DNA of 64,000 bases, from assembly GCF_036429475.1 (NCBI RefSeq), contig NZ_CP144125.1, positions 2,108,001-2,172,000 on the forward strand, written 5' to 3'. The stretch's first letter is position 1, and each line of letters begins with the position of its first letter. The DNA is from Halalkalicoccus sp. CGA53. GTDB taxonomy: Archaea; Halobacteriota; Halobacteria; Halobacteriales; Halalkalicoccaceae. The notes beneath the pieces were generated by a model that was given only the letters and a program-made list of their open reading frames with translations, did not search any database and had not been told where the DNA came from. This document shows positions 1-64,000 of the stretch, in pieces. Both the position numbers and the translations under genes were made by a program.

Positions 1-67
1 CGGCCATTCCGGCGAGTGCGATTCCGCCGCTCAGCTGTAGGACACGTCGACGTGTTGCGTCGTGCAT
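1..67 (-). CDS. N-terminus of an exported (Tat-type) protein, cut by window edge
   Basis: Only the first 22 codons are in the window. They start at an ATG and show three consecutive arginines (residues 6-8) followed by a hydrophobic, glycine-rich stretch (LQLSGGIALAGMA). This is the pattern of a haloarchaeal twin-arginine signal peptide, so the protein is probably exported folded or is a lipoprotein. The mature part, and hence the function, lies outside the window. The 217 bp up to the next gene contain AT-rich promoter-like sequence and no further ORF that I can support. Confidence 0.6.
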   Translation of the reverse strand, partial: MHDATRRRVLQLSGGIALAGMA

Positions 68-284
68 CAGGTTACTGAACAGGAGTTCGATACTTACTTA
101 TCCGTGATACAATCTCGATACTCCGCGTTCGGAGCCGTCCTTATACGGTCGTGAAGGGTCGACCGTCGAACGAGCGGGGGTCGTTGGTCGACACATAACA
201 CGGATTATACGATGCGTAACCGGTCTCCGGTCACGTTCTGCGGCCTCGACGAACGTTCTTCGTGCTCGCAGTCGAACGTCGAGT

Positions 285-854
285 ATGTACGAAGTCGAGG
301 TGAAGGTCCGGGCCCCACACAGCCCGCTCCGGTCGCGGCTCGCCAAACTCGGAGCGGATCCGATCGGGGCGGTCACGCAGGCGGACACCTACTACGACGC
401 CCCCCACCGCTCCTTCGCGGAGACCGACGAGGCGGTCCGCATCAGGCGGGAGACGCCCGTAAGGGAGGACGGATCCGGTAACGACGCGACCGTCCTCACG
501 TACAAGGGGCCGCTCGTCGAGTCGGCGTCGAAGACCAGGGTGGAACGGGAGGTCGACGTCGAAGACGGCGAGGCGATGGCGGCGATCCTCCAGGCGCTCG
601 GGTTCGAGCCGGTCGCCACGGTCGAAAAGGACCGCGAACGCTTCTCGCTCGAGGGGATGACGGTAACGCTCGATTCCGTCGCGGGCCTCGGCGAGTTCGT
701 CGAGGCAGAGACCGAGGCGACCGAGGGCGAACGGGTCGCCGCCCGTGAAGAGGTCGTCTCGCTGCTCTCGCGACTCGACCTCGACGCCGACGACCAGCTC
801 CGCACCTCCTACCTCGAACTGCTGCTCGCGGAGGAACATTCCTCTCAGTTATAA
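285..854 (+). CDS. CYTH-domain protein (class IV adenylate cyclase / CyaB-like)
   Basis: The 189-aa protein opens with the ExExK signature of the CYTH family (E3, E5, K7). Further charged residues typical of the triphosphate tunnel follow, including a YYD motif near residue 37 and an RIRRE stretch near residue 52. CYTH enzymes bind a triphosphate substrate with divalent metals; members are adenylate cyclases, thiamine triphosphatases or inorganic triphosphatases, and sequence alone does not say which this is. The length is that of a single-domain member. It lies 56 bp upstream of metK on the same strand. I chose the ATG immediately before the ExExK motif because the motif sits at the extreme N-terminus in this family. 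Confidence 0.85.
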   Translation: MYEVEVKVRAPHSPLRSRLAKLGADPIGAVTQADTYYDAPHRSFAETDEAVRIRRETPVREDGSGNDATVLTYKGPLVESASKTRVEREVDVEDGEAMAAILQALGFEPVATVEKDRERFSLEGMTVTLDSVAGLGEFVEAETEATEGERVAAREEVVSLLSRLDLDADDQLRTSYLELLLAEEHSSQL

Positions 855-910
855 ACTGGTGGCGAAAACTTTCCGCAAGGTATAGCACGCCGGGTGGCGA
901 ATCCGGGGCA

Positions 911-2116
911 ATGACCGAGCGGAACATCCGGGTCGAGCCGATCGATCGTCGGGCAGTCGAAGATCAGGAGGTAGAGATCGTCGAGCGGAAGGGGATCGGC
1001 CACCCGGACTCGATCTGTGACGGGATCGCGGAGAGCGTCTCGAGCGCGCTCGCCCGCGCGTACCTCGACCGGGTCGGGAAGGTGCTCCACTACAACACCG
1101 ACGAGACCCAGCTCGTCGCCGGGCGGGCCGCACCCGCCTTCGGCGGCGGGGAGATGGTCGATCCGATCTACCTCCTGATCGTCGGCCGCGCCACCAAGGA
1201 GTACAAGGGGACGACGATCCCGACCGGAACGATCGCACTCTCGGCCGCCCGCGAGTACCTGGCGGAGACGCTGCCACACCTCGATCTCGGCACCGACGTG
1301 ATCCTCGACGTCAAACTCGGTGAAGGCAGCGGGGACCTCCAGGAGGTCTTCGGCGAGGGCGGCGCGACCGTCCCGATGGCGAACGACACGAGCTTCGGCG
1401 TGGGCCACGCGCCGCTGACCGAGACGGAGCGGATCGTCCTGGAGGCCGAGCGGGGGCTCAACGGGGAGTTTTCGAACGAGACCCCCGCGCTGGGCCAGGA
1501 CGTGAAGATCATGGGCAAACGCGAGGGTGACCGGATCGACGTGACGGTCGCGGCGGCCGCGGTCGACGCCCACGTCCCCGACATGGAGGCGTACAGGGAG
1601 ACGATCGCGGCGGTCAGGGAGTACGTCGCGAACCTGGCCGGCGAGTACACCGATCGGGAGGTGGCGGTCCACGTCAACACCGCCGACGAGTACGACCGGG
1701 GAGCGATCTACCTCACGACGACCGGCACCTCGGCGGAGAACGGCGACGACGGCTCGGTGGGCAGGGGCAACCGTGCGAACGGGCTGATCACGCCCAACCG
1801 CTCGATGTCGATGGAAGCCACCAGCGGAAAGAACCCCGTCAACCACATCGGGAAGATCTACAACTTGTTGAGTACCGAGATCGCCGAATCCGTCGTCGAG
1901 GAGGTCGACGGCATCCGGGATCTGCGGGTGAGGCTGCTCAGCCAGATCGGCCGCCCGATCGACCGGCCGCACGTCGCCGACGCCCACGTCGTCACCGAGG
2001 AGGGCATCGAGGTTCGCGAGGTCGCCCCCGAGATCGAGCGAATCGTCGACCGAGAGCTCGCCGACGTCACCGAGATCACCCGCCGTGCGATCGACGGCGA
2101 ACTCTCGACGTTCTAA
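911..2116 (+). CDS. metK: S-adenosylmethionine synthetase, archaeal type
   Basis: Makes S-adenosylmethionine from methionine and ATP in the cytoplasm. At 401 aa it has the length of the archaeal MAT family, which is very divergent from bacterial MetK. Visible signatures are [14 protein letters not shown] (about residues 28-41) and the glycine- and asparagine-rich block [10 protein letters not shown] followed by [10 protein letters not shown] (about 278-308), which belong to the nucleotide and metal site. The frame is intact and ends at TAA 63 bp before thiI. AdoMet made here would serve the methyltransferases of the window, such as the fibrillarin homologue. Confidence 0.97.
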
Positions 2117-2150
2117 CCCCGTTACCCTCGCCACCCGCACGCCGAAGCCC

Positions 2151-2158
2151 GTTTATCT
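2151..2158 (+). promoter_or_regulatory. TATA-like box of thiI
   Basis: The AT-rich octamer gtttatct is centred 25 nt before the GTG start of thiI in otherwise GC-rich sequence. This spacing implies a leaderless transcript and supports the GTG as the true start. Confidence 0.5.
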
Positions 2159-2179
2159 ACCCCCGAACTACACCCGAAC

Positions 2180-3361
2180 GTGCACCCCCCGGGAGCCGAC
2201 GTCGTCGTCGTCAGTCACGGCGACATCGGCGTCAAGAGCGCGACGGTCCAGCGGTCGATGGAGCGACGGCTGGTCGCGAACTTGGAGGCGACGCTCGACG
2301 CGAGGGGGGTCGATGCGGAAGTCGAAGACCGCTGGACGCGACCGCTTATCCACGTCTCCGAACCGGAAATCGAGGCGGCGACCGCAGCCGCCTGCGACAC
2401 GTTCGGAGTGCGTTCGGCGAGCCCGGCGGTGTCCGTTCCTCCGACGCTCGACGCCATGCGGGAGGCGCTCGCCGAGACCGGCCGGGCGGTCTACACTGAC
2501 GGCTCGTTCGCGGTGCGTGCGCGCAGGGCTGGCGAGCGAGATTCCCACCCGTTCACGAGCGAGGAGCTAGAGCGCGAGGGGGGCCGGGCGGTGTGGGAAG
2601 CGGTTTCGGAAGGGTTCGAACCGACGGTCGACCTGGAGGACCCGGATCTCACCTTCTCCGTCGAGTGCAGGGAACGCGAAGCGTTCGTGGCCTGCGAACG
2701 GCGCGAGGGTCCCGGTGGACTCCCGCTCGGCTCCCAGGGACGACTCGTCGCGCTCGTGAGCGGCGGGATCGACTCTCCCGTCGCTGCCTGGTCCGCGATG
2801 CGTCGGGGCTGTTCGATCGTTCCGCTCTACGTCGACCTCGGGGAGTTCGGCGGAGTGGACCACGTCGCCCGCGCGGAGGCGGCGATCGGGGTTCTAGAGG
2901 ACTACGCCGCGGGCTTCGACATGCGTCCCCGGATCGTCCCGGGCGGTGAGGCAGCGGAACTGATCGCCCGCGAGGTCAGAGACGAGCGGATGCTCGTGCT
3001 CAGGCGGTTCATGCTCCGGGTAGCAGAACGCGTCGCGGAGGAGGAAGACGCCTGCGGGATCGTCACGGGGGAGGCGCTCGGACAGAAGTCGAGCCAGACA
3101 GCGGTGAACCTCTCGGTGACCGACCGGGCGGTCGACGTACCGGTCCACCGGCCGCTGCTCGCGTACGACAAACACGAGATCGAAGCCAGAGCGCGCGAGA
3201 TCGGCACGTACGAGGAGGCGACGATCCCCGCCGGCTGCAACCGGATGGCACCCGACCACCCGGAGACGCAGGCGACGCTCGCGGGCGTCGAGCGGGTCGA
3301 ACCCGACCTGGAGGGGTTGATCGAGGAGGCGGTCGCCGGGATCGAGGTCGTCGAACGGTAG
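2180..3361 (+). CDS. thiI: tRNA 4-thiouridine synthase ThiI (no rhodanese domain)
   Basis: Transfers sulfur to U8 of tRNA, and may take part in thiazole synthesis, by adenylating the target. The 393-aa protein has an N-terminal ferredoxin-like/THUMP region (about 60-165) and a PP-loop ATP pyrophosphatase domain with SGGIDSP at residues 194-200. A conserved TGEALGQKSSQT block follows. The C-terminal rhodanese domain found in E. coli ThiI is absent, as in most archaeal homologues, so sulfur must come from another carrier or directly from sulfide. The start is GTG, supported by the TATA box 25 nt upstream and by the absence of an upstream ATG in frame. Confidence 0.92.
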   Translation: MHPPGADVVVVSHGDIGVKSATVQRSMERRLVANLEATLDARGVDAEVEDRWTRPLIHVSEPEIEAATAAACDTFGVRSASPAVSVPPTLDAMREALAETGRAVYTDGSFAVRARRAGERDSHPFTSEELEREGGRAVWEAVSEGFEPTVDLEDPDLTFSVECREREAFVACERREGPGGLPLGSQGRLVALVSGGIDSPVAAWSAMRRGCSIVPLYVDLGEFGGVDHVARAEAAIGVLEDYAAGFDMRPRIVPGGEAAELIAREVRDERMLVLRRFMLRVAERVAEEEDACGIVTGEALGQKSSQTAVNLSVTDRAVDVPVHRPLLAYDKHEIEARAREIGTYEEATIPAGCNRMAPDHPETQATLAGVERVEPDLEGLIEEAVAGIEVVER

Positions 3362-3401
3362 AGTCGAAACCGACTTTTCGGGCGGCCGTTTTCGACTAGC
3401 C

Positions 3402-3851
3402 GTGACGACCGTCTGCCTCGTCGGCTCGCCCGACTCCGACCTGAAGATCGAGCTACTGGGTCGAGAGACATCCCGCGAGGCGCTCGCGTCGTACGAGATC
3501 AGCACGCCCTGGCGGAACACGGTCGCGGTCGAGACGGTGAGCCTCGGCGCGGCGGTCTCGCTCTGTAACGACCTGAACTGGTATCTCGTCCGGTTCGCCG
3601 ACCACGCGATGATCAGGGAACCGAGCGTCAGTACGGACGAGTGGCTCTCGCGACGGCTCGCGCGGGCGGTGCGCGACGAGGAGGTCAGACCCGAGGAATC
3701 GAAAGAGCGGCTGGCGATCTTCGGTGTGGAGGAAGGCGAACTCGTCGAACCGATGTACGTCACCCGGCGGGACCCATTACCGGAGTACGACCTGCGCGAG
3801 GTCGAAGAGACCCTCGTCGTCCGAGTGCACGAGTCCGAGTTCGGGGGCTAG
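3402..3851 (+). CDS. conserved haloarchaeal protein (DUF5804-like)
   Basis: A 149-aa acidic protein starting at GTG. Recognisable stretches are the N-terminal TTVCLVGSPDSDLKIELL, a central VSLGAAVSLCNDLNWYLVRF and the C-terminal EPMYVTRRDPLPEYDLREVEET. I recognise the pattern as a haloarchaea-specific domain of unknown function that I believe is DUF5804; the family number is from memory. There is no signal peptide, membrane segment or catalytic motif. It follows thiI after 40 bp and may be co-transcribed with it. Confidence 0.75.
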   Translation: MTTVCLVGSPDSDLKIELLGRETSREALASYEISTPWRNTVAVETVSLGAAVSLCNDLNWYLVRFADHAMIREPSVSTDEWLSRRLARAVRDEEVRPEESKERLAIFGVEEGELVEPMYVTRRDPLPEYDLREVEETLVVRVHESEFGG

Positions 3852-3882
3852 CTTCACGGAGCCCCGCCCCGAACGAGGGGGT

Positions 3883-4764
3883 ATGAGCACACAGCCCACG
3901 GCGCTCGTCGACGAGACCGAAGTCGAGGACGGACGGGTAGTCGTGGACGGGTCGGAGATCCACTACCTGACCGCGGGTCACGACGGTCCGGCGGTGATCC
4001 TCCTCCACGGCGGCGGTCTCGACTCGGCGGCCGTCTCCTGGCGCGAGACGCTCCCCGCGCTCGCGGACGGCTACCAGGTGTTCGCGCCCGACCTCCCGGG
4101 ATACGGCGAGAGCGCACACCCCGAAGCGCCCTACTCGATCGAGTACTTCGCTCACACCCTCTCGGGGTTCATGGACGCGCTCAACATCACCCACGCGAGC
4201 CTCGTCGGCATCTCGATGGGCGGGGGGATCGCCCTCCAGTTCGCGCTCTCGAACCCGGATCGGGTCGATCGGCTCGTCGCCGTCGACTCCTACGGCCTGA
4301 CGGGCGAGGTCCCCGGCGGCAAACTCGGCTACCTCGTCGTTCGACTCCCGCTGTTCAGACGACTCACCTACGGCGCGCTCAGGAACAGCCGTCGGCTCAT
4401 GCGCGCGAGCGTGAGACGCATGGTCGGCAGTCCCGACGTGGTCACCCCGGGGATGGTCGTCGAGATCGAACGCGAGGCGAAACGCGAGGACGCGGGGCTG
4501 GCGTTCAACCGGTTCCAGCGGGCCGAGGTCGGCTGGAACGGGCTGCGAACGGAGTTCTCCGACCGGCTGCACGAGCTATCGGTACCGACGCTGTTCGTCC
4601 ACGGCGCCGAGGACACGCTGGTGCCTCCCGAGGCATCGATCCGGGCGGCGACGCTCGCACCCGACGCGGAGCTGGAGATGATGGAGGGCGTCGGTCACTG
4701 GCCGCCGCGCGAGCGCCCCGAGGAGTTCGCGGGGCTGGTCCGGGAGTTCCTTCGGGGCGTCTGA
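3883..4764 (+). CDS. alpha/beta hydrolase
   Basis: A 293-aa alpha/beta-hydrolase-fold protein. The oxyanion-hole HGGG motif is at residues 42-45, the nucleophile elbow GISMGG places the serine at 111, the acid is probably the aspartate in HGAEDTLVPP, and the catalytic histidine lies in GVGHWPPRE near the C-terminus. The order and spacing match the MhpC/BphD-like group, but the substrate is unknown. The reading frame is open further upstream, but the ATG chosen begins a sensible N-terminus after the previous stop and avoids overlapping the upstream gene. It ends 2 nt before the convergent cysteine synthase gene. Confidence 0.88.
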   Translation: MSTQPTALVDETEVEDGRVVVDGSEIHYLTAGHDGPAVILLHGGGLDSAAVSWRETLPALADGYQVFAPDLPGYGESAHPEAPYSIEYFAHTLSGFMDALNITHASLVGISMGGGIALQFALSNPDRVDRLVAVDSYGLTGEVPGGKLGYLVVRLPLFRRLTYGALRNSRRLMRASVRRMVGSPDVVTPGMVVEIEREAKREDAGLAFNRFQRAEVGWNGLRTEFSDRLHELSVPTLFVHGAEDTLVPPEASIRAATLAPDAELEMMEGVGHWPPRERPEEFAGLVREFLRGV

Positions 4765-4766
4765 GC

Positions 4767-5747
4767 TCAGTCGAACAGCCCCGTCGAGAGGTAGCGCTCT
4801 CCGCTGTCGGGGAACACCGTCACGACCAGCGGGCAGTCGTCGTAGGCCGCGCCACCGTCCGTGGTCGCCGCCTCCTCCGCGAACAGGTCGACCCTCGGCG
4901 GTTCGGGACACTCCAGTTCCGGTCGGGCCAGTCGATCGGCGACCCGGCGGGCGGCGACCGACGCCGCGCCGCTCGACTGCCCGACCAGGATCCCCTCCTC
5001 GCGGGCGAGGCGACGGCACTCCTCCTCGGCTCCCGGGAGCGCCACCGTCTCGATCGAGTCGATCAGGTCGATGTCGAGCAGGTCGCTGACGAAGCCCGGC
5101 CCCATCCCCTGATAGTCGTCCTTCCCCGGTACGCCCGTCGAGAGCACGGCGTTCTCTTCGGGTTCGACCGCGATCACCTCCATCTCCGGGAAGGCTTCGA
5201 GGAGGCGGCGGGCAGTGCCGGTGAGGGTCCCACCCGTTCCGACGGTCGCGACGAACGCGTCGATCTCCCGTCCCTCGACCTGCGAGATGATCTCCGGGGC
5301 AGTAGTTCTGTAGTGTGCCTCGGCGTTCGCCGGGTTCTCGAACTGGCCCATCTCGAGCGCGCCGGTCTCCTCGGCGATCTCGGCAGCACGCTCTCTCGCC
5401 TCCGATATCTCGCCCTCGACGAGTTCGAGCGTCGCACCGTAAGCCTTCATGAGCTGGCGGCGTTCGGGCGACTTCGAGGCCGGCATCACGATCGTGAGGT
5501 CGTATCCGCGGGCGGCACAGGCGATCGCGAGGCCGATGCCGGTGTTGCCGCTGGTCGGCTCGACGACGCTCCCACCGGGTTCGAGGGCGCCCGAGCGTTC
5601 GGCGGCCTCGATCATCGCGAGCGCCGGGCGGTCCTTCGCCGAGCCGCCGGGGTTGAACGACTCGAGTTTGGCGGCGATCGTCGCTCCCTCCGGCGAGTCG
5701 ACCTGGACCAGCGGCGTGCCGATGGCCTCGAGCACGCTTCCGTTCAT
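4767..5747 (-). CDS. cysK: cysteine synthase family protein (PLP-dependent)
   Basis: Beta-replacement enzyme expected to make cysteine from O-acetylserine (or a related activated serine) and sulfide. The 326-aa protein shows the PLP lysine in NPGGSAKDRP (K38), the phosphate/substrate loop TSGNTG (65-70) and the glycine-rich GTGGTLTGT phosphate clamp. These assign it to the CysK/CysM/CBS fold. The frame extends 45 codons upstream, but those residues are basic and unlike the family; the internal ATG giving MNGSVLEAIGTPL starts exactly where the family does. Whether it prefers O-acetylserine, O-phosphoserine or another donor cannot be read from the sequence. Confidence 0.9.
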   Translation of the reverse strand: MNGSVLEAIGTPLVQVDSPEGATIAAKLESFNPGGSAKDRPALAMIEAAERSGALEPGGSVVEPTSGNTGIGLAIACAARGYDLTIVMPASKSPERRQLMKAYGATLELVEGEISEARERAAEIAEETGALEMGQFENPANAEAHYRTTAPEIISQVEGREIDAFVATVGTGGTLTGTARRLLEAFPEMEVIAVEPEENAVLSTGVPGKDDYQGMGPGFVSDLLDIDLIDSIETVALPGAEEECRRLAREEGILVGQSSGAASVAARRVADRLARPELECPEPPRVDLFAEEAATTDGGAAYDDCPLVVTVFPDSGERYLSTGLFD

Positions 5748-5856
5748 TACCGATCGTACGTCACGACGGTATAAACAGGTGGTGGACACCGGCAGTTCTC
5801 CTTCCCAGCTGCGACGGAGCGGCGCGTTTAACTCCGCGCGCCGACCAACGGAATCC

Positions 5857-6246
5857 ATGACGCTGGAGACGATGCGACCCACCCCGACGTGGGACGCGAC
5901 AGCCTATAGGGAGACCGTCGAGACGTTCGAGTCCGTCCGTGAGGAGATCACCGTGAAGGTCTGGGGCGCCGACTGGTGTGGCGACTGCCGGGGTCAGCTT
6001 CCCGAGTTCGCCGCCGCGCTCGACGCCGCGGGAGTGTCCGACGACCGGATCGAACAGCTCCCGGTCGAGAAACGGGAGGACGGCTCGAAGGAAGGTCCCG
6101 ATGTCGAGGAGTACGGTATCGAGTACATCCCGACGGTCGTGATCGAACGCGACGGCGAGGAACTCGCCCGGTTCGTCGAGGAGGAGCCGGTCCCGATCGC
6201 CGTCTACCTCGCAGACCGGATCGAAGAGGCCGAGGTGACCGCGTAG
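5857..6246 (+). CDS. thioredoxin-like protein with WCGDC active site
   Basis: A 129-aa protein with an N-terminal helix and a thioredoxin fold. The active site reads WCGDC (C41, C44) instead of WCGPC, and the cis-proline lies in EYIPTVVI. It probably reduces or isomerises cytosolic disulfides; there is no signal peptide. The GDC variant is known among thioredoxin-like proteins and usually alters redox potential. The frame is open far upstream, but the upstream part is antisense to cysteine synthase, so the ATG at the promoter end was chosen. It is divergent from cysteine synthase, consistent with a sulfur/redox neighbourhood. Confidence 0.85.
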   Translation: MTLETMRPTPTWDATAYRETVETFESVREEITVKVWGADWCGDCRGQLPEFAAALDAAGVSDDRIEQLPVEKREDGSKEGPDVEEYGIEYIPTVVIERDGEELARFVEEEPVPIAVYLADRIEEAEVTA

Positions 6247-6483
6247 CGGGAATTGGCGTGTGACGAGCCGACCCTCTGGCTCGCGCCCGTCCTCGTCACG
6301 CTCGTCGTCGACGTCCCCGGTCTCGACGTCGTGCTCGCGTCCGTCGCCATGTCATCTGAACCGGGACGTTGGTCGGACGCTGGTTGGCCGGTAACGGGAC
6401 GGCACGCCCGGACGGACCCCGGACCACGTGGTCGAGTGACGAGCGGAACCGGTCGCGTTCGATCCGGATCAGTCCGTGGTACG

Positions 6484-8607
6484 CTACGAACGCACGTTCT
6501 CGGCCGCCCACGTGAACGCCTCCTCTATATCGTGTGTCGGCGGCGAACAGGTGAACGATCGGCAGGCGTAGACCGTCGGTTCCCCGTCTCTCGCACCTCG
6601 ATCCGCCCAGATCGGCGGCGTTTCCTCGAGGCCCAGCACGTCGACCCACTCCGCGAGCCCCTCCTCGGTCGGTGGCCGCGGCGCGAGTAACAGGTCCGGG
6701 AGGTACTCGCGACCGATCCGCTCGTGCCAGTCGTGGGGGAGTTCGTCGGCAGCGATCGTCAGTTCGAGCGCCCCGTTCTCGAAGCGGTCGGCGACGAGCA
6801 CGAGCGTCGCGTGTTCGAGCGGGCTCGTCCTGATCCGCGAGCCCTGCGTCGAGAGTACCCCTTCCACTACGGGCTCGAAGCCCTCGTCCGGGGCGAACTG
6901 CGACAGCGAGAGCAGGACGTCGGCCGCCACCCCGAGACTCGACGGCGTCGACTGGTCGTGGCGTTCCTGTGGCCGGGCGACGAGGCTTTCGGTACCCTCG
7001 CCCGTGAAGTAGATCGTCCTCTCCTCGGCCTCCCAGAAGCGGTCTTCGATCACGCGAGCGAGGTCGAGCGCGAACGAGAGGTGCGAGACCTCCCCGGTCG
7101 CCCGGTAGCAGTCGAACGCCCCGCGCGCGAGGAACGCGTAGTCGTCGAGGTAGCCGTCGATCCGTACATCCCCGTCTTTGAACCGCCGCGAGAGCTCCCT
7201 CTCACTCTCGTCCCACAGCTGCTCGCGACAGAACGAGAGGGCCTCGACGGCCCGCTCGGCGTGACGTGAATCGAGCGCGAGGCCCGCCTCCGCGAGGGTC
7301 GAGATGGCGAGGCCGTTCCAGCTAGCGAGGACCTTCTCGTCGCGGGCCGGTCGAGGTCGCTCCTCGCGCGCCTCGAAGATCCGCTCTCTGGCGGCCTCGA
7401 GACGCGTTTCGATATCCTCGTCACTCTGGCCGTGCTCCTCCGCGAGCTCGGGAATACTCCGCGAGAGCGCGAGCACCGTCTTCCCATCGAAGTTCCCGCC
7501 CTCGGTGATCCCGTAGCGCTCGCAGAAGAGGTCGGCGTCCTCGTCGAGCACGTCCCGCACCCCGTCGGGCGTCCAGACGTAGAACGCGCCCTCCTCCTGG
7601 TGGGCTCCCTCGTCCGTGCCCGGCGGGAGGCTCTGTGCATCGAGCGTGCTGTAGAAGCCACCATCGGGGTGCGAGAGCTCGCGGTCGAGGAACTCGATCG
7701 TCTCCTCGACCACTCGTGCGTAGTGCTCCTCGCCGGTGAAGGCGTGGCCGGCTATGAGCGCCCGTGGGATCTCGGCGTTGTCGTAGAGCATCTTCTCGAA
7801 GTGCGGGACGATCCATTCCCGGTCGGTGGCGTACCGGTGAAACCCGCCGCCGACGTGGTCGTAGAGACCCCGATCGCTCATGGCGTCGAGTGCCTCCCCC
7901 AGAACCGCGAGGTAGCTCTCGCGTCCGGTCCGGTCGTACGCCCGCGCGAGGAGGTGCAGGCGTGCTGGCTGTGGGAACTTCGGGCCGCCCTGACCGAACC
8001 CGCCGTGCTCGTGGTCGGCCGCCCGGAGCGCCGCGCCGGCGGCGTCCGAAAGCGTCTCGGAGCCCGGTCGCTCGCCGGGTTCGGGCACCGACTCGACCTC
8101 GTCCTCGATGGCGGCCGCCCACTGGTCGGCCCGCTCCTCGATCGCCGCCCGGTCGGTCTCCCACGAGTCGCGAAGCCCACGGAGCAGCTCCAGAAAGCCC
8201 GGCATCCCTCGGCGTGGCTCCTTCGGGAAGTACGTCCCCACGTAGAACGGCCGGCCGTCCGGGGTGAGCCAGGCGGAGAGCGGCCAGCCGCCGCGGCCGG
8301 TCACCAGCTGACAGATCGTCATGTAGAGGCTGTCGACGTCGGGTCGTTCCTCACGATCGACCTTGATCGGGACGAACCCCTCGTTCAGCGCGCGGGCGAC
8401 CTCCTCGTCCGCGAAGCTCTCGTCTTCCATCACGTGACACCAGTGACAGGCGGCGTAGCCGATCGAGAGGAAGATCGGGGCGTCGTGCTCGCGGGCGAGC
8501 GAGAGCGCGTCGTCGTCCCACGGCTGCCAGTCCACCGGGTTGTCGGCGTGCTGGAGCAGGTAGGGGCTGGCCTCCTCGTCGAGCCGGTTTCGCTCCGGGA
8601 TCGTCAT
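6484..8607 (-). CDS. thioredoxin-domain protein of the YyaL/SPATA20 family (DUF255)
   Basis: A 707-aa protein whose N-terminal 160 residues form the DUF255 thioredoxin-like domain. The opening reads ASPYLLQHADNPVDWQPW, followed by the redox motif CHWCH (C54, C57). The rest resembles an (alpha/alpha)6 barrel of the N-acylglucosamine-2-epimerase/mannosidase type, with a typical FGQGGPKFPQP segment near residue 200 and HFEKMLYDNA. The length matches the family. Its reaction is not established; the fold suggests carbohydrate-related or redox chaperone activity in the cytoplasm. It converges on the thioredoxin-like gene, leaving 237 bp with no supported gene. Confidence 0.9.
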   Translation of the reverse strand: MTIPERNRLDEEASPYLLQHADNPVDWQPWDDDALSLAREHDAPIFLSIGYAACHWCHVMEDESFADEEVARALNEGFVPIKVDREERPDVDSLYMTICQLVTGRGGWPLSAWLTPDGRPFYVGTYFPKEPRRGMPGFLELLRGLRDSWETDRAAIEERADQWAAAIEDEVESVPEPGERPGSETLSDAAGAALRAADHEHGGFGQGGPKFPQPARLHLLARAYDRTGRESYLAVLGEALDAMSDRGLYDHVGGGFHRYATDREWIVPHFEKMLYDNAEIPRALIAGHAFTGEEHYARVVEETIEFLDRELSHPDGGFYSTLDAQSLPPGTDEGAHQEEGAFYVWTPDGVRDVLDEDADLFCERYGITEGGNFDGKTVLALSRSIPELAEEHGQSDEDIETRLEAARERIFEAREERPRPARDEKVLASWNGLAISTLAEAGLALDSRHAERAVEALSFCREQLWDESERELSRRFKDGDVRIDGYLDDYAFLARGAFDCYRATGEVSHLSFALDLARVIEDRFWEAEERTIYFTGEGTESLVARPQERHDQSTPSSLGVAADVLLSLSQFAPDEGFEPVVEGVLSTQGSRIRTSPLEHATLVLVADRFENGALELTIAADELPHDWHERIGREYLPDLLLAPRPPTEEGLAEWVDVLGLEETPPIWADRGARDGEPTVYACRSFTCSPPTHDIEEAFTWAAENVRS

Positions 8608-8721
8608 GGGCGGGCTACGGGAGCCAGCCCCTTAGCACGTCGGCCGAGACGACGCCGTGCGCCGGGTCGAACGTTTCAGGGCAAGTGATAAGTCACGCCG
8701 ATTCCAGGGTCCGTGTATCCG

Positions 8722-9471
8722 ATGTCGCTTCTCGAACTCATCTCCGGGGTGGAGGAACACGAACAGACGCTCACGGTGTTCAACGCCGACGAGGCGACCA
8801 CGCGGGCGCTGAGCGAGCGGTTCAGCGACCGGAACCTCGTCGTACGGCCGGGGACGGCCGAGGGCGGGCCGGAGACGTTCGCGGCGCTCGAACGCGACGG
8901 CGAGTTCGTCGCCGGCACGAGCGTGGCCACGATGCTCGCCGAGGACGAGGCGTTCTCGCCCGCGTTCGATCCGGAGAGCTACCGCCCGATCCTCGACGAA
9001 CTCGACGAGAGCGTCTTCACCTCCTACTCGATGCGACAGATGATCGCGGCCTCGCGAGAGATCGAGGACCGTGCCTGGCGGATCGGGAGGGGAGAGCTCC
9101 ACTCGGGTTTCCAGCGCGTCTCGATCCTCGAACGCACCCTCGACGTCTACGAACGCCTCGGCGAGCGGGAGGGGCTCTCGGTACACGGCTACGCGAGCCC
9201 CGACGCGGATCCACCGCGACAGGACTCGTTCACCCTGCATCTGGAGCGGGCCAGTGAGATCGAGCGGACCTGGTTCGTCGCCTACGACGGCGGCGGGGTC
9301 GACGAGAACAAGTGCGCACTGCTCGCAGAGGAGCGCGAGCCTCGGGAGTTCTACGGCTTCTGGACCTACGATCCGGAAACGGTCGACTACATCGTCGACC
9401 ACCTGAAACGGAGCTACCTCCACCTCGAGACCGACGGGGGCAGGTCTCCGGGCCACCGGGGCACCCGGTAG
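8722..9471 (+). CDS. DICT sensory-domain protein
   Basis: A 249-aa haloarchaeal protein with the DICT-like N-terminus MSLLELISGVEEHEQTLTVF followed by NADE. DICT domains are sensor modules found near diguanylate cyclases, histidine kinases and HTH proteins. Here no kinase or DNA-binding module is attached, so it may work as a partner protein. The C-terminal half contains WFVAYDGGGVDENKCALLAEE and ends in a basic tail. A GTG nine bases upstream would add MYP; I prefer the ATG because the family starts with MSL-E-I. The domain name comes from family recall. Confidence 0.7.
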   Translation: MSLLELISGVEEHEQTLTVFNADEATTRALSERFSDRNLVVRPGTAEGGPETFAALERDGEFVAGTSVATMLAEDEAFSPAFDPESYRPILDELDESVFTSYSMRQMIAASREIEDRAWRIGRGELHSGFQRVSILERTLDVYERLGEREGLSVHGYASPDADPPRQDSFTLHLERASEIERTWFVAYDGGGVDENKCALLAEEREPREFYGFWTYDPETVDYIVDHLKRSYLHLETDGGRSPGHRGTR

Positions 9472-9482
9472 CCGAAGGCAAC

Positions 9483-9490
9483 GATTATAG
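9483..9490 (+). promoter_or_regulatory. TATA-like box of purD
   Basis: The octamer gattatag is centred 26 nt upstream of the purD ATG in a GC-rich intergenic gap of 41 bp. The spacing predicts a leaderless mRNA and fixes the start codon. Confidence 0.55.
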
Positions 9491-9512
9491 GGCGAGAACG
9501 GCCTCTCCCGGT

Positions 9513-10799
9513 ATGTCAGAGACGGTGCTTCTGGTCGGCGGCGGTGGGCGCGAACACGCCATCGCGCGAGCGCTCGCCGACGACGTGACGCTCTACGCCT
9601 GTGCGGGCAACCGGAACCCGGGTATCGCCCGTCTCGCCGACGGGTTCGAGACGCTTGAGGAGACGCATCCGAACGCGGTCGTCACCTACGCCGAGGAGGT
9701 CGGCGCCACGCTCGCGGTGGTCGGACCCGAGGCGCCGCTGGCCGCGGGCGTCGCCGACGCGCTCACGGAGGCGGGCGTCTACGCCTTCGGACCGGGCGCG
9801 GAGGCCGCACGGATCGAGACGGACAAGGCCTACCAGCGGCGGTTCATGCGCGAACACGCGATCCCCGGCTGTCCGGCGTTCGAGACGTTCGAGGAGACGG
9901 AGGAGGCGTGTGCGTACATCGACGGGGCTGAGGGCGACCTCGCGGTGAAACCGGCCGGCCTCACGGGCGGGAAGGGCGTGAAGGTGATCGGCGATCAGGT
10001 GAGCAGGGAGGAGGCGAAGGCCTACCTGCGAGAGAGCGAGTACGACCGCGTCGTCCTCGAGGAGCGACTCGTCGGCGAGGAGTTCACCGTCCAGGCGTTC
10101 GTCGCGAACGGCACGCTCAGGGTCACGCCCGCCGTTCAGGACCACAAGCGTGCCTACGAGGGCGACGAGGGGCCGAACACGGGCGGGATGGGGAGCTACA
10201 GCGACGCCTCGCTCGCGCTCCCGTTCATGACCGACGACGAGCACCGGGAGGCGGTCTCGATCCTCGAGGCGACCGTCGAGGCGCTTTCGGACTACACGGG
10301 CGTGCTCTACGGCCAGTTCATGCTCACCGCCGACGGCGTGAAGGTGATCGAGTACAACGCCCGCTTCGGCGACCCGGAGGCGATGAACGTCCTTCCCGTG
10401 CTGAACACCCCGTTCATACACGTGCTCACCGCCGCCCGCGACGGAAAGGCGCTGCCGAAACTCTCGTTCTCGCCACGGGCGACGGTCTGCAAGTACGCCG
10501 TTCCGGAGGGCTACCCGACCGACCCGGCCGGAGGGACACGGATCGAGGTCGACGAGGAGAGCGTCGGCGAGGCGCTGCTCTTCTACGCGAGCGTCGACGA
10601 GCGCGCGGACGGTATCTACACGACGACCTCGCGGTCGTTCGCGGTCGTCGGCGTCGCGGAGACGATCGCCGAGGCCGAGACCATCGCCGAGGAGGCGCTC
10701 ACGGCGGCCGGCGACGGGGTTCGCGTGCGCCACGACATCGGGACCGAGGCGCTGGTACGGTCCCGGATCGACCACGTGAACGAACTCCGCGGGGAGTGA
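9513..10799 (+). CDS. purD: phosphoribosylamine--glycine ligase PurD
   Basis: Second step of purine synthesis: joins glycine to 5-phosphoribosylamine with ATP. The 428-aa protein starts with the N-domain loop VLLVGGGGREHAIA, has the ATP-grasp core with KPAGLTGGKGV near residue 150 and the family signature RFGDPEAMNVLP (about 289-300). The frame is open upstream, but the ATG after the TATA box gives the exact PurD N-terminus. purA, a later enzyme of the pathway, is at the other end of the window. Confidence 0.97.
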   Translation: MSETVLLVGGGGREHAIARALADDVTLYACAGNRNPGIARLADGFETLEETHPNAVVTYAEEVGATLAVVGPEAPLAAGVADALTEAGVYAFGPGAEAARIETDKAYQRRFMREHAIPGCPAFETFEETEEACAYIDGAEGDLAVKPAGLTGGKGVKVIGDQVSREEAKAYLRESEYDRVVLEERLVGEEFTVQAFVANGTLRVTPAVQDHKRAYEGDEGPNTGGMGSYSDASLALPFMTDDEHREAVSILEATVEALSDYTGVLYGQFMLTADGVKVIEYNARFGDPEAMNVLPVLNTPFIHVLTAARDGKALPKLSFSPRATVCKYAVPEGYPTDPAGGTRIEVDEESVGEALLFYASVDERADGIYTTTSRSFAVVGVAETIAEAETIAEEALTAAGDGVRVRHDIGTEALVRSRIDHVNELRGE

Positions 10800-10851
10800 C
10801 GGCGGCGACTGCAGGGGAAACGGCGAGCGGACTGGACCTTTACGGTCGTCC

Positions 10852-12375
10852 ATGAACGATCACGGGCGCACACGCGAGGAGTCGCCGTGGCTCTCGACGA
10901 CCGACGGACCGCGCTACCCGCCGCTCGACGGTGACCGGACGGTCGACGTCGCGGTGATCGGCGCCGGGATAGCGGGGCTGTCGACGGCGGTTCACCTCGC
11001 CGAAGGGGAGGAGACAGTCGCGGTGATCGAGCGCGATCGGGTGGGCGAGGCGGTGACGGGCCACACCACCGCGAAGGTCACCTCCCAGCACGGCCTGAAG
11101 TACGACCGCCTGCTCGGGACGGTGGGCGAAGGCCGCGCACGCCAGTACGCGACGGCCAATCAGCGGGCGCTAGAGGAAGTCGCCGACCGGAGCGGCGGGT
11201 TCGACGCCGAGTTCGAGCGCGCCCCCGCCTACGTCTACGCCGAGGACTCGGAGGGTCGAGAACGGGTCCGCGACGAGACGTGGGCGGCGAAGCACCTCGG
11301 GCTACCGGCGACGTTCGTCGAGAGCGAGGAGATCGACCTGCCGTACGAGACTGCGGGCGCGGTCCGCTTTACCGACCAGGGTCAGTTCCACCCGCGGAAG
11401 TACGTCCTTGGGCTGGCAGAGAGGGTGAAAGCGGAGGGCGGCGAGGTGTTCGAGGGGACACGGGCGACGGACCTGAGCGTCGGCCACCCCTGCGAGGTCG
11501 AGACCGAGAACGGGACCGTTTCCGCCGACCACGTCGTCTGTGCGACCCACTTCCCGGTCTTCGACCGCGGAGGCTACTTCGCGCGGATGAAGACGAAGCG
11601 CTCGCACGTCCTCGGGGTGCGGGTCGCGGGCGACCCCCCGGATGGGATGTTCTACAACACCGGCGATCCCTACCGATCGATCCGGGTCCACGAGTTCGAC
11701 GGCGAGCCGCTCGTGCTGATCGGCGGGGAGAACCACGAGACGGGCCGGGGCGGTTCGACGAGCGATCGCTACGAACGACTGGAGACGTTCGCCCGCACGC
11801 ACTTCGACGTTGAGGAGGTCGCGTATCGGTGGTCGACACAGGACTACTCCACGTTCGACGGGATCCCCTACATCGGTCGGCTCGGACCCGTCGGGGAGAG
11901 CGTCTACGTCGCCACCGGTTTCGGCGGCTGGGGGATGACCGGCGGGGTCGCGGCCGGGCGGATCGTCTCCGGGCTAATCCTGCGGGGTGAGCACCCCCAG
12001 CGCGAGGTGTTCTCGCCCGCCCGAGTCAACGGCGAGTCGGCGAAGACGCTCGTGACCCACAACGCGGCGGTCGGCGCGCAGTTCACGGCCGACTGGGCAC
12101 GCGCGCTCGTCGCCAGTGGGGAGGCGACGTTGCGACCCGGCGAGGGGACCGTGGTGAAGACCGACGACGGGCCGGTCGGCGTCTCGCGGGACGAATCGGG
12201 CGCGGTGCACGCCGTCTCGGCGGTCTGTCCCCACATGAACTGCGTGCTTCGCTGGAACGACGGCGAGGGGAGCTGGGACTGCCCGTGTCACGGATCGCGG
12301 TTCACCCACGAGGGGAGGGTGCTCGACGGGCCCGCGATCGAGGACCTCCCTCGACGCGAGGCTCGGGAGAAGTGA
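10852..12375 (+). CDS. FAD-dependent oxidoreductase fused to a C-terminal Rieske [2Fe-2S] domain
   Basis: A 507-aa fusion. Residues about 31-390 are a DAO-type FAD oxidoreductase with the dinucleotide fingerprint VIGAGIAGLS (G37, G39, G42) and a C-terminal FAD loop YVATGFGGWGMTGG. Residues about 410-507 are a Rieske domain with C459/H461 and C477/H480 as cluster ligands and C464/C479 placed to form the stabilising disulfide. This domain order is known in bacteria and haloarchaea; the electron partner and substrate are unknown. There is no signal peptide, so it is cytoplasmic. The acyltransferase gene follows within 50 bp. Confidence 0.88.
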   Translation: MNDHGRTREESPWLSTTDGPRYPPLDGDRTVDVAVIGAGIAGLSTAVHLAEGEETVAVIERDRVGEAVTGHTTAKVTSQHGLKYDRLLGTVGEGRARQYATANQRALEEVADRSGGFDAEFERAPAYVYAEDSEGRERVRDETWAAKHLGLPATFVESEEIDLPYETAGAVRFTDQGQFHPRKYVLGLAERVKAEGGEVFEGTRATDLSVGHPCEVETENGTVSADHVVCATHFPVFDRGGYFARMKTKRSHVLGVRVAGDPPDGMFYNTGDPYRSIRVHEFDGEPLVLIGGENHETGRGGSTSDRYERLETFARTHFDVEEVAYRWSTQDYSTFDGIPYIGRLGPVGESVYVATGFGGWGMTGGVAAGRIVSGLILRGEHPQREVFSPARVNGESAKTLVTHNAAVGAQFTADWARALVASGEATLRPGEGTVVKTDDGPVGVSRDESGAVHAVSAVCPHMNCVLRWNDGEGSWDCPCHGSRFTHEGRVLDGPAIEDLPRREAREK

Positions 12376-12422
12376 CGCGGCAACCGTACGGGTTCAAGGG
12401 GTGGGCCGGCCTACGCTGGGAC

Positions 12423-12938
12423 GTGAGCGACGAGACACCGCCCCGCCACGAGCGCGTGACCCGCCACCCGACGGCCGGGAGCGCCAACTCGCTGTGGCAC
12501 TGGCCCGCCGCACGCCACCCCCTCCGCGTCGTTCTCAACTACGTCACCATCGTGCTCGCGCGCCACTCGCCGAGCCTCCGGCTGAAGAACCTCCTGCTCT
12601 CGCGGATCGGCGTCTCGCTCGGCGACGGCGTCTCCTGGGGCCTCGAGTCCACCCCGGACGTCTTCTGGCCGGAGCTGATCACCGTCGGCGACCACGCGAT
12701 CATCGGCTACGACGCGACGATCCTCTGTCACGAGTTCCTCCAGGAGGAGTACCGAACGGGGGAAGTTGAGATCGGCGAGCGGGCGATGATCGGCGCCGGA
12801 GCGGTTGTCCTCCCGGGCGTCCGCGTGGGTGCCGGCGCACAGGTCGCCGCGAACTCGCTCGTCGCGGCGGACGTCCCGGCGGGGGAAACCGTCGCGGGCG
12901 TGCCGGCGGTGCCCGTCGACCGGATCGCTGAGGAGTGA
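12423..12938 (+). CDS. acyltransferase with left-handed beta-helix (hexapeptide) repeats
   Basis: A 171-aa protein of the LacA/Maa/CysE-like O-acetyltransferase superfamily. The C-terminal 100 residues show hexapeptide periodicity: ITVGDHAIIGYDATI, VEIGERAMIGAGAVV, VRVGAGAQVAANSLV, then AGVPAVPV as the end cap. The N-terminal 60 residues contain a short hydrophobic helix (LRVVLNYVTIVLA), so it may sit at the membrane surface. I chose a GTG inside the longer open frame because upstream residues overlap the Rieske gene and are arginine-rich. The acceptor is unknown; a sugar or lipid-linked sugar is likely from the fold. Confidence 0.78.
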   Translation: MSDETPPRHERVTRHPTAGSANSLWHWPAARHPLRVVLNYVTIVLARHSPSLRLKNLLLSRIGVSLGDGVSWGLESTPDVFWPELITVGDHAIIGYDATILCHEFLQEEYRTGEVEIGERAMIGAGAVVLPGVRVGAGAQVAANSLVAADVPAGETVAGVPAVPVDRIAEE

Positions 12939-12961
12939 TAAGACGGTTGTAACTGTTTACT

Positions 12962-12991
12962 GGTGATCGCCCGTCCGGTTCGGCGATCACC
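12962..12991. terminator. perfect stem-loop between convergent genes
   Basis: Arms ggtgatcgcc and ggcgatcacc are exact reverse complements around a 10-nt loop, in the 84-bp gap between the convergent acyltransferase and channel genes. Position and symmetry suggest a bidirectional 3'-end structure; no long T-run follows, so termination is inferred rather than shown. Confidence 0.5.
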
Positions 12992-13022
12992 GGTACGAGA
13001 CTACGACCGTCCTTACGAGAGA

Positions 13023-13811
13023 TCACCCCAGACGACGGCTCGCGCCCTCTTCGAAGACGGTCCTGTTCGGGACGATGAACTCCTCGCCGTCGTTCTCGAT
13101 CCGGGTGACGAACAGTTCGACCTCCTGGACGACGCCCGCGCGGTCGCCGATTCGAACCGTGTCGCCGATCCCGTATGGCTGATTGAGAAAGAGGTAGAGA
13201 CCGGCGGCGCCCGACGCAAGCAGGTCGCGGCAGGCGACCGCCGAGAGGACGACCAGACCGAAGAAGTACGATCCCAGGAATACGAGCAGCGCGGCCGTCG
13301 CGACGCCGATCTGGCCCAGCGCGATCAGCACGGCGACGTAGATGATGCTGTACTTCACGACCGAGCCCAGCAGGCTCACCTCGGGTAGTTTCACGCTCCT
13401 TAGCCGTTCGCTGATCACGACGTCGGCCTTGTCGCCGGCGATCACCCCGATCAGGAGGACGAACACGGCGACGAACAGCTGCGGGACGAGTCGGGTGATC
13501 TCCTGCCAGAACAGCGTCGGTTCGAGCACGCCGACGATGTAGAGCGCGACGAGCACGCCGATACCGTAGACGAACCACGAACTCAGCCGGGCGATCACCT
13601 CGACGGTCGAGCTCCCGAGACCGCTCGCGGTCCGCTCGAACGCCGTCCCCTCGACGGCGTCGTCGACATTGAGCGCGGTGAGCAGCCGCTCGTTCAGCCG
13701 ACCGACGGCGTAGCCGAGGAGCAAGAACGCGACGAGCGTTCCGAGCGCGAGGACGATCGGCTGTCTGACGAACGCGAGCACGTCGGCGACGACCGAGGCG
13801 CCGAGGGCCAT
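13023..13811 (-). CDS. MscS-like mechanosensitive channel family protein
   Basis: A 262-aa membrane protein with about five hydrophobic segments (near residues 18-38, 75-95, 105-128, 150-170 and 175-195). They are followed by a short soluble beta domain containing LNQPYGIGDTVRIGDRAGVVQEV and FIVPNR, the hallmark of the MscS middle domain. The large cytoplasmic vestibule of E. coli MscS is missing, as in compact archaeal members. Likely role: releasing solutes on hypo-osmotic shock. It begins 1 nt after the dacZ stop, so the two are translated from one transcript. Confidence 0.85.
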   Translation of the reverse strand: MALGASVVADVLAFVRQPIVLALGTLVAFLLLGYAVGRLNERLLTALNVDDAVEGTAFERTASGLGSSTVEVIARLSSWFVYGIGVLVALYIVGVLEPTLFWQEITRLVPQLFVAVFVLLIGVIAGDKADVVISERLRSVKLPEVSLLGSVVKYSIIYVAVLIALGQIGVATAALLVFLGSYFFGLVVLSAVACRDLLASGAAGLYLFLNQPYGIGDTVRIGDRAGVVQEVELFVTRIENDGEEFIVPNRTVFEEGASRRLG

Positions 13812-13812
13812 C

Positions 13813-14625
13813 TCAGTACTCCTCCGGGTCGATCTCCAGTACTAACTCCCCGCCTTTGAACCCGCGAACCATCCCATCGGACTCGGAGAGCACGATCGCC
13901 GTCGCGTTCGTGTCCCGCGTGATCGCCCCGGCGGCCATGTGCCGCGCGCCGAGACCCTTCGGGATGTCGACGCCCTCCGCCGCGGGTTCGAGATACCGGT
14001 ACGCGGAGACGATCTTCCCCGAGTCGCTGATGACGAACGCGCCGTCGAGTCTGGAGAACTCCTTCAGCATCACGTTCACGATCGGGTCGCCGACGTGGAC
14101 GTGGGACTTCTCGAACGGGTTGTAGCTTAGCGGTCGCGACTTGTTCATCACGTTGCCCGCGTCGCCGACGACGAACAGCGCACCGACCGGTTTCCCCTTC
14201 TGGCCCTTCTTTCCCAGGTCGATCGCCACCTCGAGAACGTTGCGGATGACCCCTGGATCCGCCCGCGAATGCATGAAGAGGTCGTAGAGCCCCGACCGGA
14301 GCGAGTCGTTCGCGCGGACCCGCGAGACGGTGTCGATGCCGTCGCCGAAGACGCTCACCGCACAGAGCACCTCGTCGCCCTCCTCGATCAGGTCGTTCTC
14401 GACGGCCGCGCCGAGGGCGAACTCGACCCGGTCGCGGACGTTCGTGAACGTGAGCGGGACCTCGACGAACCGATCGGCGCCCAGCGTGTTCTCCTCGCCC
14501 GCGACGATCGTCGTGGCCCCGTCGAACGAGGCGAATCGCTCGTGGAACGACGCTGCCGGGGAGAACAACACGACCGCGTCGACGTCATCAGCGAGACCGG
14601 CGAACAGGTCGGCGACATCACTCAT
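13813..14625 (-). CDS. dacZ: diadenylate cyclase DacZ (c-di-AMP synthase)
   Basis: Condenses two ATP to cyclic di-AMP. The 270-aa protein has an N-terminal pyruvate-kinase-like alpha/beta region (about 1-110) and a C-terminal DAC (DisA_N) domain. That domain has the DGA motif in LDGAFVISDSG and the GARH motif in KGLGARHMAAGAIT; the canonical RHR reads RHM here. The architecture is that of archaeal DacZ rather than bacterial DisA. It is the first gene of an operon with a MscS-like channel, which links nucleotide signalling to osmotic adaptation. Confidence 0.92.
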   Translation of the reverse strand: MSDVADLFAGLADDVDAVVLFSPAASFHERFASFDGATTIVAGEENTLGADRFVEVPLTFTNVRDRVEFALGAAVENDLIEEGDEVLCAVSVFGDGIDTVSRVRANDSLRSGLYDLFMHSRADPGVIRNVLEVAIDLGKKGQKGKPVGALFVVGDAGNVMNKSRPLSYNPFEKSHVHVGDPIVNVMLKEFSRLDGAFVISDSGKIVSAYRYLEPAAEGVDIPKGLGARHMAAGAITRDTNATAIVLSESDGMVRGFKGGELVLEIDPEEY

Positions 14626-14649
14626 TGCCGTATGGAACCCGTCGACGTC

Positions 14650-14657
14650 GAAAAACG
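14650..14657 (-). promoter_or_regulatory. TATA-like box of dacZ
   Basis: On the minus strand the sequence reads cgtttttc, centred about 28 nt upstream of the dacZ ATG. The distance fits a leaderless dacZ-mscS transcript. Confidence 0.4.
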
Positions 14658-15277
14658 TTGTGGCGTGGCCCTGCCGGCCGAGATTCCGGAGGGAGCGCTC
14701 GATGGCGAGGATATCCGTAGCCCTCAGGTAGTATAGTCGTGATTTACGAAGAACTTATCAGAATATAGTGCGCTAGCGTGTGGTTAGGCATACGTTTACG
14801 GTCGGGCGGCCGTCGGGTACGCCAGGAATGGCACAGCTAAGGGACTCAATAATATTATGCTCAGGGTGTGTAGTATCTTTCGTTGGGTGGCCCCGCCAAG
14901 ACATCCAAGACCAGTACCACTGGCGACATCCACGGGGTCGCCCAACCGTTTCCTGTCATCTCGTGACGTCTCGCGATCATCGGCGACGGCGACCGCTCGA
15001 ACCCGATAGGCACGCGGGTCGCTCGTGCATCGGACTGATCTCACGGGGCTGTTCGAGACGGGTGAGACGACGGTTCGCTGTGGCGGTCGGTGACACCTGG
15101 GTCGTACGCGAGCGTTCCCGGCGTCGCTCGCCCGCCTACGGCGTGTCACAACCCCCTCCATCGGTACCCCCTCGGATCGAGCACCGCCCCCGAGACCCGC
15201 CCCCGTATTTATCACACGATTAATCTTATAGGTCTAGCGGTGGTACTCGTGTGATCGCCGGTTTGCCGGCGGATTCC
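14658..15277. other. AT-variable stretch without a supported gene
   Basis: About 620 bp between dacZ and the orphan gvpA. Two long open frames overlap here on opposite strands (14780-15223 and 14796-15215). Both encode arginine/proline-rich proteins unlike haloarchaeal ones and match no family I know. Local AT-rich islands (around 14730-14775, 14850-14880 and 15205-15235) contrast with the surroundings. Together with the tRNA-proximal position this looks like decayed accessory DNA. Confidence 0.5.
15205..15212 (+). promoter_or_regulatory. candidate TATA box upstream of gvpA
   Basis: gtatttat, followed by an AT-rich stretch to about 15230, is the only promoter-like sequence ahead of the gvpA start at 15278. 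A transcript from it would carry a leader of roughly 40 nt. Confidence 0.3.
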
Positions 15278-15567
15278 ATGGGTTCACAGACAGTCAGACA
15301 GCCGAAGACCTCGAACCTACTGGAGGTTCTGGACCGAGTCCTGGATAAGGGGTGCGTGATCGACCTGTGGGTCCGACTCTCCCTGGTCGGTATCGAAGTC
15401 GTGACGCTCGAGGCGCGGATCGTGATCGCGTCGGTCGACACCTTCCTGCACTGCGCCGAAGAGATCACAGAGATCGAACGGTGGGAAGAGGAGTCCGACG
15501 ACCTCGAGGGGCTACGGGAGGTCGAACCGACGCCGGAGTCGTGGGCGAGTCGCTTTTTTTGTCCTAG
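15278..15567 (+). CDS. gvpA: orphan gas vesicle structural protein GvpA, 3' end frameshifted
   Basis: The frame from ATG 15278 encodes the GvpA core: [26 protein letters not shown], then [20 protein letters not shown]. This is nearly the haloarchaeal consensus that builds the gas vesicle wall, with cysteines replacing the usual residues at DKGC and LHCAEE. A C-terminal acidic tail follows. At residue 93 the frame enters a seven-T run (15554-15560) and then has no stop until 16495, running antisense through tRNA-Leu. A -1 shift on the T run reaches TAG at 15565-15567 and gives a 96-aa product. Either a homopolymer indel or real frameshifting is involved. No other gvp gene is in the window, so the protein could not form vesicles from this locus alone. 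Confidence 0.75.
15554..15560 (+). terminator. T7 run at the end of gvpA
   Basis: Seven consecutive T at the place where a GvpA reading frame should end. Archaeal RNA polymerase terminates at such runs, so this is probably the gvpA terminator; it is also the presumed slip or indel site. Confidence 0.4.
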
Positions 15568-15664
15568 CGAAACCGTGAATCGAGCGGATCGCTCGGTGCA
15601 GGGTCCGACTCGATCCGTCCGCTCAATCGCAGGTTTCGTCGACTCGGGTTCTGTTACGCTCGTC

Positions 15665-15688
15665 GCCGTTCACAAGTTGTTTTCGGCC
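15665..15688. repeat. degenerate copy of the tRNA-Leu terminator hairpin
   Basis: cgccgttcacaagttgtt then ttcggc resembles the loop and arms of the hairpin at 15998-16030 (cgccgctcacgagttgtt then cgcggc). One stem is eroded. It lies about 340 bp from the intact copy. Confidence 0.4.
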
Positions 15689-15814
15689 CATCGGTACGCT
15701 CCACCCACCGCTCGGATGACCGAAGGCGATCGAGGATCCCCACGCTCAGAGCTCACGGTTCGTTCGCTCACCGCTCGCGTACCCGAGGGTCTCTCCGCTC
15801 GCGACGAAACGCCT

Positions 15815-15832
15815 GGGACCGATTTGAACCGG
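15815..15832 (-). repeat. partial tRNA-Leu 3'-end copy A
   Basis: gggaccgatttgaaccgg matches the T-arm/acceptor part of the tRNA-Leu gene with one base missing. It is in the same orientation as the functional gene, as expected for an old attachment-site duplication. Confidence 0.5.
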
Positions 15833-15921
15833 AGCAAGACGGTCCGACTCACTCGTTTCGCTCGTTCGTCGGCTGCGTCTTGCAGGGTCAAATCCGGGCC
15901 TGCTCCTTCGCTCACTCCGTT

Positions 15922-15941
15922 CGCGGGACCGGATTTGAACC
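15922..15941 (-). repeat. partial tRNA-Leu 3'-end copy B (20/20 identical)
   Basis: cgcgggaccggatttgaacc is identical to positions 16033-16052 of the functional tRNA-Leu gene, in the same orientation and 111 bp away. A 20-nt exact copy of a tRNA 3' end is the classic trace of site-specific integration (att duplication). Confidence 0.6.
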
Positions 15942-15997
15942 TCGCTCGTTCCGTTCGCGTTCGCTCGCTTCACTCCCTGCTTCGAATCCTCGTCCGA

Positions 15998-16030
15998 TTT
16001 TCGCCGCTCACGAGTTGTTCGCGGCGAAAA
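15998..16030 (-). terminator. perfect 10-bp hairpin directly after tRNA-Leu
   Basis: ttttcgccgc and gcggcgaaaa are exact reverse complements around a 13-nt loop. The structure starts at the base after the tRNA discriminator, so on the minus strand the tRNA is followed at once by TTTT and the stem. It is probably the transcription end or 3'-processing signal of the tRNA. Confidence 0.6.
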
Positions 16031-16114
16031 TGCGCGGGACCGGATTTGAACCGGCGGACTCCTACGAGACAGCGTCCTAAGCGCTGCGCCGTTTCCTGGC
16101 TTGGCTACCCGCGC
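16031..16114 (-). tRNA. tRNA-Leu (anticodon UAG)
   Basis: 84 nt on the minus strand. Acceptor GCGCGGG pairs with CCCGCGC, followed by discriminator A. The D-arm is GCC/GGC, the anticodon stem CAGCG/CGCUG encloses loop CUUAGGA, giving anticodon UAG, and a long class-II variable arm (UCUCGUAGGAGU) and T-arm CCGG-UUCAAAU-CCGG follow. CCA is not encoded and no intron is visible. The 3' end lies next to relic copies of itself, marking it as an integration target. Confidence 0.93.
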
Positions 16115-16163
16115 TCGTTCTCGGGTTCCCCCGAGTCCCGTAAGAACCTGTCGCTGCCCGTCG

Positions 16164-16171
16164 GTTTAAAT
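16164..16171 (+). promoter_or_regulatory. TATA-like box of the TFB-like gene
   Basis: gtttaaat is centred 26-27 nt before the GTG at 16194, predicting a leaderless mRNA. The box is nearly self-complementary and lies about 50 bp upstream of tRNA-Leu on the other strand, so it might also serve that gene. Confidence 0.5.
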
Positions 16172-16193
16172 CGGATGCCGCCCAACCACCGAC

Positions 16194-16502
16194 GTGTACC
16201 GCGCACGGGACCAAGTCGACAACGCCGAGTGGCTCGCCGAACTCCACGAGGCTGCCGAGCGCCTCGGTCTGGACGGGAACACCCGTTCCCGGGCGGAGGA
16301 CCTCTTTCTCTCCTCGGTCCCCGAGAGCGACCGTTCGAAGCGGGCGGTGATCGCGACGAGCCTCTACGCGGCGAGTCTCCTCGCGGGCGACCAGCGCTCA
16401 CAGACCGCTGTCGCGGAGGAGGTCGGCGTCGCTCGCCTGACGATCCAACAGCGGTGGAAAGCACTGCTCCGCGAGGCCGGCTTCGAACCGCCTGACTGGT
16501 GA
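16194..16502 (+). CDS. small TFIIB-like (cyclin-fold) protein
   Basis: A 102-aa protein, [20 protein letters not shown]..., with a single cyclin-like repeat: [25 protein letters not shown] followed by [10 protein letters not shown]. This matches the C-terminal DNA-binding repeat of archaeal TFB, with its terminal helix-turn-helix. The zinc ribbon, B-finger and one cyclin repeat are missing, so it cannot replace TFB and may modulate promoter recognition. GTG start, supported by the TATA box. It ends 10 bp before the convergent coaD gene. Confidence 0.8.
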
Positions 16503-16512
16503 TCACTTCCCG

Positions 16513-17007
16513 TCATCGCTCGCGCATCAGGCTCCGTCCCGCACGCTCGGGCGTGAGCCGGCCGTGTTCGTCGATCTCGCCCCTGAGGATGCGCGTACTG
16601 GAGACGATCTCGCCGTCCTCGGCGAGGACGTGATCGACGACGACGAGCGTGAGCGGGTCGTCGCCGTTCTCTCGCCTGATCTCGTTGATGTGACGACCGC
16701 CGGCTTTCGTCTCCGGCGAGACGACGAGCGCGTCGAATCGGGGTTCGGTTGCGATACCCGTCGGCTCCGTGAGCTCCTTGACCTCGAACGATCGGTCGTA
16801 GCGGTCGGCGAAGTTCGAGAGCTCCGATTCGAGCGACCCCCGGCGCTCGTCGAAGCTCCGGACGTAGCGCTCCTCGCGCCGGGTCCGCGGGGCGAGTTCG
16901 TCACTCGTGAGCCCCACGGTCACGTCGCCGATCCCGAACCCGCGCTCGAACAGCGCGCGGTGTCCGTCGTGGACCGGGTCGAACGTCCCCCCCAGCGCGA
17001 CCTGCAT
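16513..17007 (-). CDS. coaD: phosphopantetheine adenylyltransferase (archaeal CoaD)
   Basis: Transfers AMP from ATP to 4'-phosphopantetheine to make dephospho-CoA. The 164-aa protein has the nucleotidyltransferase signature GGTFDPVHDGH at its N-terminus and the second motif EIVSSTRIL near the C-terminus, with the archaeal spacing. The frame is open upstream, but the ATG giving MQVALGGTFDP is the obvious start. It follows a winged-helix regulator gene after 44 bp on the same strand. Confidence 0.92.
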   Translation of the reverse strand: MQVALGGTFDPVHDGHRALFERGFGIGDVTVGLTSDELAPRTRREERYVRSFDERRGSLESELSNFADRYDRSFEVKELTEPTGIATEPRFDALVVSPETKAGGRHINEIRRENGDDPLTLVVVDHVLAEDGEIVSSTRILRGEIDEHGRLTPERAGRSLMRER

Positions 17008-17051
17008 ACTCCGGGCGATGCGAGCCGCACGCTTAGTGCCTTCGGAACGCG

Positions 17052-17606
17052 TTACTCCCCGTCGTCGAGGTCCTCGCCCTCGTCGTCTCGCTCCGCGTCC
17101 TCCTCGTCGGCGTCGTCCTCGACCGAGATGGTGATCGGCTCGCTCCCGCCGGTCGGCTCCCGCTGGTCGAGATACCGGTCGAGGTTGAACGCGGTGTTGA
17201 GCTCGTCCTGGACCTGCCCGAGGATCCCGCCGACGAGCTCGCTCGGTGCGATCGCGGTGTACTCGTACGGGTTGTTCCCCGCGCCCTCGCTCTCGCGTTT
17301 CTCGCGGTCGACGACCTCCTCCTCGTGGAGCTCCGAGAGCGCCTCCCGTACCGTGCTCGGGTAGAGGCCGGTCCCCTCGGCGACCTCCTCGCTCGTGGCC
17401 CGGGGCTCCTGGCGCAGATAGACGTAGATCCGCGCCCGCGTCTCGGTGTCGAGAATCCACGAGAGCAGGTCGATGATCCCCTCGTCGAAGCCCTCCACCG
17501 CCCTCCCGGTTCCACCGAAGCGATCGCGCGGTCGGTCATCGGATCCCGGTTCGACGATCTCGACCGGGATCTCGTCGCCGTCGTCGCTGTCCGTGTCGTC
17601 AGTCAT
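17052..17606 (-). CDS. winged-helix transcriptional regulator
   Basis: A 184-aa acidic protein. Residues about 40-115 form a winged helix-turn-helix: WILDTETRARIYVYLRQEP, then ATSEEVAEGTGLYPSTVREALSELHEEEVVDRE. The rest is a variable part (YEYTAIAPSELVGGILGQVQDEL) and a highly acidic C-terminal tail of 30 residues. It resembles haloarchaeal ArsR/TrmB-type regulators that lack a sensor domain. The longer upstream frame is rejected because the ATG giving MTDDTDSDD starts the acidic N-terminus. It is likely co-transcribed with coaD; its target is unknown. Confidence 0.8.
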   Translation of the reverse strand: MTDDTDSDDGDEIPVEIVEPGSDDRPRDRFGGTGRAVEGFDEGIIDLLSWILDTETRARIYVYLRQEPRATSEEVAEGTGLYPSTVREALSELHEEEVVDREKRESEGAGNNPYEYTAIAPSELVGGILGQVQDELNTAFNLDRYLDQREPTGGSEPITISVEDDADEEDAERDDEGEDLDDGE

Positions 17607-17652
17607 GTCCTTTCTGCGAGGACAGAAGGAACCGAGGAGTAAAAACCCTCGC

Positions 17653-18726
17653 TCAGAGCAGCAGCGACCGACAGAGCGCGTCGGCACCCTCCTCGCGGTG
17701 GATCCGTCGCTGCCTCGCAGCGCCGCTCTCCCTTCTCACTATCTCTCCGATGCCAGTGACGCCGAGACGATCGCACTCGTGTTCGACGACCGAGGGGAGC
17801 GAGACCGTCCCCGCGCCATCCCGGTCGATGAACGACGTCTCGTGGCCGTAGCGCATCGCCCGCCACTTGTTCTCGTCGAGGAGTTCGCGCCTGTGGCGGT
17901 AGCCCGGCTCGCCGTCGTGGTAGCGTTCGGTGAGGTCGACGACGAGCGCGTGGACGTACTCGACGAACGCCGAGACGACCTCGGGGTCGGACTGGCCGTC
18001 CGGGGTCCGCACCTCGACGGTCCCGTGGCCGGTGTGCGGGCGAACGTCGTGCCAGAGCTCGCCCCTGTCGTTGATCGAACCGCTCTCGACCATCAGCCGT
18101 TCGAACTCCGAGAACTCCTCGAAGGAGTCGTAGGCGGTCGGCATCCCCGTGTTCGGGAGCCCCTCGAAGATCTTCGCTCTGGCGGAGCTGAGCCCCGTGT
18201 CGTAGCCGTTCCAGTACGGCGAGTTCGCCGACAGCGCGAGCATCACGGGCAGGTACCACCGCAACTCGTTCGCCACCCAGACCGCCGCGTCGGCGTCGTC
18301 CACCCCGACGTGGACGTGCAACCCGGCGGTGGTGTTCCGGTGTTGTGGGTACTGGATCCGGTCGAGCTGTGCCCGATACCGCGGTTTCTCCGCGTGTTCG
18401 AGCTCCCGCCAGATCGCGAGCGGGTGGAGCCCCGCCGCGGCGACCTGAAACCCGTTTTCCGCCGCGTGCGAGACGAGCGCCTCGCGGACGGAGCGGATCG
18501 ACTCGTCGGCGTCGTCGACCGACTCGATCAGCGGTGTCTGTGTCTCGATGACGCAGGTGAACAGTTCGTGATCGAGCCGGTCCTCCAGGATCGCCGGCGG
18601 CTCGGCCTCGTAGACGAGTTCCCGCGTCCCTGCCGTGGGTCGGCACCGGTCGTCGACGACGAAGAACTCCTCTTCGATCCCGAGCGTTCCCATCCGCGTG
18701 AAGTTCTCGGCAGAGCCCGTCTCCAT
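17653..18726 (-). CDS. gshA: glutamate--cysteine ligase (GCS2 family)
   Basis: Joins glutamate and cysteine to gamma-glutamylcysteine, the main low-molecular-weight thiol of haloarchaea. The 357-aa protein has the GCS2 pattern: [11 protein letters not shown] near residue 15, HVHVGVDD near 140, NSPYW near 168 and EVRTPDGQ near 240. The length matches haloarchaeal GshA. No glutathione synthetase is present, in keeping with halophiles that stop at gamma-glutamylcysteine. The cysteine synthase of the window could supply its substrate. Confidence 0.93.
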
Positions 18727-18766
18727 CGCCCCCGACTTTGGCGGGGAGCGATAAATACTCCCTGAC

Positions 18767-19396
18767 TCACCGGGGGGTCGCCACGACCGCGAGGTGGTCG
18801 GCGTGAAACGGCTCCAGTCGAGCGGTTTCGAGGATCTCGTAGCCGGATTCGAGCCGTTCCAGAGAGCGCGCGAACACCTCCTCGGGATCGGCCGTGACGT
18901 CCTCGCTCCGCGCCTTGATCGCGAGCACGAGCCGTCCGTCTTCGACGAGAAAGCGTCGATTCGAGAGCGCTACCTCGGCCTGTCCCCGCGTCGCCACGTC
19001 CTGGACGAGCAGGTCGAGCTCCGCCTCGACGACGTGAGAGTATCGCTCCGGCCGCCTGGCGTCCGCGAGCAGCGGGAACAGGTTCGGCCGGCGTTCCGCG
19101 ACCGAGAGCAGGTCGCGGGCGGGCCGCGGGGCGAACTCGACCGCGTACGTCGGCCCTGCGACGTCGGCGACGTGGCTCACCGTCGTCCCGCTCGCCGCGC
19201 CGAGATAGAGCACGCCGTCCTCGTCTTCGAACCCGGTTTCGAGGCCGAGTTCGAGCGTCGCCCCGAGTTTGGACCGGTGTGGGTCCCAGCGCCGCCAGCC
19301 GTCGATCACCGGTTCGCCGTAGATCGCCGTACCGCGGGTCGCGAGCGACTGCTTCCCGTCGAACTCGACGCGTCTGACCCCGTCGGGGAGGCTCAT
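18767..19396 (-). CDS. flpA: fibrillarin-like rRNA/tRNA 2'-O-methyltransferase FlpA
   Basis: AdoMet-dependent catalytic subunit of the box C/D RNP. The 209-aa protein shows RGTAIYGEP, the SAM loop [33 protein letters not shown] and the catalytic-lysine region [13 protein letters not shown]. It starts within the last codons of nop5 (4-nt ATGA overlap), so the two subunits are translationally coupled. The long upstream open frame is antisense-like and not used. Confidence 0.96.
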
Positions 19397-20226
19397 CGCT
19401 CGACCTCCCTGGACCGGATCCGCTCGATCCGGTCGTCCAGTTCGGCGTCGAGTTCGGGCCGCCGGTCGCCGGAGTAGTGGTCGATCCTGGCGGCGATCGA
19501 GAGCTTGCCGGCGAGTGCCCGTGCGGCCGAGCCCCGGTTCTCGGGGTGTGTCCCCCGGACGTACTCGTGGACGTAGATCACGCCGTGTTTCGGCGACGGA
19601 GCGTGTCCACGGAGGTGTGCGAACAGCGCCTCCTCCGCGCCGAGGACCTGCACGGTACCCGAGGGCATCCGCGCGAGGGGTTTGAGCCCACCGGCGAGCG
19701 AGATCAACCGAGCAGCGAGGACGGGACCCGCGAGCGCCGCGAGGTTCGGCGCGACCGTCGGCGTCTGCCGTTCGACGAACCCGCGCAGTTCCTCGGCTTC
19801 GTCCGCGACCTCCGCGCTTCGTCCCGCGAGCGCGATCAGCCGCCGCTCGCCGTCGCTCTCGCCCTCGCACTCGGCGACCGTCCGTGCGTACTCGACGCCG
19901 GTTCCCGGTTCCTCGAACAGCGACCCGGCCCACTCGGAGACACGCTCGGCGAGTTCGTTCGCGACGCGGTCGGCGTCGTCCATCGCAGCGAGCGCGTGTC
20001 GTAACTGCGCATCGTCGGCCCGTTCTCGCTCCCGGACCATCTCCATCGCAGCCGTTATCGAGACCTCGTGAAGCAGCGAGTAGTACTCCTGCTCGTCCGC
20101 GGCGAACCCGGACTCGACGGCTACTCTCGGCCAGTCGTCCGGAGACTCGGCGCCACCGGATTCGATAGCCGCACGAGCACCATCGAGGTCGCCCGGACGC
20201 AGGCCCTCGAACCATCCATCTCCCAT
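19393..20226 (-). CDS. nop5: Nop5/Nop56-58 family box C/D RNP protein
   Basis: Scaffold that binds fibrillarin and the L7Ae-RNA complex to guide 2'-O-methylation. The 277-aa protein has an N-terminal fibrillarin-binding region, a helical coiled-coil segment (about 55-130) and the Nop domain with LAALAGPVLAARLISLAGGL, MPSGTVQVLGAEEALFAHL and a KHGVIYVHEYVRG block. It is shorter than crenarchaeal Nop5 because the C-terminal KKE-rich tail is missing, as usual in halophiles. The ATG giving MGDGWFEGL was chosen over the longer frame. Confidence 0.94.
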   Translation of the reverse strand: MGDGWFEGLRPGDLDGARAAIESGGAESPDDWPRVAVESGFAADEQEYYSLLHEVSITAAMEMVRERERADDAQLRHALAAMDDADRVANELAERVSEWAGSLFEEPGTGVEYARTVAECEGESDGERRLIALAGRSAEVADEAEELRGFVERQTPTVAPNLAALAGPVLAARLISLAGGLKPLARMPSGTVQVLGAEEALFAHLRGHAPSPKHGVIYVHEYVRGTHPENRGSAARALAGKLSIAARIDHYSGDRRPELDAELDDRIERIRSREVER

Positions 20227-20449
20227 GGCGACCCTTCGGCCCCTACCCGGTAAACTACTCGCGATCGGCCACGGGTGACGGGAGCCGTCGAGAAACGAGT
20301 ACACCGGGGGGTGTTGCGGCGTTCGGGGGGCCCACACCGGCTTCCTCTCGAACGGGTGGACCCGGATACGGGCGGTCGCCGAGAACTCGTTCGTACCGTC
20401 GTGTGTTCCACAATCGTTATCGTCCGAGCGGGGGTGGGAGTACCGACAG

Positions 20450-21556
20450 ATGAGACGGATCGCTCCCGACACGCTTCGGTCGTTCGCTTCCGAACTGGTC
20501 GTCGCCCTCGGTACACCGCCGGAGCTCGCAGAACAGGTAGCGGACTCGCTCGTCCGGTCGGACCGCTCCGGCCACAGCAGCCACGGGACGATCCGCCTCT
20601 CCACCACGTATCGGTCGATGATCGAGAGCGGCGAGATGGATCCGGCCGCACGGCCACGCGTCGACGAACCGGCCGGCGTCTTCACGGCGGTGGACGGGAA
20701 CCACGGCTTCGGCCAGGTCGCCGGACGGGTGGCCGTCGACGAGGCGGTCGACACGGCGCTCGAACACGGTACCGGGATCGTGGGTGTGCGCAACGGCTCA
20801 CACCTCGGTCGGATGGGCGAGTGGGCCGAACGCGCCGCAGAGAGCGGCGTCTTCTTCGCGGCGTTCATGAACACGGGCGGGCTCGCGAACTTCGTCGCCC
20901 CACCCGGGAGCGCGGACCGTCGACTCCCGCCGAACACGCTCTCGTTCGGCGTCCCCTCGTTCGGCGTCACCCCGTTTCCCATCGTACTCGACATGGCGAT
21001 CAGCCAGACCGCACACGGGAAGATCACCGAGCGGGCCGTCACGGGCGACCCCCTTCCGGAGGAGTGGGCGATCGCCGCCTCGGGCGAGTCGCTCCTCGAC
21101 GCCCGGGCGTTCGAGGAGGGGGAGGGAGCGATGTTACCGCTCGGTGGGCTCCAGGTCGGTCACAAGGGGTTCGGCCTCGGGATCGTCGCCGAACTGTTCG
21201 CGGGCTGTCTCGGCGACGGTGCGGTGATCGGACAGGACGTCGAGGGTACCGTGAACAACTCGGCGGTGTTCGTCTGCATCGACCCGGAGCGGGTCGCGTC
21301 GGCCGAGGAGCACCGGACCCGAGTGGAGGCGGTCGTCGACCACGTTCGGTCGGCGGAGTACCGAGACGAGATCCCGACGGGCGAGACGACGTTCGGGGAC
21401 AGAGCGCTCCTCCCGGGCGAGCGGGAGCACCGGCTCAGAGATCGATGCGAGACCGAGGGCGTTCCGATCCCGACCGAGACGGCGGAACTGCTCGCGATCA
21501 TCGCCGACGAGTACGACGTCGGCGACGTGGTTCCACCCTCGCTGGGGGTGCGCTGA
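20450..21556 (+). CDS. Ldh_2 family malate/L-lactate/sulfolactate-type dehydrogenase
   Basis: NAD(P)-dependent 2-hydroxyacid oxidoreductase of the YlbC/ComC family, which is unrelated to classical LDH. Seen in the 368-aa protein are GHSSHGTIRL (catalytic histidine of the family), a GHHGFGQ-like segment reading GNHGFGQVAG, the NGSHLGRMGEWAERA block, and LPLGGLQVGHKGFGL in the C-terminal half. The substrate cannot be read from sequence; malate, lactate, ureidoglycolate and sulfolactate are known in the family. An NHL-repeat gene follows after about 70 bp. The 223 bp upstream hold no supported gene. Confidence 0.88.
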   Translation: MRRIAPDTLRSFASELVVALGTPPELAEQVADSLVRSDRSGHSSHGTIRLSTTYRSMIESGEMDPAARPRVDEPAGVFTAVDGNHGFGQVAGRVAVDEAVDTALEHGTGIVGVRNGSHLGRMGEWAERAAESGVFFAAFMNTGGLANFVAPPGSADRRLPPNTLSFGVPSFGVTPFPIVLDMAISQTAHGKITERAVTGDPLPEEWAIAASGESLLDARAFEEGEGAMLPLGGLQVGHKGFGLGIVAELFAGCLGDGAVIGQDVEGTVNNSAVFVCIDPERVASAEEHRTRVEAVVDHVRSAEYRDEIPTGETTFGDRALLPGEREHRLRDRCETEGVPIPTETAELLAIIADEYDVGDVVPPSLGVR

Positions 21557-21627
21557 TCGCTCGGGTTCGTCCCGACCGAGGGGGGACCGACTGAAGAGTT
21601 AAGAGGGTGAACGCAGGTGGAGACTCC

Positions 21628-22563
21628 ATGATCTACGGCAGCGGCGACTACACGTACGAACTCGTCTCCGGGTGGGCGGAGGTGTCCGAGGGCGAATCGT
21701 TCCGCGACGTCGGCGGTGTCCGCGTCGACGAGGAGGACCGGGTCCTGGTGTTGAACCGAAGCGGACGGCCAGTGATGGTGTTCGACGCGACGGGCGAGCG
21801 CCTGTCGTCCTGGGGCGACGACTACTTCTCGGATCGACCCCACGGGCTGGGTCTCGACGCCGAGGGAAACGTCTACTGTACCGACGACGGGAACCACACG
21901 GTGAGGAAGTTCACCCCGGACGGCGAGCTCCTGCTGACGCTTGGAACCGAAGACGAACCCGCCGAGACCGGCTACCGTCACGACGCTCCCGACCTCTTCG
22001 AGCGGATCGCCTCGATCACCAGGGGAGCCGGTCCGTTCAACGGCCCGACCGGCGTCGCCGTGTCCGCTTCCGGTGAGATCTTCGTCGCCGACGGCTACGG
22101 AAACGCGAGAGTCCACGCGTTCGATCCGGACGGAGAGCACCTCCGATCCTGGGGGCAGCCGGGGCCCGCGCCGGGCGAGTTCAGGCTACCGCACTCGATC
22201 TACTGCGACGGCGAGGACCGGCTCTGGGTCACCGACAGGGAGAACTCCCGGATCCAAGTCTTCGATACCAGTGGCGAGCTCGTCGCGGAGTGGACCGATC
22301 TGATCCGACCGACCGACGTGGTCGTCGACGACGCCGTCTTCGTCTCCGAACTCTGTCGACGGGTCAGCGTGTTCACGGCCGACGGCGAGCTGTTGACGCG
22401 GTGGGGAAACGAACGGCACCCGACTGACGACCCCCTGTTCGTCGCGCCACACGCGATCGCCGTCGACTCGAACGGGGACCTCTACGTGGGCGAGGTTTCG
22501 TACACCTACAAGGGGATCGACCGTGGGCCGAGAGCGATACAGAAGTTCGAGAGACGCGACTGA
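21628..22563 (+). CDS. NHL-repeat beta-propeller protein (peptidyl-amidating-lyase-like)
   Basis: A 311-aa protein consisting of about six NHL repeats. Examples are RPHGLGLDAEGNVYCTDDGNHTVRKFTPDGELL, GPTGVAVSASGEIFVADGYGNARVHAFDPDGEHL and LPHSIYCDGEDRLWVTDRENSRIQVFDTSGELV, which together form a propeller. It resembles the lyase half of peptidylglycine amidating enzymes and stand-alone haloarchaeal NHL proteins. No signal peptide is present. A GTG seven codons upstream is possible, but the ATG gives MIYGSGDYTYE, the usual beginning. It is probably co-transcribed with the Ldh_2 gene. Confidence 0.82.
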   Translation: MIYGSGDYTYELVSGWAEVSEGESFRDVGGVRVDEEDRVLVLNRSGRPVMVFDATGERLSSWGDDYFSDRPHGLGLDAEGNVYCTDDGNHTVRKFTPDGELLLTLGTEDEPAETGYRHDAPDLFERIASITRGAGPFNGPTGVAVSASGEIFVADGYGNARVHAFDPDGEHLRSWGQPGPAPGEFRLPHSIYCDGEDRLWVTDRENSRIQVFDTSGELVAEWTDLIRPTDVVVDDAVFVSELCRRVSVFTADGELLTRWGNERHPTDDPLFVAPHAIAVDSNGDLYVGEVSYTYKGIDRGPRAIQKFERRD

Positions 22564-22801
22564 CCGGGAGAGCGAGGGACCGCCGATCTGACCGGACGAT
22601 CGCTCCGCCTATCGGACCCTCCTCCGGTGGAGGCCGCGGCCGCGATGGCCCGCGAACTCCTCGACGAGGTGGACGGTAGCGTCGGAAACGGCGAACCACC
22701 GATATTGAGGTGTCCTCCCCGACCCGGGAACCACCGCCGAGGGCCGCGAACCACGCCTCGTCACCCGTACCGTGCCTTCTCCCTCGCGTACCGAAACCGA
22801 C

Positions 22802-23905
22802 CTACAGGCCGAGCGCGTTCGCGAAGACGGCGTAGTTCTGCGGGCCCTCGACGGTCGTGAGGAACTCGCCACCTCGGAAGAGGAAGAAGACCGGCGTTCC
22901 CGGAACGCCGGCCGCTCTCGCCGCGTCGTAGTCGCCCCCGATCCGATCGCCGTACGCCCCCGATTCCGCCTCGGAGCGGACCGCCGCCGCGTCGACGCCG
23001 GTCCCCTCGAGATACGACTCGACCTCGTCGAGGATCGAGCCCTCGGAGAGCGACCCCTGCTGCGAGAACAGGTGCGATTTCAGTCCCCAGAAGGCCGACC
23101 GGTCGCGATCGTAGGTCGCCCAGAGCGCGTGCAGCGCCGGTTCGGACCAGTCCTCCGTCACGTGGAGCCCCCGCCAGACGAACGACAGCTCGCCCGCGTC
23201 GGTGTCGGCCCGGAGGTCCTGGAATGCACCCCGGTGGAAATCGGCACAGTTCGGACAGGACGGGTCGTCGAACGCGACGATGACCGCCGGAGCGGAGGAG
23301 GGGTCGGGACCGAGCACCGGTGACCCACCGATCCCACTCGCCGCAGGGTGATCCTGGTCGATTCCCTGTGTTTCTTCGTCTCCCTCCTCCTCGTCGTCCT
23401 CGCTCTCATCCCGATCGTCGCCGCCCTCCTCGTCCTCTCCCTCGGTGGTCTCGGTCTCCTCTTCGGGTGTCTCCGCCTCCTCCGGCGTCTCGGTCTCATC
23501 GTCGGCCGAGTCGTCGGACCCCTCCTCCGTTCCGGTCCCCTCTTCGGGCGTGTCGCTTCCCTCGTCCTCCGAGTCCTCCCCTTCGTCGGGTGTCTCCGTC
23601 CCCTCCTCGGTGGTGTCCGTCTCCCTGTCGGAGTCGTCGGCCGTCTCCCCGTCCGGTGTCTCGGCTCCCTCGTCGGTCGAGCCGTCCGGTTCGGTCCCGT
23701 CGTCCACCGTGGTCTCCGACTCGTCGTCACCGGTGTACTCCCCGAGGTCGTCGTCGTCGATCGGGTCGACGTCGCCACCTCCGTCCTCGTCGGCACACCC
23801 GGCGGCGGCGGCAGCTACCCCGCCGGAGGCCAGCAGGAACGTCCGCCGTCCGAGCGGGAGCCCCGCTCGGAGCTCCCTCCACTCGGTACCCTCTCCTGAT
23901 CCCAT
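22802..23905 (-). CDS. DsbA-like thioredoxin lipoprotein on a long acidic stalk
   Basis: A 367-aa exported protein. R20-R21 followed by a hydrophobic segment and the lipobox AAAGC (C37) indicate Tat export and lipid anchoring. Residues 40-180 are an extreme Glu/Asp/Thr/Ser/Gly stretch with recurrent TPE and TET units. Residues about 190-367 form a DsbA/thioredoxin_4 domain with active site CPNC (C217, C220) and GVPGTPVFFLF as the cis-proline strand. It probably handles disulfides of exported proteins at the outer face, with the stalk as spacer across the S-layer space. The convergent 238 bp to the NHL gene hold no supported gene. Confidence 0.85.
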   Translation of the reverse strand: MGSGEGTEWRELRAGLPLGRRTFLLASGGVAAAAAGCADEDGGGDVDPIDDDDLGEYTGDDESETTVDDGTEPDGSTDEGAETPDGETADDSDRETDTTEEGTETPDEGEDSEDEGSDTPEEGTGTEEGSDDSADDETETPEEAETPEEETETTEGEDEEGGDDRDESEDDEEEGDEETQGIDQDHPAASGIGGSPVLGPDPSSAPAVIVAFDDPSCPNCADFHRGAFQDLRADTDAGELSFVWRGLHVTEDWSEPALHALWATYDRDRSAFWGLKSHLFSQQGSLSEGSILDEVESYLEGTGVDAAAVRSEAESGAYGDRIGGDYDAARAAGVPGTPVFFLFRGGEFLTTVEGPQNYAVFANALGL

Positions 23906-23978
23906 TGACTACGGGACAGTCTTCCGAGGGATAAGCGACCCGTTTCGTGAAACTATCCGGTCGTCCGGGACGAAACGC

Positions 23979-24143
23979 TCACTCGAACCGCTCGAACGGC
24001 TGCTCGCAGCCGTGACAGAAGTGCATCGACCGACAGAGAGACGGCCCCTTCGGGTGCTCGCGCTCGGTCTCGGTCGACCCGCAGTACGGACACTCGGCGG
24101 GACCGTCGTCGGCGACGTCGACGCTCGGGTCGAGACCCCTCAT
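23979..24143 (-). CDS. 54-aa zinc-ribbon protein: detached C-terminal domain of PaaD
   Basis: Cysteines at 18, 21, 37, 43 and 46 form CPYC ... LC ... CHGC. The overall shape CPYCGSTET ... SLCRSMHFCHGCEQPF equals the C-terminal zinc ribbon of bacterial PaaD (CPRCGS ... CKALWRC--C--PFD). It starts by a 4-nt ATGA overlap with paaD and closes the paa operon, so the two halves are made together. The function is inferred: assistance in Fe-S or diiron maturation of the epoxidase, together with the DUF59 half. Confidence 0.8.
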   Translation of the reverse strand: MRGLDPSVDVADDGPAECPYCGSTETEREHPKGPSLCRSMHFCHGCEQPFERFE

Positions 24144-24595
24144 ACGCTCAGCCCGAACTCCCGCAGGCTCTCTCGCCCGCGCTCGGTAACGAGATCGATC
24201 GACCACTCGGGGCTCCAGACGAGTCTGATCTCGGCCGAGTCGACTCCGTCCGCGCTCGCGGCCGCCTCCCGGATCTCGTTTGTGAGCATCCTCCGCGCCG
24301 GACAGCCCGTGTACGTGAGCGTCATCGTTACCGTCGCGTGGGTCTCCTCTCTCTCCTCGATCGCCACGTCGTAGATCAGCCCCAGATCGACGACGCTCAC
24401 CGGCATCTCGGGGTCTTCGACCTCGGAGAGCGCGTCCCAGACGCGTGCCTCGACGCCCTCGCTTCCCGCACCCGTGTTCGGAAGCTCCGCGTGGCCCTCG
24501 CCCTCGCGGTACTCGGTGTACGCACAGGGAGTCGGTTCCTCGGAGAGCGTACCCTCCTCGCTCACCCCGTCGTCGAGGTCGAACTCGCCGCTCAT
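24140..24595 (-). CDS. paaD: phenylacetyl-CoA epoxidase subunit PaaD (DUF59 part only)
   Basis: A 151-aa protein with an acidic N-terminal extension of about 45 residues and then the MIP18/DUF59 domain: DPEMPVSVVDLGLIYDV, VTMTLTYTGCPARRML and RLVWSPEWSIDLVTERGR. PaaD is needed for assembly of the phenylacetyl-CoA epoxidase complex. Bacterial PaaD continues into a zinc ribbon; here the gene stops before it and the ribbon is encoded by the next gene. It overlaps paaC by ATGA (24592-24595). Confidence 0.92.
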   Translation of the reverse strand: MSGEFDLDDGVSEEGTLSEEPTPCAYTEYREGEGHAELPNTGAGSEGVEARVWDALSEVEDPEMPVSVVDLGLIYDVAIEEREETHATVTMTLTYTGCPARRMLTNEIREAAASADGVDSAEIRLVWSPEWSIDLVTERGRESLREFGLSV

Positions 24596-25401
24596 GGCTC
24601 ACCCCGGAGCCGCGTCGGCTCCGCGAACCCGAGTTCGTGGTACGTCGCGGTGAACGAATCGTGGAGGTCGTCCCAGTCCGACGTGTGAGAGCCGTCGCGA
24701 CCGATCGTCTCCGGTCGCGAGACCGACTCCGGCTCGGGCACCTCGATTCCCAGCGACTCCAGATACGGGACGACCGTCTCCAGCCACTCGGTCCGCAGGT
24801 CGTCGAGAGATTCGGTCCGAAAGCCGGCGTCGACGATCATCTCCTCGCTGTCGCCGGGTTCGAACAGCGTCAGCGCGTACGGGAACAGTCGCTCGGTCGC
24901 GGCCTGTACACGCTCGCTCCCCTCGGACTCGCTCGCCAGCCGGTCGAGCCAGTTCGAGGCGTGGTCTCGGTGATACGACTCCTCGGCGATGACCTTCCCC
25001 ACGCGGTCCCGGATCGGGACGTAGCTCGAGTCGACGAGCGCCTCCAGGCGCAGGCGTTCGGCCGTGTCGTAGAGGTAGCTCCTGACGACGGCGTCCGCCC
25101 AGTCGCCCTCCGCGAACGCGAGTTCGCAGAGCGTCGCGTGACGGAACTCGGTAGGTGGACGCTCCCAGAGGTACTCCGCCTCGGCGTAGCCGAGGTCGGC
25201 GAGACAGTCGTACCAGAGCCGCGCGTGGCCGAACTCGTCCTGTGCGATGTTCGCGAGCGCGAGATCCGACTCGATCGTCGGCGCGTAGATCTGCCACTCG
25301 GTGTAGCGCTCTGCGATCACGAACTCGTCGTCGGCGAGCCGGAAGAGGAGCTCACAGACCGCTTCGCGTTCTCGCTCGCCCAGGTCCTCGCGGTCGATCA
25401 C
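24592..25401 (-). CDS. paaC: phenylacetyl-CoA epoxidase subunit PaaC
   Basis: Structural ferritin-like partner of PaaA in the 1,2-epoxidase. The 269-aa helical protein contains LANIAQDEFGHARLWY and KVIAEESYHRDHA. The frame is open upstream, but the upstream residues are arginine/glycine-rich antisense-like sequence. The GTG that overlaps the paaB stop by GTGA (25398-25401) gives VIDREDLGERE as start and keeps operon coupling. Confidence 0.92.
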   Translation of the reverse strand: MIDREDLGEREREAVCELLFRLADDEFVIAERYTEWQIYAPTIESDLALANIAQDEFGHARLWYDCLADLGYAEAEYLWERPPTEFRHATLCELAFAEGDWADAVVRSYLYDTAERLRLEALVDSSYVPIRDRVGKVIAEESYHRDHASNWLDRLASESEGSERVQAATERLFPYALTLFEPGDSEEMIVDAGFRTESLDDLRTEWLETVVPYLESLGIEVPEPESVSRPETIGRDGSHTSDWDDLHDSFTATYHELGFAEPTRLRGEP

Positions 25402-25724
25402 GACTCGGCCTCCTCGCGCTTTCGCGCCGCCTCGCGCTGTTCCTCCTCGCTCTCTTCGACCTCCGCGGCGAAACTCGCGTCGACCCGGTTGTACGTCATC
25501 GCCCACCGGTAGGCCTTGTCGGTCGCGCCGCCGAAGGTCGCCTCGTCGGTGTCGACCTCGCTCACCTCGTCCCTGGGAACGACCCAGAGGCTGTTCGTCT
25601 GCATCCGACGGCCGTGCTGGATCTGTGCGAACAGCTTCGCCATCTCCTTATCGGGCGCGTGGACGTTCCCGCAGTGGGTGTGGTACTTCCCCGGCCGCTC
25701 CTGTCTGAACACTTCCCAGATCAT
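25398..25724 (-). CDS. paaB: phenylacetyl-CoA epoxidase subunit PaaB
   Basis: A 108-aa protein, MIWEVFRQERPGKYHTHCGNVHAPDKEMA, with the short conserved PaaB fold (SLWVVPRDEV near residue 45). It ends in a charged C-terminal helix (EESEEEQREAARKREE). PaaB bridges PaaAC heterodimers in the epoxidase. It lies 1 nt after paaA and overlaps paaC. Confidence 0.94.
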   Translation of the reverse strand: MIWEVFRQERPGKYHTHCGNVHAPDKEMAKLFAQIQHGRRMQTNSLWVVPRDEVSEVDTDEATFGGATDKAYRWAMTYNRVDASFAAEVEESEEEQREAARKREEAES

Positions 25725-25725
25725 A

Positions 25726-26667
25726 CTAATCGGCCGCCTGTGGTGCTTTCGACCCCTCTCGCTCCCAGCGATCCATCGACTCGCGCACCCACGAGACCGC
25801 CTCCTGGCGCCGACGCCGCGCGCCGATCTGTTCGTGACTGCCCTCGTACTCGTTTCTCGCGATCGTCCAGAACTCGTCCCAGTCGAGGTCGTCGTACTCC
25901 AGTTCGTACCTCCCCGAGCGCTCGTCGTACTCGATTCGAGGAGTCTCTGGGATCTCCAGACCGTGTTTCTCCGCCTTCGGGATGTAGGCGTTCAGGAAGG
26001 CCTGACGGAGGTCGTCGTTGCTCGCCGTCTTCAGCCCGACGTCCTGGGCGAAATCGTTGTGGACGCTGTCCTTGTTCGGCGGCCCGAAGAACTGGATGAT
26101 CCGCGGCCACCACTCGTCGAAGACCTCCTGCACTCGTTCCCGGTTCGCCCGCGAACTCCCCATGAGTTCCCGCAGGATGTCCTCGCCGTGTTTGACGTGA
26201 AATCCCTCCTCGAAACAGACCTTGTCCATCGCGTGGGCGTAGGGCTCCCAGCTGGTCGCCTTGAGCGTCGCCTGCCTGCGCATCGCCCCGCCGTCGACGA
26301 AGAAGTCGATCATCGGCGCCTCGTACCACGAGTCGACGGGGTAGTGGAAACAGTTGAGGAACTTCCCGTCTCCCCGTTCGAGTTCGTCTAACATCTCCTC
26401 TCTCGTCTTCACGCCCAGCGTTTCGGCCGCCCGGTAGAGCAGCTGGGCGTGGCCGATCTCGTCCTGCACTTTCGCCGTACAGGCGAGTTTTCGGTCGATG
26501 CTCGGGGCGTGGCGGGTGAACTGTTTGTCCAGATAGCCGCCCATCACCTCGCTGTTGGCGTGGAACTGGATCATCCGCGTCGCCGCCTCCCTGTACTCCT
26601 CTGGCAGGTCGTGTTTCGGGCTGAACGCCCGCGGGCCCGCACGCTCTCTGACCGTCTCCAAGTCCAT
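25726..26667 (-). CDS. paaA: phenylacetyl-CoA 1,2-epoxidase catalytic subunit PaaA
   Basis: Diiron monooxygenase subunit that converts phenylacetyl-CoA to ring-1,2-epoxyphenylacetyl-CoA. The 313-aa helical protein carries iron-ligand motifs KVQDEIGHAQLLYRA and CFEEGFHVKHGEDIL, and the PaaA-specific FHYPVDSWYEAPMIDFFVDGGAM. The start is the internal ATG giving MDLETVRERAGPRA; an upstream GTG/ATG frame would run into the promoter. It is the first gene of paaABCD plus the ribbon gene, divergent from an HTH_10 regulator. The reductase paaE is not in the window. Confidence 0.95.
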   Translation of the reverse strand: MDLETVRERAGPRAFSPKHDLPEEYREAATRMIQFHANSEVMGGYLDKQFTRHAPSIDRKLACTAKVQDEIGHAQLLYRAAETLGVKTREEMLDELERGDGKFLNCFHYPVDSWYEAPMIDFFVDGGAMRRQATLKATSWEPYAHAMDKVCFEEGFHVKHGEDILRELMGSSRANRERVQEVFDEWWPRIIQFFGPPNKDSVHNDFAQDVGLKTASNDDLRQAFLNAYIPKAEKHGLEIPETPRIEYDERSGRYELEYDDLDWDEFWTIARNEYEGSHEQIGARRRRQEAVSWVRESMDRWEREGSKAPQAAD

Positions 26668-26692
26668 AACGGACGATTGTTCACGAACCCAC

Positions 26693-26722
26693 AAACCGGT
26701 TCACCCGTCTATAGACTGGTTT
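26693..26722. promoter_or_regulatory. imperfect inverted repeat in the paaA / HTH_10 divergent promoter
   Basis: Arms aaaccggt (26693-26700) and actggttt (26715-26722) pair at 7 of 8 positions around a 14-nt spacer that contains tctatag. It lies between the two divergent starts and overlaps the regulator TATA region. Candidate operator for the adjacent regulator; inferred from position and symmetry only. Confidence 0.35.
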
Positions 26723-26728
26723 TATAAT
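26720..26728 (+). promoter_or_regulatory. TATA-like box of the HTH_10 regulator gene
   Basis: ttttataat is centred 26 nt before the ATG at 26750, predicting a leaderless transcript and supporting this start. Confidence 0.55.
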
Positions 26729-26749
26729 CTCGGAACGGTTCTCCGTCAC

Positions 26750-27388
26750 ATGATCGAGGAGTGTCTCGTCGTCGAGGTCCGTGTGACGGGCGACGACTGT
26801 CCGCTCGCGGAGGCGAGTTCCGGGACCGAGATCGAGGCGGAACCCCCACAGCGCCGCGCCGACGGCTACGCGCTGCTCCGATGCAGCGTCGACGCGGAAG
26901 GCGGCGAGGCGGTCGCCGCCGCTCTCGATACCGACGACCGGATCAGGTACCTCCACGTCTCGCGGGCCGACGACCGGACGAACCTTCGGTGTCTCTCGAA
27001 ACGGCGCTGTGCCGTCCACGCGCTGACCGACGTCGGCTTCATGGTCGAACGGCTTCGGTACCGCGACGGCGTCGAGCGCTACACGGGGGCGGTCGTCGGC
27101 CGCGACGTGCTTCGGGGCGTGCTCGACAGGGCCGGCGAGACGGGTGGCGTGACGCTCGAGCGCGTCTACCCCCTGGGAACCGAAGAGGAGGGTGCGGTCG
27201 CCGCCCGGTGGGATCTCACGTCCCCACAGGAGGAGGCGTTGCGGGTCGCGCTCGAATCGGGTTACTTCGAGATCCCCCGGGAGTCGACCGCGAGCGAGGT
27301 CGCCTCCCGAATCGGCATCAGCAAGTCCGCGTTCCTCGAACGGCTCAGACGCGGGCAGTCGTCGTTGCTGGAGCGGACGCTGGGTTAG
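26750..27388 (+). CDS. HTH_10 (bacterio-opsin-activator type) transcriptional regulator
   Basis: A 212-aa protein. The C-terminal 55 residues match the HTH_10 domain: LTSPQEEALRVALESGYFEIPRE, then ASEVASRIGISKSAFLERLRRG. The N-terminal 150 residues form the partner region typical of haloarchaeal regulators of this class and include a cysteine-rich LRCLSKRRCAVH segment. It is divergent from paaA with 82 bp between start codons, so control of the paa operon, perhaps by phenylacetyl-CoA, is the natural hypothesis. The inducer is not visible. Confidence 0.85.
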   Translation: MIEECLVVEVRVTGDDCPLAEASSGTEIEAEPPQRRADGYALLRCSVDAEGGEAVAAALDTDDRIRYLHVSRADDRTNLRCLSKRRCAVHALTDVGFMVERLRYRDGVERYTGAVVGRDVLRGVLDRAGETGGVTLERVYPLGTEEEGAVAARWDLTSPQEEALRVALESGYFEIPRESTASEVASRIGISKSAFLERLRRGQSSLLERTLG

Positions 27389-27441
27389 GCCGGGGTCGCC
27401 CTGTCAACCGAGCGGGCGGCGACGACCCGAGAGGCCGAAGG

Positions 27442-27450
27442 TTCAAATAT
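27442..27450 (+). promoter_or_regulatory. TATA-like box ahead of the 11-codon ORF and HerA-like gene
   Basis: ttcaaatat is centred 27 nt before the ATG at 27473, not before the GTG of the large gene at 27505. The transcript would therefore begin at the ATG of the short ORF. Confidence 0.5.
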
Positions 27451-27472
27451 CAGGGTCGCGAGGTTTCGAGCG

Positions 27473-27508
27473 ATGAGTAGACGAGTCCGTGGAGGGATTG
27501 CGCCGTGA
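27473..27508 (+). CDS. 11-codon leader ORF coupled to the HerA-like gene
   Basis: The ATG, ten further codons (SRRVRGGIAP) and TGA overlap the GTG start of the next gene by GTGA. The TATA box spacing makes this ORF leaderless. A Shine-Dalgarno-like GGAGG (27491-27495) inside it lies about 9 nt before the downstream GTG. Short and arginine-rich; it is more likely a translation-coupling or leader device than a functional peptide. Confidence 0.4.
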   Translation: MSRRVRGGIAP

Positions 27509-28959
27509 GTACCGAACAGGCGATCGGCGTCGGGAAGCGCGTCGACGGCAACGAGCGCGTGGAACTGCCGGCCGTGGAGGTGCTCACGGGCCGGGGGTTC
27601 GTCACCGGAAAGAGCGGCAGCGGGAAGTCGAACACCGCGAGCGTGGTCATCGAGGAACTGCTCGAGGCCGCCTTCCCCGTACTCGTCTGTGACACCGACG
27701 GCGAGTACTACGGGCTGAAAGAGGAGTACGAACTGCTGCATGCGGGTGCTGACGAGGAGTGTGACATCCAGGTCGGCCCCGAACACGCCGAGAAGGTCGC
27801 GGAGCTGGCACTGGAGGGGAACGTTCCCGTGATCCTCGACGTCTCCGGGTATCTGGACGAGGGGGCCGCGGACGAACTGTTGCGGGAGACCGCCCGCCAC
27901 CTCTTCGCGAAAGAGAAGAAGCTGAAGAAGCCCTTTTTATTGGTAGTCGAGGAGGTCCACGAGTACATCCCGGAGGGCGGCGGGATGAACGAGACGGGAC
28001 GAATGCTGATCAAGGTCGGAAAACGAGGACGGAAACACGGCCTCGGCATCGTGGGGATCAGCCAGCGGCCCGCCGACGTCAAGAAGGACTTCATCACGCA
28101 GGCGAACTGGCTCGTCTGGCACCGGCTCACGTGGGACAACGACACGGACGTCGTGAAACGGATCGTCGGCCCGGAGTACGGCGAGGCGGTCTCGGATCTC
28201 GGCGCGGGCGAGGCGTTCGTCCAGACCGACTGGACCGACGAGGACGTCAGGCGGGTGCAGTTCGATCGAAAGCGGACGTTCGACGCCGGCGCCACGCCCG
28301 GCCTCGACGACTTCGAGCGCCCGGAACTGAAATCGGTGAGCGACGCGCTCGTCGGCGACCTCCAGGAGATCTCGGAGTCCCAGCAGCGCGAGCGGGATCG
28401 GGTCGCCGAACTGGAGGCCGAGATCGAGCAGCGCGACCGACGGATCGGCCAGCTCGAACGCGAACTCGCCTCCGCACAGGACATCTCGACGGCCGCGAAA
28501 CAGCTCGCGGGGGCGTTTTCGGGACCGGAACCGATCCAGACGACGTTCGGGGAGGGCGACGAGGAGCTGGCGGCGCTTCGGGACCGAATCGGCGAACTGG
28601 AGCGGGCGCTCGAGGCGGAAGCGGCCACCCCCGGGCCGGACGACGGAGAGAGCCGTGACGGATCGCACGGCGGTATCCCCCGCGCCCGGTCGCCAGTTCT
28701 GGCGGCGGCGATCGGACGGGCGGCCGAGCGCTCTCCCTGTTCGGAAGAGGACGCCTGGACGGTACTCGAGCGCCTCGCCCCCGGCGGCTCGACGCTCCAC
28801 GACCTCGACGGAGAGGTCGAGATCCCGATCCACCGCCTCTGGTCGCTCCTCGAAGAACTCTCGACCACGCCGTTCGTCTCCCGGGCGACCGACGGGACGT
28901 ACACGCTCGACGGGGAGGCGATTTCCCGACGCGAGCGATCCGACGCGAGCGCGGACTGA
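27505..28959 (+). CDS. HerA-like P-loop ATPase (DUF87 family)
   Basis: A 484-aa ATPase. Walker A is GKSGSGKS (35-42), Walker B FLLVVEE (144-150), and SQRP (186-189) carries the downstream arginine typical of HerA/FtsK-type hexameric DNA motors. Residues about 288-326 form a coiled coil (heptads of ERDRVAELEAEIEQRDRRIG type). The C-terminal 80 residues (SEEDAWTVLERLAPGGSTLHDLDGEV ... YTLDGEAI) look like a winged helix. It may translocate DNA; no nurA or mre11/rad50 gene is adjacent, so it is not the classical resection motor. GTG start, coupled to the 11-codon ORF. Confidence 0.82.
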   Translation: MSTEQAIGVGKRVDGNERVELPAVEVLTGRGFVTGKSGSGKSNTASVVIEELLEAAFPVLVCDTDGEYYGLKEEYELLHAGADEECDIQVGPEHAEKVAELALEGNVPVILDVSGYLDEGAADELLRETARHLFAKEKKLKKPFLLVVEEVHEYIPEGGGMNETGRMLIKVGKRGRKHGLGIVGISQRPADVKKDFITQANWLVWHRLTWDNDTDVVKRIVGPEYGEAVSDLGAGEAFVQTDWTDEDVRRVQFDRKRTFDAGATPGLDDFERPELKSVSDALVGDLQEISESQQRERDRVAELEAEIEQRDRRIGQLERELASAQDISTAAKQLAGAFSGPEPIQTTFGEGDEELAALRDRIGELERALEAEAATPGPDDGESRDGSHGGIPRARSPVLAAAIGRAAERSPCSEEDAWTVLERLAPGGSTLHDLDGEVEIPIHRLWSLLEELSTTPFVSRATDGTYTLDGEAISRRERSDASAD

Positions 28960-28996
28960 CCGGGACGTTTTACCCCCTCCGTCCGGTCGACCAGTT

Positions 28997-29758
28997 ATGC
29001 GAACTACCGACAGCGACCGTGTGCGGACGATCACGTTCGACCGCCCGGACGTGTTGAACGCCTTTACGACCGACCACGCGGCCGAACTCGCCGATCACCT
29101 CTCCGATCTCCATCCCGACGAGCAGCACGCGGTGGTGCTCACCGGCGAGGGGCGGGCGTTCAGCGCCGGCGGTGACGTCGAGGCGATGGCCGACCGCGAG
29201 GAGTCGCCCGCCGAGGCGTTCGATCGGATCACCGAGACGTTCGGACGGCTCGCGGAGGAGGCCCTGTCGTGTCAGGTCCCGATCGTCGCGCGGGTGAACG
29301 GCGACGCGGTCGGGGCGGGCCTCGCGCTCGTCGCCCTCTCCGACTTCGCCTACGCCGCCGACTCCGCGCGCTTCTCCGCGGCGTTCGTTCGTGTCGGACT
29401 CGTTCCCGACACCGGCGGGACCTTCCTCCTCCCGCGGCTCGTCGGCCTTCGGGCCGCGAAGGAGCTCTCGTTCACCGGGCGTTTTTTCGACGCGAACGAG
29501 GCCGCCGAGATGGACCTCGTAAACGAGGCGGTCCCCGAGGGCGAACTGGACGACCGGGTCGAGGAGCTGCTCTCGGTCCTGCGGGCTCGGCCGACGAGGA
29601 CGATCGGCCTCGCGAAGCGGGCGATCCACGCGAACCTCGGGAAGGGGGTCGAGGGCGCACTCGACTACGAGAACCACGTCCAGGCGCTCGCCTACGGGAC
29701 CGACGAACACGGCGAAGGGGTCTCGGCGTTCCTGGAGGGCCGCGATCCGGAGTTCTAG
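28997..29758 (+). CDS. enoyl-CoA hydratase/isomerase family protein
   Basis: A 253-aa crotonase-fold protein. The first oxyanion motif is GEGRAFSAGGDVEAM, the second is ARVNGDAVGAGLALVALSDFAYA, and GLVPDTGGTFLLPRLVG follows. The glutamates expected for full hydratase chemistry are not both obvious, so PaaG/PaaB-type isomerase or PaaF-type hydratase are both possible. In phenylacetate breakdown such enzymes act on the epoxide/oxepin-CoA and on 2,3-dehydroadipyl-CoA; the nearby paa operon makes that role likely. The ATG was chosen over a longer upstream frame that overlaps the ATPase gene. Confidence 0.85.
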   Translation: MRTTDSDRVRTITFDRPDVLNAFTTDHAAELADHLSDLHPDEQHAVVLTGEGRAFSAGGDVEAMADREESPAEAFDRITETFGRLAEEALSCQVPIVARVNGDAVGAGLALVALSDFAYAADSARFSAAFVRVGLVPDTGGTFLLPRLVGLRAAKELSFTGRFFDANEAAEMDLVNEAVPEGELDDRVEELLSVLRARPTRTIGLAKRAIHANLGKGVEGALDYENHVQALAYGTDEHGEGVSAFLEGRDPEF

Positions 29759-29767
29759 TTCTCCGAC

Positions 29768-30586
29768 TCACCCCGTGTACCGGAGAAACCGCGTGATCGC
29801 CCGGTCGAACGCCCGTTTCCGATCGAGTACCGCCTCGTGACCGACGTCGGGAATGATCGCGAGCCGTCCGTCGTCGATGCTCGCGGCGGTCTTTCGGTAG
29901 CCGCCCTCGGTGAAGAAGGGGTCGTCTCCCCCGCCGATCACGAGTGTCGGGGCGTCGATCCGGGTGAGGACGTCCGTGCCGTCGAACGCGAGACAGGCGT
30001 CGGTGGAGACGAGGAAGTCCTCCCGGTCGACCGGCGAGAGCGAGGCGAACGCCCCGTAGAGGTTCACCGCGCCCCGGACGAACGGACGCTTCAGACCGCC
30101 CGCGACCATCGTACCGGCCTCGTCACAGATCGGTCGCCAGCGCTCACGTTCAGCGAGGTCACGCCAGCGCTCGAGCACCCGACGCCCGTGCTCGCCCAAC
30201 CGGTACGCCGAGAGCCCGAGGATCGCTCTCTCTACCTGGTCGGAGGTGGCGGCGAGGTGCTGGACGACGAACCCGCCCATCGAGAGGCCGAGGACGTCCA
30301 CGGGTCCCGTTTCCTCGAGAACGCGTTCGTAGCCGGCGGCCATCTCCGCGACGGTCAGCCCCTCCGAGAGGCCGGGCGGGCGGCTCACCATCGCCACGCG
30401 GCGGCCCGTCGCATACCGCCCGCAGAACGTCGCAACGAGGAGGGAGAACCAGCGCCGGTCGGCGACCCGGCAGAGCGGGTCGTTGAGGCCGGGAACGACG
30501 AGGAGGGTCCGTTCGCCCGACCCGACCGAGACGTACTGGTGATCCGCCCAGCGACCCCGCCGCAGCGGGCGTCCGATCGGACTCAC
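29768..30586 (-). CDS. alpha/beta hydrolase
   Basis: A 272-aa alpha/beta-hydrolase with nucleophile elbow LGLSMGGFVVQHLA, acid region APTLVIGGGDDPFFTE and histidine in IPDVGHEAVLDR. No ATG precedes the conserved core in frame, so the GTG giving SPIGRPLRRGRW is the best start. The upstream open frame runs antisense to the symporter and is not used. The substrate is unknown; its position 9 bp convergent to the enoyl-CoA hydratase would allow a thioesterase or lactonase role in aromatic catabolism. Confidence 0.78.
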   Translation of the reverse strand: MSPIGRPLRRGRWADHQYVSVGSGERTLLVVPGLNDPLCRVADRRWFSLLVATFCGRYATGRRVAMVSRPPGLSEGLTVAEMAAGYERVLEETGPVDVLGLSMGGFVVQHLAATSDQVERAILGLSAYRLGEHGRRVLERWRDLAERERWRPICDEAGTMVAGGLKRPFVRGAVNLYGAFASLSPVDREDFLVSTDACLAFDGTDVLTRIDAPTLVIGGGDDPFFTEGGYRKTAASIDDGRLAIIPDVGHEAVLDRKRAFDRAITRFLRYTG

Positions 30587-30738
30587 GGTCCGGGAAGAGG
30601 TCGGGAGACGGTAGCGAGCGATGCGGGCGGGAAGCGCTCTCGAACCCGGAGAGGCGCCCTCCGACGGCGCGACAGCACTGGTGACATGACCCACGAGACG
30701 CGAGGGGGGAGCAAAAGTCGTCCGACTCCGTGACCGGT

Positions 30739-32232
30739 TCAGTCGTCGGCGACCAGCTCTTCGGTCGCGACGATCTCGGTCGAGAGTCTTCCGAGGTCGA
30801 ACCGGGAAAACCCGAGCGCCTGCAACGCGACCGTCGCCACGGTGGAGGCGGCCGCCGCGCCGACGAACGCGTGGAGGAACGACGGCTCCGGCAGGATCCC
30901 TGTGGGGACGACGAGCCCCAGGACCGGCGAGAGCGTCGGCATGAACGCGACGCCGACCGCGAGGCCGAAGACGGCGGCAGCGAGGACGCCCCGGCCGCCG
31001 ATCCGGCCCGTGTAGAGCCCTGCGAGCAGCGGGACGGCCGTGGCGACGGCGAAGAGGTCGGCGGTGAGGAACAGTTCGAGGACGCTGTACGACTGCGCAC
31101 CGATGGCGGTCGCCCCGAGCGCGACCACGACCGTCGCGAGCCGACCGACGGTTCGCAGGGATCGGTCGCTCAGACCGACCGCCCGGGGGAGGTCGGCGGC
31201 CACGACACTCGCGATCGCGTTGAACAGGGTGTCGATCGAACTCGTCACGAGCACGAGCGCGAGCACCACCAGGACGACCAGCAGCCACTCGGGGAGCACC
31301 TCGAGGGCGAGCGCGAACAGCGCGACGCTCGCGTCTCCCGGCACCGTCACCAGACCGTGGCCCGCGGCGAGCACGCCGAAGAGCCCGGCGACCAGCACGA
31401 CCGGGACCGTGAGAACGCCGGCGAGGGCGTACGATCGCCGGACGGTTCGCACGTGCTCGGCGGCGTAAACGCGCTGCCACCAGGCCTGGTTGAGGAGTTC
31501 GGCGCCGACGATCGCGATCACGACGTAGACGCCGAAGAGCAGTCCCGGGAGAAAGCCCGGATCGAGCAGTGTCGGGTCGGTCGCGGCGACGGTCGTCCTC
31601 GCCTCGGAGGGGCCGCCGAGGGCGAGCAGCGTCGCGACGAAGACGAGCCCCAGCGCGGGGAGGATGACGATCAACTGGACGGTGTCGGTGACGATGCTCG
31701 CTTTCAGTCCACCGTAGGCGGTGTAGAGGAGGACGAACCCGCCGACGAGCGCCGCGGTCTGCCAGGGCGGGACCTCCGCGACCAGCGAGAGGACGCCCAC
31801 GATCCCCGTCATGTTCGCCGCGAGCGCCATGAACATGTAGAGGACGCTCACGACGAGGACGTAGACGTACATCGCTCGGCCGTAGCGCACCAGCGCGTAC
31901 TCGGTGATCGTGCGCCCCTCCGGGACGAGCCGCCTGATCCGCGGCCCGAGGAAGACGTAGACGAGCGCGGCGCTCGCGCTGCCGACCGCGTAGCCGGCCA
32001 CTGCGGAGAGCCCGCCGAACGCCGCGCCCGCCTCGGCCGGGCTGAAGAGAATCCAAGCGCCCATGCTCGAGGCGAGCACCGTCGCCGCGGTCGTTCCGGT
32101 CCCCGTCGTCCCCCGTGAGGTCGTGTAGTCGTCGACCGACCCGATCCGCCCCCTCGAGTACCCGATCCCGATCGCCGCGAGACAGACGAGCGTCACCACC
32201 GTCGCGCCGAGCGCCAGCCCCTCGCTCACCAT
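30739..32232 (-). CDS. sodium:solute symporter family (SSS) transporter
   Basis: A 497-aa membrane protein with about 13 hydrophobic segments. Family marks are the N-terminal VDDYTTSRG after the first helix, SSMGAWILFSPAEAGAAFGG in TM2, the YGGLKASIVTDTVQL segment in TM5-6 and the CTSSIDT-like VLVTSSIDTLFNAIASV. It should import a solute with Na+ across the cytoplasmic membrane. It is divergent from the ThiR-type regulator, so thiamine or a precursor is a plausible substrate; pantothenate, proline and others are also handled by this family. Confidence 0.85.
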   Translation of the reverse strand: MVSEGLALGATVVTLVCLAAIGIGYSRGRIGSVDDYTTSRGTTGTGTTAATVLASSMGAWILFSPAEAGAAFGGLSAVAGYAVGSASAALVYVFLGPRIRRLVPEGRTITEYALVRYGRAMYVYVLVVSVLYMFMALAANMTGIVGVLSLVAEVPPWQTAALVGGFVLLYTAYGGLKASIVTDTVQLIVILPALGLVFVATLLALGGPSEARTTVAATDPTLLDPGFLPGLLFGVYVVIAIVGAELLNQAWWQRVYAAEHVRTVRRSYALAGVLTVPVVLVAGLFGVLAAGHGLVTVPGDASVALFALALEVLPEWLLVVLVVLALVLVTSSIDTLFNAIASVVAADLPRAVGLSDRSLRTVGRLATVVVALGATAIGAQSYSVLELFLTADLFAVATAVPLLAGLYTGRIGGRGVLAAAVFGLAVGVAFMPTLSPVLGLVVPTGILPEPSFLHAFVGAAAASTVATVALQALGFSRFDLGRLSTEIVATEELVADD

Positions 32233-32273
32233 CGAGCCACGTTCTCCATGGGCCGACCGAGGGTTTCTCGGGT

Positions 32274-32290
32274 TATAATAGTTGATTATA
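32274..32290. promoter_or_regulatory. perfect AT-rich palindrome between SSS transporter and ThiR genes
   Basis: TATAAT, 5-nt spacer, ATTATA: perfectly symmetric, 42 nt upstream of the transporter ATG and 52 nt upstream of thiR. It can act as the transporter TATA box and as an operator at once. The site stands out in a GC-rich background. Confidence 0.5.
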
Positions 32291-32310
32291 CCACCCGATG
32301 GTCACGGTGG

Positions 32311-32318
32311 GTTATTTG
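32311..32318 (+). promoter_or_regulatory. TATA-like box of the ThiR-type gene
   Basis: gttatttg is centred about 28 nt before the ATG at 32342, fitting a leaderless transcript. Confidence 0.4.
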
Positions 32319-32341
32319 TCCCGGCGAACGGAGAGAGAGCC

Positions 32342-33265
32342 ATGACCCTCCGCCTCCCGGACGAGATCGTCGTCGACCGTTTCCTCCCCACGTTCCGGGC
32401 GCTACTCGCCGCCGATCTCGCCGAACGGGGGCTCACCCAGCGCGAGATCGCCGCCCACCTCGGCGTCACGCAGGCGGCGGTGAGCAAACAGCTCGCGGGC
32501 GAGGTTGCGATCGAACCGCGGTTCGCGGAGGACGAACGGGTCCGGCGGACGGTGGGGGAGGTCGGCTCCGGGCTCGCCTCCGGCAGCCTCGAACCCTACG
32601 AGGCGCTCGCCACCGTCCTCGCGCTGGTCGAGGAACTCGAGGATCGGGGGCCGATCTGCGCGGTCCACGAGGAGGCGATGCCCGAACTCGAGGGCCTCGG
32701 CTGTGACCTCTGTGTCCGCGGTCCGGACGCCGACCGCCTCGGCGAACGGTCGGTGCTCGCCTCCGTGCGGACGGCGACCAGACGGCTCAAGGCCAGCCCG
32801 GCCTTTGCCTCTCACATCCCGAAGGTCGGCACGAACGTCGGGATGGCGCTTCCGGGCGCGACCGGGGAGGTCGAGGTGGCGGCGATCCCCGGCCGGATCT
32901 TCGAGATGCGCGGCCGGGTTCGCGTCCCCGCAGACCCCGAGTTCGGCGGCTCCGAGAACGTCGCGACGGCGATCCTCTCCGCGCACGCGGTCGATCCCGA
33001 GGTACGGGGCGCTCTGAACCTCGCGACGGACGAGGCGGTGCTCGCGGCGGCCGAGCGGATGGACCTCACCGTCCTCGAGTTCGACGCCGACTATGACGAC
33101 CGCGGGGACCGACTCCGGGAGCTCTTCGAGAAAGCGGGAGTCCCCGAGGTCGCCTTCCATCGGGGTGCGTTCGGGATCGAACCGATCTGCTACGTCTTCG
33201 GCGAGGACGCCGAGGCCGCCGTCGAACGGGCGCTCGCGCTCGTCAGCGGAAATTCGAGGGCTTAG
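32342..33265 (+). CDS. thiR: ThiR-type regulator: HTH plus thiamine-phosphate-synthase-like ThiN domain
   Basis: A 307-aa protein. Residues about 20-55 are a helix-turn-helix (LAERGLTQREIAAHLGVTQAAVSKQLAGE). A linker with CDLCVRGPD follows, and residues about 135-305 form a ThiN domain (HIPKVGTNVGMALPGATGEVEVAAIPGRIF ... FHRGAFGIEPICYVFG). Without the kinase partner domain the ThiN domain acts as a thiamine-phosphate sensor in archaeal ThiR. The gene is divergent from a symporter around a perfect palindrome. Its stop overlaps that of maoC (TTAG). Confidence 0.85.
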   Translation: MTLRLPDEIVVDRFLPTFRALLAADLAERGLTQREIAAHLGVTQAAVSKQLAGEVAIEPRFAEDERVRRTVGEVGSGLASGSLEPYEALATVLALVEELEDRGPICAVHEEAMPELEGLGCDLCVRGPDADRLGERSVLASVRTATRRLKASPAFASHIPKVGTNVGMALPGATGEVEVAAIPGRIFEMRGRVRVPADPEFGGSENVATAILSAHAVDPEVRGALNLATDEAVLAAAERMDLTVLEFDADYDDRGDRLRELFEKAGVPEVAFHRGAFGIEPICYVFGEDAEAAVERALALVSGNSRA

Positions 33266-33738
33266 AACTGCGGGTTCGCCTCGCGTCTCTTGATCAGGAA
33301 CTTCATATCGCCCGCGAAGACGGTCTCGCCCTCCTGGTTCGTCATCTCCGAGTCGATCACGACGAGCCCGCAGTCCTCGCGGCTCGAGAGTTCGCGTTTC
33401 TCCGTGACCTCCATCGCGAGCGAGACGGTGTCGCCGACGGCGACTGGGGCAGGAATGTCCATGTAGTTCATGCCGAGGAAGGCGAGTACCGTACGCTCGA
33501 CGATCCCACACCGGTAGACGAAGCCCGTCGCGAGCGAGAACGTCATCGGGCCGTGGGCGACGCGCTCGCCGAAGTACTCCTCCTCCGCGAAGTGCCGATT
33601 CGTGTGGAGTTCGGTCCAGTCGCCGGTAAAGGCCGAGTGGTTCACGAGGTCGGTTTCGGTGACCGTGCGACCGACGCTCTGGAACGTCTGGCCGACCTCG
33701 AACGCCTCGTAGTGGTGCGGTTCGTAGCTGTAGGGCAT
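33262..33738 (-). CDS. MaoC-family (hotdog) dehydratase
   Basis: A 158-aa single hotdog domain. The hydratase signature is visible as FTGDWTELHTNRHFAEEEYFGERVAHGPMTFSLATG, with the aspartate and histidine of hydratase 2. The length is that of a stand-alone R-specific enoyl-CoA hydratase. It lies 60 bp downstream of paaK on the same strand, so it may supply the hydratase activity that in bacteria is fused in PaaZ. This is inferred from context. It overlaps the convergent regulator gene by 4 nt. Confidence 0.88.
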   Translation of the reverse strand: MPYSYEPHHYEAFEVGQTFQSVGRTVTETDLVNHSAFTGDWTELHTNRHFAEEEYFGERVAHGPMTFSLATGFVYRCGIVERTVLAFLGMNYMDIPAPVAVGDTVSLAMEVTEKRELSSREDCGLVVIDSEMTNQEGETVFAGDMKFLIKRREANPQF

Positions 33739-33798
33739 ACGCCGACTTCGAACGATCGTGACAAATACGTTGTCTCTCGTCGCCGCCGGTCGCGAGGC

Positions 33799-35082
33799 TC
33801 ACTCCCGTTCGTCGAACACCCGCTTCACCTTCCCCACCTCGGTCCGTTCGAGTTCGCCCGGCCCTTCCAGTCGGAGCTCGTCCGGCGTGAGCGAGAGGAC
33901 GTTCTTCAGACGCTCGTCGATCCGTTCTCGTAGACTCTCCCTGTCGTCGACCTCGTCCGTTAACTCGACCGTGATCGCGATCCGATCCAGCCCGTCCTCG
34001 GTACCGAGGTCGATCCGGTAGTACGGCGCGACAGCCTCGAAGTCCAACACTACTGACTCGATCTGGCTGGGGTAGACGTTCACTCCGCGAACGATCAGGA
34101 GGTCGTCGGTTCTCCCCGTCACGTTCTCCATCCGGACGAGCGTCCGCCCGCAGGCACACTCACCGTAGTGGAGGCTGCTCAGGTCGCCGGTCCGGTAGCG
34201 AACGACGGGAAACGCCTCCTTGGTGAGCGAGGTGAAGACGAGTTCGCCCTCCTCGCCCTCGGGGAGCACGTCTCCCGTACGCGAATCGATCACCTCCGGG
34301 TAGAAGTGGTCCTCGTGGACGTGGAGTCCGTCCTGGGCCTCGTGACACTCGATCGAGACCCCCGGACCGATCACCTCCGAGAGCCCGTAGATGTCTATCA
34401 CCGTCGCGTCGAGCGCACGTTCGATCTCCGCGCGCATCGGTTCGGTACACGGCTCGGCACCGATTATCACCGTCGAGAGCGCGAACTCGTGTGGATCGTA
34501 CCCCATCTCCCGCGCCGTCTCGGCGACGTAGAGCGCGTACGAGGGCGTGCAGGTGAGTACGTCGCTCTCCAGGTCCGCGAGGAACTCGACCTGTCGCTGC
34601 GTGTTGCCCCCGCCGATCGGGATGACGGTCGCTCCGAGGCGTTCGCAGCCGTCGTGGACGCCGAGGCCGCCGGTGAAGAGGCCGTAGCCGTAGGCGTTCT
34701 GGACCGTCTGCCCGGGGTCGACGTCCGCCGCGACGAGCGAGCGGGCCATCACCTCGCTCCAGAGCTCCAGGTCGCCTTCCGTGTAGGCGACCACCTTCGG
34801 CTTCCCGGTCGTCCCCGACGAGGCGTGCAGCCGCAGGATCTCGCTCCCGTCGACCGCGAACATCCCGTCGGGGTAGTGGTCGCGGAGGTCCTCCTTCGTC
34901 GTGAACGGCACCTCGGGGAGCTCGTCGATCCCAGCTACCTCGCCGGGATCGATCCCCGCGTCCGCGAAGCGCTCGCGGTAGAACGGGACGTTCTCCGTGG
35001 CGTGGGCGAGCGTCTCTCGCAGTCGCTCGTCCTGCCACTCGGTGAACCGCTCTCTCGACCAGCGCTCGCGGTCTGTGTGCAT
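33799..35082 (-). CDS. paaK: phenylacetate--CoA ligase
   Basis: Activates phenylacetate to phenylacetyl-CoA using ATP, the entry step of the pathway whose epoxidase is encoded at 24-26.7 kb. The 427-aa protein shows the AMP-binding loop SSGTTGKPKVVAYTEGDLELW near residue 90, the PaaK-typical YGYGLFTGGLGVH, YGLSEVIGPGVSIEC and VRYRTGDL, and ends with the C-terminal domain lysine in ERTEVGKVKRV. The ATG giving MHTDRERWS is chosen; the upstream open frame crosses the amidase relic. Confidence 0.95.
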   Translation of the reverse strand: MHTDRERWSRERFTEWQDERLRETLAHATENVPFYRERFADAGIDPGEVAGIDELPEVPFTTKEDLRDHYPDGMFAVDGSEILRLHASSGTTGKPKVVAYTEGDLELWSEVMARSLVAADVDPGQTVQNAYGYGLFTGGLGVHDGCERLGATVIPIGGGNTQRQVEFLADLESDVLTCTPSYALYVAETAREMGYDPHEFALSTVIIGAEPCTEPMRAEIERALDATVIDIYGLSEVIGPGVSIECHEAQDGLHVHEDHFYPEVIDSRTGDVLPEGEEGELVFTSLTKEAFPVVRYRTGDLSSLHYGECACGRTLVRMENVTGRTDDLLIVRGVNVYPSQIESVVLDFEAVAPYYRIDLGTEDGLDRIAITVELTDEVDDRESLRERIDERLKNVLSLTPDELRLEGPGELERTEVGKVKRVFDERE

Positions 35083-35113
35083 GTCCGCTCTGTACCGGGC
35101 ACCGACAAAACCC

Positions 35114-35250
35114 TCACGATCGTTGGAGTACTTCCTCGAACCCCTCGGCCCACGCGAGCAGTCGCTCGTCCGCGCCGAAGCGTGCCGAACACTGAACTCC
35201 GATCGGCAGTCCTCCCGTTCCCTATCGGAAGCGTCACCGTTGGGAGCCAG
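35114..35250 (-). pseudogene. 3'-terminal fragment of a second amidase gene
   Basis: In the correct frame this encodes LPIGVQCSARFGADERLLAWAEGFE followed by EVLQRS and stop, equivalent to the C-terminus of the intact amidase at 35992-37272. Upstream it continues as LPTVTLPIG after a one-base frameshift, and similarity ends near 35250. The first 60 bases from the stop-proximal end (35134 on) differ from the intact gene (36003 on) at only two positions. Everything upstream of the fragment has been replaced by the lipoprotein gene. Confidence 0.75.
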
Positions 35251-35284
35251 AGGAAACGAATCAGACGCTTTGCAGAGATGCGAA

Positions 35285-35818
35285 CTAGTCAATCCCGGTC
35301 GTACCAGCCCGTTCTCCATCGACCTGAACGGTTACTTCGTCGGGGATGACGTCCCGTTCATCTTTCACGCGAAGAACTACCGAATGGGGGGCCTCGTCGT
35401 CTACTTGACCGCCCGTCGGAGCAACAGTTTCCAGGCTCACGTTGAGACCGGTTTCCGTCCGTGAGACCTCGTTCACAGCCAGTTCGTAGTCGCTCGACCA
35501 GTACCCTGCGACGATGATGAGAAGGTACGACTCCTCGAAGTCGGTCTCTCGAACGAACTCGTCTAGCTCGTCCCGTCGTTCGAGTCGTTCATCGGCGTCC
35601 GCTGAATCGGTGATGATCGTCCGGTACGCGTTCGGGGTGTCCCGCCAGTTGATCTCCTCGGCGACGCGCCTGTTGTCCTCGAGGACGATGCCATTCCAGT
35701 GATGGGCATCGATGCTCATCTCGGCGGGCGTCGTGGTGGTCGACCCCCGTCCCAAACATCCCCCAGTCACAGTTGAGAGCGGGGCAACTGCTAAAGCGAG
35801 GAAGCCACGGCGGTCCAT
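35285..35818 (-). CDS. small haloarchaeal lipoprotein of unknown function
   Basis: A 177-aa protein with a Tat-type start MDRRGFLALAVAPLS and lipobox TGGC (C21), followed by a Thr-rich spacer. The mature part (about 30-177) shows no family I recognise; beta-rich segments such as YLLIIVAGYWSSDYELAVNEV and APHSVVLRVKDER suggest a beta-sandwich. Codon use is more AT-rich than its neighbours, and the 173 bp upstream are AT-rich too. It sits between two copies of an amidase 3' end, which points to insertion into the locus. Confidence 0.7.
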   Translation of the reverse strand: MDRRGFLALAVAPLSTVTGGCLGRGSTTTTPAEMSIDAHHWNGIVLEDNRRVAEEINWRDTPNAYRTIITDSADADERLERRDELDEFVRETDFEESYLLIIVAGYWSSDYELAVNEVSRTETGLNVSLETVAPTGGQVDDEAPHSVVLRVKDERDVIPDEVTVQVDGERAGTTGID

Positions 35819-35991
35819 ATAGTAAATCAAGAATCGAATCGGTAAGTATCTTTGCGTAGACTAGAAATCGATCTGATCCGCTAGCAGCCCATGCCCATCA
35901 GTCCCCATTCGATTACTTGCACCGTACACAGCCTACATTGATTAGTTCGACAGTCTGGAAAACAGAGCTTGCGAACCGCTGTAGCACACCC

Positions 35992-37272
35992 TCAGAGCGC
36001 TCCCTCGAACCCCTCGGCCCACGCGAGCAGGCGCTCGTCCGCGCCGAAGCGCGCCGAACACTGGAGCCCGACCGGCAGCCCCTCTCTCTCCCCTGCCGGA
36101 ACCGTCACCGTCGGCAGCCCCGAATGCGTCCACGGGAGGTTCATCACTGGATCGCCCGTCGAGTCGATCCCCTCGGGTGCCGGTCCCGGCGCGGGTGGCG
36201 AGAGCCAGCAGTCGATCCCCGCCTCGTCCATCGCCGCGTGGAGCTCCGAACGGAGCCTGTCGCGGCCGGCCCGGTCGTCGGCCAGCTCCCCGACCGAAAC
36301 CTTGCGGCCCCCGTCCACGATCCCCGTCATGTGCTCGGAGTAGCGCTCGCCGTATCCCTCGTACCACTCGTGGTGGACGAGCGCGGCGTCGGCCTCGATC
36401 AGCCGCTGGTGGCGCTCGTTGATCCCGTCGATCCCCGAGAGCGCCTCCACACGCTCGATATCGTACCCTGCGGCGGCGAGCCGCTCGACCGCCGCCTCGA
36501 ACGCGTCGAGGCCAACGTCGTCGGCCTGCCCGAGGTACGACCCCTCGGGGACGCCCAGGACTGGATCCTCGGGCTCCGGCAGCGTCCGCCAGTCGTCGTA
36601 GCAGACGGCGGCGGCCACCCCCATCCCCGCGACGTCCCCCGTGAACAGCCCGACGTGGTCGACGGAGGTCGAGAACGGTATCACCCCGGTCGTCGGAATT
36701 CGTCCGAAACTCGGCTTCAGCCCGACGACCCCACAGAACGCCGCGGGTCGGATCACCGATCCCACGGTCTGCGTCCCGAACGCGAGCGGGGCGAACCCGG
36801 CGGCGACGGCGGCCGCGGAGCCGCTCGAGGAGCCACCGGGGGTGTGCGCGAGGTCGTGGGGGTTCCGCGTCGGCCCCGGATCGAAGTAGGCGAACTCGGT
36901 CGTCACGGTCTTTCCGAGGACGAGGCCACCCGCCGCTCGGACCCGTTCGACGGATCTGGCCTCCGGTCCCGAGAGGACCTCCGGCGGCAGCTCGGAACCG
37001 GCACGCGTCTTCATCCCCTCGACGTGGAAGATGTCCTTCACTCCCACCGGTGTCCCGTACAGCGGCGGTCGGGAGTCCGGGTCGGGGAACCGCTCGGGGA
37101 GCGCCCGCGCCTCGCGCTCGAGGCGGTCCCACTCGGGTTCGGGGACGAACGCCCTCACGTCCGATTCGTGGCGATCGATCCGGTCGCGGAGCCGGTCGAG
37201 GTAGTCGAGAGGGGTCGTCTCCCCGGATCGAAGCGCGTCGACGGCGACCGCGAGGGGTTCTGCGTCGATCAT
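35992..37272 (-). CDS. amidase (amidase-signature family)
   Basis: A 426-aa serine amidase. The Ser-cisSer-Lys triad can be placed at K79 (GTPVGVKD), S148 (TPGGSSSGS) and S172 (TQTVGSVIRP). It hydrolyses an amide to acid and ammonia. The substrate is unknown; aryl-acetamides, which would feed phenylacetate to the adjacent paaK cluster, fit the context but are not shown. It lies 37 bp after the SDR gene on the same strand. Its last 120 bp are duplicated at 35114-35250. It is not a GatA: the length is shorter and no gatB/gatC gene is near. Confidence 0.87.
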   Translation of the reverse strand: MIDAEPLAVAVDALRSGETTPLDYLDRLRDRIDRHESDVRAFVPEPEWDRLEREARALPERFPDPDSRPPLYGTPVGVKDIFHVEGMKTRAGSELPPEVLSGPEARSVERVRAAGGLVLGKTVTTEFAYFDPGPTRNPHDLAHTPGGSSSGSAAAVAAGFAPLAFGTQTVGSVIRPAAFCGVVGLKPSFGRIPTTGVIPFSTSVDHVGLFTGDVAGMGVAAAVCYDDWRTLPEPEDPVLGVPEGSYLGQADDVGLDAFEAAVERLAAAGYDIERVEALSGIDGINERHQRLIEADAALVHHEWYEGYGERYSEHMTGIVDGGRKVSVGELADDRAGRDRLRSELHAAMDEAGIDCWLSPPAPGPAPEGIDSTGDPVMNLPWTHSGLPTVTVPAGEREGLPVGLQCSARFGADERLLAWAEGFEGAL

Positions 37273-37309
37273 GGCTCACCCTCGCACAGGGAGACGAAGA
37301 AACCGCCGG

Positions 37310-38044
37310 TCAGCGCATCAGCTCGCCGCCGTTGACCTCCAGGGTCTCGCCGGTGACGAATCCGGCGTCCCGCAGATAGGCGACCGCGTCCGCGACGTCC
37401 GTCGGCTGGCCGAACCGGCCGACGGGGATCGACTCCAGTTGCTCTCTGCGCTCGTCCTCCGTCCGGTCACCGGTCATATCCGTCTCGATGTGTCCCGGCG
37501 CGATCGCGTTCACCCTGACCTCCGGCGCGAAGTCGGCGGCGTGGCTCTTCGTGAGCCCGAGCAGACCGGCTTTCGACGCCGCGTAGTGGCACTCGATCGG
37601 CGCGCCCGTGTGTGCGAGTATCGAGGAGACGTTGGTAATCGAGGGCGAGGGTTCGACCCCGGACTCGCGGAGATGGGTGAGCGCCGCCTTTGTGACGGTG
37701 AACGCGCCGTTGACGTTTACGTCCATGACGTGGTCGAAGTCGGCGGGCGAGAGCGAGTCGGTGTGGACGTGCTGGTCGATCCCGGCGTTGTTCACGACGT
37801 GGTCGAGCCCGCCGAACGCCTCTACGGCGGAATCGACGAGACGTTCCGCCGCGTCCGGGTCGCTCACGTCCGCCCGGATCGCGACGGCATCCCTCCCCGT
37901 GGATTCGATCCCCGAGACGACCGCTTCGGCGGCCGCCTCCGAGGAGACGTAGTTCACCGCGACGTCGTAGCCGTCGCGGGCGAAACGTTCGGCGGCGGCA
38001 CGACCGATCCCGCGCGAGGAGCCGGTGACGAGTGCGCTCGGCAT
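37310..38044 (-). CDS. SDR-family oxidoreductase (FabG-like)
   Basis: A 244-aa classical short-chain dehydrogenase. The cofactor loop is TGSSRGIG (8-15), NNAG near residue 88, catalytic serine in ITNVSSILAHTG and the YxxxK pair in CHYAASKAG. Likely NAD(P)-dependent reduction or oxidation of a 3-oxoacyl or hydroxyacyl compound; a 3-hydroxyacyl-CoA dehydrogenase role in phenylacetate degradation is possible from context. It is upstream of and co-directional with the amidase. Confidence 0.87.
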   Translation of the reverse strand: MPSALVTGSSRGIGRAAAERFARDGYDVAVNYVSSEAAAEAVVSGIESTGRDAVAIRADVSDPDAAERLVDSAVEAFGGLDHVVNNAGIDQHVHTDSLSPADFDHVMDVNVNGAFTVTKAALTHLRESGVEPSPSITNVSSILAHTGAPIECHYAASKAGLLGLTKSHAADFAPEVRVNAIAPGHIETDMTGDRTEDERREQLESIPVGRFGQPTDVADAVAYLRDAGFVTGETLEVNGGELMR

Positions 38045-38074
38045 GTCCTCCCGCTCACGGTGAGAAGGGAAAAC

Positions 38075-38716
38075 TCATCCGTGTTCGATCCCCTCGAACA
38101 GGCTGAACGCGGTGGGCCGCTCGTCCTCTAAGGGCCGTGGGTAGAGCGCGATCGCGAGCACCACGTCGGCCCGGGACTCGACGCGCGTGGCGTGCATCGT
38201 GAGCGGGACCTCCCGATCGGAGACGCTGCCGACGGCGTCGAACTCGTCGATCGAGACCACCGTATCGAGTACGGTCGCCTCCTCGGAGGCGACGGGCGTG
38301 ATGTCGCGAACCCGGTCGTAACGGGTCTGGAACAGCTCGACGAGGCGTCGCTCGGAGGCCCACGCGATCGGGTTCAGCGGCAGCCCCAGGAGCTGTGCCT
38401 TTGGCGTGCTCACGACGGCGAACACGCCGAGTCGGGTCTCGGTGAGCGATCCGAGGCTCGCGCGTCGATCGTACTCCGCGAGGTAGTTGGTCGTCCCGAT
38501 GTCGTGGCTGGCGCTCCCCGCGCCGAGTTCGCGGGTGAAACGGGTCTGGCCGATGACCCGGGGTCGGTAGTCGGTCAGCGAGAGGGTCTCCTCCCGGACC
38601 CCGACCGGTTCGGAGACCGTATCGAGCGAACTGCGGCCGAGGGCGACGCCGACGCCGCTCGCCGCCGCCAGCACCGTCGCCGCCGCACCACCCAGTACGG
38701 CTCGTCGCGAGAGCAT
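38075..38716 (-). CDS. DUF6517-like exported protein, membrane-anchored paralogue
   Basis: A 213-aa protein with a Tat-type N-terminus (MLSRRAVLGGAAATVLAAASGVGVALG) but no lipobox cysteine, so it is either secreted or anchored by this helix. The mature part shares layout with the next gene: EETLSLTDY, NYLAEYDRR, FAVVSTPKAQLLGLPLNPIA and a C-terminal ADVVLAIALYPR. The family label is from memory; the function is unknown. It is tandem with its paralogue, 60 bp apart. Confidence 0.75.
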   Translation of the reverse strand: MLSRRAVLGGAAATVLAAASGVGVALGRSSLDTVSEPVGVREETLSLTDYRPRVIGQTRFTRELGAGSASHDIGTTNYLAEYDRRASLGSLTETRLGVFAVVSTPKAQLLGLPLNPIAWASERRLVELFQTRYDRVRDITPVASEEATVLDTVVSIDEFDAVGSVSDREVPLTMHATRVESRADVVLAIALYPRPLEDERPTAFSLFEGIEHG

Positions 38717-38776
38717 CGACCGACCTACCCCACCTCGGGGTATTACTACGCGGTGCCTACGGCCGCCCGCGTCGAG

Positions 38777-39415
38777 TCACTGCGAGAGGGACTCGGCGAG
38801 GTGGTAGACCTCCTCCGAGTCGTCGACGAGCCGAGGGTAGATCCCGACGACCACGACGAAGTCCTCGGTGGCCTCGGCGGTTCCGAGGTGGAGGTGGACC
38901 TCGGTCAGTTCGCTCCCGACGTACGCCTCGGCGGTGTACGTCGAAACCTCGACCTCGTCACCGAGGACCGAGAGCGTCGTCCGATCGACCTCCTCGCCGA
39001 TACTCACGTCGTCGTAGCCGCTCGCGACCTGCTCGGCCACCTCCCGGTTGTCCAGCTCGGCGATCGGATTGAACGTCCGCCAGAGCAGATCCACCTGCGG
39101 GGTCGAGAAGGCGCTGAAGCTCGCGGTCCGAGCGCGTCCGAGCGGCCCCGCGTCGAGGGCGCGTTCGTACTCCGCGAGCACGTTCCGGGCGTCGACCTCC
39201 CGGGTCACCCCGGCGACGGTGAACGACTCCGTGATCGTCCGTGTCTCGATACGCCGTTCGTCGTACTCCGTCGCAGAGAGCGTCTCCTCGCTCGGCTCGG
39301 CCGGGTCGGCCTCGAACCGGAGCGAGTCGCTCCCGGTGACGAACCCGACACAGCCGGCGGTCGAGACGAGCGTTCCGGCCGCCGCGACGCCGACCGCACG
39401 CCGTGAGAGTTTCAT
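38777..39415 (-). CDS. DUF6517-like lipoprotein paralogue
   Basis: A 212-aa protein with signal MKLSRRAVGVAAAGTLVSTAGC, in which the last cysteine (C22) ends a lipobox. The mature part parallels the downstream gene segment by segment: EETLSATEYDERR, NVLAEYERALD, FSAFSTPQVDLLWRTFNPIA and FVVVVGIYPR. This suggests a tandem duplication in which only one copy kept the lipid-anchor cysteine. The function is unknown. Confidence 0.77.
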   Translation of the reverse strand: MKLSRRAVGVAAAGTLVSTAGCVGFVTGSDSLRFEADPAEPSEETLSATEYDERRIETRTITESFTVAGVTREVDARNVLAEYERALDAGPLGRARTASFSAFSTPQVDLLWRTFNPIAELDNREVAEQVASGYDDVSIGEEVDRTTLSVLGDEVEVSTYTAEAYVGSELTEVHLHLGTAEATEDFVVVVGIYPRLVDDSEEVYHLAESLSQ

Positions 39416-39483
39416 CGACCGCTAATCTCCTACGCTATCGTATACGTTTTCCGGGCAGAGTCGCTTCGCCAGCCCCTAACCGA

Positions 39484-40953
<1,470 letters not shown>

Positions 40954-40977
40954 CGCTCTCCGAGAGGCCTGCGGACC

Positions 40978-40987
40978 GTTAAAAAGC
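40978..40987. promoter_or_regulatory. single AT box shared by two divergent genes
   Basis: ttaaaaagcg (box ttaaaa) lies about 30 nt from the cysS start on the minus strand and about 31 nt from the ATG at 41014 on the plus strand. No other AT-rich element exists in the 60-bp gap, so one box may drive both directions. Confidence 0.4.
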
Positions 40988-41013
40988 GTCGAACCGATCC
41001 GACCGCAAGGGCT

Positions 41014-41472
41014 ATGATCGAACGTGTTGTTTTATCGGCAATGACCCTCCTCAACCGTCTCCGAACGCGGACCGGGTTCGTCGCTTCCCTCGCCGTCGTA
41101 GCGTTGCTCTACGAGGCCGCGACCGGCGGCCTGAGCACCCAGGACGTGAGACGGCGGACGCGGGCGACCGCCGCGATCGCCGGGTTCGAGGCGAAGCGAA
41201 CGGCCGGTCTCGTCCCCACGCCGGACCTTCCAACGGAGTGGGAGTACACCCTCCGCGGACGCTGGGCGCTCATGCGATCGATGGGCGCCGACAGATCGCA
41301 CGTCACGATCCGACCCTCCCGGGGGGGCTTTCGCGTCGCTGCCCTCGTCGACGAGGGCGGCGAGCGCTCGCGAACCGAACTCACCGACGAACCGATCCCG
41401 TTCCCGGAGGCGCTCGATCTCGCGGCCGAACACGTCCACGGTCTGGTAGAGAGCGATCGGACCGCCCCGTAG
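41014..41472 (+). CDS. hypothetical haloarchaeal protein
   Basis: A 152-aa protein (MIERVVLSAMTLLNRLRTRTGFVASLAVVALLYEAATGG...). A hydrophobic N-terminal segment (about 22-40) could anchor it, followed by a basic linker and a soluble domain with WEYTLRGRWALMRSM, HVTIRPSRGGFRVAALVDE and FPEALDLAAEHV. I recognise no family. The ATG at 41041 is an alternative start (143 aa); the 41014 start is preferred because the AT box lies about 30 nt before it. Confidence 0.6.
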   Translation: MIERVVLSAMTLLNRLRTRTGFVASLAVVALLYEAATGGLSTQDVRRRTRATAAIAGFEAKRTAGLVPTPDLPTEWEYTLRGRWALMRSMGADRSHVTIRPSRGGFRVAALVDEGGERSRTELTDEPIPFPEALDLAAEHVHGLVESDRTAP

Positions 41473-41572
41473 GCCCTCGGGGATCATCGGAGGCAGTGGG
41501 ATCTCGTAGGCTCACACGTCACCGGTGTCGTTCGATCCACGATCGACGAACTTCGAGCGTCTGTGACGATCC

Positions 41573-41656
41573 CTATCGGAGCAGGTCGACGTAGTCGACC
41601 GCCCGATCGACACCGTCCAGATAGTCGGTGAGGACGCTGCTGTCGTACAGGGTCAT
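41573..41656 (-). pseudogene. truncated VapC (PIN domain) remnant
   Basis: The frame begins by a 4-nt ATGA overlap with the upstream antitoxin gene and encodes MTLYDSSVLTDYLDG then VDRAVDYVDLLR and stop. This is the N-terminal strand and first acidic residue of a PIN-domain toxin and ends after 27 of about 130 residues. No continuation is found in the 100 bp downstream before the next gene, so the catalytic core has been deleted. Confidence 0.65.
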
Positions 41657-41865
41657 CGATCGCCGACGCCGCGTTTCATCTCCATCCACGCCGCGCGCGC
41701 CCGCTCGGCCGCCTCGGTTCCCTCCCACAGACCCGTTCCGGTTAGAGCGGAGTCGCGTCGCTCTCTCACGAGATGTGAGAGGAGGTCGTCGAACGGCTCG
41801 TCCTCGCCCTTCAGCGCGGCGAGGGCTGTGTGGGTGTCCTCCTCGACCCCGATACTGTTGCTCAC
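41653..41865 (-). CDS. VapB-like antitoxin
   Basis: A 70-aa acidic protein: SNSIGVEEDTHTALAAL, KGEDEPFDDLLSHLVRERR, a pattern of haloarchaeal VapB-type antitoxins, with a variable C-terminal toxin-binding tail. The first GTG of the frame is at 41892 and would extend into the AT-rich promoter; GTG 41865 gives the usual start SNSIGV. Its toxin partner is truncated, so the antitoxin is orphaned at this locus. Confidence 0.7.
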   Translation of the reverse strand: MSNSIGVEEDTHTALAALKGEDEPFDDLLSHLVRERRDSALTGTGLWEGTEAAERARAAWMEMKRGVGDR

Positions 41866-41946
41866 GATCGTAGTATACGTGTGTGTATACACCCCGATTA
41901 CCGTGGCTTCGAAGTACCTAAGCCGCTCTCGTCGCTAGATCGCTCC

Positions 41947-42822
41947 ATGCAAGCGTTGGTGATCGTCGCACACGGTTCGCACCTGAACCCCGACTCGAGT
42001 ACGCCGACGTACGACCACGCGGACGCGATCCGCGCGACCGGCGCGTTCGACGAGGTGCGCGAGGCGTTCTGGAAGGAAGAGCCCTCCTTCCGCGAGGTGC
42101 TGCGGACGGTCGAGAGCGAAGAGGTCTACGTCGTCCCGCTGTTCATCAGCGAGGGCTACTTCACCGAGCAGGTGATCCCCCGCGAGATGCGCTTGGAGGG
42201 CTGGGAGGTCTCCGACTGGGACTCCGAGGACGGTGTCAGCGCGACCTTCGCGACCTATCGCGCGAACGATGTCGAGAAGACGATCCACTACTGCGGGCCG
42301 GCCGGCACCCACGAGGTGATGAGCGACGTGATCGTCAGGCGTGCGGAGTCGGTGACGGGCGATCCCGACGTCGGCGAGGGCTTCGGCCTGGCGATCATCG
42401 GCCACGGAACCGAGCGAAACGAGAACAGCGCGAAGGCGATCCACTACCACACCGATCGGATCCGGGGGATGGACCGGTTCGACGAGGTCGAGGCGGTGTT
42501 CATGGACGAGGAGCCGGAGGTCGACGAGGTCACGGAGTTCTTCTCCGCTCCTGAGATCGTCGTCGTCCCGCTGTTCGTCGCCGACGGCTTCCACACCCAG
42601 GAGGACATCCCCGAGGATCTGGGGCTGACCGACGACTTCCGGGAGGGCTACCCGGTGCCTGGCGAGGTCGACGGCCACCGGATCTGGTACGCCGGTGCGG
42701 TCGGCACGGAGTCGCTGATGGCGGACGTGATCCTCGAGCGGGCGGCCGAGGCGGGTGCCGAGATCGGCGACGCCCGAGAGCGGATTGGCGAGCGAAGCGC
42801 GCCGTCGGTCGCGGGTGAGTGA
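41947..42822 (+). CDS. cbiX: CbiX-type sirohydrochlorin chelatase, two-domain
   Basis: Inserts Co2+ (or another divalent ion) into sirohydrochlorin. The 291-aa protein holds two CbiX domains. The first starts MQALVIVAHGSHLNP (H9 and H12 near the metal site); the second starts near residue 145 with LAIIGHGTERNENS. Both contain the VVPLF strand (YVVPLFISEGYF and VVVPLFVADGFH). This is the long, internally duplicated form, not the short archaeal CbiXS. The stop overlaps no gene, but the DR2241-family gene starts at the next base, so they are co-translated. Confidence 0.92.
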   Translation: MQALVIVAHGSHLNPDSSTPTYDHADAIRATGAFDEVREAFWKEEPSFREVLRTVESEEVYVVPLFISEGYFTEQVIPREMRLEGWEVSDWDSEDGVSATFATYRANDVEKTIHYCGPAGTHEVMSDVIVRRAESVTGDPDVGEGFGLAIIGHGTERNENSAKAIHYHTDRIRGMDRFDEVEAVFMDEEPEVDEVTEFFSAPEIVVVPLFVADGFHTQEDIPEDLGLTDDFREGYPVPGEVDGHRIWYAGAVGTESLMADVILERAAEAGAEIGDARERIGERSAPSVAGE

Positions 42823-43905
42823 ATGAACGACGCGCAGGTCGGCGCGCTGGTAGAGGCGGCCGAGGAGGGCGTAGAGGTCGACGGGCTGCGGGTCACTCGC
42901 GTGGACGAGGGCTACCGGTTCGAGACGCCCGAGACGATCCACAGGGGGCTCTCGGAGTCGGCACTCCGCTCCGTCGCCGAGGAGAGCCCGTGGTTCGTCT
43001 CGAACTGGCACTACTGGACGCACGTCGTCGAGGGCCCGGAGCGCGCACGCTACGACTTCCTCCGCTGGGTCGAGGGCGCCGACGACCACGACGTTCCGAA
43101 GCGTTACGAGGCGCTCTCGTCGGGGGTGACCCGAGAGTGGGGCCAGCTCTCTATCACGGCGACACTCGCCGACGACGGTCTCCGGCGCTACGACCTGCGT
43201 CACGGGGCCGACCGCGACGTCTCCGAGGAGGACCTCGAGACGTACGTCGATCCGCTCGACGCCCGCGGGATCGCGACCTACGACGACGACGGCCGGTACC
43301 GACCGCTGTCGACCGCGCCGACGCTCCGGACCGGCTGGGTCTACCCCGACCTCGACGGGCGGGCGCTCGTCGAGACGGTCGAGTTCCTCTACCCCGCGAC
43401 GGTCGAGAACTGGCACCGAGAGCGCCGCGGCGAGCTCGACGTTACCCACTTCCGAGAAACCGCGGAGCGCCAGACCGGGATCTACTCGATCGTGGAGGGG
43501 CTCACCGTCGAGGAGCTCGAGGCCGCCGCCGAGGCCTGCTGTGTCGACTCGCAGTGTCTCAAGCGTCGGATGTGGGACGAAGACGAGGAGACCCCGCTGC
43601 GGGTGCCCCGCGGCGAGGAGGCGTTTCCCTGTCGCGAACCCTGCTCGCTGTTCGTCACCGCCGCCCGGAAGTTCGTCACGCTCGGCCGCGAGGAGACACG
43701 CTCCTACGAGTTCGAACTGACGCCGACGGAGAAGGAGCAGGTCGAGGCGATCGTCGACGCGGTCGCCGACGGTCGCGTGGGTGAGATCCGTGAGGCCGAC
43801 CTGAACGACGGCGCGAACCGCTACCGCGCCCGGTACCTCCGGGCGTTACGCGGCGGGGAGCACGGCCTCTCGGACACGCCGACGTACCCCGAGGACCACG
43901 ACTAG
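42823..43905 (+). CDS. DR2241-family protein with predicted 4Fe-4S domain
   Basis: A 360-aa protein that begins at the base after the cbiX stop. The C-terminal half has cysteines ACCVDSQCLKRRMW and FPCREPCSLFVTAARKF, a four- or five-cysteine arrangement assigned to the DR2241 iron-sulfur domain. The N-terminal 200 residues form the stabilising domain. The family recurrently neighbours cbiX, so a redox or metal-delivery role in tetrapyrrole (cobalamin or siroheme) synthesis is plausible; no activity is established. Its stop is shared with the convergent gene by CTAG. Confidence 0.83.
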   Translation: MNDAQVGALVEAAEEGVEVDGLRVTRVDEGYRFETPETIHRGLSESALRSVAEESPWFVSNWHYWTHVVEGPERARYDFLRWVEGADDHDVPKRYEALSSGVTREWGQLSITATLADDGLRRYDLRHGADRDVSEEDLETYVDPLDARGIATYDDDGRYRPLSTAPTLRTGWVYPDLDGRALVETVEFLYPATVENWHRERRGELDVTHFRETAERQTGIYSIVEGLTVEELEAAAEACCVDSQCLKRRMWDEDEETPLRVPRGEEAFPCREPCSLFVTAARKFVTLGREETRSYEFELTPTEKEQVEAIVDAVADGRVGEIREADLNDGANRYRARYLRALRGGEHGLSDTPTYPEDHD

Positions 43906-44495
43906 AGCGAGCCCTCGGAGAGGAAGTAGCTCGCGGCGACGAATCCCGCGACGACGGCGACCCCGACGCCCGCCGCGACGCTCTCGGCGACGAGCCAGAC
44001 GACGAGCGCGAGGCCGAGGACCCCGACGGCGAGCGCGCCGACCAGCAGCGGACCCCGTGGTCGTCCTCGCCCGTCTCTCGCCCGTGGTCTGGGCCTGGGA
44101 CTCGAACGCTGCCCGCGCTGGGGGACGCCGAGGCGCTCGTCGACGGCCACCCGTGGCTCTTTCGTCGGCGGGGTCTCGCTTATAGTGACGGCCGCGTGCG
44201 CGCGCCGTGCGCCGTAGCCGGTGACGACGGAGAGCCGACCGGTCGTCGGTGCGGCCTCGCGGTCGACGGAGATCCGAACCCGATAGACCGCGCCGGCCTC
44301 GACGAAGTAGTTCCCGCCGCCGTCGACCGACGCCGCCCGCGAGAGGTCGTCGTCGAGGCTGAGGTGGACGTGCGTCGCCTGGCCGGCGTTCTCTATCTCG
44401 ACGATGAACGACCGATCGGTCTCGAACGCCTCGGTACCGATCGCTATCTCGTGGACCGCGTCGCGGTTGATCACGACCGGGAGCGTCTGCGACAC
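43902..44495 (-). CDS. haloarchaeal membrane protein of unknown function
   Basis: A 197-aa protein with a beta-rich N-terminal part (about 1-115; SFIVEIENAGQATHVHLSLDD, YRVRISVDREA). An arginine/proline-rich linker (about 125-148) and two C-terminal transmembrane helices (LLVGALAVGVLGLALVVWLV and VAAGVGVAVVAGFVAASYFL) follow. The soluble part resembles a CARDB/Ig-like domain. GTG start chosen at SQTLPVVINRD because upstream residues are not conserved-looking. The last codons overlap the convergent DR2241 gene. Confidence 0.68.
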   Translation of the reverse strand: MSQTLPVVINRDAVHEIAIGTEAFETDRSFIVEIENAGQATHVHLSLDDDLSRAASVDGGGNYFVEAGAVYRVRISVDREAAPTTGRLSVVTGYGARRAHAAVTISETPPTKEPRVAVDERLGVPQRGQRSSPRPRPRARDGRGRPRGPLLVGALAVGVLGLALVVWLVAESVAAGVGVAVVAGFVAASYFLSEGSL

Positions 44496-44648
44496 GAGTG
44501 ACCCCTCGCAGGCGGGTGAAAAAAGCGTCACGGTACGCGCGGTCCGTCGGCGGTGCCGGCGTCGAAGGGGCTCACCCCGCCGCCCGCCGTCGGTTCGACC
44601 CGCCGAACCGATATATCAGCGCCGTTCGTGTCCGGAAAAGAGTGTTTC

Positions 44649-44834
44649 TCAGTCGTCCCGCATGTCCGGCGGGAGCAGGTTCGGGATGCCGTCCTCGATC
44701 GGGTAGGTCTCGCCGCACTCGGTGCAGACGAGGCGACCGGCGACGACCTCCTCGCCGTCCTGGACGTCGACCCGGAGGTCGAGTTCGGACTTATCGAGCG
44801 GGCAGCAGATGATCTCCATCAACGACTCCTTCAC
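44649..44834 (-). CDS. Trm112-like methyltransferase-activating protein
   Basis: A 61-aa zinc-binding protein with MEIICCPLDKSELDL and VCTECGETYPIEDGIPNLLPPDMR, the Trm112 fold. In archaea Trm112 binds and activates several class-I methyltransferases acting on tRNA, rRNA and translation factors. The zinc site is CP ... CxxC with one extra cysteine at ICC. It is monocistronic. Confidence 0.88.
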   Translation of the reverse strand: MKESLMEIICCPLDKSELDLRVDVQDGEEVVAGRLVCTECGETYPIEDGIPNLLPPDMRDD

Positions 44835-45021
44835 GCCGACTCACCCACGCGTCTCATGGCCCGAGCGACGGACGCCGGCGAGAAAAGCGTGACGGGTCCC
44901 CGGCGAGTCCACTTCCCTTCGCCCGGTTCACTCGCCTCGGTCCGTGACCTCCCGGGGTGTCGTGAACTCCTAGGTCGATCGATCCCGCGGCTTGATAGGA
45001 CGAGGACGCGAAGCGGCGGCC

Positions 45022-45639
45022 ATGCGAGAAGGGGTCATCATCGCGGGCGGTCGATCGACGCGCTTCGGCGAACGCGACAAGGCGATCGCTCCGCTCGCGG
45101 GCGTTCCGATGATCCGTCGAGTTGCGGATCGGGTATCGAGAGCGACCGACCGGCTCGTGGTGAACTGCCGCGAGGACCAGCGCGGCGCGATCGACGAGGC
45201 GATGGCTGGCTACGAGAACCCGATCGCGTTCGCGATCGACCGGGAGACGGACGCCGGCCCGATGGCCGGTATCAGGACCGGGCTCGCCGCCGTCGAGGCC
45301 GAGTACGCCGCGGTCGTCGCCTGTGACATGCCGTTCGTCGATCCGGCGTTCCTCGACTACCTCTTCGATCGTGCTGCGGGTCACGACGCCGCCGTCCCGC
45401 GGCGCGAGGACGGCTGGTACCAGACGACGCAGGCGGTCTTCCGGGCGCGTTCGATGGTCGAGGCCTGCGACCGGGCGCTCGCGGCCGGCGAGCGGAAGAT
45501 CGTCGCCCCGCTGTTCGACCTGGAGTACGTCGTCGTCTCCGAGGACGAGATCGCAACACACGCCGCGGAGTGGACCTTCGAGAACGTCAACACGGAACGG
45601 GAGCTTCGCCGCGCGATCGAGCGTCTCGCGGGACAGTGA
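45022..45639 (+). CDS. mobA: molybdenum cofactor guanylyltransferase (MobA-like)
   Basis: Attaches GMP to molybdopterin to make the guanine-dinucleotide cofactor. The 205-aa protein has the nucleotidyltransferase loop IIAGGRSTRFGERDKA at 6-21, DAGPMAGIRTGL near residue 75 and VACDMPFVDP near residue 98. It would supply the bis-MGD cofactor required by the formate-dehydrogenase-type enzyme encoded at 56-58 kb. The ATG is preferred over an upstream start because the loop lies at the N-terminus in MobA. Confidence 0.9.
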   Translation: MREGVIIAGGRSTRFGERDKAIAPLAGVPMIRRVADRVSRATDRLVVNCREDQRGAIDEAMAGYENPIAFAIDRETDAGPMAGIRTGLAAVEAEYAAVVACDMPFVDPAFLDYLFDRAAGHDAAVPRREDGWYQTTQAVFRARSMVEACDRALAAGERKIVAPLFDLEYVVVSEDEIATHAAEWTFENVNTERELRRAIERLAGQ

Positions 45640-45720
45640 ACGGATCTGTTAGTAACGGCTGAAGATGATTAACAGGTAGCATAATGATCGATCCGGCCGA
45701 GTAGTCGGTGGGGATATCAG

Positions 45721-46887
45721 ATGGCAATGCAAGCGGTGGTCTACCAGGGGCCACACGAGGTGGCAGTCGAGGAAGTGGACGAGCCGGAGCTCCAGCACCC
45801 GAACGACGTGGTGATCGACATCACGACGACGTGTATCTGTGGGTCGGACCTCCACATGTACGAGGGTCGGACCGACGCCGAACCGGGGATCGTCTTCGGC
45901 CACGAGAACATGGGTGTCGTCACGGAGGTGGGCGACGGTGTGAGCACGCTGGGGGAGGGCGATCGGATCGTCCTCCCGTTCAACGTCGCCTGCGGGTTCT
46001 GTCAGAACTGCGAGGAGGGCTACACCGGCTTCTGTACGAACGTCAACCCCGGCTTCGCCGGCGGGGCGTACGGCTACGTCGCGATGGGGCCGTACAAGGG
46101 CGGGCAGGCGGAGCAGCTCCGCGTACCGTACGCGGATTTCAACGCACTGAAACTGCCCGAGGGCGACGAGCACGAGGACTCGTTCTCGCTGCTCGCGGAC
46201 ATCTTCCCGACCGGCTGGCACGGGACCGAGCTCGCGAACCTCCAGCCGGGCGAGTCGGTGGCGATCTTCGGTGCTGGCCCGGTCGGCGCGATGGCCGCCT
46301 ACAGCGCGCACATCAAGGGCGCCGCGGAGATCTACACCGTCGATCGCGTTCCCAGTCGGTTGGACGCCGTCGAGGAGAACTGCGACGCGATCCCGATCGA
46401 CTTCGAGGAGGGCGATCCCGTCGAACAGATCAAGGACGAACACGGCGGGATGGTCGACAAGGGCGTCGACGCGGTCGGCTATCAGGCGATCGACCCCGAT
46501 ACCGACCCGGGCGACGACGCCTACGACCCGGCGCGCGAGAACCCGGCGGTCGTGCTCAACCAGCTGATCCAGGTCGTGCGACCGACGGGCGAACTCGGCA
46601 TCCCGGGGCTTTACGTCCCCTCGGACCCGGGCGCGCCCGACGAGATGGCCGCCCAGGGGAGGCTGGGGATCGACTTCGGGAAGTTCTTCGAGAAGGGACT
46701 CAAGTGCGGGACCGGCCAGTGTAACGTCAAGCAGTACAACCGGTACCTGCGCGACCTGATCATCGAGGGGCGGGCCGATCCGAGCTTCATCGTCTCGCAC
46801 CGTGTGGGCTTGGAGGAGGCCCCCGAGATGTACGAGGCGTTCGACAACCGCGAAGAGGGCGTTACCAAAGTGCTGCTCGAACCATAG
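45721..46887 (+). CDS. zinc-dependent alcohol dehydrogenase, glutathione-independent formaldehyde-dehydrogenase type
   Basis: A 388-aa medium-chain dehydrogenase. Catalytic zinc ligands are C40 (CICGSDLH) and H61/E62 (FGHENMG). Structural zinc cysteines lie in ACGFCQNCEEGYTGFC, and the Rossmann loop is IFGAGPVGAMAA near residue 182. The insert DTDPGDDAYDPARENPAVVLNQLIQVVRPTG is typical of the Pseudomonas FdhA group, which oxidises formaldehyde or dismutates aldehydes with bound NAD. An AT-rich promoter (gcataatg near 45680) precedes it. Confidence 0.88.
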   Translation: MAMQAVVYQGPHEVAVEEVDEPELQHPNDVVIDITTTCICGSDLHMYEGRTDAEPGIVFGHENMGVVTEVGDGVSTLGEGDRIVLPFNVACGFCQNCEEGYTGFCTNVNPGFAGGAYGYVAMGPYKGGQAEQLRVPYADFNALKLPEGDEHEDSFSLLADIFPTGWHGTELANLQPGESVAIFGAGPVGAMAAYSAHIKGAAEIYTVDRVPSRLDAVEENCDAIPIDFEEGDPVEQIKDEHGGMVDKGVDAVGYQAIDPDTDPGDDAYDPARENPAVVLNQLIQVVRPTGELGIPGLYVPSDPGAPDEMAAQGRLGIDFGKFFEKGLKCGTGQCNVKQYNRYLRDLIIEGRADPSFIVSHRVGLEEAPEMYEAFDNREEGVTKVLLEP

Positions 46888-46914
46888 ACGATCCGATCCA
46901 GCCTTCTTTCGACG

Positions 46915-47085
46915 CTATCCTCTGAGCCACGCCTTCGGGTGTTCGGCTCTGAGGTGGTCCTGATACCTCCTCGCGAGCCGTGCGTGCGAGGTCGCTTCGG
47001 CCGTCCAGGGACAGCGTTCGCAGGCACCGGTGAGCGTCGCCCGGTCGTCCGACGGGAAGGTGGGGCCGCGCGGGCCGGTTTGCAT
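46915..47085 (-). CDS. 56-aa mini zinc-finger-like protein
   Basis: The frame from the ATG at 47085 encodes MQTGPRGPTFPSDDRATLTG, then ACERCPWTAEATSHARLARRYQDHLRAEHPKAWLRG. The CxxC pair followed by DHLRAEH gives a possible C2H2 zinc site. Such mini-proteins with zinc fingers are frequent in haloarchaea and mostly uncharacterised. It is divergent from the next small gene with 75 bp between starts. Confidence 0.55.
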   Translation of the reverse strand: MQTGPRGPTFPSDDRATLTGACERCPWTAEATSHARLARRYQDHLRAEHPKAWLRG

Positions 47086-47160
47086 GGGACCCCTACCCGC
47101 CGACGCCGGATCAACCCGTCGGCGACAACGGTTTTTGACCTCACCGCGTAGCGAGGACGA

Positions 47161-47298
47161 ATGTGTCAGTACTGCGGCTACGGACAGGACGAGGGGTGGG
47201 ACGCCCTCCTCCAGTACGACGAGACGTACAAGAAGGTGACGCGACGGGACAACTACGGCTTTCACGAGTCCTGGGACGAGCTCCGTGAGCAGTTCTGA
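47161..47298 (+). CDS. 45-aa CxxC mini-protein
   Basis: The frame from ATG to TGA encodes MCQYCGYGQDEGWDALLQYD, then ETYKKVTRRDNYGFHESWDELREQF. The CQYC pair near the N-terminus, the aromatic content and the strongly haloarchaeal codon use argue for a real gene although it is short. It lies divergent to another cysteine-containing mini-protein. No function can be named; metal or partner-protein binding is possible. Confidence 0.6.
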   Translation: MCQYCGYGQDEGWDALLQYDETYKKVTRRDNYGFHESWDELREQF

Positions 47299-47451
47299 TC
47301 AGTAGAGGGACGAACTGACGGCTCTCGAACGTTCGTCTCGAGCGAAGAGGGGTGGAAACACCCGCTCAGGAGAACCGCGTACCGTTCATCGGATTCGCCC
47401 GAACGGTGACGACGCGAACGACTTTTGAGTCGTGCTACCGATCACTCGTCG

Positions 47452-48192
47452 ATGGACGCCGTCTCCGAACTCAGGCAACGGGAAGTGGAAACGTACTTTG
47501 ACGTGATCGCCCGTGGCGGTTCCCGGCGGCTGCTCCGGGCCCGGTCGTTCCACAATCTAGGGGAGTGGGAACACGAGGATTACGAACGGCTGTCGGATAC
47601 GCTCCTCGACTCGAATGCGACGAGCAGCTTTTCGTTCCTCGGGAGGGATGCCCAGCGCTACTCCGAAACGATCGAGGGACTCGACGATGCCGCCCACGAG
47701 ATCGTCCTTCACGGCTATCGCCACGTGGCCTGCGCTGACATCGAGTACGCCCTCGCTCACGAGAACCTCTCGCGCGGTCTGAACGCGATCGAGGACGCCG
47801 CTGGGGTAACCCCCCGGGGGTTCATCGCACCCCGTCAGGAGGTAAACGCCGCGACGCTCGACGTGATCGAGGAGCTCGGAATCGAGTGGGTTCTCGGTCG
47901 TACGGACGCGGAGATCCCCCCCGGGATCGACTACCTCGAGCCGGCTCATCCGTACGACCTACTCATGCTCAACGACGGTGACGAACCATCGGAGGCGTTC
48001 GAACGCATCTCCGAGCAGACCCGACCGGGGGCCGCGTTGCTGTTCCACCCGAACATGCTCGAGTACTACGACGCGCTCGAGGAGTTCGAGGTGTGGATCG
48101 GCGACACGACTCCCGTCTCGATCGGGACGCTCTTCGAGGAGGGCGGTGTGGGTCTGATCAACGACGCCATGAAGCCGCTCCGGATAACGTGA
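47452..48192 (+). CDS. polysaccharide deacetylase-like (NodB/DUF2334-fold) protein
   Basis: A 246-aa protein with features of the carbohydrate esterase-4 barrel: HEIVLHGYRHVACADIEYALAHENLSRGLNAIEDA, then GFIAPRQEVNAATLDVIEELGIEWV, then ALLFHPNMLEYYDALEEF. The metal-binding His pair is seen as HGYRH, but the canonical N-terminal DD motif is not visible, so activity may differ. No signal peptide. The ATG at 47452 is chosen over an upstream GTG. The 158 bp downstream hold no supported gene. Confidence 0.72.
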   Translation: MDAVSELRQREVETYFDVIARGGSRRLLRARSFHNLGEWEHEDYERLSDTLLDSNATSSFSFLGRDAQRYSETIEGLDDAAHEIVLHGYRHVACADIEYALAHENLSRGLNAIEDAAGVTPRGFIAPRQEVNAATLDVIEELGIEWVLGRTDAEIPPGIDYLEPAHPYDLLMLNDGDEPSEAFERISEQTRPGAALLFHPNMLEYYDALEEFEVWIGDTTPVSIGTLFEEGGVGLINDAMKPLRIT

Positions 48193-48350
48193 GTTCGGAA
48201 GCCGGCGATCGGAGATGTACGGCCTCGATACGGTACACACGATTCCCGACGGGAATCCGTCGGAGCAGCGGTTGCGGCGGCGTGTGAGTCCCCGTACCGA
48301 TCGATCCAACCGCCGTGACGAGAGTGTGAGCGGCCCCATTCTACGCTCTT

Positions 48351-49454
48351 TCAGCGAGGGAACGGATCGGCAGTCCGCGGGACCTCCCGCTCGTCCTCGC
48401 CCGCGAGACAGCCCTCCAGACGCTCCCTGACCGCCACCTCGTCGATCCCCCGGCCGATGAAGACGAGTTCCGAGCGGGGGTCGTCCCGTTCGGGGTCCCA
48501 GCGGCCGATCGGCCCCGCACGGACCGCGTCGCCGGCCTGGCTGAACCCCATCACCTCCTCCTCGCGCCCGGCGACGAGGAAGACCCCCTTCGCCCGGATG
48601 ATCTCCGGGTGGTCGGCGAACTCGGAAAACGCCTCGTCTAGGCGCCCGGGGTGAAACGGCTCTCGATACCTGACGACGAACGACTCGACCCCGAACTCGG
48701 TCGCCGGCGAGTGGTCGTGTTCGGGCTCGTCTCCCTCCCCGTGTTCGCGGGCGTGGACGAGTTCGCGCTTCCAGCCCGCAGAGCGCTGCATCTCCGCGAG
48801 GTCGAACCGGCCGGTGTCGAGGATCCGATCCGGGTCGACCTCGGAGAACTCCGTCCGCACGATCTCCGCCCGTGGGGCCAGCCGCGAGACGATCGACTCG
48901 ACGCGCTCCATCGCGTCGGGTGAGAGTCTGTCGCGTTTGTTGAGTAGGAGGATGTCACAGCACTCGACCTGGTCGACCATCACCTCGGTCGGGTGTCGCC
49001 CCTCCGCGTCGACGCGCTCGTCGCGCTCGGGGAGGTCGCCGTCGCCGAACGCCGCGTCGAACTGGGCGGCGTCGATCACCGAGACGAGCGTGTCGAGACG
49101 GAATTCCGAGAGTTCGTCGCCGAGAAACGTCTTGGCGACCGGCACCGGTTCGCTGATCCCGGAGGACTCGACGAGCAGGTAGTCGAACGCGCGGCTCTCG
49201 GCGAGGCCTTCGACAGCGTCGACGAGGTCGCCGCGAAGCTCACAGCAGATACAGCCGTTCGAGAGGTCGACGATCCCTTCCGACTCGCTCTCGCGGGCGA
49301 CGAGGTCGGCGTCGACGTTCACCTCGCCCATGTCGTTGACGAGCACCGCGACCCGCCTCTCGGTCGTTTCGAGCACGTGGTTCACGAGGGTGGTCTTGCC
49401 CGCCCCGAGGTAGCCGCTCACGACCGTCACCGGGATCGTCGCCGCTCCTGTCAT
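48351..49454 (-). CDS. CobW/COG0523-family metal-chaperone GTPase
   Basis: A 367-aa G3E GTPase. Walker A is GYLGAGKT (14-21), the metal motif CxCC appears as GCICCEL, NKRD serves as base-recognition motif, and a His/Glu/Asp-rich loop ([17 protein letters not shown]) is a likely metal-binding insertion. The C-terminal CobW_C domain includes EPFHPGRL and KGVFLVAGR. It delivers a metal such as Zn, Co or Fe to a client enzyme; which one is not visible. It lies 60 bp downstream of the sugar ABC ATPase on the same strand. The ATG giving [10 protein letters not shown] is preferred over nine upstream codons. Confidence 0.88.
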
Positions 49455-49514
49455 GGGTGAACACACCGGTGGATCGGCCAAAAACGTGTCGTGACGGGAT
49501 CGGGGCCCCGACTC

Positions 49515-50654
49515 TCACAGCCGCGAGCCCGCGAGTTCGACCTCCTCGTCGAGCGCGCGGTTGTGCAGCGCCCGGCCGCTCTCGCGGTCGAAGAGGTGGA
49601 TCGCCGACTCCGGAAACCGGGCGACTTTCGTCTCGCCCGCCTCGACCCGACGCATCCCGCCGATCGAGGCGGTGAACGTCGTCTCGGTCCCCTCGATCCG
49701 GACGAGGAGGTTGTTCTCGTCGCCCATCGGCTCGACCACGTCGATCTCGACGGGGACGTCGTGGTCGGTCTCGACCGCTTCGACGATCCCGACGTCTTCC
49801 GGCCTGATCCCGAGCATCAGATCGGTCGACTCGCCGAGCGTCTCCCGGACCTCGGGCGAGAGGGGGTACTCCAGGCCGTCGCCGACCAGCCGGTCGCCCT
49901 CCAGCGTGACGTCGAAGACGTTCATCGACGGCTCGCCGATGAAGCTCGCGACGAAGAGGTTCTCGGGGCGGTGATAGCACTCCAGCGGGGTGGCCACCTG
50001 CTGGAGTTCGCCGTCGTCGAGGATCGCGATCCTGTCGCCCATCGTCATCGCCTCGGTCTGGTCGTGGGTGACGTAGATCGTCGTCACGCCGAGTTCGTTC
50101 TGCAGGCGCTGGAGCTCCATCCGCATCCCGGACCTGAGCTTCGCGTCGAGATTGGAGAGGGGCTCGTCCATCAGGAACACCGACGGGTCGCGGACGATCG
50201 CCCGCCCCAGCGCGACACGCTGTTGCTGACCGCCGGAGAGTTCGGCCGGCTTTCGCCCCAGGAGTTCGTCGATCTCGAGCATCGCCGCGGTCTCCTCGAC
50301 GCGCTCGTCGATCGTCGCGCCGTCGAGGTCGGTCGACTCCTCGAGCCCGAAGCGCATGTTCCCCCGCACCGTCATGTGCGGGTAGAGCGCGTAGTTCTGG
50401 AACACCATCGCGATGTCACGGCGCTGGGCCGGCACGTCGTTTACGACCTCGTCGCCGATCGCGATCGTTCCCTCCGAGACCGACTCCAGCCCGGCGATCA
50501 TCCGGAGCGTCGTCGACTTCCCGCAGCCGGAGGGGCCGACCAGAACGAGGAACTCCCCGTCGTCGATCTCGAGCGAGACGTCGTCAACCGCGAGGATCTC
50601 GTCGCCGTCGTCGTCGAAGCGTTTCGTGACTCCCGTGAGTGTGAGTTCTGCCAT
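49515..50654 (-). CDS. sugar ABC transporter ATP-binding protein (MalK/UgpC type)
   Basis: A 379-aa ATPase. Walker A GPSGCGKST near residue 38, Q-loop, signature LSGGQQQRVALGRA, Walker B VFLMDEPLSNLDAKL and the switch histidine in YVTHDQTEAMT are all present. The C-terminal 130 residues form the MalK-type OB/TOBE domain. It energises the importer whose permeases and binding protein are directly upstream, 4 bp from the nearest permease gene. Confidence 0.94.
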   Translation of the reverse strand: MAELTLTGVTKRFDDDGDEILAVDDVSLEIDDGEFLVLVGPSGCGKSTTLRMIAGLESVSEGTIAIGDEVVNDVPAQRRDIAMVFQNYALYPHMTVRGNMRFGLEESTDLDGATIDERVEETAAMLEIDELLGRKPAELSGGQQQRVALGRAIVRDPSVFLMDEPLSNLDAKLRSGMRMELQRLQNELGVTTIYVTHDQTEAMTMGDRIAILDDGELQQVATPLECYHRPENLFVASFIGEPSMNVFDVTLEGDRLVGDGLEYPLSPEVRETLGESTDLMLGIRPEDVGIVEAVETDHDVPVEIDVVEPMGDENNLLVRIEGTETTFTASIGGMRRVEAGETKVARFPESAIHLFDRESGRALHNRALDEEVELAGSRL

Positions 50655-50658
50655 GGTT

Positions 50659-51558
50659 CTATGAGGCTCCGGTGATCCCCTTCGCGAACTGCCGTCCGAA
50701 GACGACGTAGATCACGATCGTCGGGAGCGCCGCGATGAACGCCCCCGCCATCTGTATGTTGTACTCCTGGACGAGCGAGCCCTGGAGTTCGTTCAGCGAC
50801 TGGGTGACGACGTAGTTCGACCGCGAGGTCACCAGCACGAGCGCGAACAGCAGGTCGTTCCAGATCTGCGTGAACTGGTAGATGAGCGTCACCGCGAACA
50901 TCGGCAGCGAGAGCGGGAGCACGATCCGCCGGTAGACCCCGAACGCGCTCGCGCCGTCTAAGCGTGCGGCCTCGATCATCTCGTCGTCCATCGTCTTGTA
51001 GTACGACCGGAAGAGGATCGTACAGATCGGGATGCCGTAGGCGGTGTGGGTGATCGTCAGCTCGATCAGGTCCGCCCGGTCGGCGAGGAAGGGTGCGAAC
51101 GAGAGCAGCGAGGCCAGCCCGACGGCGGACCAGAACTGCCTGAGCGGGACGAGCACCGACTGGTAGGGCAGGAAGACCCCGGCGAGAAAGAGCACGAGGA
51201 CCCCGACCTGGCCCCGCCAGGAGAGCTTCGTCAGGCCGTAGGCGGCGAGGCTCCCCAGGAACGCCGAGAGCAGCGTCGCCGGGACGACGAACAGCACGCT
51301 GTTGACGAGCCCGCCCTGGAGGGTGGCGAACGCGAGCTGCCAGGGCTCGACCGTGAACCACTCGGGCGTGGGCGGGGCCAGCGGCGCCGTCTGGACGAAG
51401 CCGGTCCGCGTCTTGAACGCGGTCATGAACCCACTCCACAGCGGCGAGAGGTAGAACGCGATCAGTGCGAACAGGACCCCGTAGAGGCCGACCCGTCCGA
51501 TGTCAAGCCCCTCGAACCGTCTCGCGAGTCCGGTCTTCGAACCCCGAGCGGTCGTCAT
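50659..51558 (-). CDS. carbohydrate ABC transporter permease (MalG type)
   Basis: A 299-aa protein with six predicted transmembrane helices and the EAA loop EAARLDGASAFGVYRRIVLPL that contacts the ATPase. It starts inside the stop of the other permease gene (ATGA, 51555-51558), which keeps the two subunits in fixed ratio. Confidence 0.93.
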   Translation of the reverse strand: MTTARGSKTGLARRFEGLDIGRVGLYGVLFALIAFYLSPLWSGFMTAFKTRTGFVQTAPLAPPTPEWFTVEPWQLAFATLQGGLVNSVLFVVPATLLSAFLGSLAAYGLTKLSWRGQVGVLVLFLAGVFLPYQSVLVPLRQFWSAVGLASLLSFAPFLADRADLIELTITHTAYGIPICTILFRSYYKTMDDEMIEAARLDGASAFGVYRRIVLPLSLPMFAVTLIYQFTQIWNDLLFALVLVTSRSNYVVTQSLNELQGSLVQEYNIQMAGAFIAALPTIVIYVVFGRQFAKGITGAS

Positions 51559-52538
51559 AGGTCACCCCGCTTATACTGCAGGTAGAGGTAGGGCGCGACG
51601 ACCGAGAGCGCCATCAGGAAGAGGACCGTCGCGACCGCGGCGCCGTAGGCCCACTGCGACCGCGAGAACGCTACCCGGAACATCATCACCGCGAGGATGT
51701 CGGCCGATCGTCCGGGATTGTCCCCGAACATGACGAAGATGAAGTCGAACGCCTTGAGCGCGAACACCATCAGCACGACCGCCGCGCTCGTCGTCGCCGC
51801 ACTGAGCTGTGGAACGATCACCCGGCGGTACATGCGGAACGCGCTCGCGCCGTCGACCTTCGCCGCCTCGTAGTGTTCCGTGGGAATGGCCCGCAGCCCC
51901 GCGAGGTAGACGACCATCGCGTAGCCGCTGAACTGCCAGGTGAGCGCGAAGATGATCGCTCCCAGCCTAGTTCGGGGATCGCCGATCCAGTTCAGTGCGA
52001 GGACGTCCAGTCCGATTCCCCTGAGGACGGTGTTGATCACGCCCGTCGTCGGGTTGTACATCCAGGACCAGAACACCGCGGTGACGACGAACGAGAGCGC
52101 CATCGGCAGCAGGTAGATCGTCCGGAAGGTGTTCTCGAACCGGATGTTCTGGTCGACGAGGATCGCGAGCACGAGCCCGATGGTGAGCGAGACGACGGTG
52201 AACACCACGAGCAGGACGACCGTGTTGCGGAACGCGGCGACGAACGAGGCGTCGCCCGGCATCTGGGCGTACATCTCGAAGCCGAGGTCCGTGTACTCCG
52301 GCTGGGCGAGCCCGGTCCAGTCGGTCAGCGAGATGAGGAGGTTCCAGCTCACCGCGCCGTAGACGAACAGTCCGACCAGCAGCGCCGGCGGCAGCCAGAA
52401 CGGGAGCGACTGGACGAACTGGCCGTGTCGCAGCCGGGAGAGCCGCCCACCCGCGGCGCTCGATGTGCCCCCGTCGGTCCGGAGGGTGGACGAACGACGA
52501 CGTAGCCGGGCGAGCAGTCGTTCGAAATCGGTACGCAT
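51555..52538 (-). CDS. carbohydrate ABC transporter permease (MalF type)
   Basis: A 327-aa protein with an N-terminal cytosolic extension of about 45 residues and six transmembrane helices. The EAA loop reads EAAKVDGASAFRMYRRVIVPQL. The ATG giving MRTDFERLLARLRRR is chosen over the longer open frame, which is antisense-like and overlaps the binding-protein gene. It follows the binding-protein gene after 23 bp. Confidence 0.92.
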   Translation of the reverse strand: MRTDFERLLARLRRRSSTLRTDGGTSSAAGGRLSRLRHGQFVQSLPFWLPPALLVGLFVYGAVSWNLLISLTDWTGLAQPEYTDLGFEMYAQMPGDASFVAAFRNTVVLLVVFTVVSLTIGLVLAILVDQNIRFENTFRTIYLLPMALSFVVTAVFWSWMYNPTTGVINTVLRGIGLDVLALNWIGDPRTRLGAIIFALTWQFSGYAMVVYLAGLRAIPTEHYEAAKVDGASAFRMYRRVIVPQLSAATTSAAVVLMVFALKAFDFIFVMFGDNPGRSADILAVMMFRVAFSRSQWAYGAAVATVLFLMALSVVAPYLYLQYKRGDL

Positions 52539-52561
52539 GGTGGGCGTTTCTCCGTGGTCCC

Positions 52562-53920
52562 TTAGAAGATGTCGATGAGTTCCTGGGTCGTCTCCTGGGG
52601 GTCCCAGTTGTCGGTGAACACCGCGAAGGCCTCCTCGACCTCGCTGGCCTGGGCCGGGTCGAGACCGCTGCCGTGGGAGATCGAGGTGACCTGCTCGTCG
52701 GAGTCCTCGAAGTCGGCCATCTGGTCCTGGAGGAACGGTGGGAACTCGTCGGTCGGGACGTCGGTGCGTGGCGGTATCGAACCCTTCGGCGGGTTGAACC
52801 GCTCCTGTGCGTCGACCGTCGAGCAGTACGAGAGAAAGGCCTCGGTGGCGTCCGTCGTCGGGTTGTTCGCCGGCATGACGAACGAGTCCATCACGAGCGT
52901 GTAGACGCCCTCGGTGCCGGGGAACGGGACATAGTCCCAGCCCTCGCCGTACTCGAAACCCTCCTCGTCGGCGGCCTGGTACTGGCCGGCCGCCCAGTCG
53001 CCGTTGTGGTGAAAGGCCGCGTCGCCGGTGATCACCGCGGAGTTCGCCTCGTCCCAGGCGACCGAGCCGGCGTCCTCGTTGAAGTACTCGCTGGTCGCCT
53101 CGACGAGCGAGAGCGACTCCTCGATCTCGCTTTCGAGCTCCGCCGCCTCGCCGTCGAGGAACCGCTCGAACGTGTCGACGCCGTGCTGGCCGGTGAAGGT
53201 GACCTCCCACTGCTGGAGGACGCCCCACGGCTCCTGAGTCTGCTGAGCGAGGCCGACGTAGCCGGCGTCGTCGGCCGCCTCGAACAGTTCGAGGAGGTCC
53301 TCGGGGCTCTCGGCGCCCTCGACGTCGAGGCCGACGTCCTCGACGACCTCGACGTTGTAGAACAGCTGGTTCAGCCGGTGGATGTTGATCGGGACGGAGA
53401 CGAGGTCGCCGTCCGGTCCCGCGGCGTCGAGGACGCCCTCGACGTAGGCGCCCTCGTCGTCGTAGAACTCCCCGACGGGCTCGAGCGCGTCGGCGTCGAG
53501 GTAGGGCCGGAGCGCCTCGCCGGGCCAGATCTGGAACGTGCTCGGCGGGTCCTCGTCGATGACCCGGGTCTGGATCTCCGCGTCGATCGCCGCGCCCGCG
53601 CCGCCCGGCGCCGGGTTGTTCTCGACGCCGTACTCGGGGTACTCCTCTCGATATCCCTCGAGGAGCGCGTCGAGCGCGTCCTCCTCGCCGCCGGCCGTCC
53701 ACCAGTGGACGATCTCCAGTTCCTCCTCGACGTCCGCGTCGTTGGCGTCGTCAGCGGTTTCGTCGGTGTCGTCCGCATCCTCGTCGGTGTCGGGATCGTC
53801 CGCGTCGTCGGCGATCTCTTCGGGGTCCTCGTCCTCGGCACAGCCGGCGAGACCGGCCGCGCCGGCCGCACCGACGGTGAGCAGGTACCGTCGCCTCGTG
53901 AGTGAGCGTCGTCTATTCAT
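52562..53920 (-). CDS. sugar ABC transporter substrate-binding lipoprotein
   Basis: A 452-aa exported protein. The signal has RRRSLTRRRYLL (Tat) and the lipobox LAGC (about residue 27), then an Asp/Glu-rich linker of about 40 residues and a family-1 extracellular solute-binding fold. That fold includes EIVHWWTAGGEEDALDAL, NNPAPGGAG, PINIHRLNQLFYN and MDSFVMPANNPTTDATEAFLSYC. It captures a sugar outside the cell for the two permeases. The AGE-family epimerase encoded nearby suggests mannose, cellobiose or N-acyl-glucosamine type substrates. First gene of the importer operon. Confidence 0.93.
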   Translation of the reverse strand: MNRRRSLTRRRYLLTVGAAGAAGLAGCAEDEDPEEIADDADDPDTDEDADDTDETADDANDADVEEELEIVHWWTAGGEEDALDALLEGYREEYPEYGVENNPAPGGAGAAIDAEIQTRVIDEDPPSTFQIWPGEALRPYLDADALEPVGEFYDDEGAYVEGVLDAAGPDGDLVSVPINIHRLNQLFYNVEVVEDVGLDVEGAESPEDLLELFEAADDAGYVGLAQQTQEPWGVLQQWEVTFTGQHGVDTFERFLDGEAAELESEIEESLSLVEATSEYFNEDAGSVAWDEANSAVITGDAAFHHNGDWAAGQYQAADEEGFEYGEGWDYVPFPGTEGVYTLVMDSFVMPANNPTTDATEAFLSYCSTVDAQERFNPPKGSIPPRTDVPTDEFPPFLQDQMADFEDSDEQVTSISHGSGLDPAQASEVEEAFAVFTDNWDPQETTQELIDIF

Positions 53921-53951
53921 TGTCCCTCGTCCGTAGTCGTGTGTAATCGGA

Positions 53952-53967
53952 CATAAATGGTGCCATT
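53952..53967 (-). promoter_or_regulatory. TATA-like element and overlapping inverted repeat ahead of the sugar importer
   Basis: On the minus strand a TTTATG box about 34 nt before the binding-protein ATG overlaps the symmetric element AATGG-TG-CCATT (plus strand 53956-53967). Overlap of TATA and palindrome is the usual layout for repression in haloarchaea. Inferred. Confidence 0.35.
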
Positions 53968-54159
53968 CCGTCGAAGGGAGGACCGCTCGAATCGGGCGCC
54001 GAGAGAGGTTCAACGCGATCTCCTGCGTGGCGTCCGCTCCCGGGCTCTCGTTCGTTTCCGACGATCGGAACCGTTTCGAGCGGTGCGCTCTCGACGGTCC
54101 GACCGTGACGATCCGGTCGATCGCGCAAGCGATAACCCTCGGACGCCGAAACCGGTGGT

Positions 54160-54795
54160 ATGTTCGAGGCGCTTCGGTACCCGCTCCGCGGCGAGCACGC
54201 CGAGAAGGCGCTGCTCGCGGCGTGGCTCTGCGTCCTCGTCCACTCGATCGCGCTCCCGGTGCTCGCGCTCGTCCCGCTGCTGGGCTACCTCGCGACGGTC
54301 CTCGAAACCGGCGACGAAGACGAACCGCCGACGTTCCTCGACCGAACTGTGCTCCGTCGTGGGATCGGAGCGAGCGTCCTCGCGGGTGTCTACGGCGCGA
54401 TTCCTCTGGGGATGGCGCTGGTCACCTTCTATCTGCTCGCGGAAACCGGGAGGGAGCCGACGGGCGCCGGCACGCTGATCGTCCTCGCCGGCTCGACGAC
54501 GGTGCTGTTCGTCCTCGCGACGGCGGCCTACCTCCTCCCGATCGCGCTCGCGAACTACGCCCGGTCGGACTCGCTCCGCGCCGGGCTCAAACGGCTCCGC
54601 CCGATCGCGGTCCACGCCGCCTACTTCGTCGGCTGGAGCTCCGGCTCGATCCTCGGCCTGCTTGGCCTCGCGCTCACGAGCGCGCTCGTGGATCTCGGAG
54701 GAGTGCTCGCCGTCCTCGGCTCGCTCGTCGGCGCCTACATGACGATCGTCGCCGTGCGGCGGGTCGCCCGGGGCTACGCCGTCGCGGTCGATTAG
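54160..54795 (+). CDS. DUF4013-family membrane protein
   Basis: A 211-aa protein with five or six hydrophobic helices and the DUF4013 opening MFEALRYPLRGEHAEKALL. It includes GYLATVLETGDEDEPPTF between helices 1 and 2 and LLPIALANYARSD. Function unknown; many haloarchaea carry several copies. It is divergent from the sugar importer, and its stop is shared with the convergent epimerase gene (TTAG). Confidence 0.85.
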   Translation: MFEALRYPLRGEHAEKALLAAWLCVLVHSIALPVLALVPLLGYLATVLETGDEDEPPTFLDRTVLRRGIGASVLAGVYGAIPLGMALVTFYLLAETGREPTGAGTLIVLAGSTTVLFVLATAAYLLPIALANYARSDSLRAGLKRLRPIAVHAAYFVGWSSGSILGLLGLALTSALVDLGGVLAVLGSLVGAYMTIVAVRRVARGYAVAVD

Positions 54796-55991
54796 GGGTC
54801 GAACGCCGCCGGGTCCTCGTCCAGCACACCCATCGCGAGCCAGCAGTTCGTCGCCGGGTGGTAGCCGGGTTCGACCGCCGGGCCGCGGTTCGGCCCGTCG
54901 TACGCGCCCTCGCGGGTGCATTTCTCGTACCAGTTCCCGGTTCCGGGGTCGATCAGGTGCTCCCGAGCGTAGGCCCAGAGCCGATCGTACCACCTCAGGT
55001 CGGAGTCGTCGTGATCGGCGAGGAGCGCGCTCGCGCCGATCGCCTCCGCGTGGACCCAGCCGTACTTCGCCGCGACGATCGGCTCCCCCGAGGCCTCGAC
55101 GGTGTAGGAGAGTCCTCCGCACCGCTCGTCCCACCCGAGATCGATCGCGGCGTCGAACAGTTCCCGGGCTCGCAGGACGAACCATTGCTCCTCGCGGTGC
55201 TCCGCGAGCACGAGGAGCAGTTTCGCCCACTCGGCGTGGTGACCCGGCTGGTAGCCCGGCGGGCGGAACTGGTGGTGGGGTTCGTCCTCGTTGTACGCGA
55301 AATCGGGCTCCCACGACTCGGTGTAGTGCTCCCAGAGCAGTCCATCACTCTCGCTCGCCAGGTCGCGAGTGAACCGGTCGGCGACCGTGTACGCCCGGTC
55401 GAGAAAGCGCGCCTCCCCGGTGGCCTCGCCCGCAGCGAGTAGCGCTTCGAGGGTATGCATGTTCGCGTTCGCGCCCCGGTAGGGAGAGAGCTCCGTCCAG
55501 TCGGGCGACGCCCGATCGGCGTACAGTCCGTACTCCGGTTCGAAGAACCGATCCTCGAGGACGGAGAACGCCCGGTCGAGTTCCTCCCTGCCGCCAGGGA
55601 TTCCCGCCCGGTGTGCCCGCGCGCCCGCGAGGAGCGCGAAGGCGTGGCCGTAGCAGTATCTGGTTCTATCCGTCGCGTCACGGCCGTCGAGCAGCCAGTC
55701 GTAGCCCTCGCACTCGTCGTCCCAGTGAGCGACCGAGAGGAATCGGAGGCCGTGCTCGGCGGCGTACCGACACCAGTCGGGACCGTCGGCGAGCACGCCG
55801 AGCGAGAAGTTGTTCACGCCGCGGGCGGTCGCGACGAGGTGTTTCGTTCGACCGTCGTAGACGCCCCCGTCGCGTTCGTCGATCTGGGCGATATACCCCC
55901 CGTAACGGGCGTCGATGCAGTCGGGGTAGTAGAAATTCAGGACGTCACGAAACGCGTGTCGGAGCCCCTCGCGTGTGCGGTAGACGTTCAT
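54792..55991 (-). CDS. AGE-family (N-acylglucosamine 2-epimerase / mannose isomerase) protein
   Basis: A 399-aa (alpha/alpha)6-barrel protein with YGGYIAQIDERDGGVYDGRTKHLVATAR, HAFALLAGARAH, ANANMHTLEALLAAGEATGE, PGHHAEWAKLLLVLA and KYGWVHAEAIGA. The histidines in PGHHAEW and NANMH correspond to the catalytic and sugar-binding positions of AGE/cellobiose epimerases. The exact sugar is open. The neighbouring sugar importer suggests that it converts an imported sugar. Start placed at the ATG giving MNVYRTREGL; nine more codons are possible upstream. Confidence 0.87.
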   Translation of the reverse strand: MNVYRTREGLRHAFRDVLNFYYPDCIDARYGGYIAQIDERDGGVYDGRTKHLVATARGVNNFSLGVLADGPDWCRYAAEHGLRFLSVAHWDDECEGYDWLLDGRDATDRTRYCYGHAFALLAGARAHRAGIPGGREELDRAFSVLEDRFFEPEYGLYADRASPDWTELSPYRGANANMHTLEALLAAGEATGEARFLDRAYTVADRFTRDLASESDGLLWEHYTESWEPDFAYNEDEPHHQFRPPGYQPGHHAEWAKLLLVLAEHREEQWFVLRARELFDAAIDLGWDERCGGLSYTVEASGEPIVAAKYGWVHAEAIGASALLADHDDSDLRWYDRLWAYAREHLIDPGTGNWYEKCTREGAYDGPNRGPAVEPGYHPATNCWLAMGVLDEDPAAFDP

Positions 55992-56113
55992 GGCCGACAC
56001 CCCGAGCGGGAACGACATAGCTGGCGGGGTCGAGACGACCGAAACCCGACGTCGATCAGTCGTCGCGCAACCCGACGGACGATCGCTGGAGGTCGGCTTC
56101 GCCTCCCTCCCGC

Positions 56114-58249
56114 TCAGTCGTCCGCCGGAGCCCCCTCCGCCGGTTCGATCCCGACCTCGATCTCCGCGGCGGCGGCCTTGTACTCGGGGATCTTCGCCCG
56201 CTCGTCGAGCACGTCGTTCGTGAGCACGTTCGCCGAGGCCGACGCGAAGTGCGGCGTCGTCCAGATCACGCCCTCCTTCGTGTCCTCGGTGACCTGCGCC
56301 CGCACGTCGATCTGACCCCGACGCGAGCGGATTCTAACGATATCGCCGTCCTCGATCCCGTAGCGTTCGGCGTCAGCGGGGTGGACGTCGACGAAATTCT
56401 CCGGATGCTGGCGGTTCAGCGTCGGCGAGCGCCGGCTCATCGTCCCCGTGTTGTAGTGCTCTTCGAGTCGGGCCGTCGTGAGGATCAGCGGGTACTCCTC
56501 GTCGGGCGTCTCAGCGGGCGGGGTGTGTCTGACCCCCTCGATGTGACCCAGGCCGTTCTCGGTGTCGAAGCTCTCCTCGTAGAGGTAGGGGTCGCCCTCG
56601 TCGCCGATCTCCTCACAGGGCCACTGGATCCCCTCCTCGCCGAGCAGCTCGTAGGTCATCCCGTAGTAGCTCGGACAGACCTGTCTCAGCTCCTCGAAGA
56701 CCTCCTCGGGATCGGAGAACGAGAAGCCGCCGTCCTCGCCGAAGAGCCTGGTACCGATCTCCGAAACGATCTCCAGGTCGTGTTTCGTGGTCTCGTGGAC
56801 CTTTTCGACCCCTCGCATCCGCTGGACCCGGCGATCGGTGTTGGTGACGGTGCCGCCGCGTTCGGCCCACGTCGTCGCCGGCAGGACCACGTCCGCGAAC
56901 TTCGCCGTCTCGGTCATGAAGATGTCCTGGACGGCCATGAACTCGAGCTCCTCGAACCGTTTCGCGACGTTGTTCGCGTCCGGTTCGGACATGATCGGAT
57001 TCTCGCCCATCACGTAGAGCCCGTGGACGGAGTTCCCCGCCTCGTGGGAGATCTCGACGTTCGTCAGCCCCGGCTCGGGGGGGATCTCGAAGCCCCAGAC
57101 CTCCTCGACCGACTCGCGGGCCTCGTCGTCGTCGACGAGCTGATAGCCGGGGAGGACGTTCGGCATCGCGCCGACGTCACAGGTGCCCTGGACGTTGTTC
57201 TGCCCGCGAAGCGGGTTCACCCCGGTTCCGGGCCGACCGATGTTGCCCGTGATCAGCGCGAGGTTGATCTCGTTCTGGACGTTGTCGACGCCACAGCGGT
57301 GCTGGCTCATCCCCATGCCCGTGAAGATGGCGGCGTTGCCCGCATCCGCGTACTTCCGGGCGGCCTCCTCGATCTCTTCGAGGGGGACGCCACACTCCTC
57401 GGCGGCGGCCTCCTTGTCGAAGCCCTCCAGTGTCTCTTTCAGGTGCTCGAACCCCTCGGTCCGCTCGGCGATGAACGCCTCGTCGATCCAGCCGTCCTCG
57501 GGATGGGCCTCGTGGTGCTCGAGGATCGTCTTGAGGACGATATTGAGCAGCGGGATGTCCGTCCCGGGGTTGAGCTGGAGGTGCATGTGCCGGTCGGTCC
57601 CCTCGATGTCGAACGTCCGGGTCGTCTTGTTCGCGTGAGGGTCGATCTGGATCACCGTCGCACCCTCCAGTACCGCCTGCCGGAAGTAGACGCTGTTGGC
57701 GATCGGGTGTTGTTCGGCCGGGTTCGCCCCGTGGATCCAGAATACGTCCGCCGCCTCCCGGAGGTCGGCCATGCTGTTTGTCATCGCGCCCGCGCCGAGG
57801 CTCGTTCGCAGCGCCCAGACCGTCGAGGCGTGACACATCCGCGTACAGTTGTCGACGTTGTTCGTGCCGAAGCGCCGGGCGAGCTTCTGGAGGAGGTAGT
57901 TCTCCTCGTTCATCGTCTTCGAGGAGCCGTAGAAGCCCATCGCGTCCGGGCCGTGCTCCTCGCGGATCCGTTCGAGCTCGTCGACGATCAGGCCGTAGGC
58001 CGCCTCCCACGACGCCTCGCGGAACTCGCCGTCTTCCTTGATCAGCGGCTCGGTCAGCCGGTCCTCGTGGTCGACGACCTGCGTCGCGGCGCCGCCCTTG
58101 ATGCAGATCTTCCCCTCGTTGACCGGCGCCTCGCCCCACGGCATGAAACGCATGTCGCCGGGTTCCTCGCCCGGATTGACCTGGATACCACAGCCCACGC
58201 CGCAGTACGGACAGATCGTCTTCACCGGCTCCTGCTCCTCAGTCGCCAT
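56114..58249 (-). CDS. formate dehydrogenase alpha-type molybdopterin oxidoreductase
   Basis: A 711-aa molybdoenzyme of the FdhF/DMSO-reductase superfamily. A [4Fe-4S] site is formed by C13, C16, C20 (CPYCGVGC) and C48 (GKICIKGG). The metal ligand is C138 followed by H139 (NCTRMCH), aligning with the Sec-His pair of formate dehydrogenases, so this is the cysteine form. GQNNVQGTCDVGAMP is typical for cytoplasmic FDH, and the C-terminal MopB-binding domain is complete. No Tat signal is present, so it is intracellular. No beta/gamma subunit or electron-transfer gene adjoins; mobA is 11 kb away. Confidence 0.9.
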   Translation of the reverse strand: MATEEQEPVKTICPYCGVGCGIQVNPGEEPGDMRFMPWGEAPVNEGKICIKGGAATQVVDHEDRLTEPLIKEDGEFREASWEAAYGLIVDELERIREEHGPDAMGFYGSSKTMNEENYLLQKLARRFGTNNVDNCTRMCHASTVWALRTSLGAGAMTNSMADLREAADVFWIHGANPAEQHPIANSVYFRQAVLEGATVIQIDPHANKTTRTFDIEGTDRHMHLQLNPGTDIPLLNIVLKTILEHHEAHPEDGWIDEAFIAERTEGFEHLKETLEGFDKEAAAEECGVPLEEIEEAARKYADAGNAAIFTGMGMSQHRCGVDNVQNEINLALITGNIGRPGTGVNPLRGQNNVQGTCDVGAMPNVLPGYQLVDDDEARESVEEVWGFEIPPEPGLTNVEISHEAGNSVHGLYVMGENPIMSEPDANNVAKRFEELEFMAVQDIFMTETAKFADVVLPATTWAERGGTVTNTDRRVQRMRGVEKVHETTKHDLEIVSEIGTRLFGEDGGFSFSDPEEVFEELRQVCPSYYGMTYELLGEEGIQWPCEEIGDEGDPYLYEESFDTENGLGHIEGVRHTPPAETPDEEYPLILTTARLEEHYNTGTMSRRSPTLNRQHPENFVDVHPADAERYGIEDGDIVRIRSRRGQIDVRAQVTEDTKEGVIWTTPHFASASANVLTNDVLDERAKIPEYKAAAAEIEVGIEPAEGAPADD

Positions 58250-58386
58250 CGCCGCTCACCCCGTGATACAGGTTCATCGGTCTAGACCGAGGGAGAGAGA
58301 CCACTTTACGCTTGCGAGATGGTCACAAACGATCATGTTCGATCACGTATGCAAAGCGTTCAGGGTCTCCCCCTCCTCCTCCCGGT

Positions 58387-58947
58387 ATGGAGCTCACCCG
58401 TACGCTCGTCTCCGAGGCCGCCGCCGAGTACGACGAACGCGAGCCGTTCGTCCCGGTCGAGGTGGAGAACGTCGAGACGCTTCCCGAGGCGTTCCGAGAG
58501 GGGGAGTTCGGCTTCCGCGACGCCGAGTGGGTCGTCCAGTGGTTCTACAGACGCCCCACCGGCGAGTACTCGAACCGCGAGATCCGCCAGCGGGAGGGGG
58601 CGTTCGCGGCGAACGAGCGTCAGGAGGTCCGACGAGCAGTGACTGACGCCGCGACCGGAGGCACCCTCGCTGAGCGAATCGACCGGCTGTGCGAGCTAGA
58701 GGGCGTGGCCCTCCCGGTCGCCTCGGCGTTCCTGTTCTTCTCGGATACGGAGCGGTACATCGTCGTCGGGCCGCGGGAGTGGGGGACGCTCCACGCGGCG
58801 GGCGAGGTGGAAGGGGGCTACCCCAATCCGCCGACGCTCGCCGAGTACGAGCGCTACCTCGAGCGCTGTCGCTCGCTCGGAGAGCGCTTTGACTGCGACA
58901 TGTGGACGCTGTATCGGGGGCTGTGGCGGCTCGGTAGCGAGGACTAG
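58387..58947 (+). CDS. haloarchaeal protein with HhH-glycosylase-like core
   Basis: A 186-aa protein. The middle segment ELEGVALPVASAFLFFSDTERYIVVGPREWGTL resembles the pattern GV-PVASAIL-F--P-RY-V-D-R-W--L seen in helix-hairpin-helix base-excision-like proteins, preceded by WVVQWFYRRPTGEYSNREIRQREGAFAAN. The catalytic aspartate of that family would fall at the glycine of VVGPRE, so it may be inactive. This is a remote resemblance from memory. The ATG giving MELTRTLVSEA is used. The stop overlaps the convergent gene (CTAG). Confidence 0.55.
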   Translation: MELTRTLVSEAAAEYDEREPFVPVEVENVETLPEAFREGEFGFRDAEWVVQWFYRRPTGEYSNREIRQREGAFAANERQEVRRAVTDAATGGTLAERIDRLCELEGVALPVASAFLFFSDTERYIVVGPREWGTLHAAGEVEGGYPNPPTLAEYERYLERCRSLGERFDCDMWTLYRGLWRLGSED

Positions 58948-59525
58948 CGCCAGAACGGACCGAGCGCCCGCGTCCGCCTGTAGAGGTAGAGCAGCCCGGC
59001 GGGGACGTTGATCAGCCAGATCGCGGCGAGTACCGGCCAGAGCAGGCGGTTCGGCTCCCAGTCGCTCGCCTCGCGGACGTACATGAGGTCGAAGTAGGTG
59101 AGCACGGGTAACAGCAGCCAGGTGACGACGATCACCCCGCCGACGTCGACGAGCAGACCGATCTGGTCCAGGAACAGCCAGATGGCGACCCAGACGGCGA
59201 TCCCGGCGGCGACGCCCCAGGCCCACCGTGACGAGCGATCCGTCGGCTCTCGCTCGGGCAGGTCGAGGACGTACCGGCTCTCCACCCGGCGGAGGGGGAC
59301 GCGCTCGCCGTTGAGGTCGGCGAACGTCGACGGGTGGAGGTCGAGCGCGGCGAGCAGTCCGACGAGCGGGGCCTCTTCGCTCATCTCGTCCGGCCACTCG
59401 ACGTAGACGGTGGTGGAGCGATCCGCATCGAGGTGGACGCCGAGCACGAGCGCCTCCAGCGTCTCGATCCCCACCGGATAGCTCTCGGGAACCTCGCTCG
59501 CGGGGCGGCGCTCGGCCTCGATCAC
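58944..59525 (-). CDS. haloarchaeal membrane protein of unknown function
   Basis: A 193-aa protein. The N-terminal half is soluble (about 1-95; LVLGVHLDADRSTTVYVEWPDEM, ALDLHPSTFADLNGERVPL). Four transmembrane helices follow (about 100-120, 123-145, 155-165 and 168-185), ending in the motif TRALGPFWR. GTG start that overlaps the upstream small ORF by GTGA. No family recognised. Confidence 0.7.
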   Translation of the reverse strand: MIEAERRPASEVPESYPVGIETLEALVLGVHLDADRSTTVYVEWPDEMSEEAPLVGLLAALDLHPSTFADLNGERVPLRRVESRYVLDLPEREPTDRSSRWAWGVAAGIAVWVAIWLFLDQIGLLVDVGGVIVVTWLLLPVLTYFDLMYVREASDWEPNRLLWPVLAAIWLINVPAGLLYLYRRTRALGPFWR

Positions 59526-59662
59526 GACGCCCGTGATCGTCGCCTCCCGAGGACCGCTTCCGATCCCTCCACCTCGGAGAGCGACGCCTCGAGGTCGAGA
59601 AACCCCTCGGCCTGCCGGTCGTAGCGTTCGGCGGTCGACTCGACCTCTCGCTCCTCGCTCAT
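59522..59662 (-). CDS. 46-aa acidic small protein coupled to a membrane-protein gene
   Basis: The frame from ATG 59662 encodes MSEEREVESTAERYDRQAEGF, then LDLEASLSEVEGSEAVLGRRRSRAS. It has an amphipathic acidic helix and a basic tail. The GTGA overlap with the following membrane-protein gene shows that the two are translated together, which supports a real gene. Function unknown. The longer frame upstream is serine/arginine-rich and is rejected. Confidence 0.55.
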   Translation of the reverse strand: MSEEREVESTAERYDRQAEGFLDLEASLSEVEGSEAVLGRRRSRAS

Positions 59663-59699
59663 GTCATCCGCTCCGCAGGCCCAGATAAAGCCCTTGTCG

Positions 59700-61067
59700 C
59701 TACTCGAACGGCTCTTCGAGGACGATCGTCTGCTCGCGACCCGGGCCGACGCTGACGGCGTAGATCGGCGCCCCAAGTTGCTCACTCACGTACTCCAGGT
59801 AGGTTCGTGCGTTCGCGGGGATCGCCTCGTAGCCCTCGGCCGCGACCGCCTCCCAGTCGGGTTCGGGCCAGCCCTCGAACGTGCGGTAGTTCACCGTACA
59901 GCGGGCCCACCGCTCGCTCGTCGAGGGCAGCGTCAGGAGCTCCTCCCCGTCGAGCGTGTACGAGTGACCCACCTCGACCTCGTCGAGCCCGGCCAGCACG
60001 TCGACGTGTCCGATCACGAGGCCAGTGAACCCGCTGACGCGAGCGGCGTGTCGCAGCATCGGCAGGTCGAGCCAGCCGACGCGACGCGGGCGACCGGTGA
60101 CCGTCCCGTACTCCCCACCCTCGTCGCGAATGTACGTCGCGAGATCGGACGCCTCCGGGCGGCCGCCGTCTTCGGGGGTCTGGCCCTCGACGGAGCCGAG
60201 TTCGGTCGGGAGCTGGCCCGTTCCCACGCGCGTGAGATACGACTTGACGATACCGATCACCTCCCCCCGGCCGACGACCGTCGGCCCGACGCCGGTGCCC
60301 GTCGCGGCGTACCCTCCCGTCGGGTTCGAGGAGGTGACGTACGGGTAGTCGCCGTGGTCGATGTCGATGACGGTGCCCTGGGCACCCTCGAACATCACGT
60401 TCTCACCGGCATCGATCCGCTCGGTGAGGAACGCGCCCGCGTTCACCGTCATCCCCTCCTCGCGGAGCCGCTCACCGTAGCCCCGGGCGAGCGAGAAGAG
60501 CGTCTCGTAGTCGAACGCGTCGTCGAACCGCTCCGGGTCCGCCCCGTAGACCGACTCGCAGAGCGCCCGCTTCTGCGGGAGGACGTACGAGAGCTTCCGA
60601 TCGAGTGCGTCGGGGTCGAGCAGGTCGCCGATCCGGATGCCGCGGCGGCCGACCTTGTCCTCGTAGGTGGGACCGATCCCCTTCCCCGTCGTGCCGGCGT
60701 CGAGGTCGGAGTCGGATTTGGCCTCCTCCTCGATCCCGTCGAGCGCGCGGTGGTACGGCATGATCACGTGTGCGCGCTCTGCGACCCGGACGTCGGGCTC
60801 CAGTCCGCGCTCGCGGAGTTCGTCGATCTCCGAGAAGAGCGTCTCGGGGTTGACCACGCAGCCGTTTCCGAGCACGCCCACCTTCCCGCGGACCGCGCCA
60901 CTGGGGACGAGCGAGAGCTTGTACGTCTCCTCCCCGAGGACGACGGTGTGGCCGGCGTTGTCGCCGCCCTGGTAGCGGGCGACGACGTCGGCGCGCTCGC
61001 CGAAGAGGTCGACGACGCCGCCTTTCCCCTCGTCACCGAGCTGGGACCCGACGATGGTAACGGTCAT
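59700..61067 (-). CDS. purA: adenylosuccinate synthetase
   Basis: First committed step from IMP to AMP: ligates aspartate to IMP with GTP. The 455-aa protein shows the P-loop-like GSQLGDEGKGGVVD at its N-terminus (D12, K15), the catalytic histidine in GGDNAGHTVV, GTTGKGIGPTYEDKVGRRGIRI, and FEGAQGTVIDIDHGDYPYVTSSNP. Complete. Acts in the same pathway as purD of this window. Confidence 0.96.
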   Translation of the reverse strand: MTVTIVGSQLGDEGKGGVVDLFGERADVVARYQGGDNAGHTVVLGEETYKLSLVPSGAVRGKVGVLGNGCVVNPETLFSEIDELRERGLEPDVRVAERAHVIMPYHRALDGIEEEAKSDSDLDAGTTGKGIGPTYEDKVGRRGIRIGDLLDPDALDRKLSYVLPQKRALCESVYGADPERFDDAFDYETLFSLARGYGERLREEGMTVNAGAFLTERIDAGENVMFEGAQGTVIDIDHGDYPYVTSSNPTGGYAATGTGVGPTVVGRGEVIGIVKSYLTRVGTGQLPTELGSVEGQTPEDGGRPEASDLATYIRDEGGEYGTVTGRPRRVGWLDLPMLRHAARVSGFTGLVIGHVDVLAGLDEVEVGHSYTLDGEELLTLPSTSERWARCTVNYRTFEGWPEPDWEAVAAEGYEAIPANARTYLEYVSEQLGAPIYAVSVGPGREQTIVLEEPFE

Positions 61068-61186
61068 CGGGCGGAGTTCCCGTGCCGTCGCTTTACCGGT
61101 TGCGGTCGATTCGTCGGACCGAAACGGTTACCACGGCGCACACACCTCTTAGAGGAAGAGGCGGGTTTTGCGGTCCGGGGGGCAAC

Positions 61187-61196
61187 GTTTAAAAAG
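61187..61196 (+). promoter_or_regulatory. TATA-like box of the winged-helix gene
   Basis: gtttaaaaag is centred about 30 nt before the ATG at 61222 in the gap divergent from purA. It supports this start over the upstream in-frame codons. Confidence 0.5.
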
Positions 61197-61221
61197 GAAG
61201 CAAGACAAGTTAGCAAGTGCC

Positions 61222-61527
61222 ATGATAGACCGGCTTGAGAAGGAAGTCGACATGCTCGAACGACACCTGCAGGTGCTGAAGATGGTCATCGAGAACGAGC
61301 CGATCGGGATCGTGAAGATGTCGAACGAGACCGGCTACCCACACCACAAGGTGCGCTACTCGCTTCGCGTCCTCGAGGAGGAGAACCTCATCGAGCCCTC
61401 CAGCCAGGGTGCGATCACGACCGACCGGACCGAGGAGTTCGTCAACGACCTCGATGGAAAACTCGACGGGACGATCGACACCCTCGAGGGGATGAAGATC
61501 GACAGCATCGCCGAGATCCAGTCCTAG
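61222..61527 (+). CDS. small winged-helix transcriptional regulator-like protein
   Basis: A 101-aa protein. MIDRLEKEVDMLERHLQVLKMV is an amphipathic helix; NEPIGIVKMSNETGYPHHKVRYSLRVLEEENLIEPS is a winged helix-turn-helix in which the second helix reads PHHKVRYSLRVL. The C-terminus forms another helix (EFVNDLDGKLDGTIDTLEGM). Helix-HTH-helix suggests a dimer. It belongs to a conserved archaeal group of one-domain regulators; the target is unknown. Its stop is shared with the convergent gene (CTAG). Confidence 0.78.
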   Translation: MIDRLEKEVDMLERHLQVLKMVIENEPIGIVKMSNETGYPHHKVRYSLRVLEEENLIEPSSQGAITTDRTEEFVNDLDGKLDGTIDTLEGMKIDSIAEIQS

Positions 61528-63641
61528 AGCTCCGGCAGCGTCAGTTCGAACCCGCCGTCGCGCGCCTCGACCAGACAGAGGTGGTAGCCGCGTCTCCGCG
61601 AGAGCCGGACGAAGCTCTCCCTGGAGCCGCCCTGGAGGAGCCCCGACCGCGTCGCCTCGTCCGCCAGTTCGAGCGCCTCGGGGTCGAAGAAGCTCGTCGT
61701 CACCGCCATCGCGCCCGAGAGGGCCTCCTCGGCCTCGGCGACCGCCGACGCGGAGCGGACCAGCGAGGTCATCGGCTCGACGCCAGCCGGCTCGCGGCCC
61801 TCGTGGAGGTCGGCGACGAGAAGTGGTTCGCCCATCCTGTCGCGTAGCACCACGTCGAACCTCTCTCGCTCCTCCTCCTCGCCCCCGTCGATCTCGATCG
61901 ATCCCAGAAGCTCCGCACGGTCGATCCGCGAGAGCGCCTCGGTGAGGGTGGCGATCCCCGACGCCGTTTCGCTCTCGCCGATCTCCGCCAGCAGGTCGCC
62001 GACGAGCCACTCGACGAACCGGTACTCGATCGTCCCCGCGAGGAACGCGGAGAACGGCTCGCCCGCCACTGAGAGCCCCTCCGAGTCGAACCGCGTGTGC
62101 GTCGAGAGCCGGAGGTTCTCGACCAGCGCGTCGCGCTCTGCCTCGCCCGCGTGGACGTCCGGGAGCGTCGCCCCCCGCTTCGAGTCGTAGCGGACGAACA
62201 GGTCCGTCCCCGAGAGCGCCGTCTCCGGGTCGATCGAGCGACCCTCGTCCTGCGTCGGTTCCGGGCCCGACCGCTCGCGCTCCGCTCGATCCAGTCGCTC
62301 GCGAAGGTCGGTGACGGTCCCGCGCAGCCGTTCGGCCTCCGCCGCGACGGCGTCGCGCTCTGCGCGAACGGATTCGAGCGTCTCGCGGAGCGCGTGCGCC
62401 GACTGGCCGTCGACGGGCGGTACCTCGTCCGGCGGTCCACTGCGTGTTCCCTCCGGATCACGATCCGTCTCGTCGGCGGAGGACGTGGGCTCGATCCCAT
62501 CGAGGGCTCCCGAGTCGTGTCGATCGGCCGTCTCCGACTCGCCCCGTCCCTCGGGCACCGTCGCCGGGTCGCCACCGTCGCCCGCGCTCAATGCGGGGTC
62601 GAGCGAGGGGACCCGCCTCCGTCCGCGCCAGTCGCGCTCGGCCGCGAGCGGGTCCTCGGGGGCCTCGGACCGCTCGGGGAGGTCGATCCCCTCCGGCAGT
62701 CCCTCGGTGTCAGCGTCGGGCTCCGCCCCCGAGGCCGTCGTGACGGACTCCTCCTCCACGAGCGGCCCGTCCGTCGGTACCTCCTCCGGTTCCGACCCGT
62801 CCGGCGCCTCCGCACCAGCGTCGTCGATCCCGTCGTCAGTCACGGAAACCTCGCTCTCCTCCGCCGGTTCCGGGGCGAGTGCCGGCTCACCCTCGTCCGC
62901 CGGAGTCACCGCATCGACCGGACTCGTGGGATCGTCGGCCGTGTCGTCTCGGATCGGATCGACCGTCACGTGCTCTCGGCCCTCCGGCATCGGCACATCG
63001 GAACGTCGACCGTCGGCCGGCTCGTCGGACGGGGACGCGTCGGCCCCCTCGGCGGGCTCTCGTGTCCCGTCGGTTTCGGCTGCCGGCGCCGGGGGCTCCT
63101 CGCCCGGCTCCGGGAGCTGCGCGACCGTCAGATCGACCGAGACTACCTCGTAGATGCCGACCTCCGCCTCGGCTCGTTCCCGGGCTTCCTCGCCGGTCAA
63201 CAGGCGTTCGCCGGTGCCGACGAACGCGACGTCCATCGAACGACCGCCGTAGTAGACGGTGTAGTACTCCCCGCTCAGGACGTTCTCGGAGAGCGAGACG
63301 TAGCCCGAGAACCCCCGTTCGGTGAGCGTCTCGTGGACCTCGGTCAGGGGGGTCTCCTCGGTGTAGTAGCTCGCTGTCGTCTCCCCACCCTCTTCGGCCA
63401 TCGCGTACAGGAGCGAAAGCCCCGGATCGGGTGCGCTGTGGACAGCGGTCGGCGTCTCGAAGGCGTCGAGCGAGGTCGCCTCCGGGCCGATCGCCCGGCC
63501 GTTGAGCAGGAACAGGCGACGGTCATCCACGCTCGCGACGCCGGTGAACCCCTCCGCTGCGAGCGTCGGGAGGGGCTCGGAGTCGCCGTCGATCGATCGG
63601 GTCTCCCACTCGGAGAGCCGTGTCTCTATGTGCGTCTGCAT
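61524..63641 (-). CDS. 705-aa haloarchaeal multidomain protein (sensor-like N-terminus, acidic linker, coiled coil, nuclease-like C-terminus)
   Basis: Four parts are seen. About 1-175 is a conserved domain with EGFTGVASVDDRRLFLLNGRAIG and GFSGYVSLSENVLSGEYYTVYYGG. About 180-420 is a Pro/Glu/Asp-rich low-complexity linker. About 425-465 is a coiled coil (LRETLESVRAERDAVAAEAERLRGTV). About 475-705 includes YEFVEW-like IEYRFVEWLVGDLLAEI and RFDVVLRDRMGEPLLVADLHEG, reminiscent of a PD-(D/E)XK fold with the lysine replaced, ending in YHLCLVEARDGGFELTLPEL. Cytoplasmic, no TM helix. Function unknown. Confidence 0.7.
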   Translation of the reverse strand: MQTHIETRLSEWETRSIDGDSEPLPTLAAEGFTGVASVDDRRLFLLNGRAIGPEATSLDAFETPTAVHSAPDPGLSLLYAMAEEGGETTASYYTEETPLTEVHETLTERGFSGYVSLSENVLSGEYYTVYYGGRSMDVAFVGTGERLLTGEEARERAEAEVGIYEVVSVDLTVAQLPEPGEEPPAPAAETDGTREPAEGADASPSDEPADGRRSDVPMPEGREHVTVDPIRDDTADDPTSPVDAVTPADEGEPALAPEPAEESEVSVTDDGIDDAGAEAPDGSEPEEVPTDGPLVEEESVTTASGAEPDADTEGLPEGIDLPERSEAPEDPLAAERDWRGRRRVPSLDPALSAGDGGDPATVPEGRGESETADRHDSGALDGIEPTSSADETDRDPEGTRSGPPDEVPPVDGQSAHALRETLESVRAERDAVAAEAERLRGTVTDLRERLDRAERERSGPEPTQDEGRSIDPETALSGTDLFVRYDSKRGATLPDVHAGEAERDALVENLRLSTHTRFDSEGLSVAGEPFSAFLAGTIEYRFVEWLVGDLLAEIGESETASGIATLTEALSRIDRAELLGSIEIDGGEEEERERFDVVLRDRMGEPLLVADLHEGREPAGVEPMTSLVRSASAVAEAEEALSGAMAVTTSFFDPEALELADEATRSGLLQGGSRESFVRLSRRRGYHLCLVEARDGGFELTLPEL

Positions 63642-63691
63642 GGCTCGGCGGTGGCGAGGGTCCGATAAAACCTTTCTGCCGATCGGAGAGG

Positions 63692-63970
63692 TTACAGCTT
63701 GCTCTCGGCGTCGTCGGCGAGCTCCTCCATCCGCTTCGAGAGGCGGCCGGCGTTCGAGAACTCGTCGTCGCTCATCGCCGTCGCGAGCGCGTTTCCGAGG
63801 ACGAAGACGGCGTGTTTGTGCTCGCTCTTGGACTTGTGGACGTGTGAGGGGTCGACGTCGAGCTGGTCGTAGGGGGCGAAGATCGAGCCGTCGACCTCCT
63901 CGCGCGAGCGGAAGTACTCCATGATCGTCACCATCTGCTCGTGGAGTTCGAGGAGTTCCTCTTTGTGCAT
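63692..63970 (-). CDS. UPF0058-family protein
   Basis: A 92-aa helical protein, MHKEELLELHEQMVTIMEYF, with YDQLDVDPSHVHKSKSEHKHAVFVLGNALATAM. This is the UPF0058 pattern found in nearly all haloarchaea. The histidine-rich HVHKSKSEHKH segment could bind a metal. No function is established. It lies 50 bp upstream of the 705-aa gene on the same strand and may be co-transcribed with it. Confidence 0.9.
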   Translation of the reverse strand: MHKEELLELHEQMVTIMEYFRSREEVDGSIFAPYDQLDVDPSHVHKSKSEHKHAVFVLGNALATAMSDDEFSNAGRLSKRMEELADDAESKL

Positions 63971-64000
63971 TACTCGCGCTACGGCGGTTGCGGTGTTAAG

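Follow-up and report, generated by a model that had tools for sequence, protein, structure and literature searches.

The 64,000-nucleotide stretch of DNA analysed here (the window) carries a gene for a 484-residue P-loop ATPase of the DUF87/HerA-like type (27505..28959, + strand). The protein matches the DUF87 model of Pfam with 41.9 bits (PF01935; cut-off 23.2) and HerA_C with 23.1 bits (cut-off 22). HerA equivalog models score far under their cut-offs (NF040819 reaches 61.7 bits versus 970, and the other HerA models behave alike), which is why we name the product HerA-like and not HerA; the HerA entries of PADLOC and PDB match it over parts only. Matches at E ≤ 0.001 occur in 57 of the 59 genomes searched, some of them being distant paralogues. 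Upstream and co-directional lies the gene of an HTH_10 regulator (26750..27388, + strand; PF04967, 62.8 bits), which starts with ATG and ends with TAG at 27386-27388. This regulator and an enoyl-CoA hydratase gene, beside phenylacetate genes, are the neighbours of the ATPase in the window. According to Pfam, phenylacetate catabolism genes (PaaA/PaaC, PaaB, an FeS-assembly type protein, enoyl-CoA hydratase and an AMP-binding ligase) surround the ATPase in three regions, at 24140-26694 (- strand), 28997-29758 (+ strand) and 33799-35319 (- strand).

An 11-codon ORF, the presumed leaderless fore-cistron of the ATPase, begins 84 nt after the end of the regulator gene (27473..27508, + strand; ATG AGT AGA CGA GTC CGT GGA GGG ATT GCG CCG TGA, predicted peptide MSRRVRGGIAP*). 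The centre of a TATA-like box, TTCAAATAT (27442..27450, + strand), lies 27 nt 5' of its ATG, whose A is at 27473. Within the micro-ORF stands a Shine-Dalgarno (SD)-like GGAGG (27491..27495, + strand), with 9 nt between this motif and the GTG of the ATPase gene, and the TGA of the micro-ORF overlaps this GTG in the tetranucleotide GTGA (27505..27508, + strand). Since the ATPase frame is closed on its 5' side by a TAG at 27478, GTG 27505 is the first possible ATG, GTG or TTG start of the ATPase. The genome of the window is haloarchaeal and comprises 4.04 Mb in two contigs; GGCTGGATCACCTCCT, the sequence expected for the predicted 3' end of its 16S rRNA, occurs in it once. The box, the micro-ORF, GGAGG and the TGA/GTG overlap had been described in a first-pass annotation, and reading the window base by base confirmed each of them. 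The single locus nevertheless proves little, because a box, an ATG and a frame open into GTGA arose together in 302 of 20,000 Markov-1 shuffles of its own upstream region (1.5%); taken by itself, in a 64-kb window that holds many genes, the arrangement would deserve no attention.

We fetched 110 ATPase loci, which, after removal of seven duplicates, left 103 distinct ones. In the following, 'own genus' denotes the genus of the window and 'Halalkalicoccus genus' the family's other genus (g2), whose locus L005 is identical in sequence to L031 of H. paucihalophilus. An ATG micro-ORF of 7-26 codons that ends exactly in an NTGA overlap, the criterion by which the set is defined, precedes the ATPase at 61 of the 103 loci. 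It has 12 codons at 41 loci, 7 at seven, 11 at six and 15 at three, and 9, 18, 24 and 26 codons at one locus each. Mechanical matching gave 67 loci with and 36 without a micro-ORF; six (L018, L070 and L104-L107) were reassigned by judgement to the latter set since their ATG either falls inside the putative TATA box serving a leaderless main ATG or is followed by a better one. The 61 loci comprise the window, seven loci of the Halalkalicoccus genus, a large Natrialbaceae-type block (by record title Natrinema, Natrialba, Natronococcus, Haloterrigena and others) and the more distant L020, and the 42 loci without a micro-ORF come from Haladaptatus, Halobacterium, Haloferax, Halostella and others. 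The two congeners (G001 and G002) hold C-terminal pieces of the ATPase only, and the window alone represents the own genus in this set.

Conservation, which the first-pass annotation had proposed as a check on its reading, is thus borne out at these 61 loci, where ATG, frame, overlap and promoter spacing are kept. A box, an ATG and an open frame coincide at 58 of the 61 micro-ORF loci (expected 0.046 per locus), compared with one of the 42 others (expected 0.032 per locus), six of which were placed by judgement. The annotated CDS of the Natronorubrum bangense orthologue (NZ_CP031307.1) begins at the predicted GTG, and the incomplete PLSDB gene table lists no micro-ORF for this record. Ten relatives, spot-checked with crudely called ORFs, have neighbours of the ATPase that vary between families; the unit that is conserved thus seems to comprise promoter, micro-ORF and ATPase.

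On a protein tree, built by a quick method with SH-aLRT support only and containing an implausibly long branch for L102, the micro-ORF is present in 52 of 52 rows of one clade (support 88) and in eight of eight rows of another (support 94), with L020 standing apart. No exception lacking it was found within these two clades, which hold 60 of the 61 loci. The tree requires three switches between presence and absence of the micro-ORF; that the ATPase micro-ORF originated only once is conceivable. The tree further requires at least ten changes in micro-ORF length among the 61 loci, all of them in frame; as a rough estimate, ten in-frame changes would occur by chance about 2 times in 100,000 if one change in three falls in frame.

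We then counted codon changes between closely related loci whose micro-ORFs have the same length (25 pairs), setting aside the first and last codons and any pair that showed either no difference or more than 12. The micro-ORF accumulated 15 synonymous and 70 non-synonymous changes, spread over codon positions 1, 2 and 3 as 34, 46 and 41, with no excess at the third. The same 25 pairs show 41 synonymous and 42 non-synonymous changes (positions 22, 23 and 58) in ATPase codons 2-12. By these counts, the interior of the micro-ORF bears no sign of selection on the peptide, while its ATG, frame and overlap stay. A function of the peptide itself was rejected, as the codons of the micro-ORF change without synonymous bias.

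The promoter region was compared between the two sets. Among the 61 loci, AT content is raised between -36 and -27 relative to the micro-ATG, with a maximum of 0.83 and a peak at -34/-33; the 42 loci without a micro-ORF show a weaker rise (maximum 0.64) at the same place before their main ATG. Because the rise occupies the same place in both sets, the promoter box seems to be spaced for whichever ATG comes first. For the window, with a distance of 27 nt from box centre to ATG, the leaderless start claimed in the first-pass annotation would be plausible; the position of the peak across the 61 loci, however, allows for a leader of a few nucleotides in some of them.

The two sets also differ in the main start codon, which is GTG in 52 of the 61 loci with a micro-ORF (three of these, L062, L065 and L069, have an in-frame ATG two codons 5', the start being chosen partly by judgement) and ATG in 42 of the 42 loci without one (ten of which also have an in-frame GTG within the range considered). 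In the Halalkalicoccus genus, the main start of the ATPase is ATG. The association of GTG with the micro-ORF is phylogenetically clustered, with only three changes of state on the tree, and an independent-pairs contrast yields one pair on starred branches, too few for a test.

Between -22 and -3 relative to the main start, we scored SD matches to the complement of the 16S anti-SD. At 37 of the 61 micro-ORF loci (61%) such a match is 5 nt or longer, compared with 23% when the same bases are shuffled; four of the 42 loci without a micro-ORF have one (10%), the proportion also seen in their shuffles (10%). Natrialbaceae-type loci often carry GAGGTG, GGTG or GGTGATC as SD-like motif. The first reading had proposed an SD-driven re-initiation; the enrichment over shuffles speaks for it, but the SD is weak in the Halalkalicoccus genus, where GAGG is the longest match in five of seven loci.

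Together, these results favour, at a probability of roughly 0.8, a reading in which the micro-ORF acts as a leaderless fore-cistron that hands ribosomes to the ATPase by termination-reinitiation. Translational coupling of a leaderless-type micro-ORF to the ATPase is strongly supported by the comparison of loci, since ATG, frame, overlap and promoter spacing are conserved in 61 of 103. Transcription would start at ATG 27473 or a few bases upstream, and the micro-ORF would be translated from its 5'-terminal ATG. This in-frame ATG would bring terminating ribosomes to the GTG with its SD, making translation of the ATPase dependent on the micro-ORF, and selection would maintain the ATG, the frame and the overlap, with the peptide as a by-product. 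We infer this mechanism from the sequence and from a related genus, represented by H. volcanii. According to the accessible parts of the respective reports, 72% of protein-coding transcripts in H. volcanii are leaderless (PMC4983044), SD motifs in its 5'-UTRs do not serve de novo initiation (PMC3986360), and the overlapping gene pairs tested are strictly coupled by termination-reinitiation, haloarchaea using SD motifs at gene overlaps (PMC6728339). By these rules, with a leaderless majority and SD motifs that do not act de novo, an SD-preceded GTG lying some 32 nt into the mRNA would be poorly served alone. The GTG main start does not in itself demand coupling, because native leaderless GUG starts are also described for H. 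volcanii (PMC4983044, in part).

Among the alternatives, the micro-ORF might be incidental, the ATPase mRNA having an ordinary 5'-UTR of about 32 nt with an SD, de novo initiation at GTG 27505 and an ATG that happens by chance to lie close to where transcription begins. At a single locus the arrangement has the 1.5% chance given above, and the loss of a similar arrangement before dnaG within the genus (see below) indicates that such coincidences occur. We nonetheless regard this explanation as improbable: ATG, frame and overlap were kept through at least ten length changes in the 61 loci while the codons drifted, and an SD is reported, in the available portions of two studies, not to work de novo in H. 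volcanii (PMC3986360, PMC6728339).

Somewhat more doubtful still is a regulatory leader, in which translation of the micro-ORF would sense an amino acid, the state of the ribosome or an antibiotic and gate or attenuate the ATPase, or in which the 5'-terminal AUG would mainly repress. Mutations of 5'-terminal upstream AUGs (uAUGs) in Escherichia coli both raised and lowered expression of the downstream gene, as stated in the accessible text of that study (PMC4965119), which lends this idea some plausibility. The peptide, however, is not conserved, and no residue run common to the 61 peptides was seen by eye. The region of the window's locus also folds no better than shuffles (z +1.34), and no Rfam match was found at 27300-27700. 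Gating that needs no specific signal may still take place. An RNA switch or attenuator was rejected on the fold of the window's own locus, the lack of an Rfam family and the ratio of 70 non-synonymous to 15 synonymous changes. Finally, it is hardly credible that the ATPase has its true N-terminus in the micro-ORF, the two being fused into a longer protein by programmed -1 frameshifting at GTGA. The two frames do come together at a single site in each of the 61 loci, but the bases before the overlap vary, the absence by eye of a constant slippery site led us to reject the fusion, the peptide changes without constraint, 42 loci open at the homologous main start with no micro-ORF ahead of it, and one orthologue is annotated as beginning at the GTG.

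The design, a presumed leaderless fore-cistron coupled to its main gene, recurs elsewhere in the genome, which adds to the support for the favoured reading. Four further genes were chosen by eye from candidate lists of the window's own genome, and do not represent an unbiased sample; the loci of three of them (an RNB ribonuclease, gins51 and gcvPA) were compared by tblastn. The gene of the RNB ribonuclease (L113:6025-7323, corresponding to G000:C2:466025-467323, - strand; relatives L132-L139) has a fore-cistron in all eight loci of the family that have a start, two further genomes of the family giving no match or a fragment only. In the own genus, the micro-ORF has 15 codons and precedes a GTG (two of two loci). 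In the Halalkalicoccus genus, it has eight codons and precedes an ATG (six of six), with CAGGAGG inside four of them and a weak box at L134. Among the other 22 loci, a coupled ORF occurs at L147, without an AT-rich box, 20 have none and L161 lacks a start; at L148, the tblastn comparison yielded no coupled RNB ORF.

The second gene, gins51 (L186:5155-5946, corresponding to G000:C2:2745155-2745946, - strand; relatives L202-L210 and L214), shows the fore-cistron design in ten of ten own-family loci, with 10-37 codons. All three own-genus loci contain a 13-codon micro-ORF that ends in GTGA, and in the seven loci of the Halalkalicoccus genus the TAG of the ORF directly abuts the main start. Counted from the nearest ATG, the ORF in the latter genus has 10-11 codons in four loci and 36-37 in three. 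The residues GSGMTVGD before the ATG of L205 match GSGMTVGG before the 10-codon ATG of L206, so that the two loci probably share the same ATG, with about 27 codons gained or lost in frame. In other families, gins51 forms an ATGA overlap with the tail of an upstream ORF, of the type MxRGxAxK, in 12 of 20 loci; we take this tail to be that of the primase small subunit. By match positions, all ten own-family loci have a related tail whose end lies 110-191 nt upstream, and a TTAAG box is present in all seven upstream sequences that reach that far.

The remaining two genes are conserved less widely. The gcvPA gene (L188:17073-18401, - strand) follows a 14-codon micro-ORF with an SD-like GGAGG inside, which is kept in all three own-genus genomes and in one of the five Halalkalicoccus-genus loci with visible starts (L234, without an SD); coupled ORFs are scattered in other families. 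The look-alike before dnaG is present in the window's genome and absent in both congeners, and can be read as an example of coincidence. Over 1.264 Mb of the window's genome with 918 called genes, upstream ATGs led by a TATA box and open through the main start lie in the coupled frame 31 times and in the other frame 14 times, and those without a TATA-like box 79 and 42 times, respectively; the gene caller behind these numbers is crude, relying on length, acidity and GC3 and taking the first ATG or GTG as the start. The excess is thus not specific to promoters, and a widespread class is not proven by this test; since the coupled frame is also in excess without a TATA-like box, we claim no genome-wide number. 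As a further observation, L111, L121, L129, L182 and other candidate loci of the same genome combine a short ATG ORF with a TATA-like box and an NTGA overlap.

Small coupled ORFs are also known from mycobacteria, through a paper by Shell and colleagues on RTGA overlaps. In the accessible part of this work, leaderless small ORFs coupled by RTGA are over-represented and, in some cases, the linkage is conserved and the peptide is not (PMC4633059). The shared features comprise an RTG start that is leaderless there and presumed so here, a length of 5-50 codons, a tetramer in which TGA overlaps RTG, a proposed delivery of ribosomes and, in some cases, an architecture that outlasts its peptide (PMC4633059, in part). 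Correspondingly, the window has 11 codons and GTGA, the 61 loci have 7-26 codons, and the ATPase loci conserve the coupled architecture and not the peptide. The mycobacterial ORFs differ in being bacterial and documented by transcription start site and ribosome-profiling data (PMC4633059, in part), whereas the present case is archaeal and known from sequence. The ATPase loci add an SD enrichment within the micro-ORF, an arrangement conserved at 61 loci and a contrast between clades in the main start codon. A 2025 review, in the portion available, mentions that short ORFs have been proposed to deliver ribosomes (PMC12548453), and a search of a mycobacterial translation paper for uORF and coupling terms gave no match (PMC9094748).

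Further systems resemble the ATPase loci in single respects, as described in the accessible sections of each report. The overlapping gene pairs of H. volcanii share the NTGA overlap, an SD towards the 3' end of the upstream ORF and a haloarchaeal ribosome (PMC6728339), and the window likewise combines GTGA with a GGAGG inside the upstream ORF and a 9-nt gap. Their upstream cistron, however, is a normal protein gene (PMC6728339), whereas here it spans 7-26 codons, lacks a conserved peptide and lies right behind the promoter. The uORFs in long 5'-UTRs of H. volcanii are likewise small and precede haloarchaeal genes on the same transcript, but they encode 15-31 aa within 150-250 nt 5'-UTRs, and the text at hand does not describe a coupling overlap or its conservation (PMC4983044). 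An engineered leaderless bicistronic design of Corynebacterium glutamicum combines a leaderless promoter, a translated fore-cistron and an SD before the target, and mutating either the fore-cistron's ATG or the SD lowers expression (PMC10367133); it is synthetic and bacterial, whereas the present one is natural and archaeal. E. coli mRNAs with a 5'-terminal uAUG carry this codon upstream of an SD-led gene and need it for expression of some genes, such as ptrB, but the ptrB effect was judged independent of uORF translation and a systematic stop/start overlap is not described in the available text (PMC4965119). Among the papers listed by searches of a literature in which subscription journals are thinly covered, we found no archaeal description of leaderless fore-cistron coupling, although one may exist. 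New here is therefore an archaeal, SD-assisted and conservation-supported case of a kind that is itself known from mycobacteria and from an engineered Corynebacterium device. Nor is the design unusual in the sense first suggested: it is not a one-off, recurring in two other genes of the family (RNB ribonuclease and gins51) and, according to part of the published account, in mycobacteria (PMC4633059).

A broader proposal, to which we give even odds, is that haloarchaea possess recurrent natural bicistronic starts. A leaderless fore-cistron, indifferent to its peptide, would load a ribosome behind the promoter, and an SD together with a stop/start overlap or abutment would pass it on. Such starts would arise repeatedly, let main genes drift to GTG and be able to replace a long upstream cistron, as gins51 may illustrate with the spacer, own box and 10-37 codon fore-cistron of the own family versus the direct overlap that other families show at 12 of their 20 loci. 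If true, this would provide a natural answer to what SD motifs do in archaea that mostly start leaderless, at loci that are directly testable in cultured genera, and would explain conserved GTG starts that have an SD and lack promoter spacing of their own. It would also advise caution in annotating start codons and the unannotated ORFs of 7-26 codons, and might offer a ready-made bicistronic expression device for haloarchaea.

Two minor observations concern the ATPase loci. Twenty-one plasmid records contain the ATPase; the 20 listed are all haloarchaeal by name, and all 21 are predicted to be non-mobilizable. In addition, a block resembling GTGTTCGGACTGTAC, possibly an operator, recurs between the AT-rich or TATA box and the micro-ATG at L010 and many Natrialbaceae-type ATPase loci.
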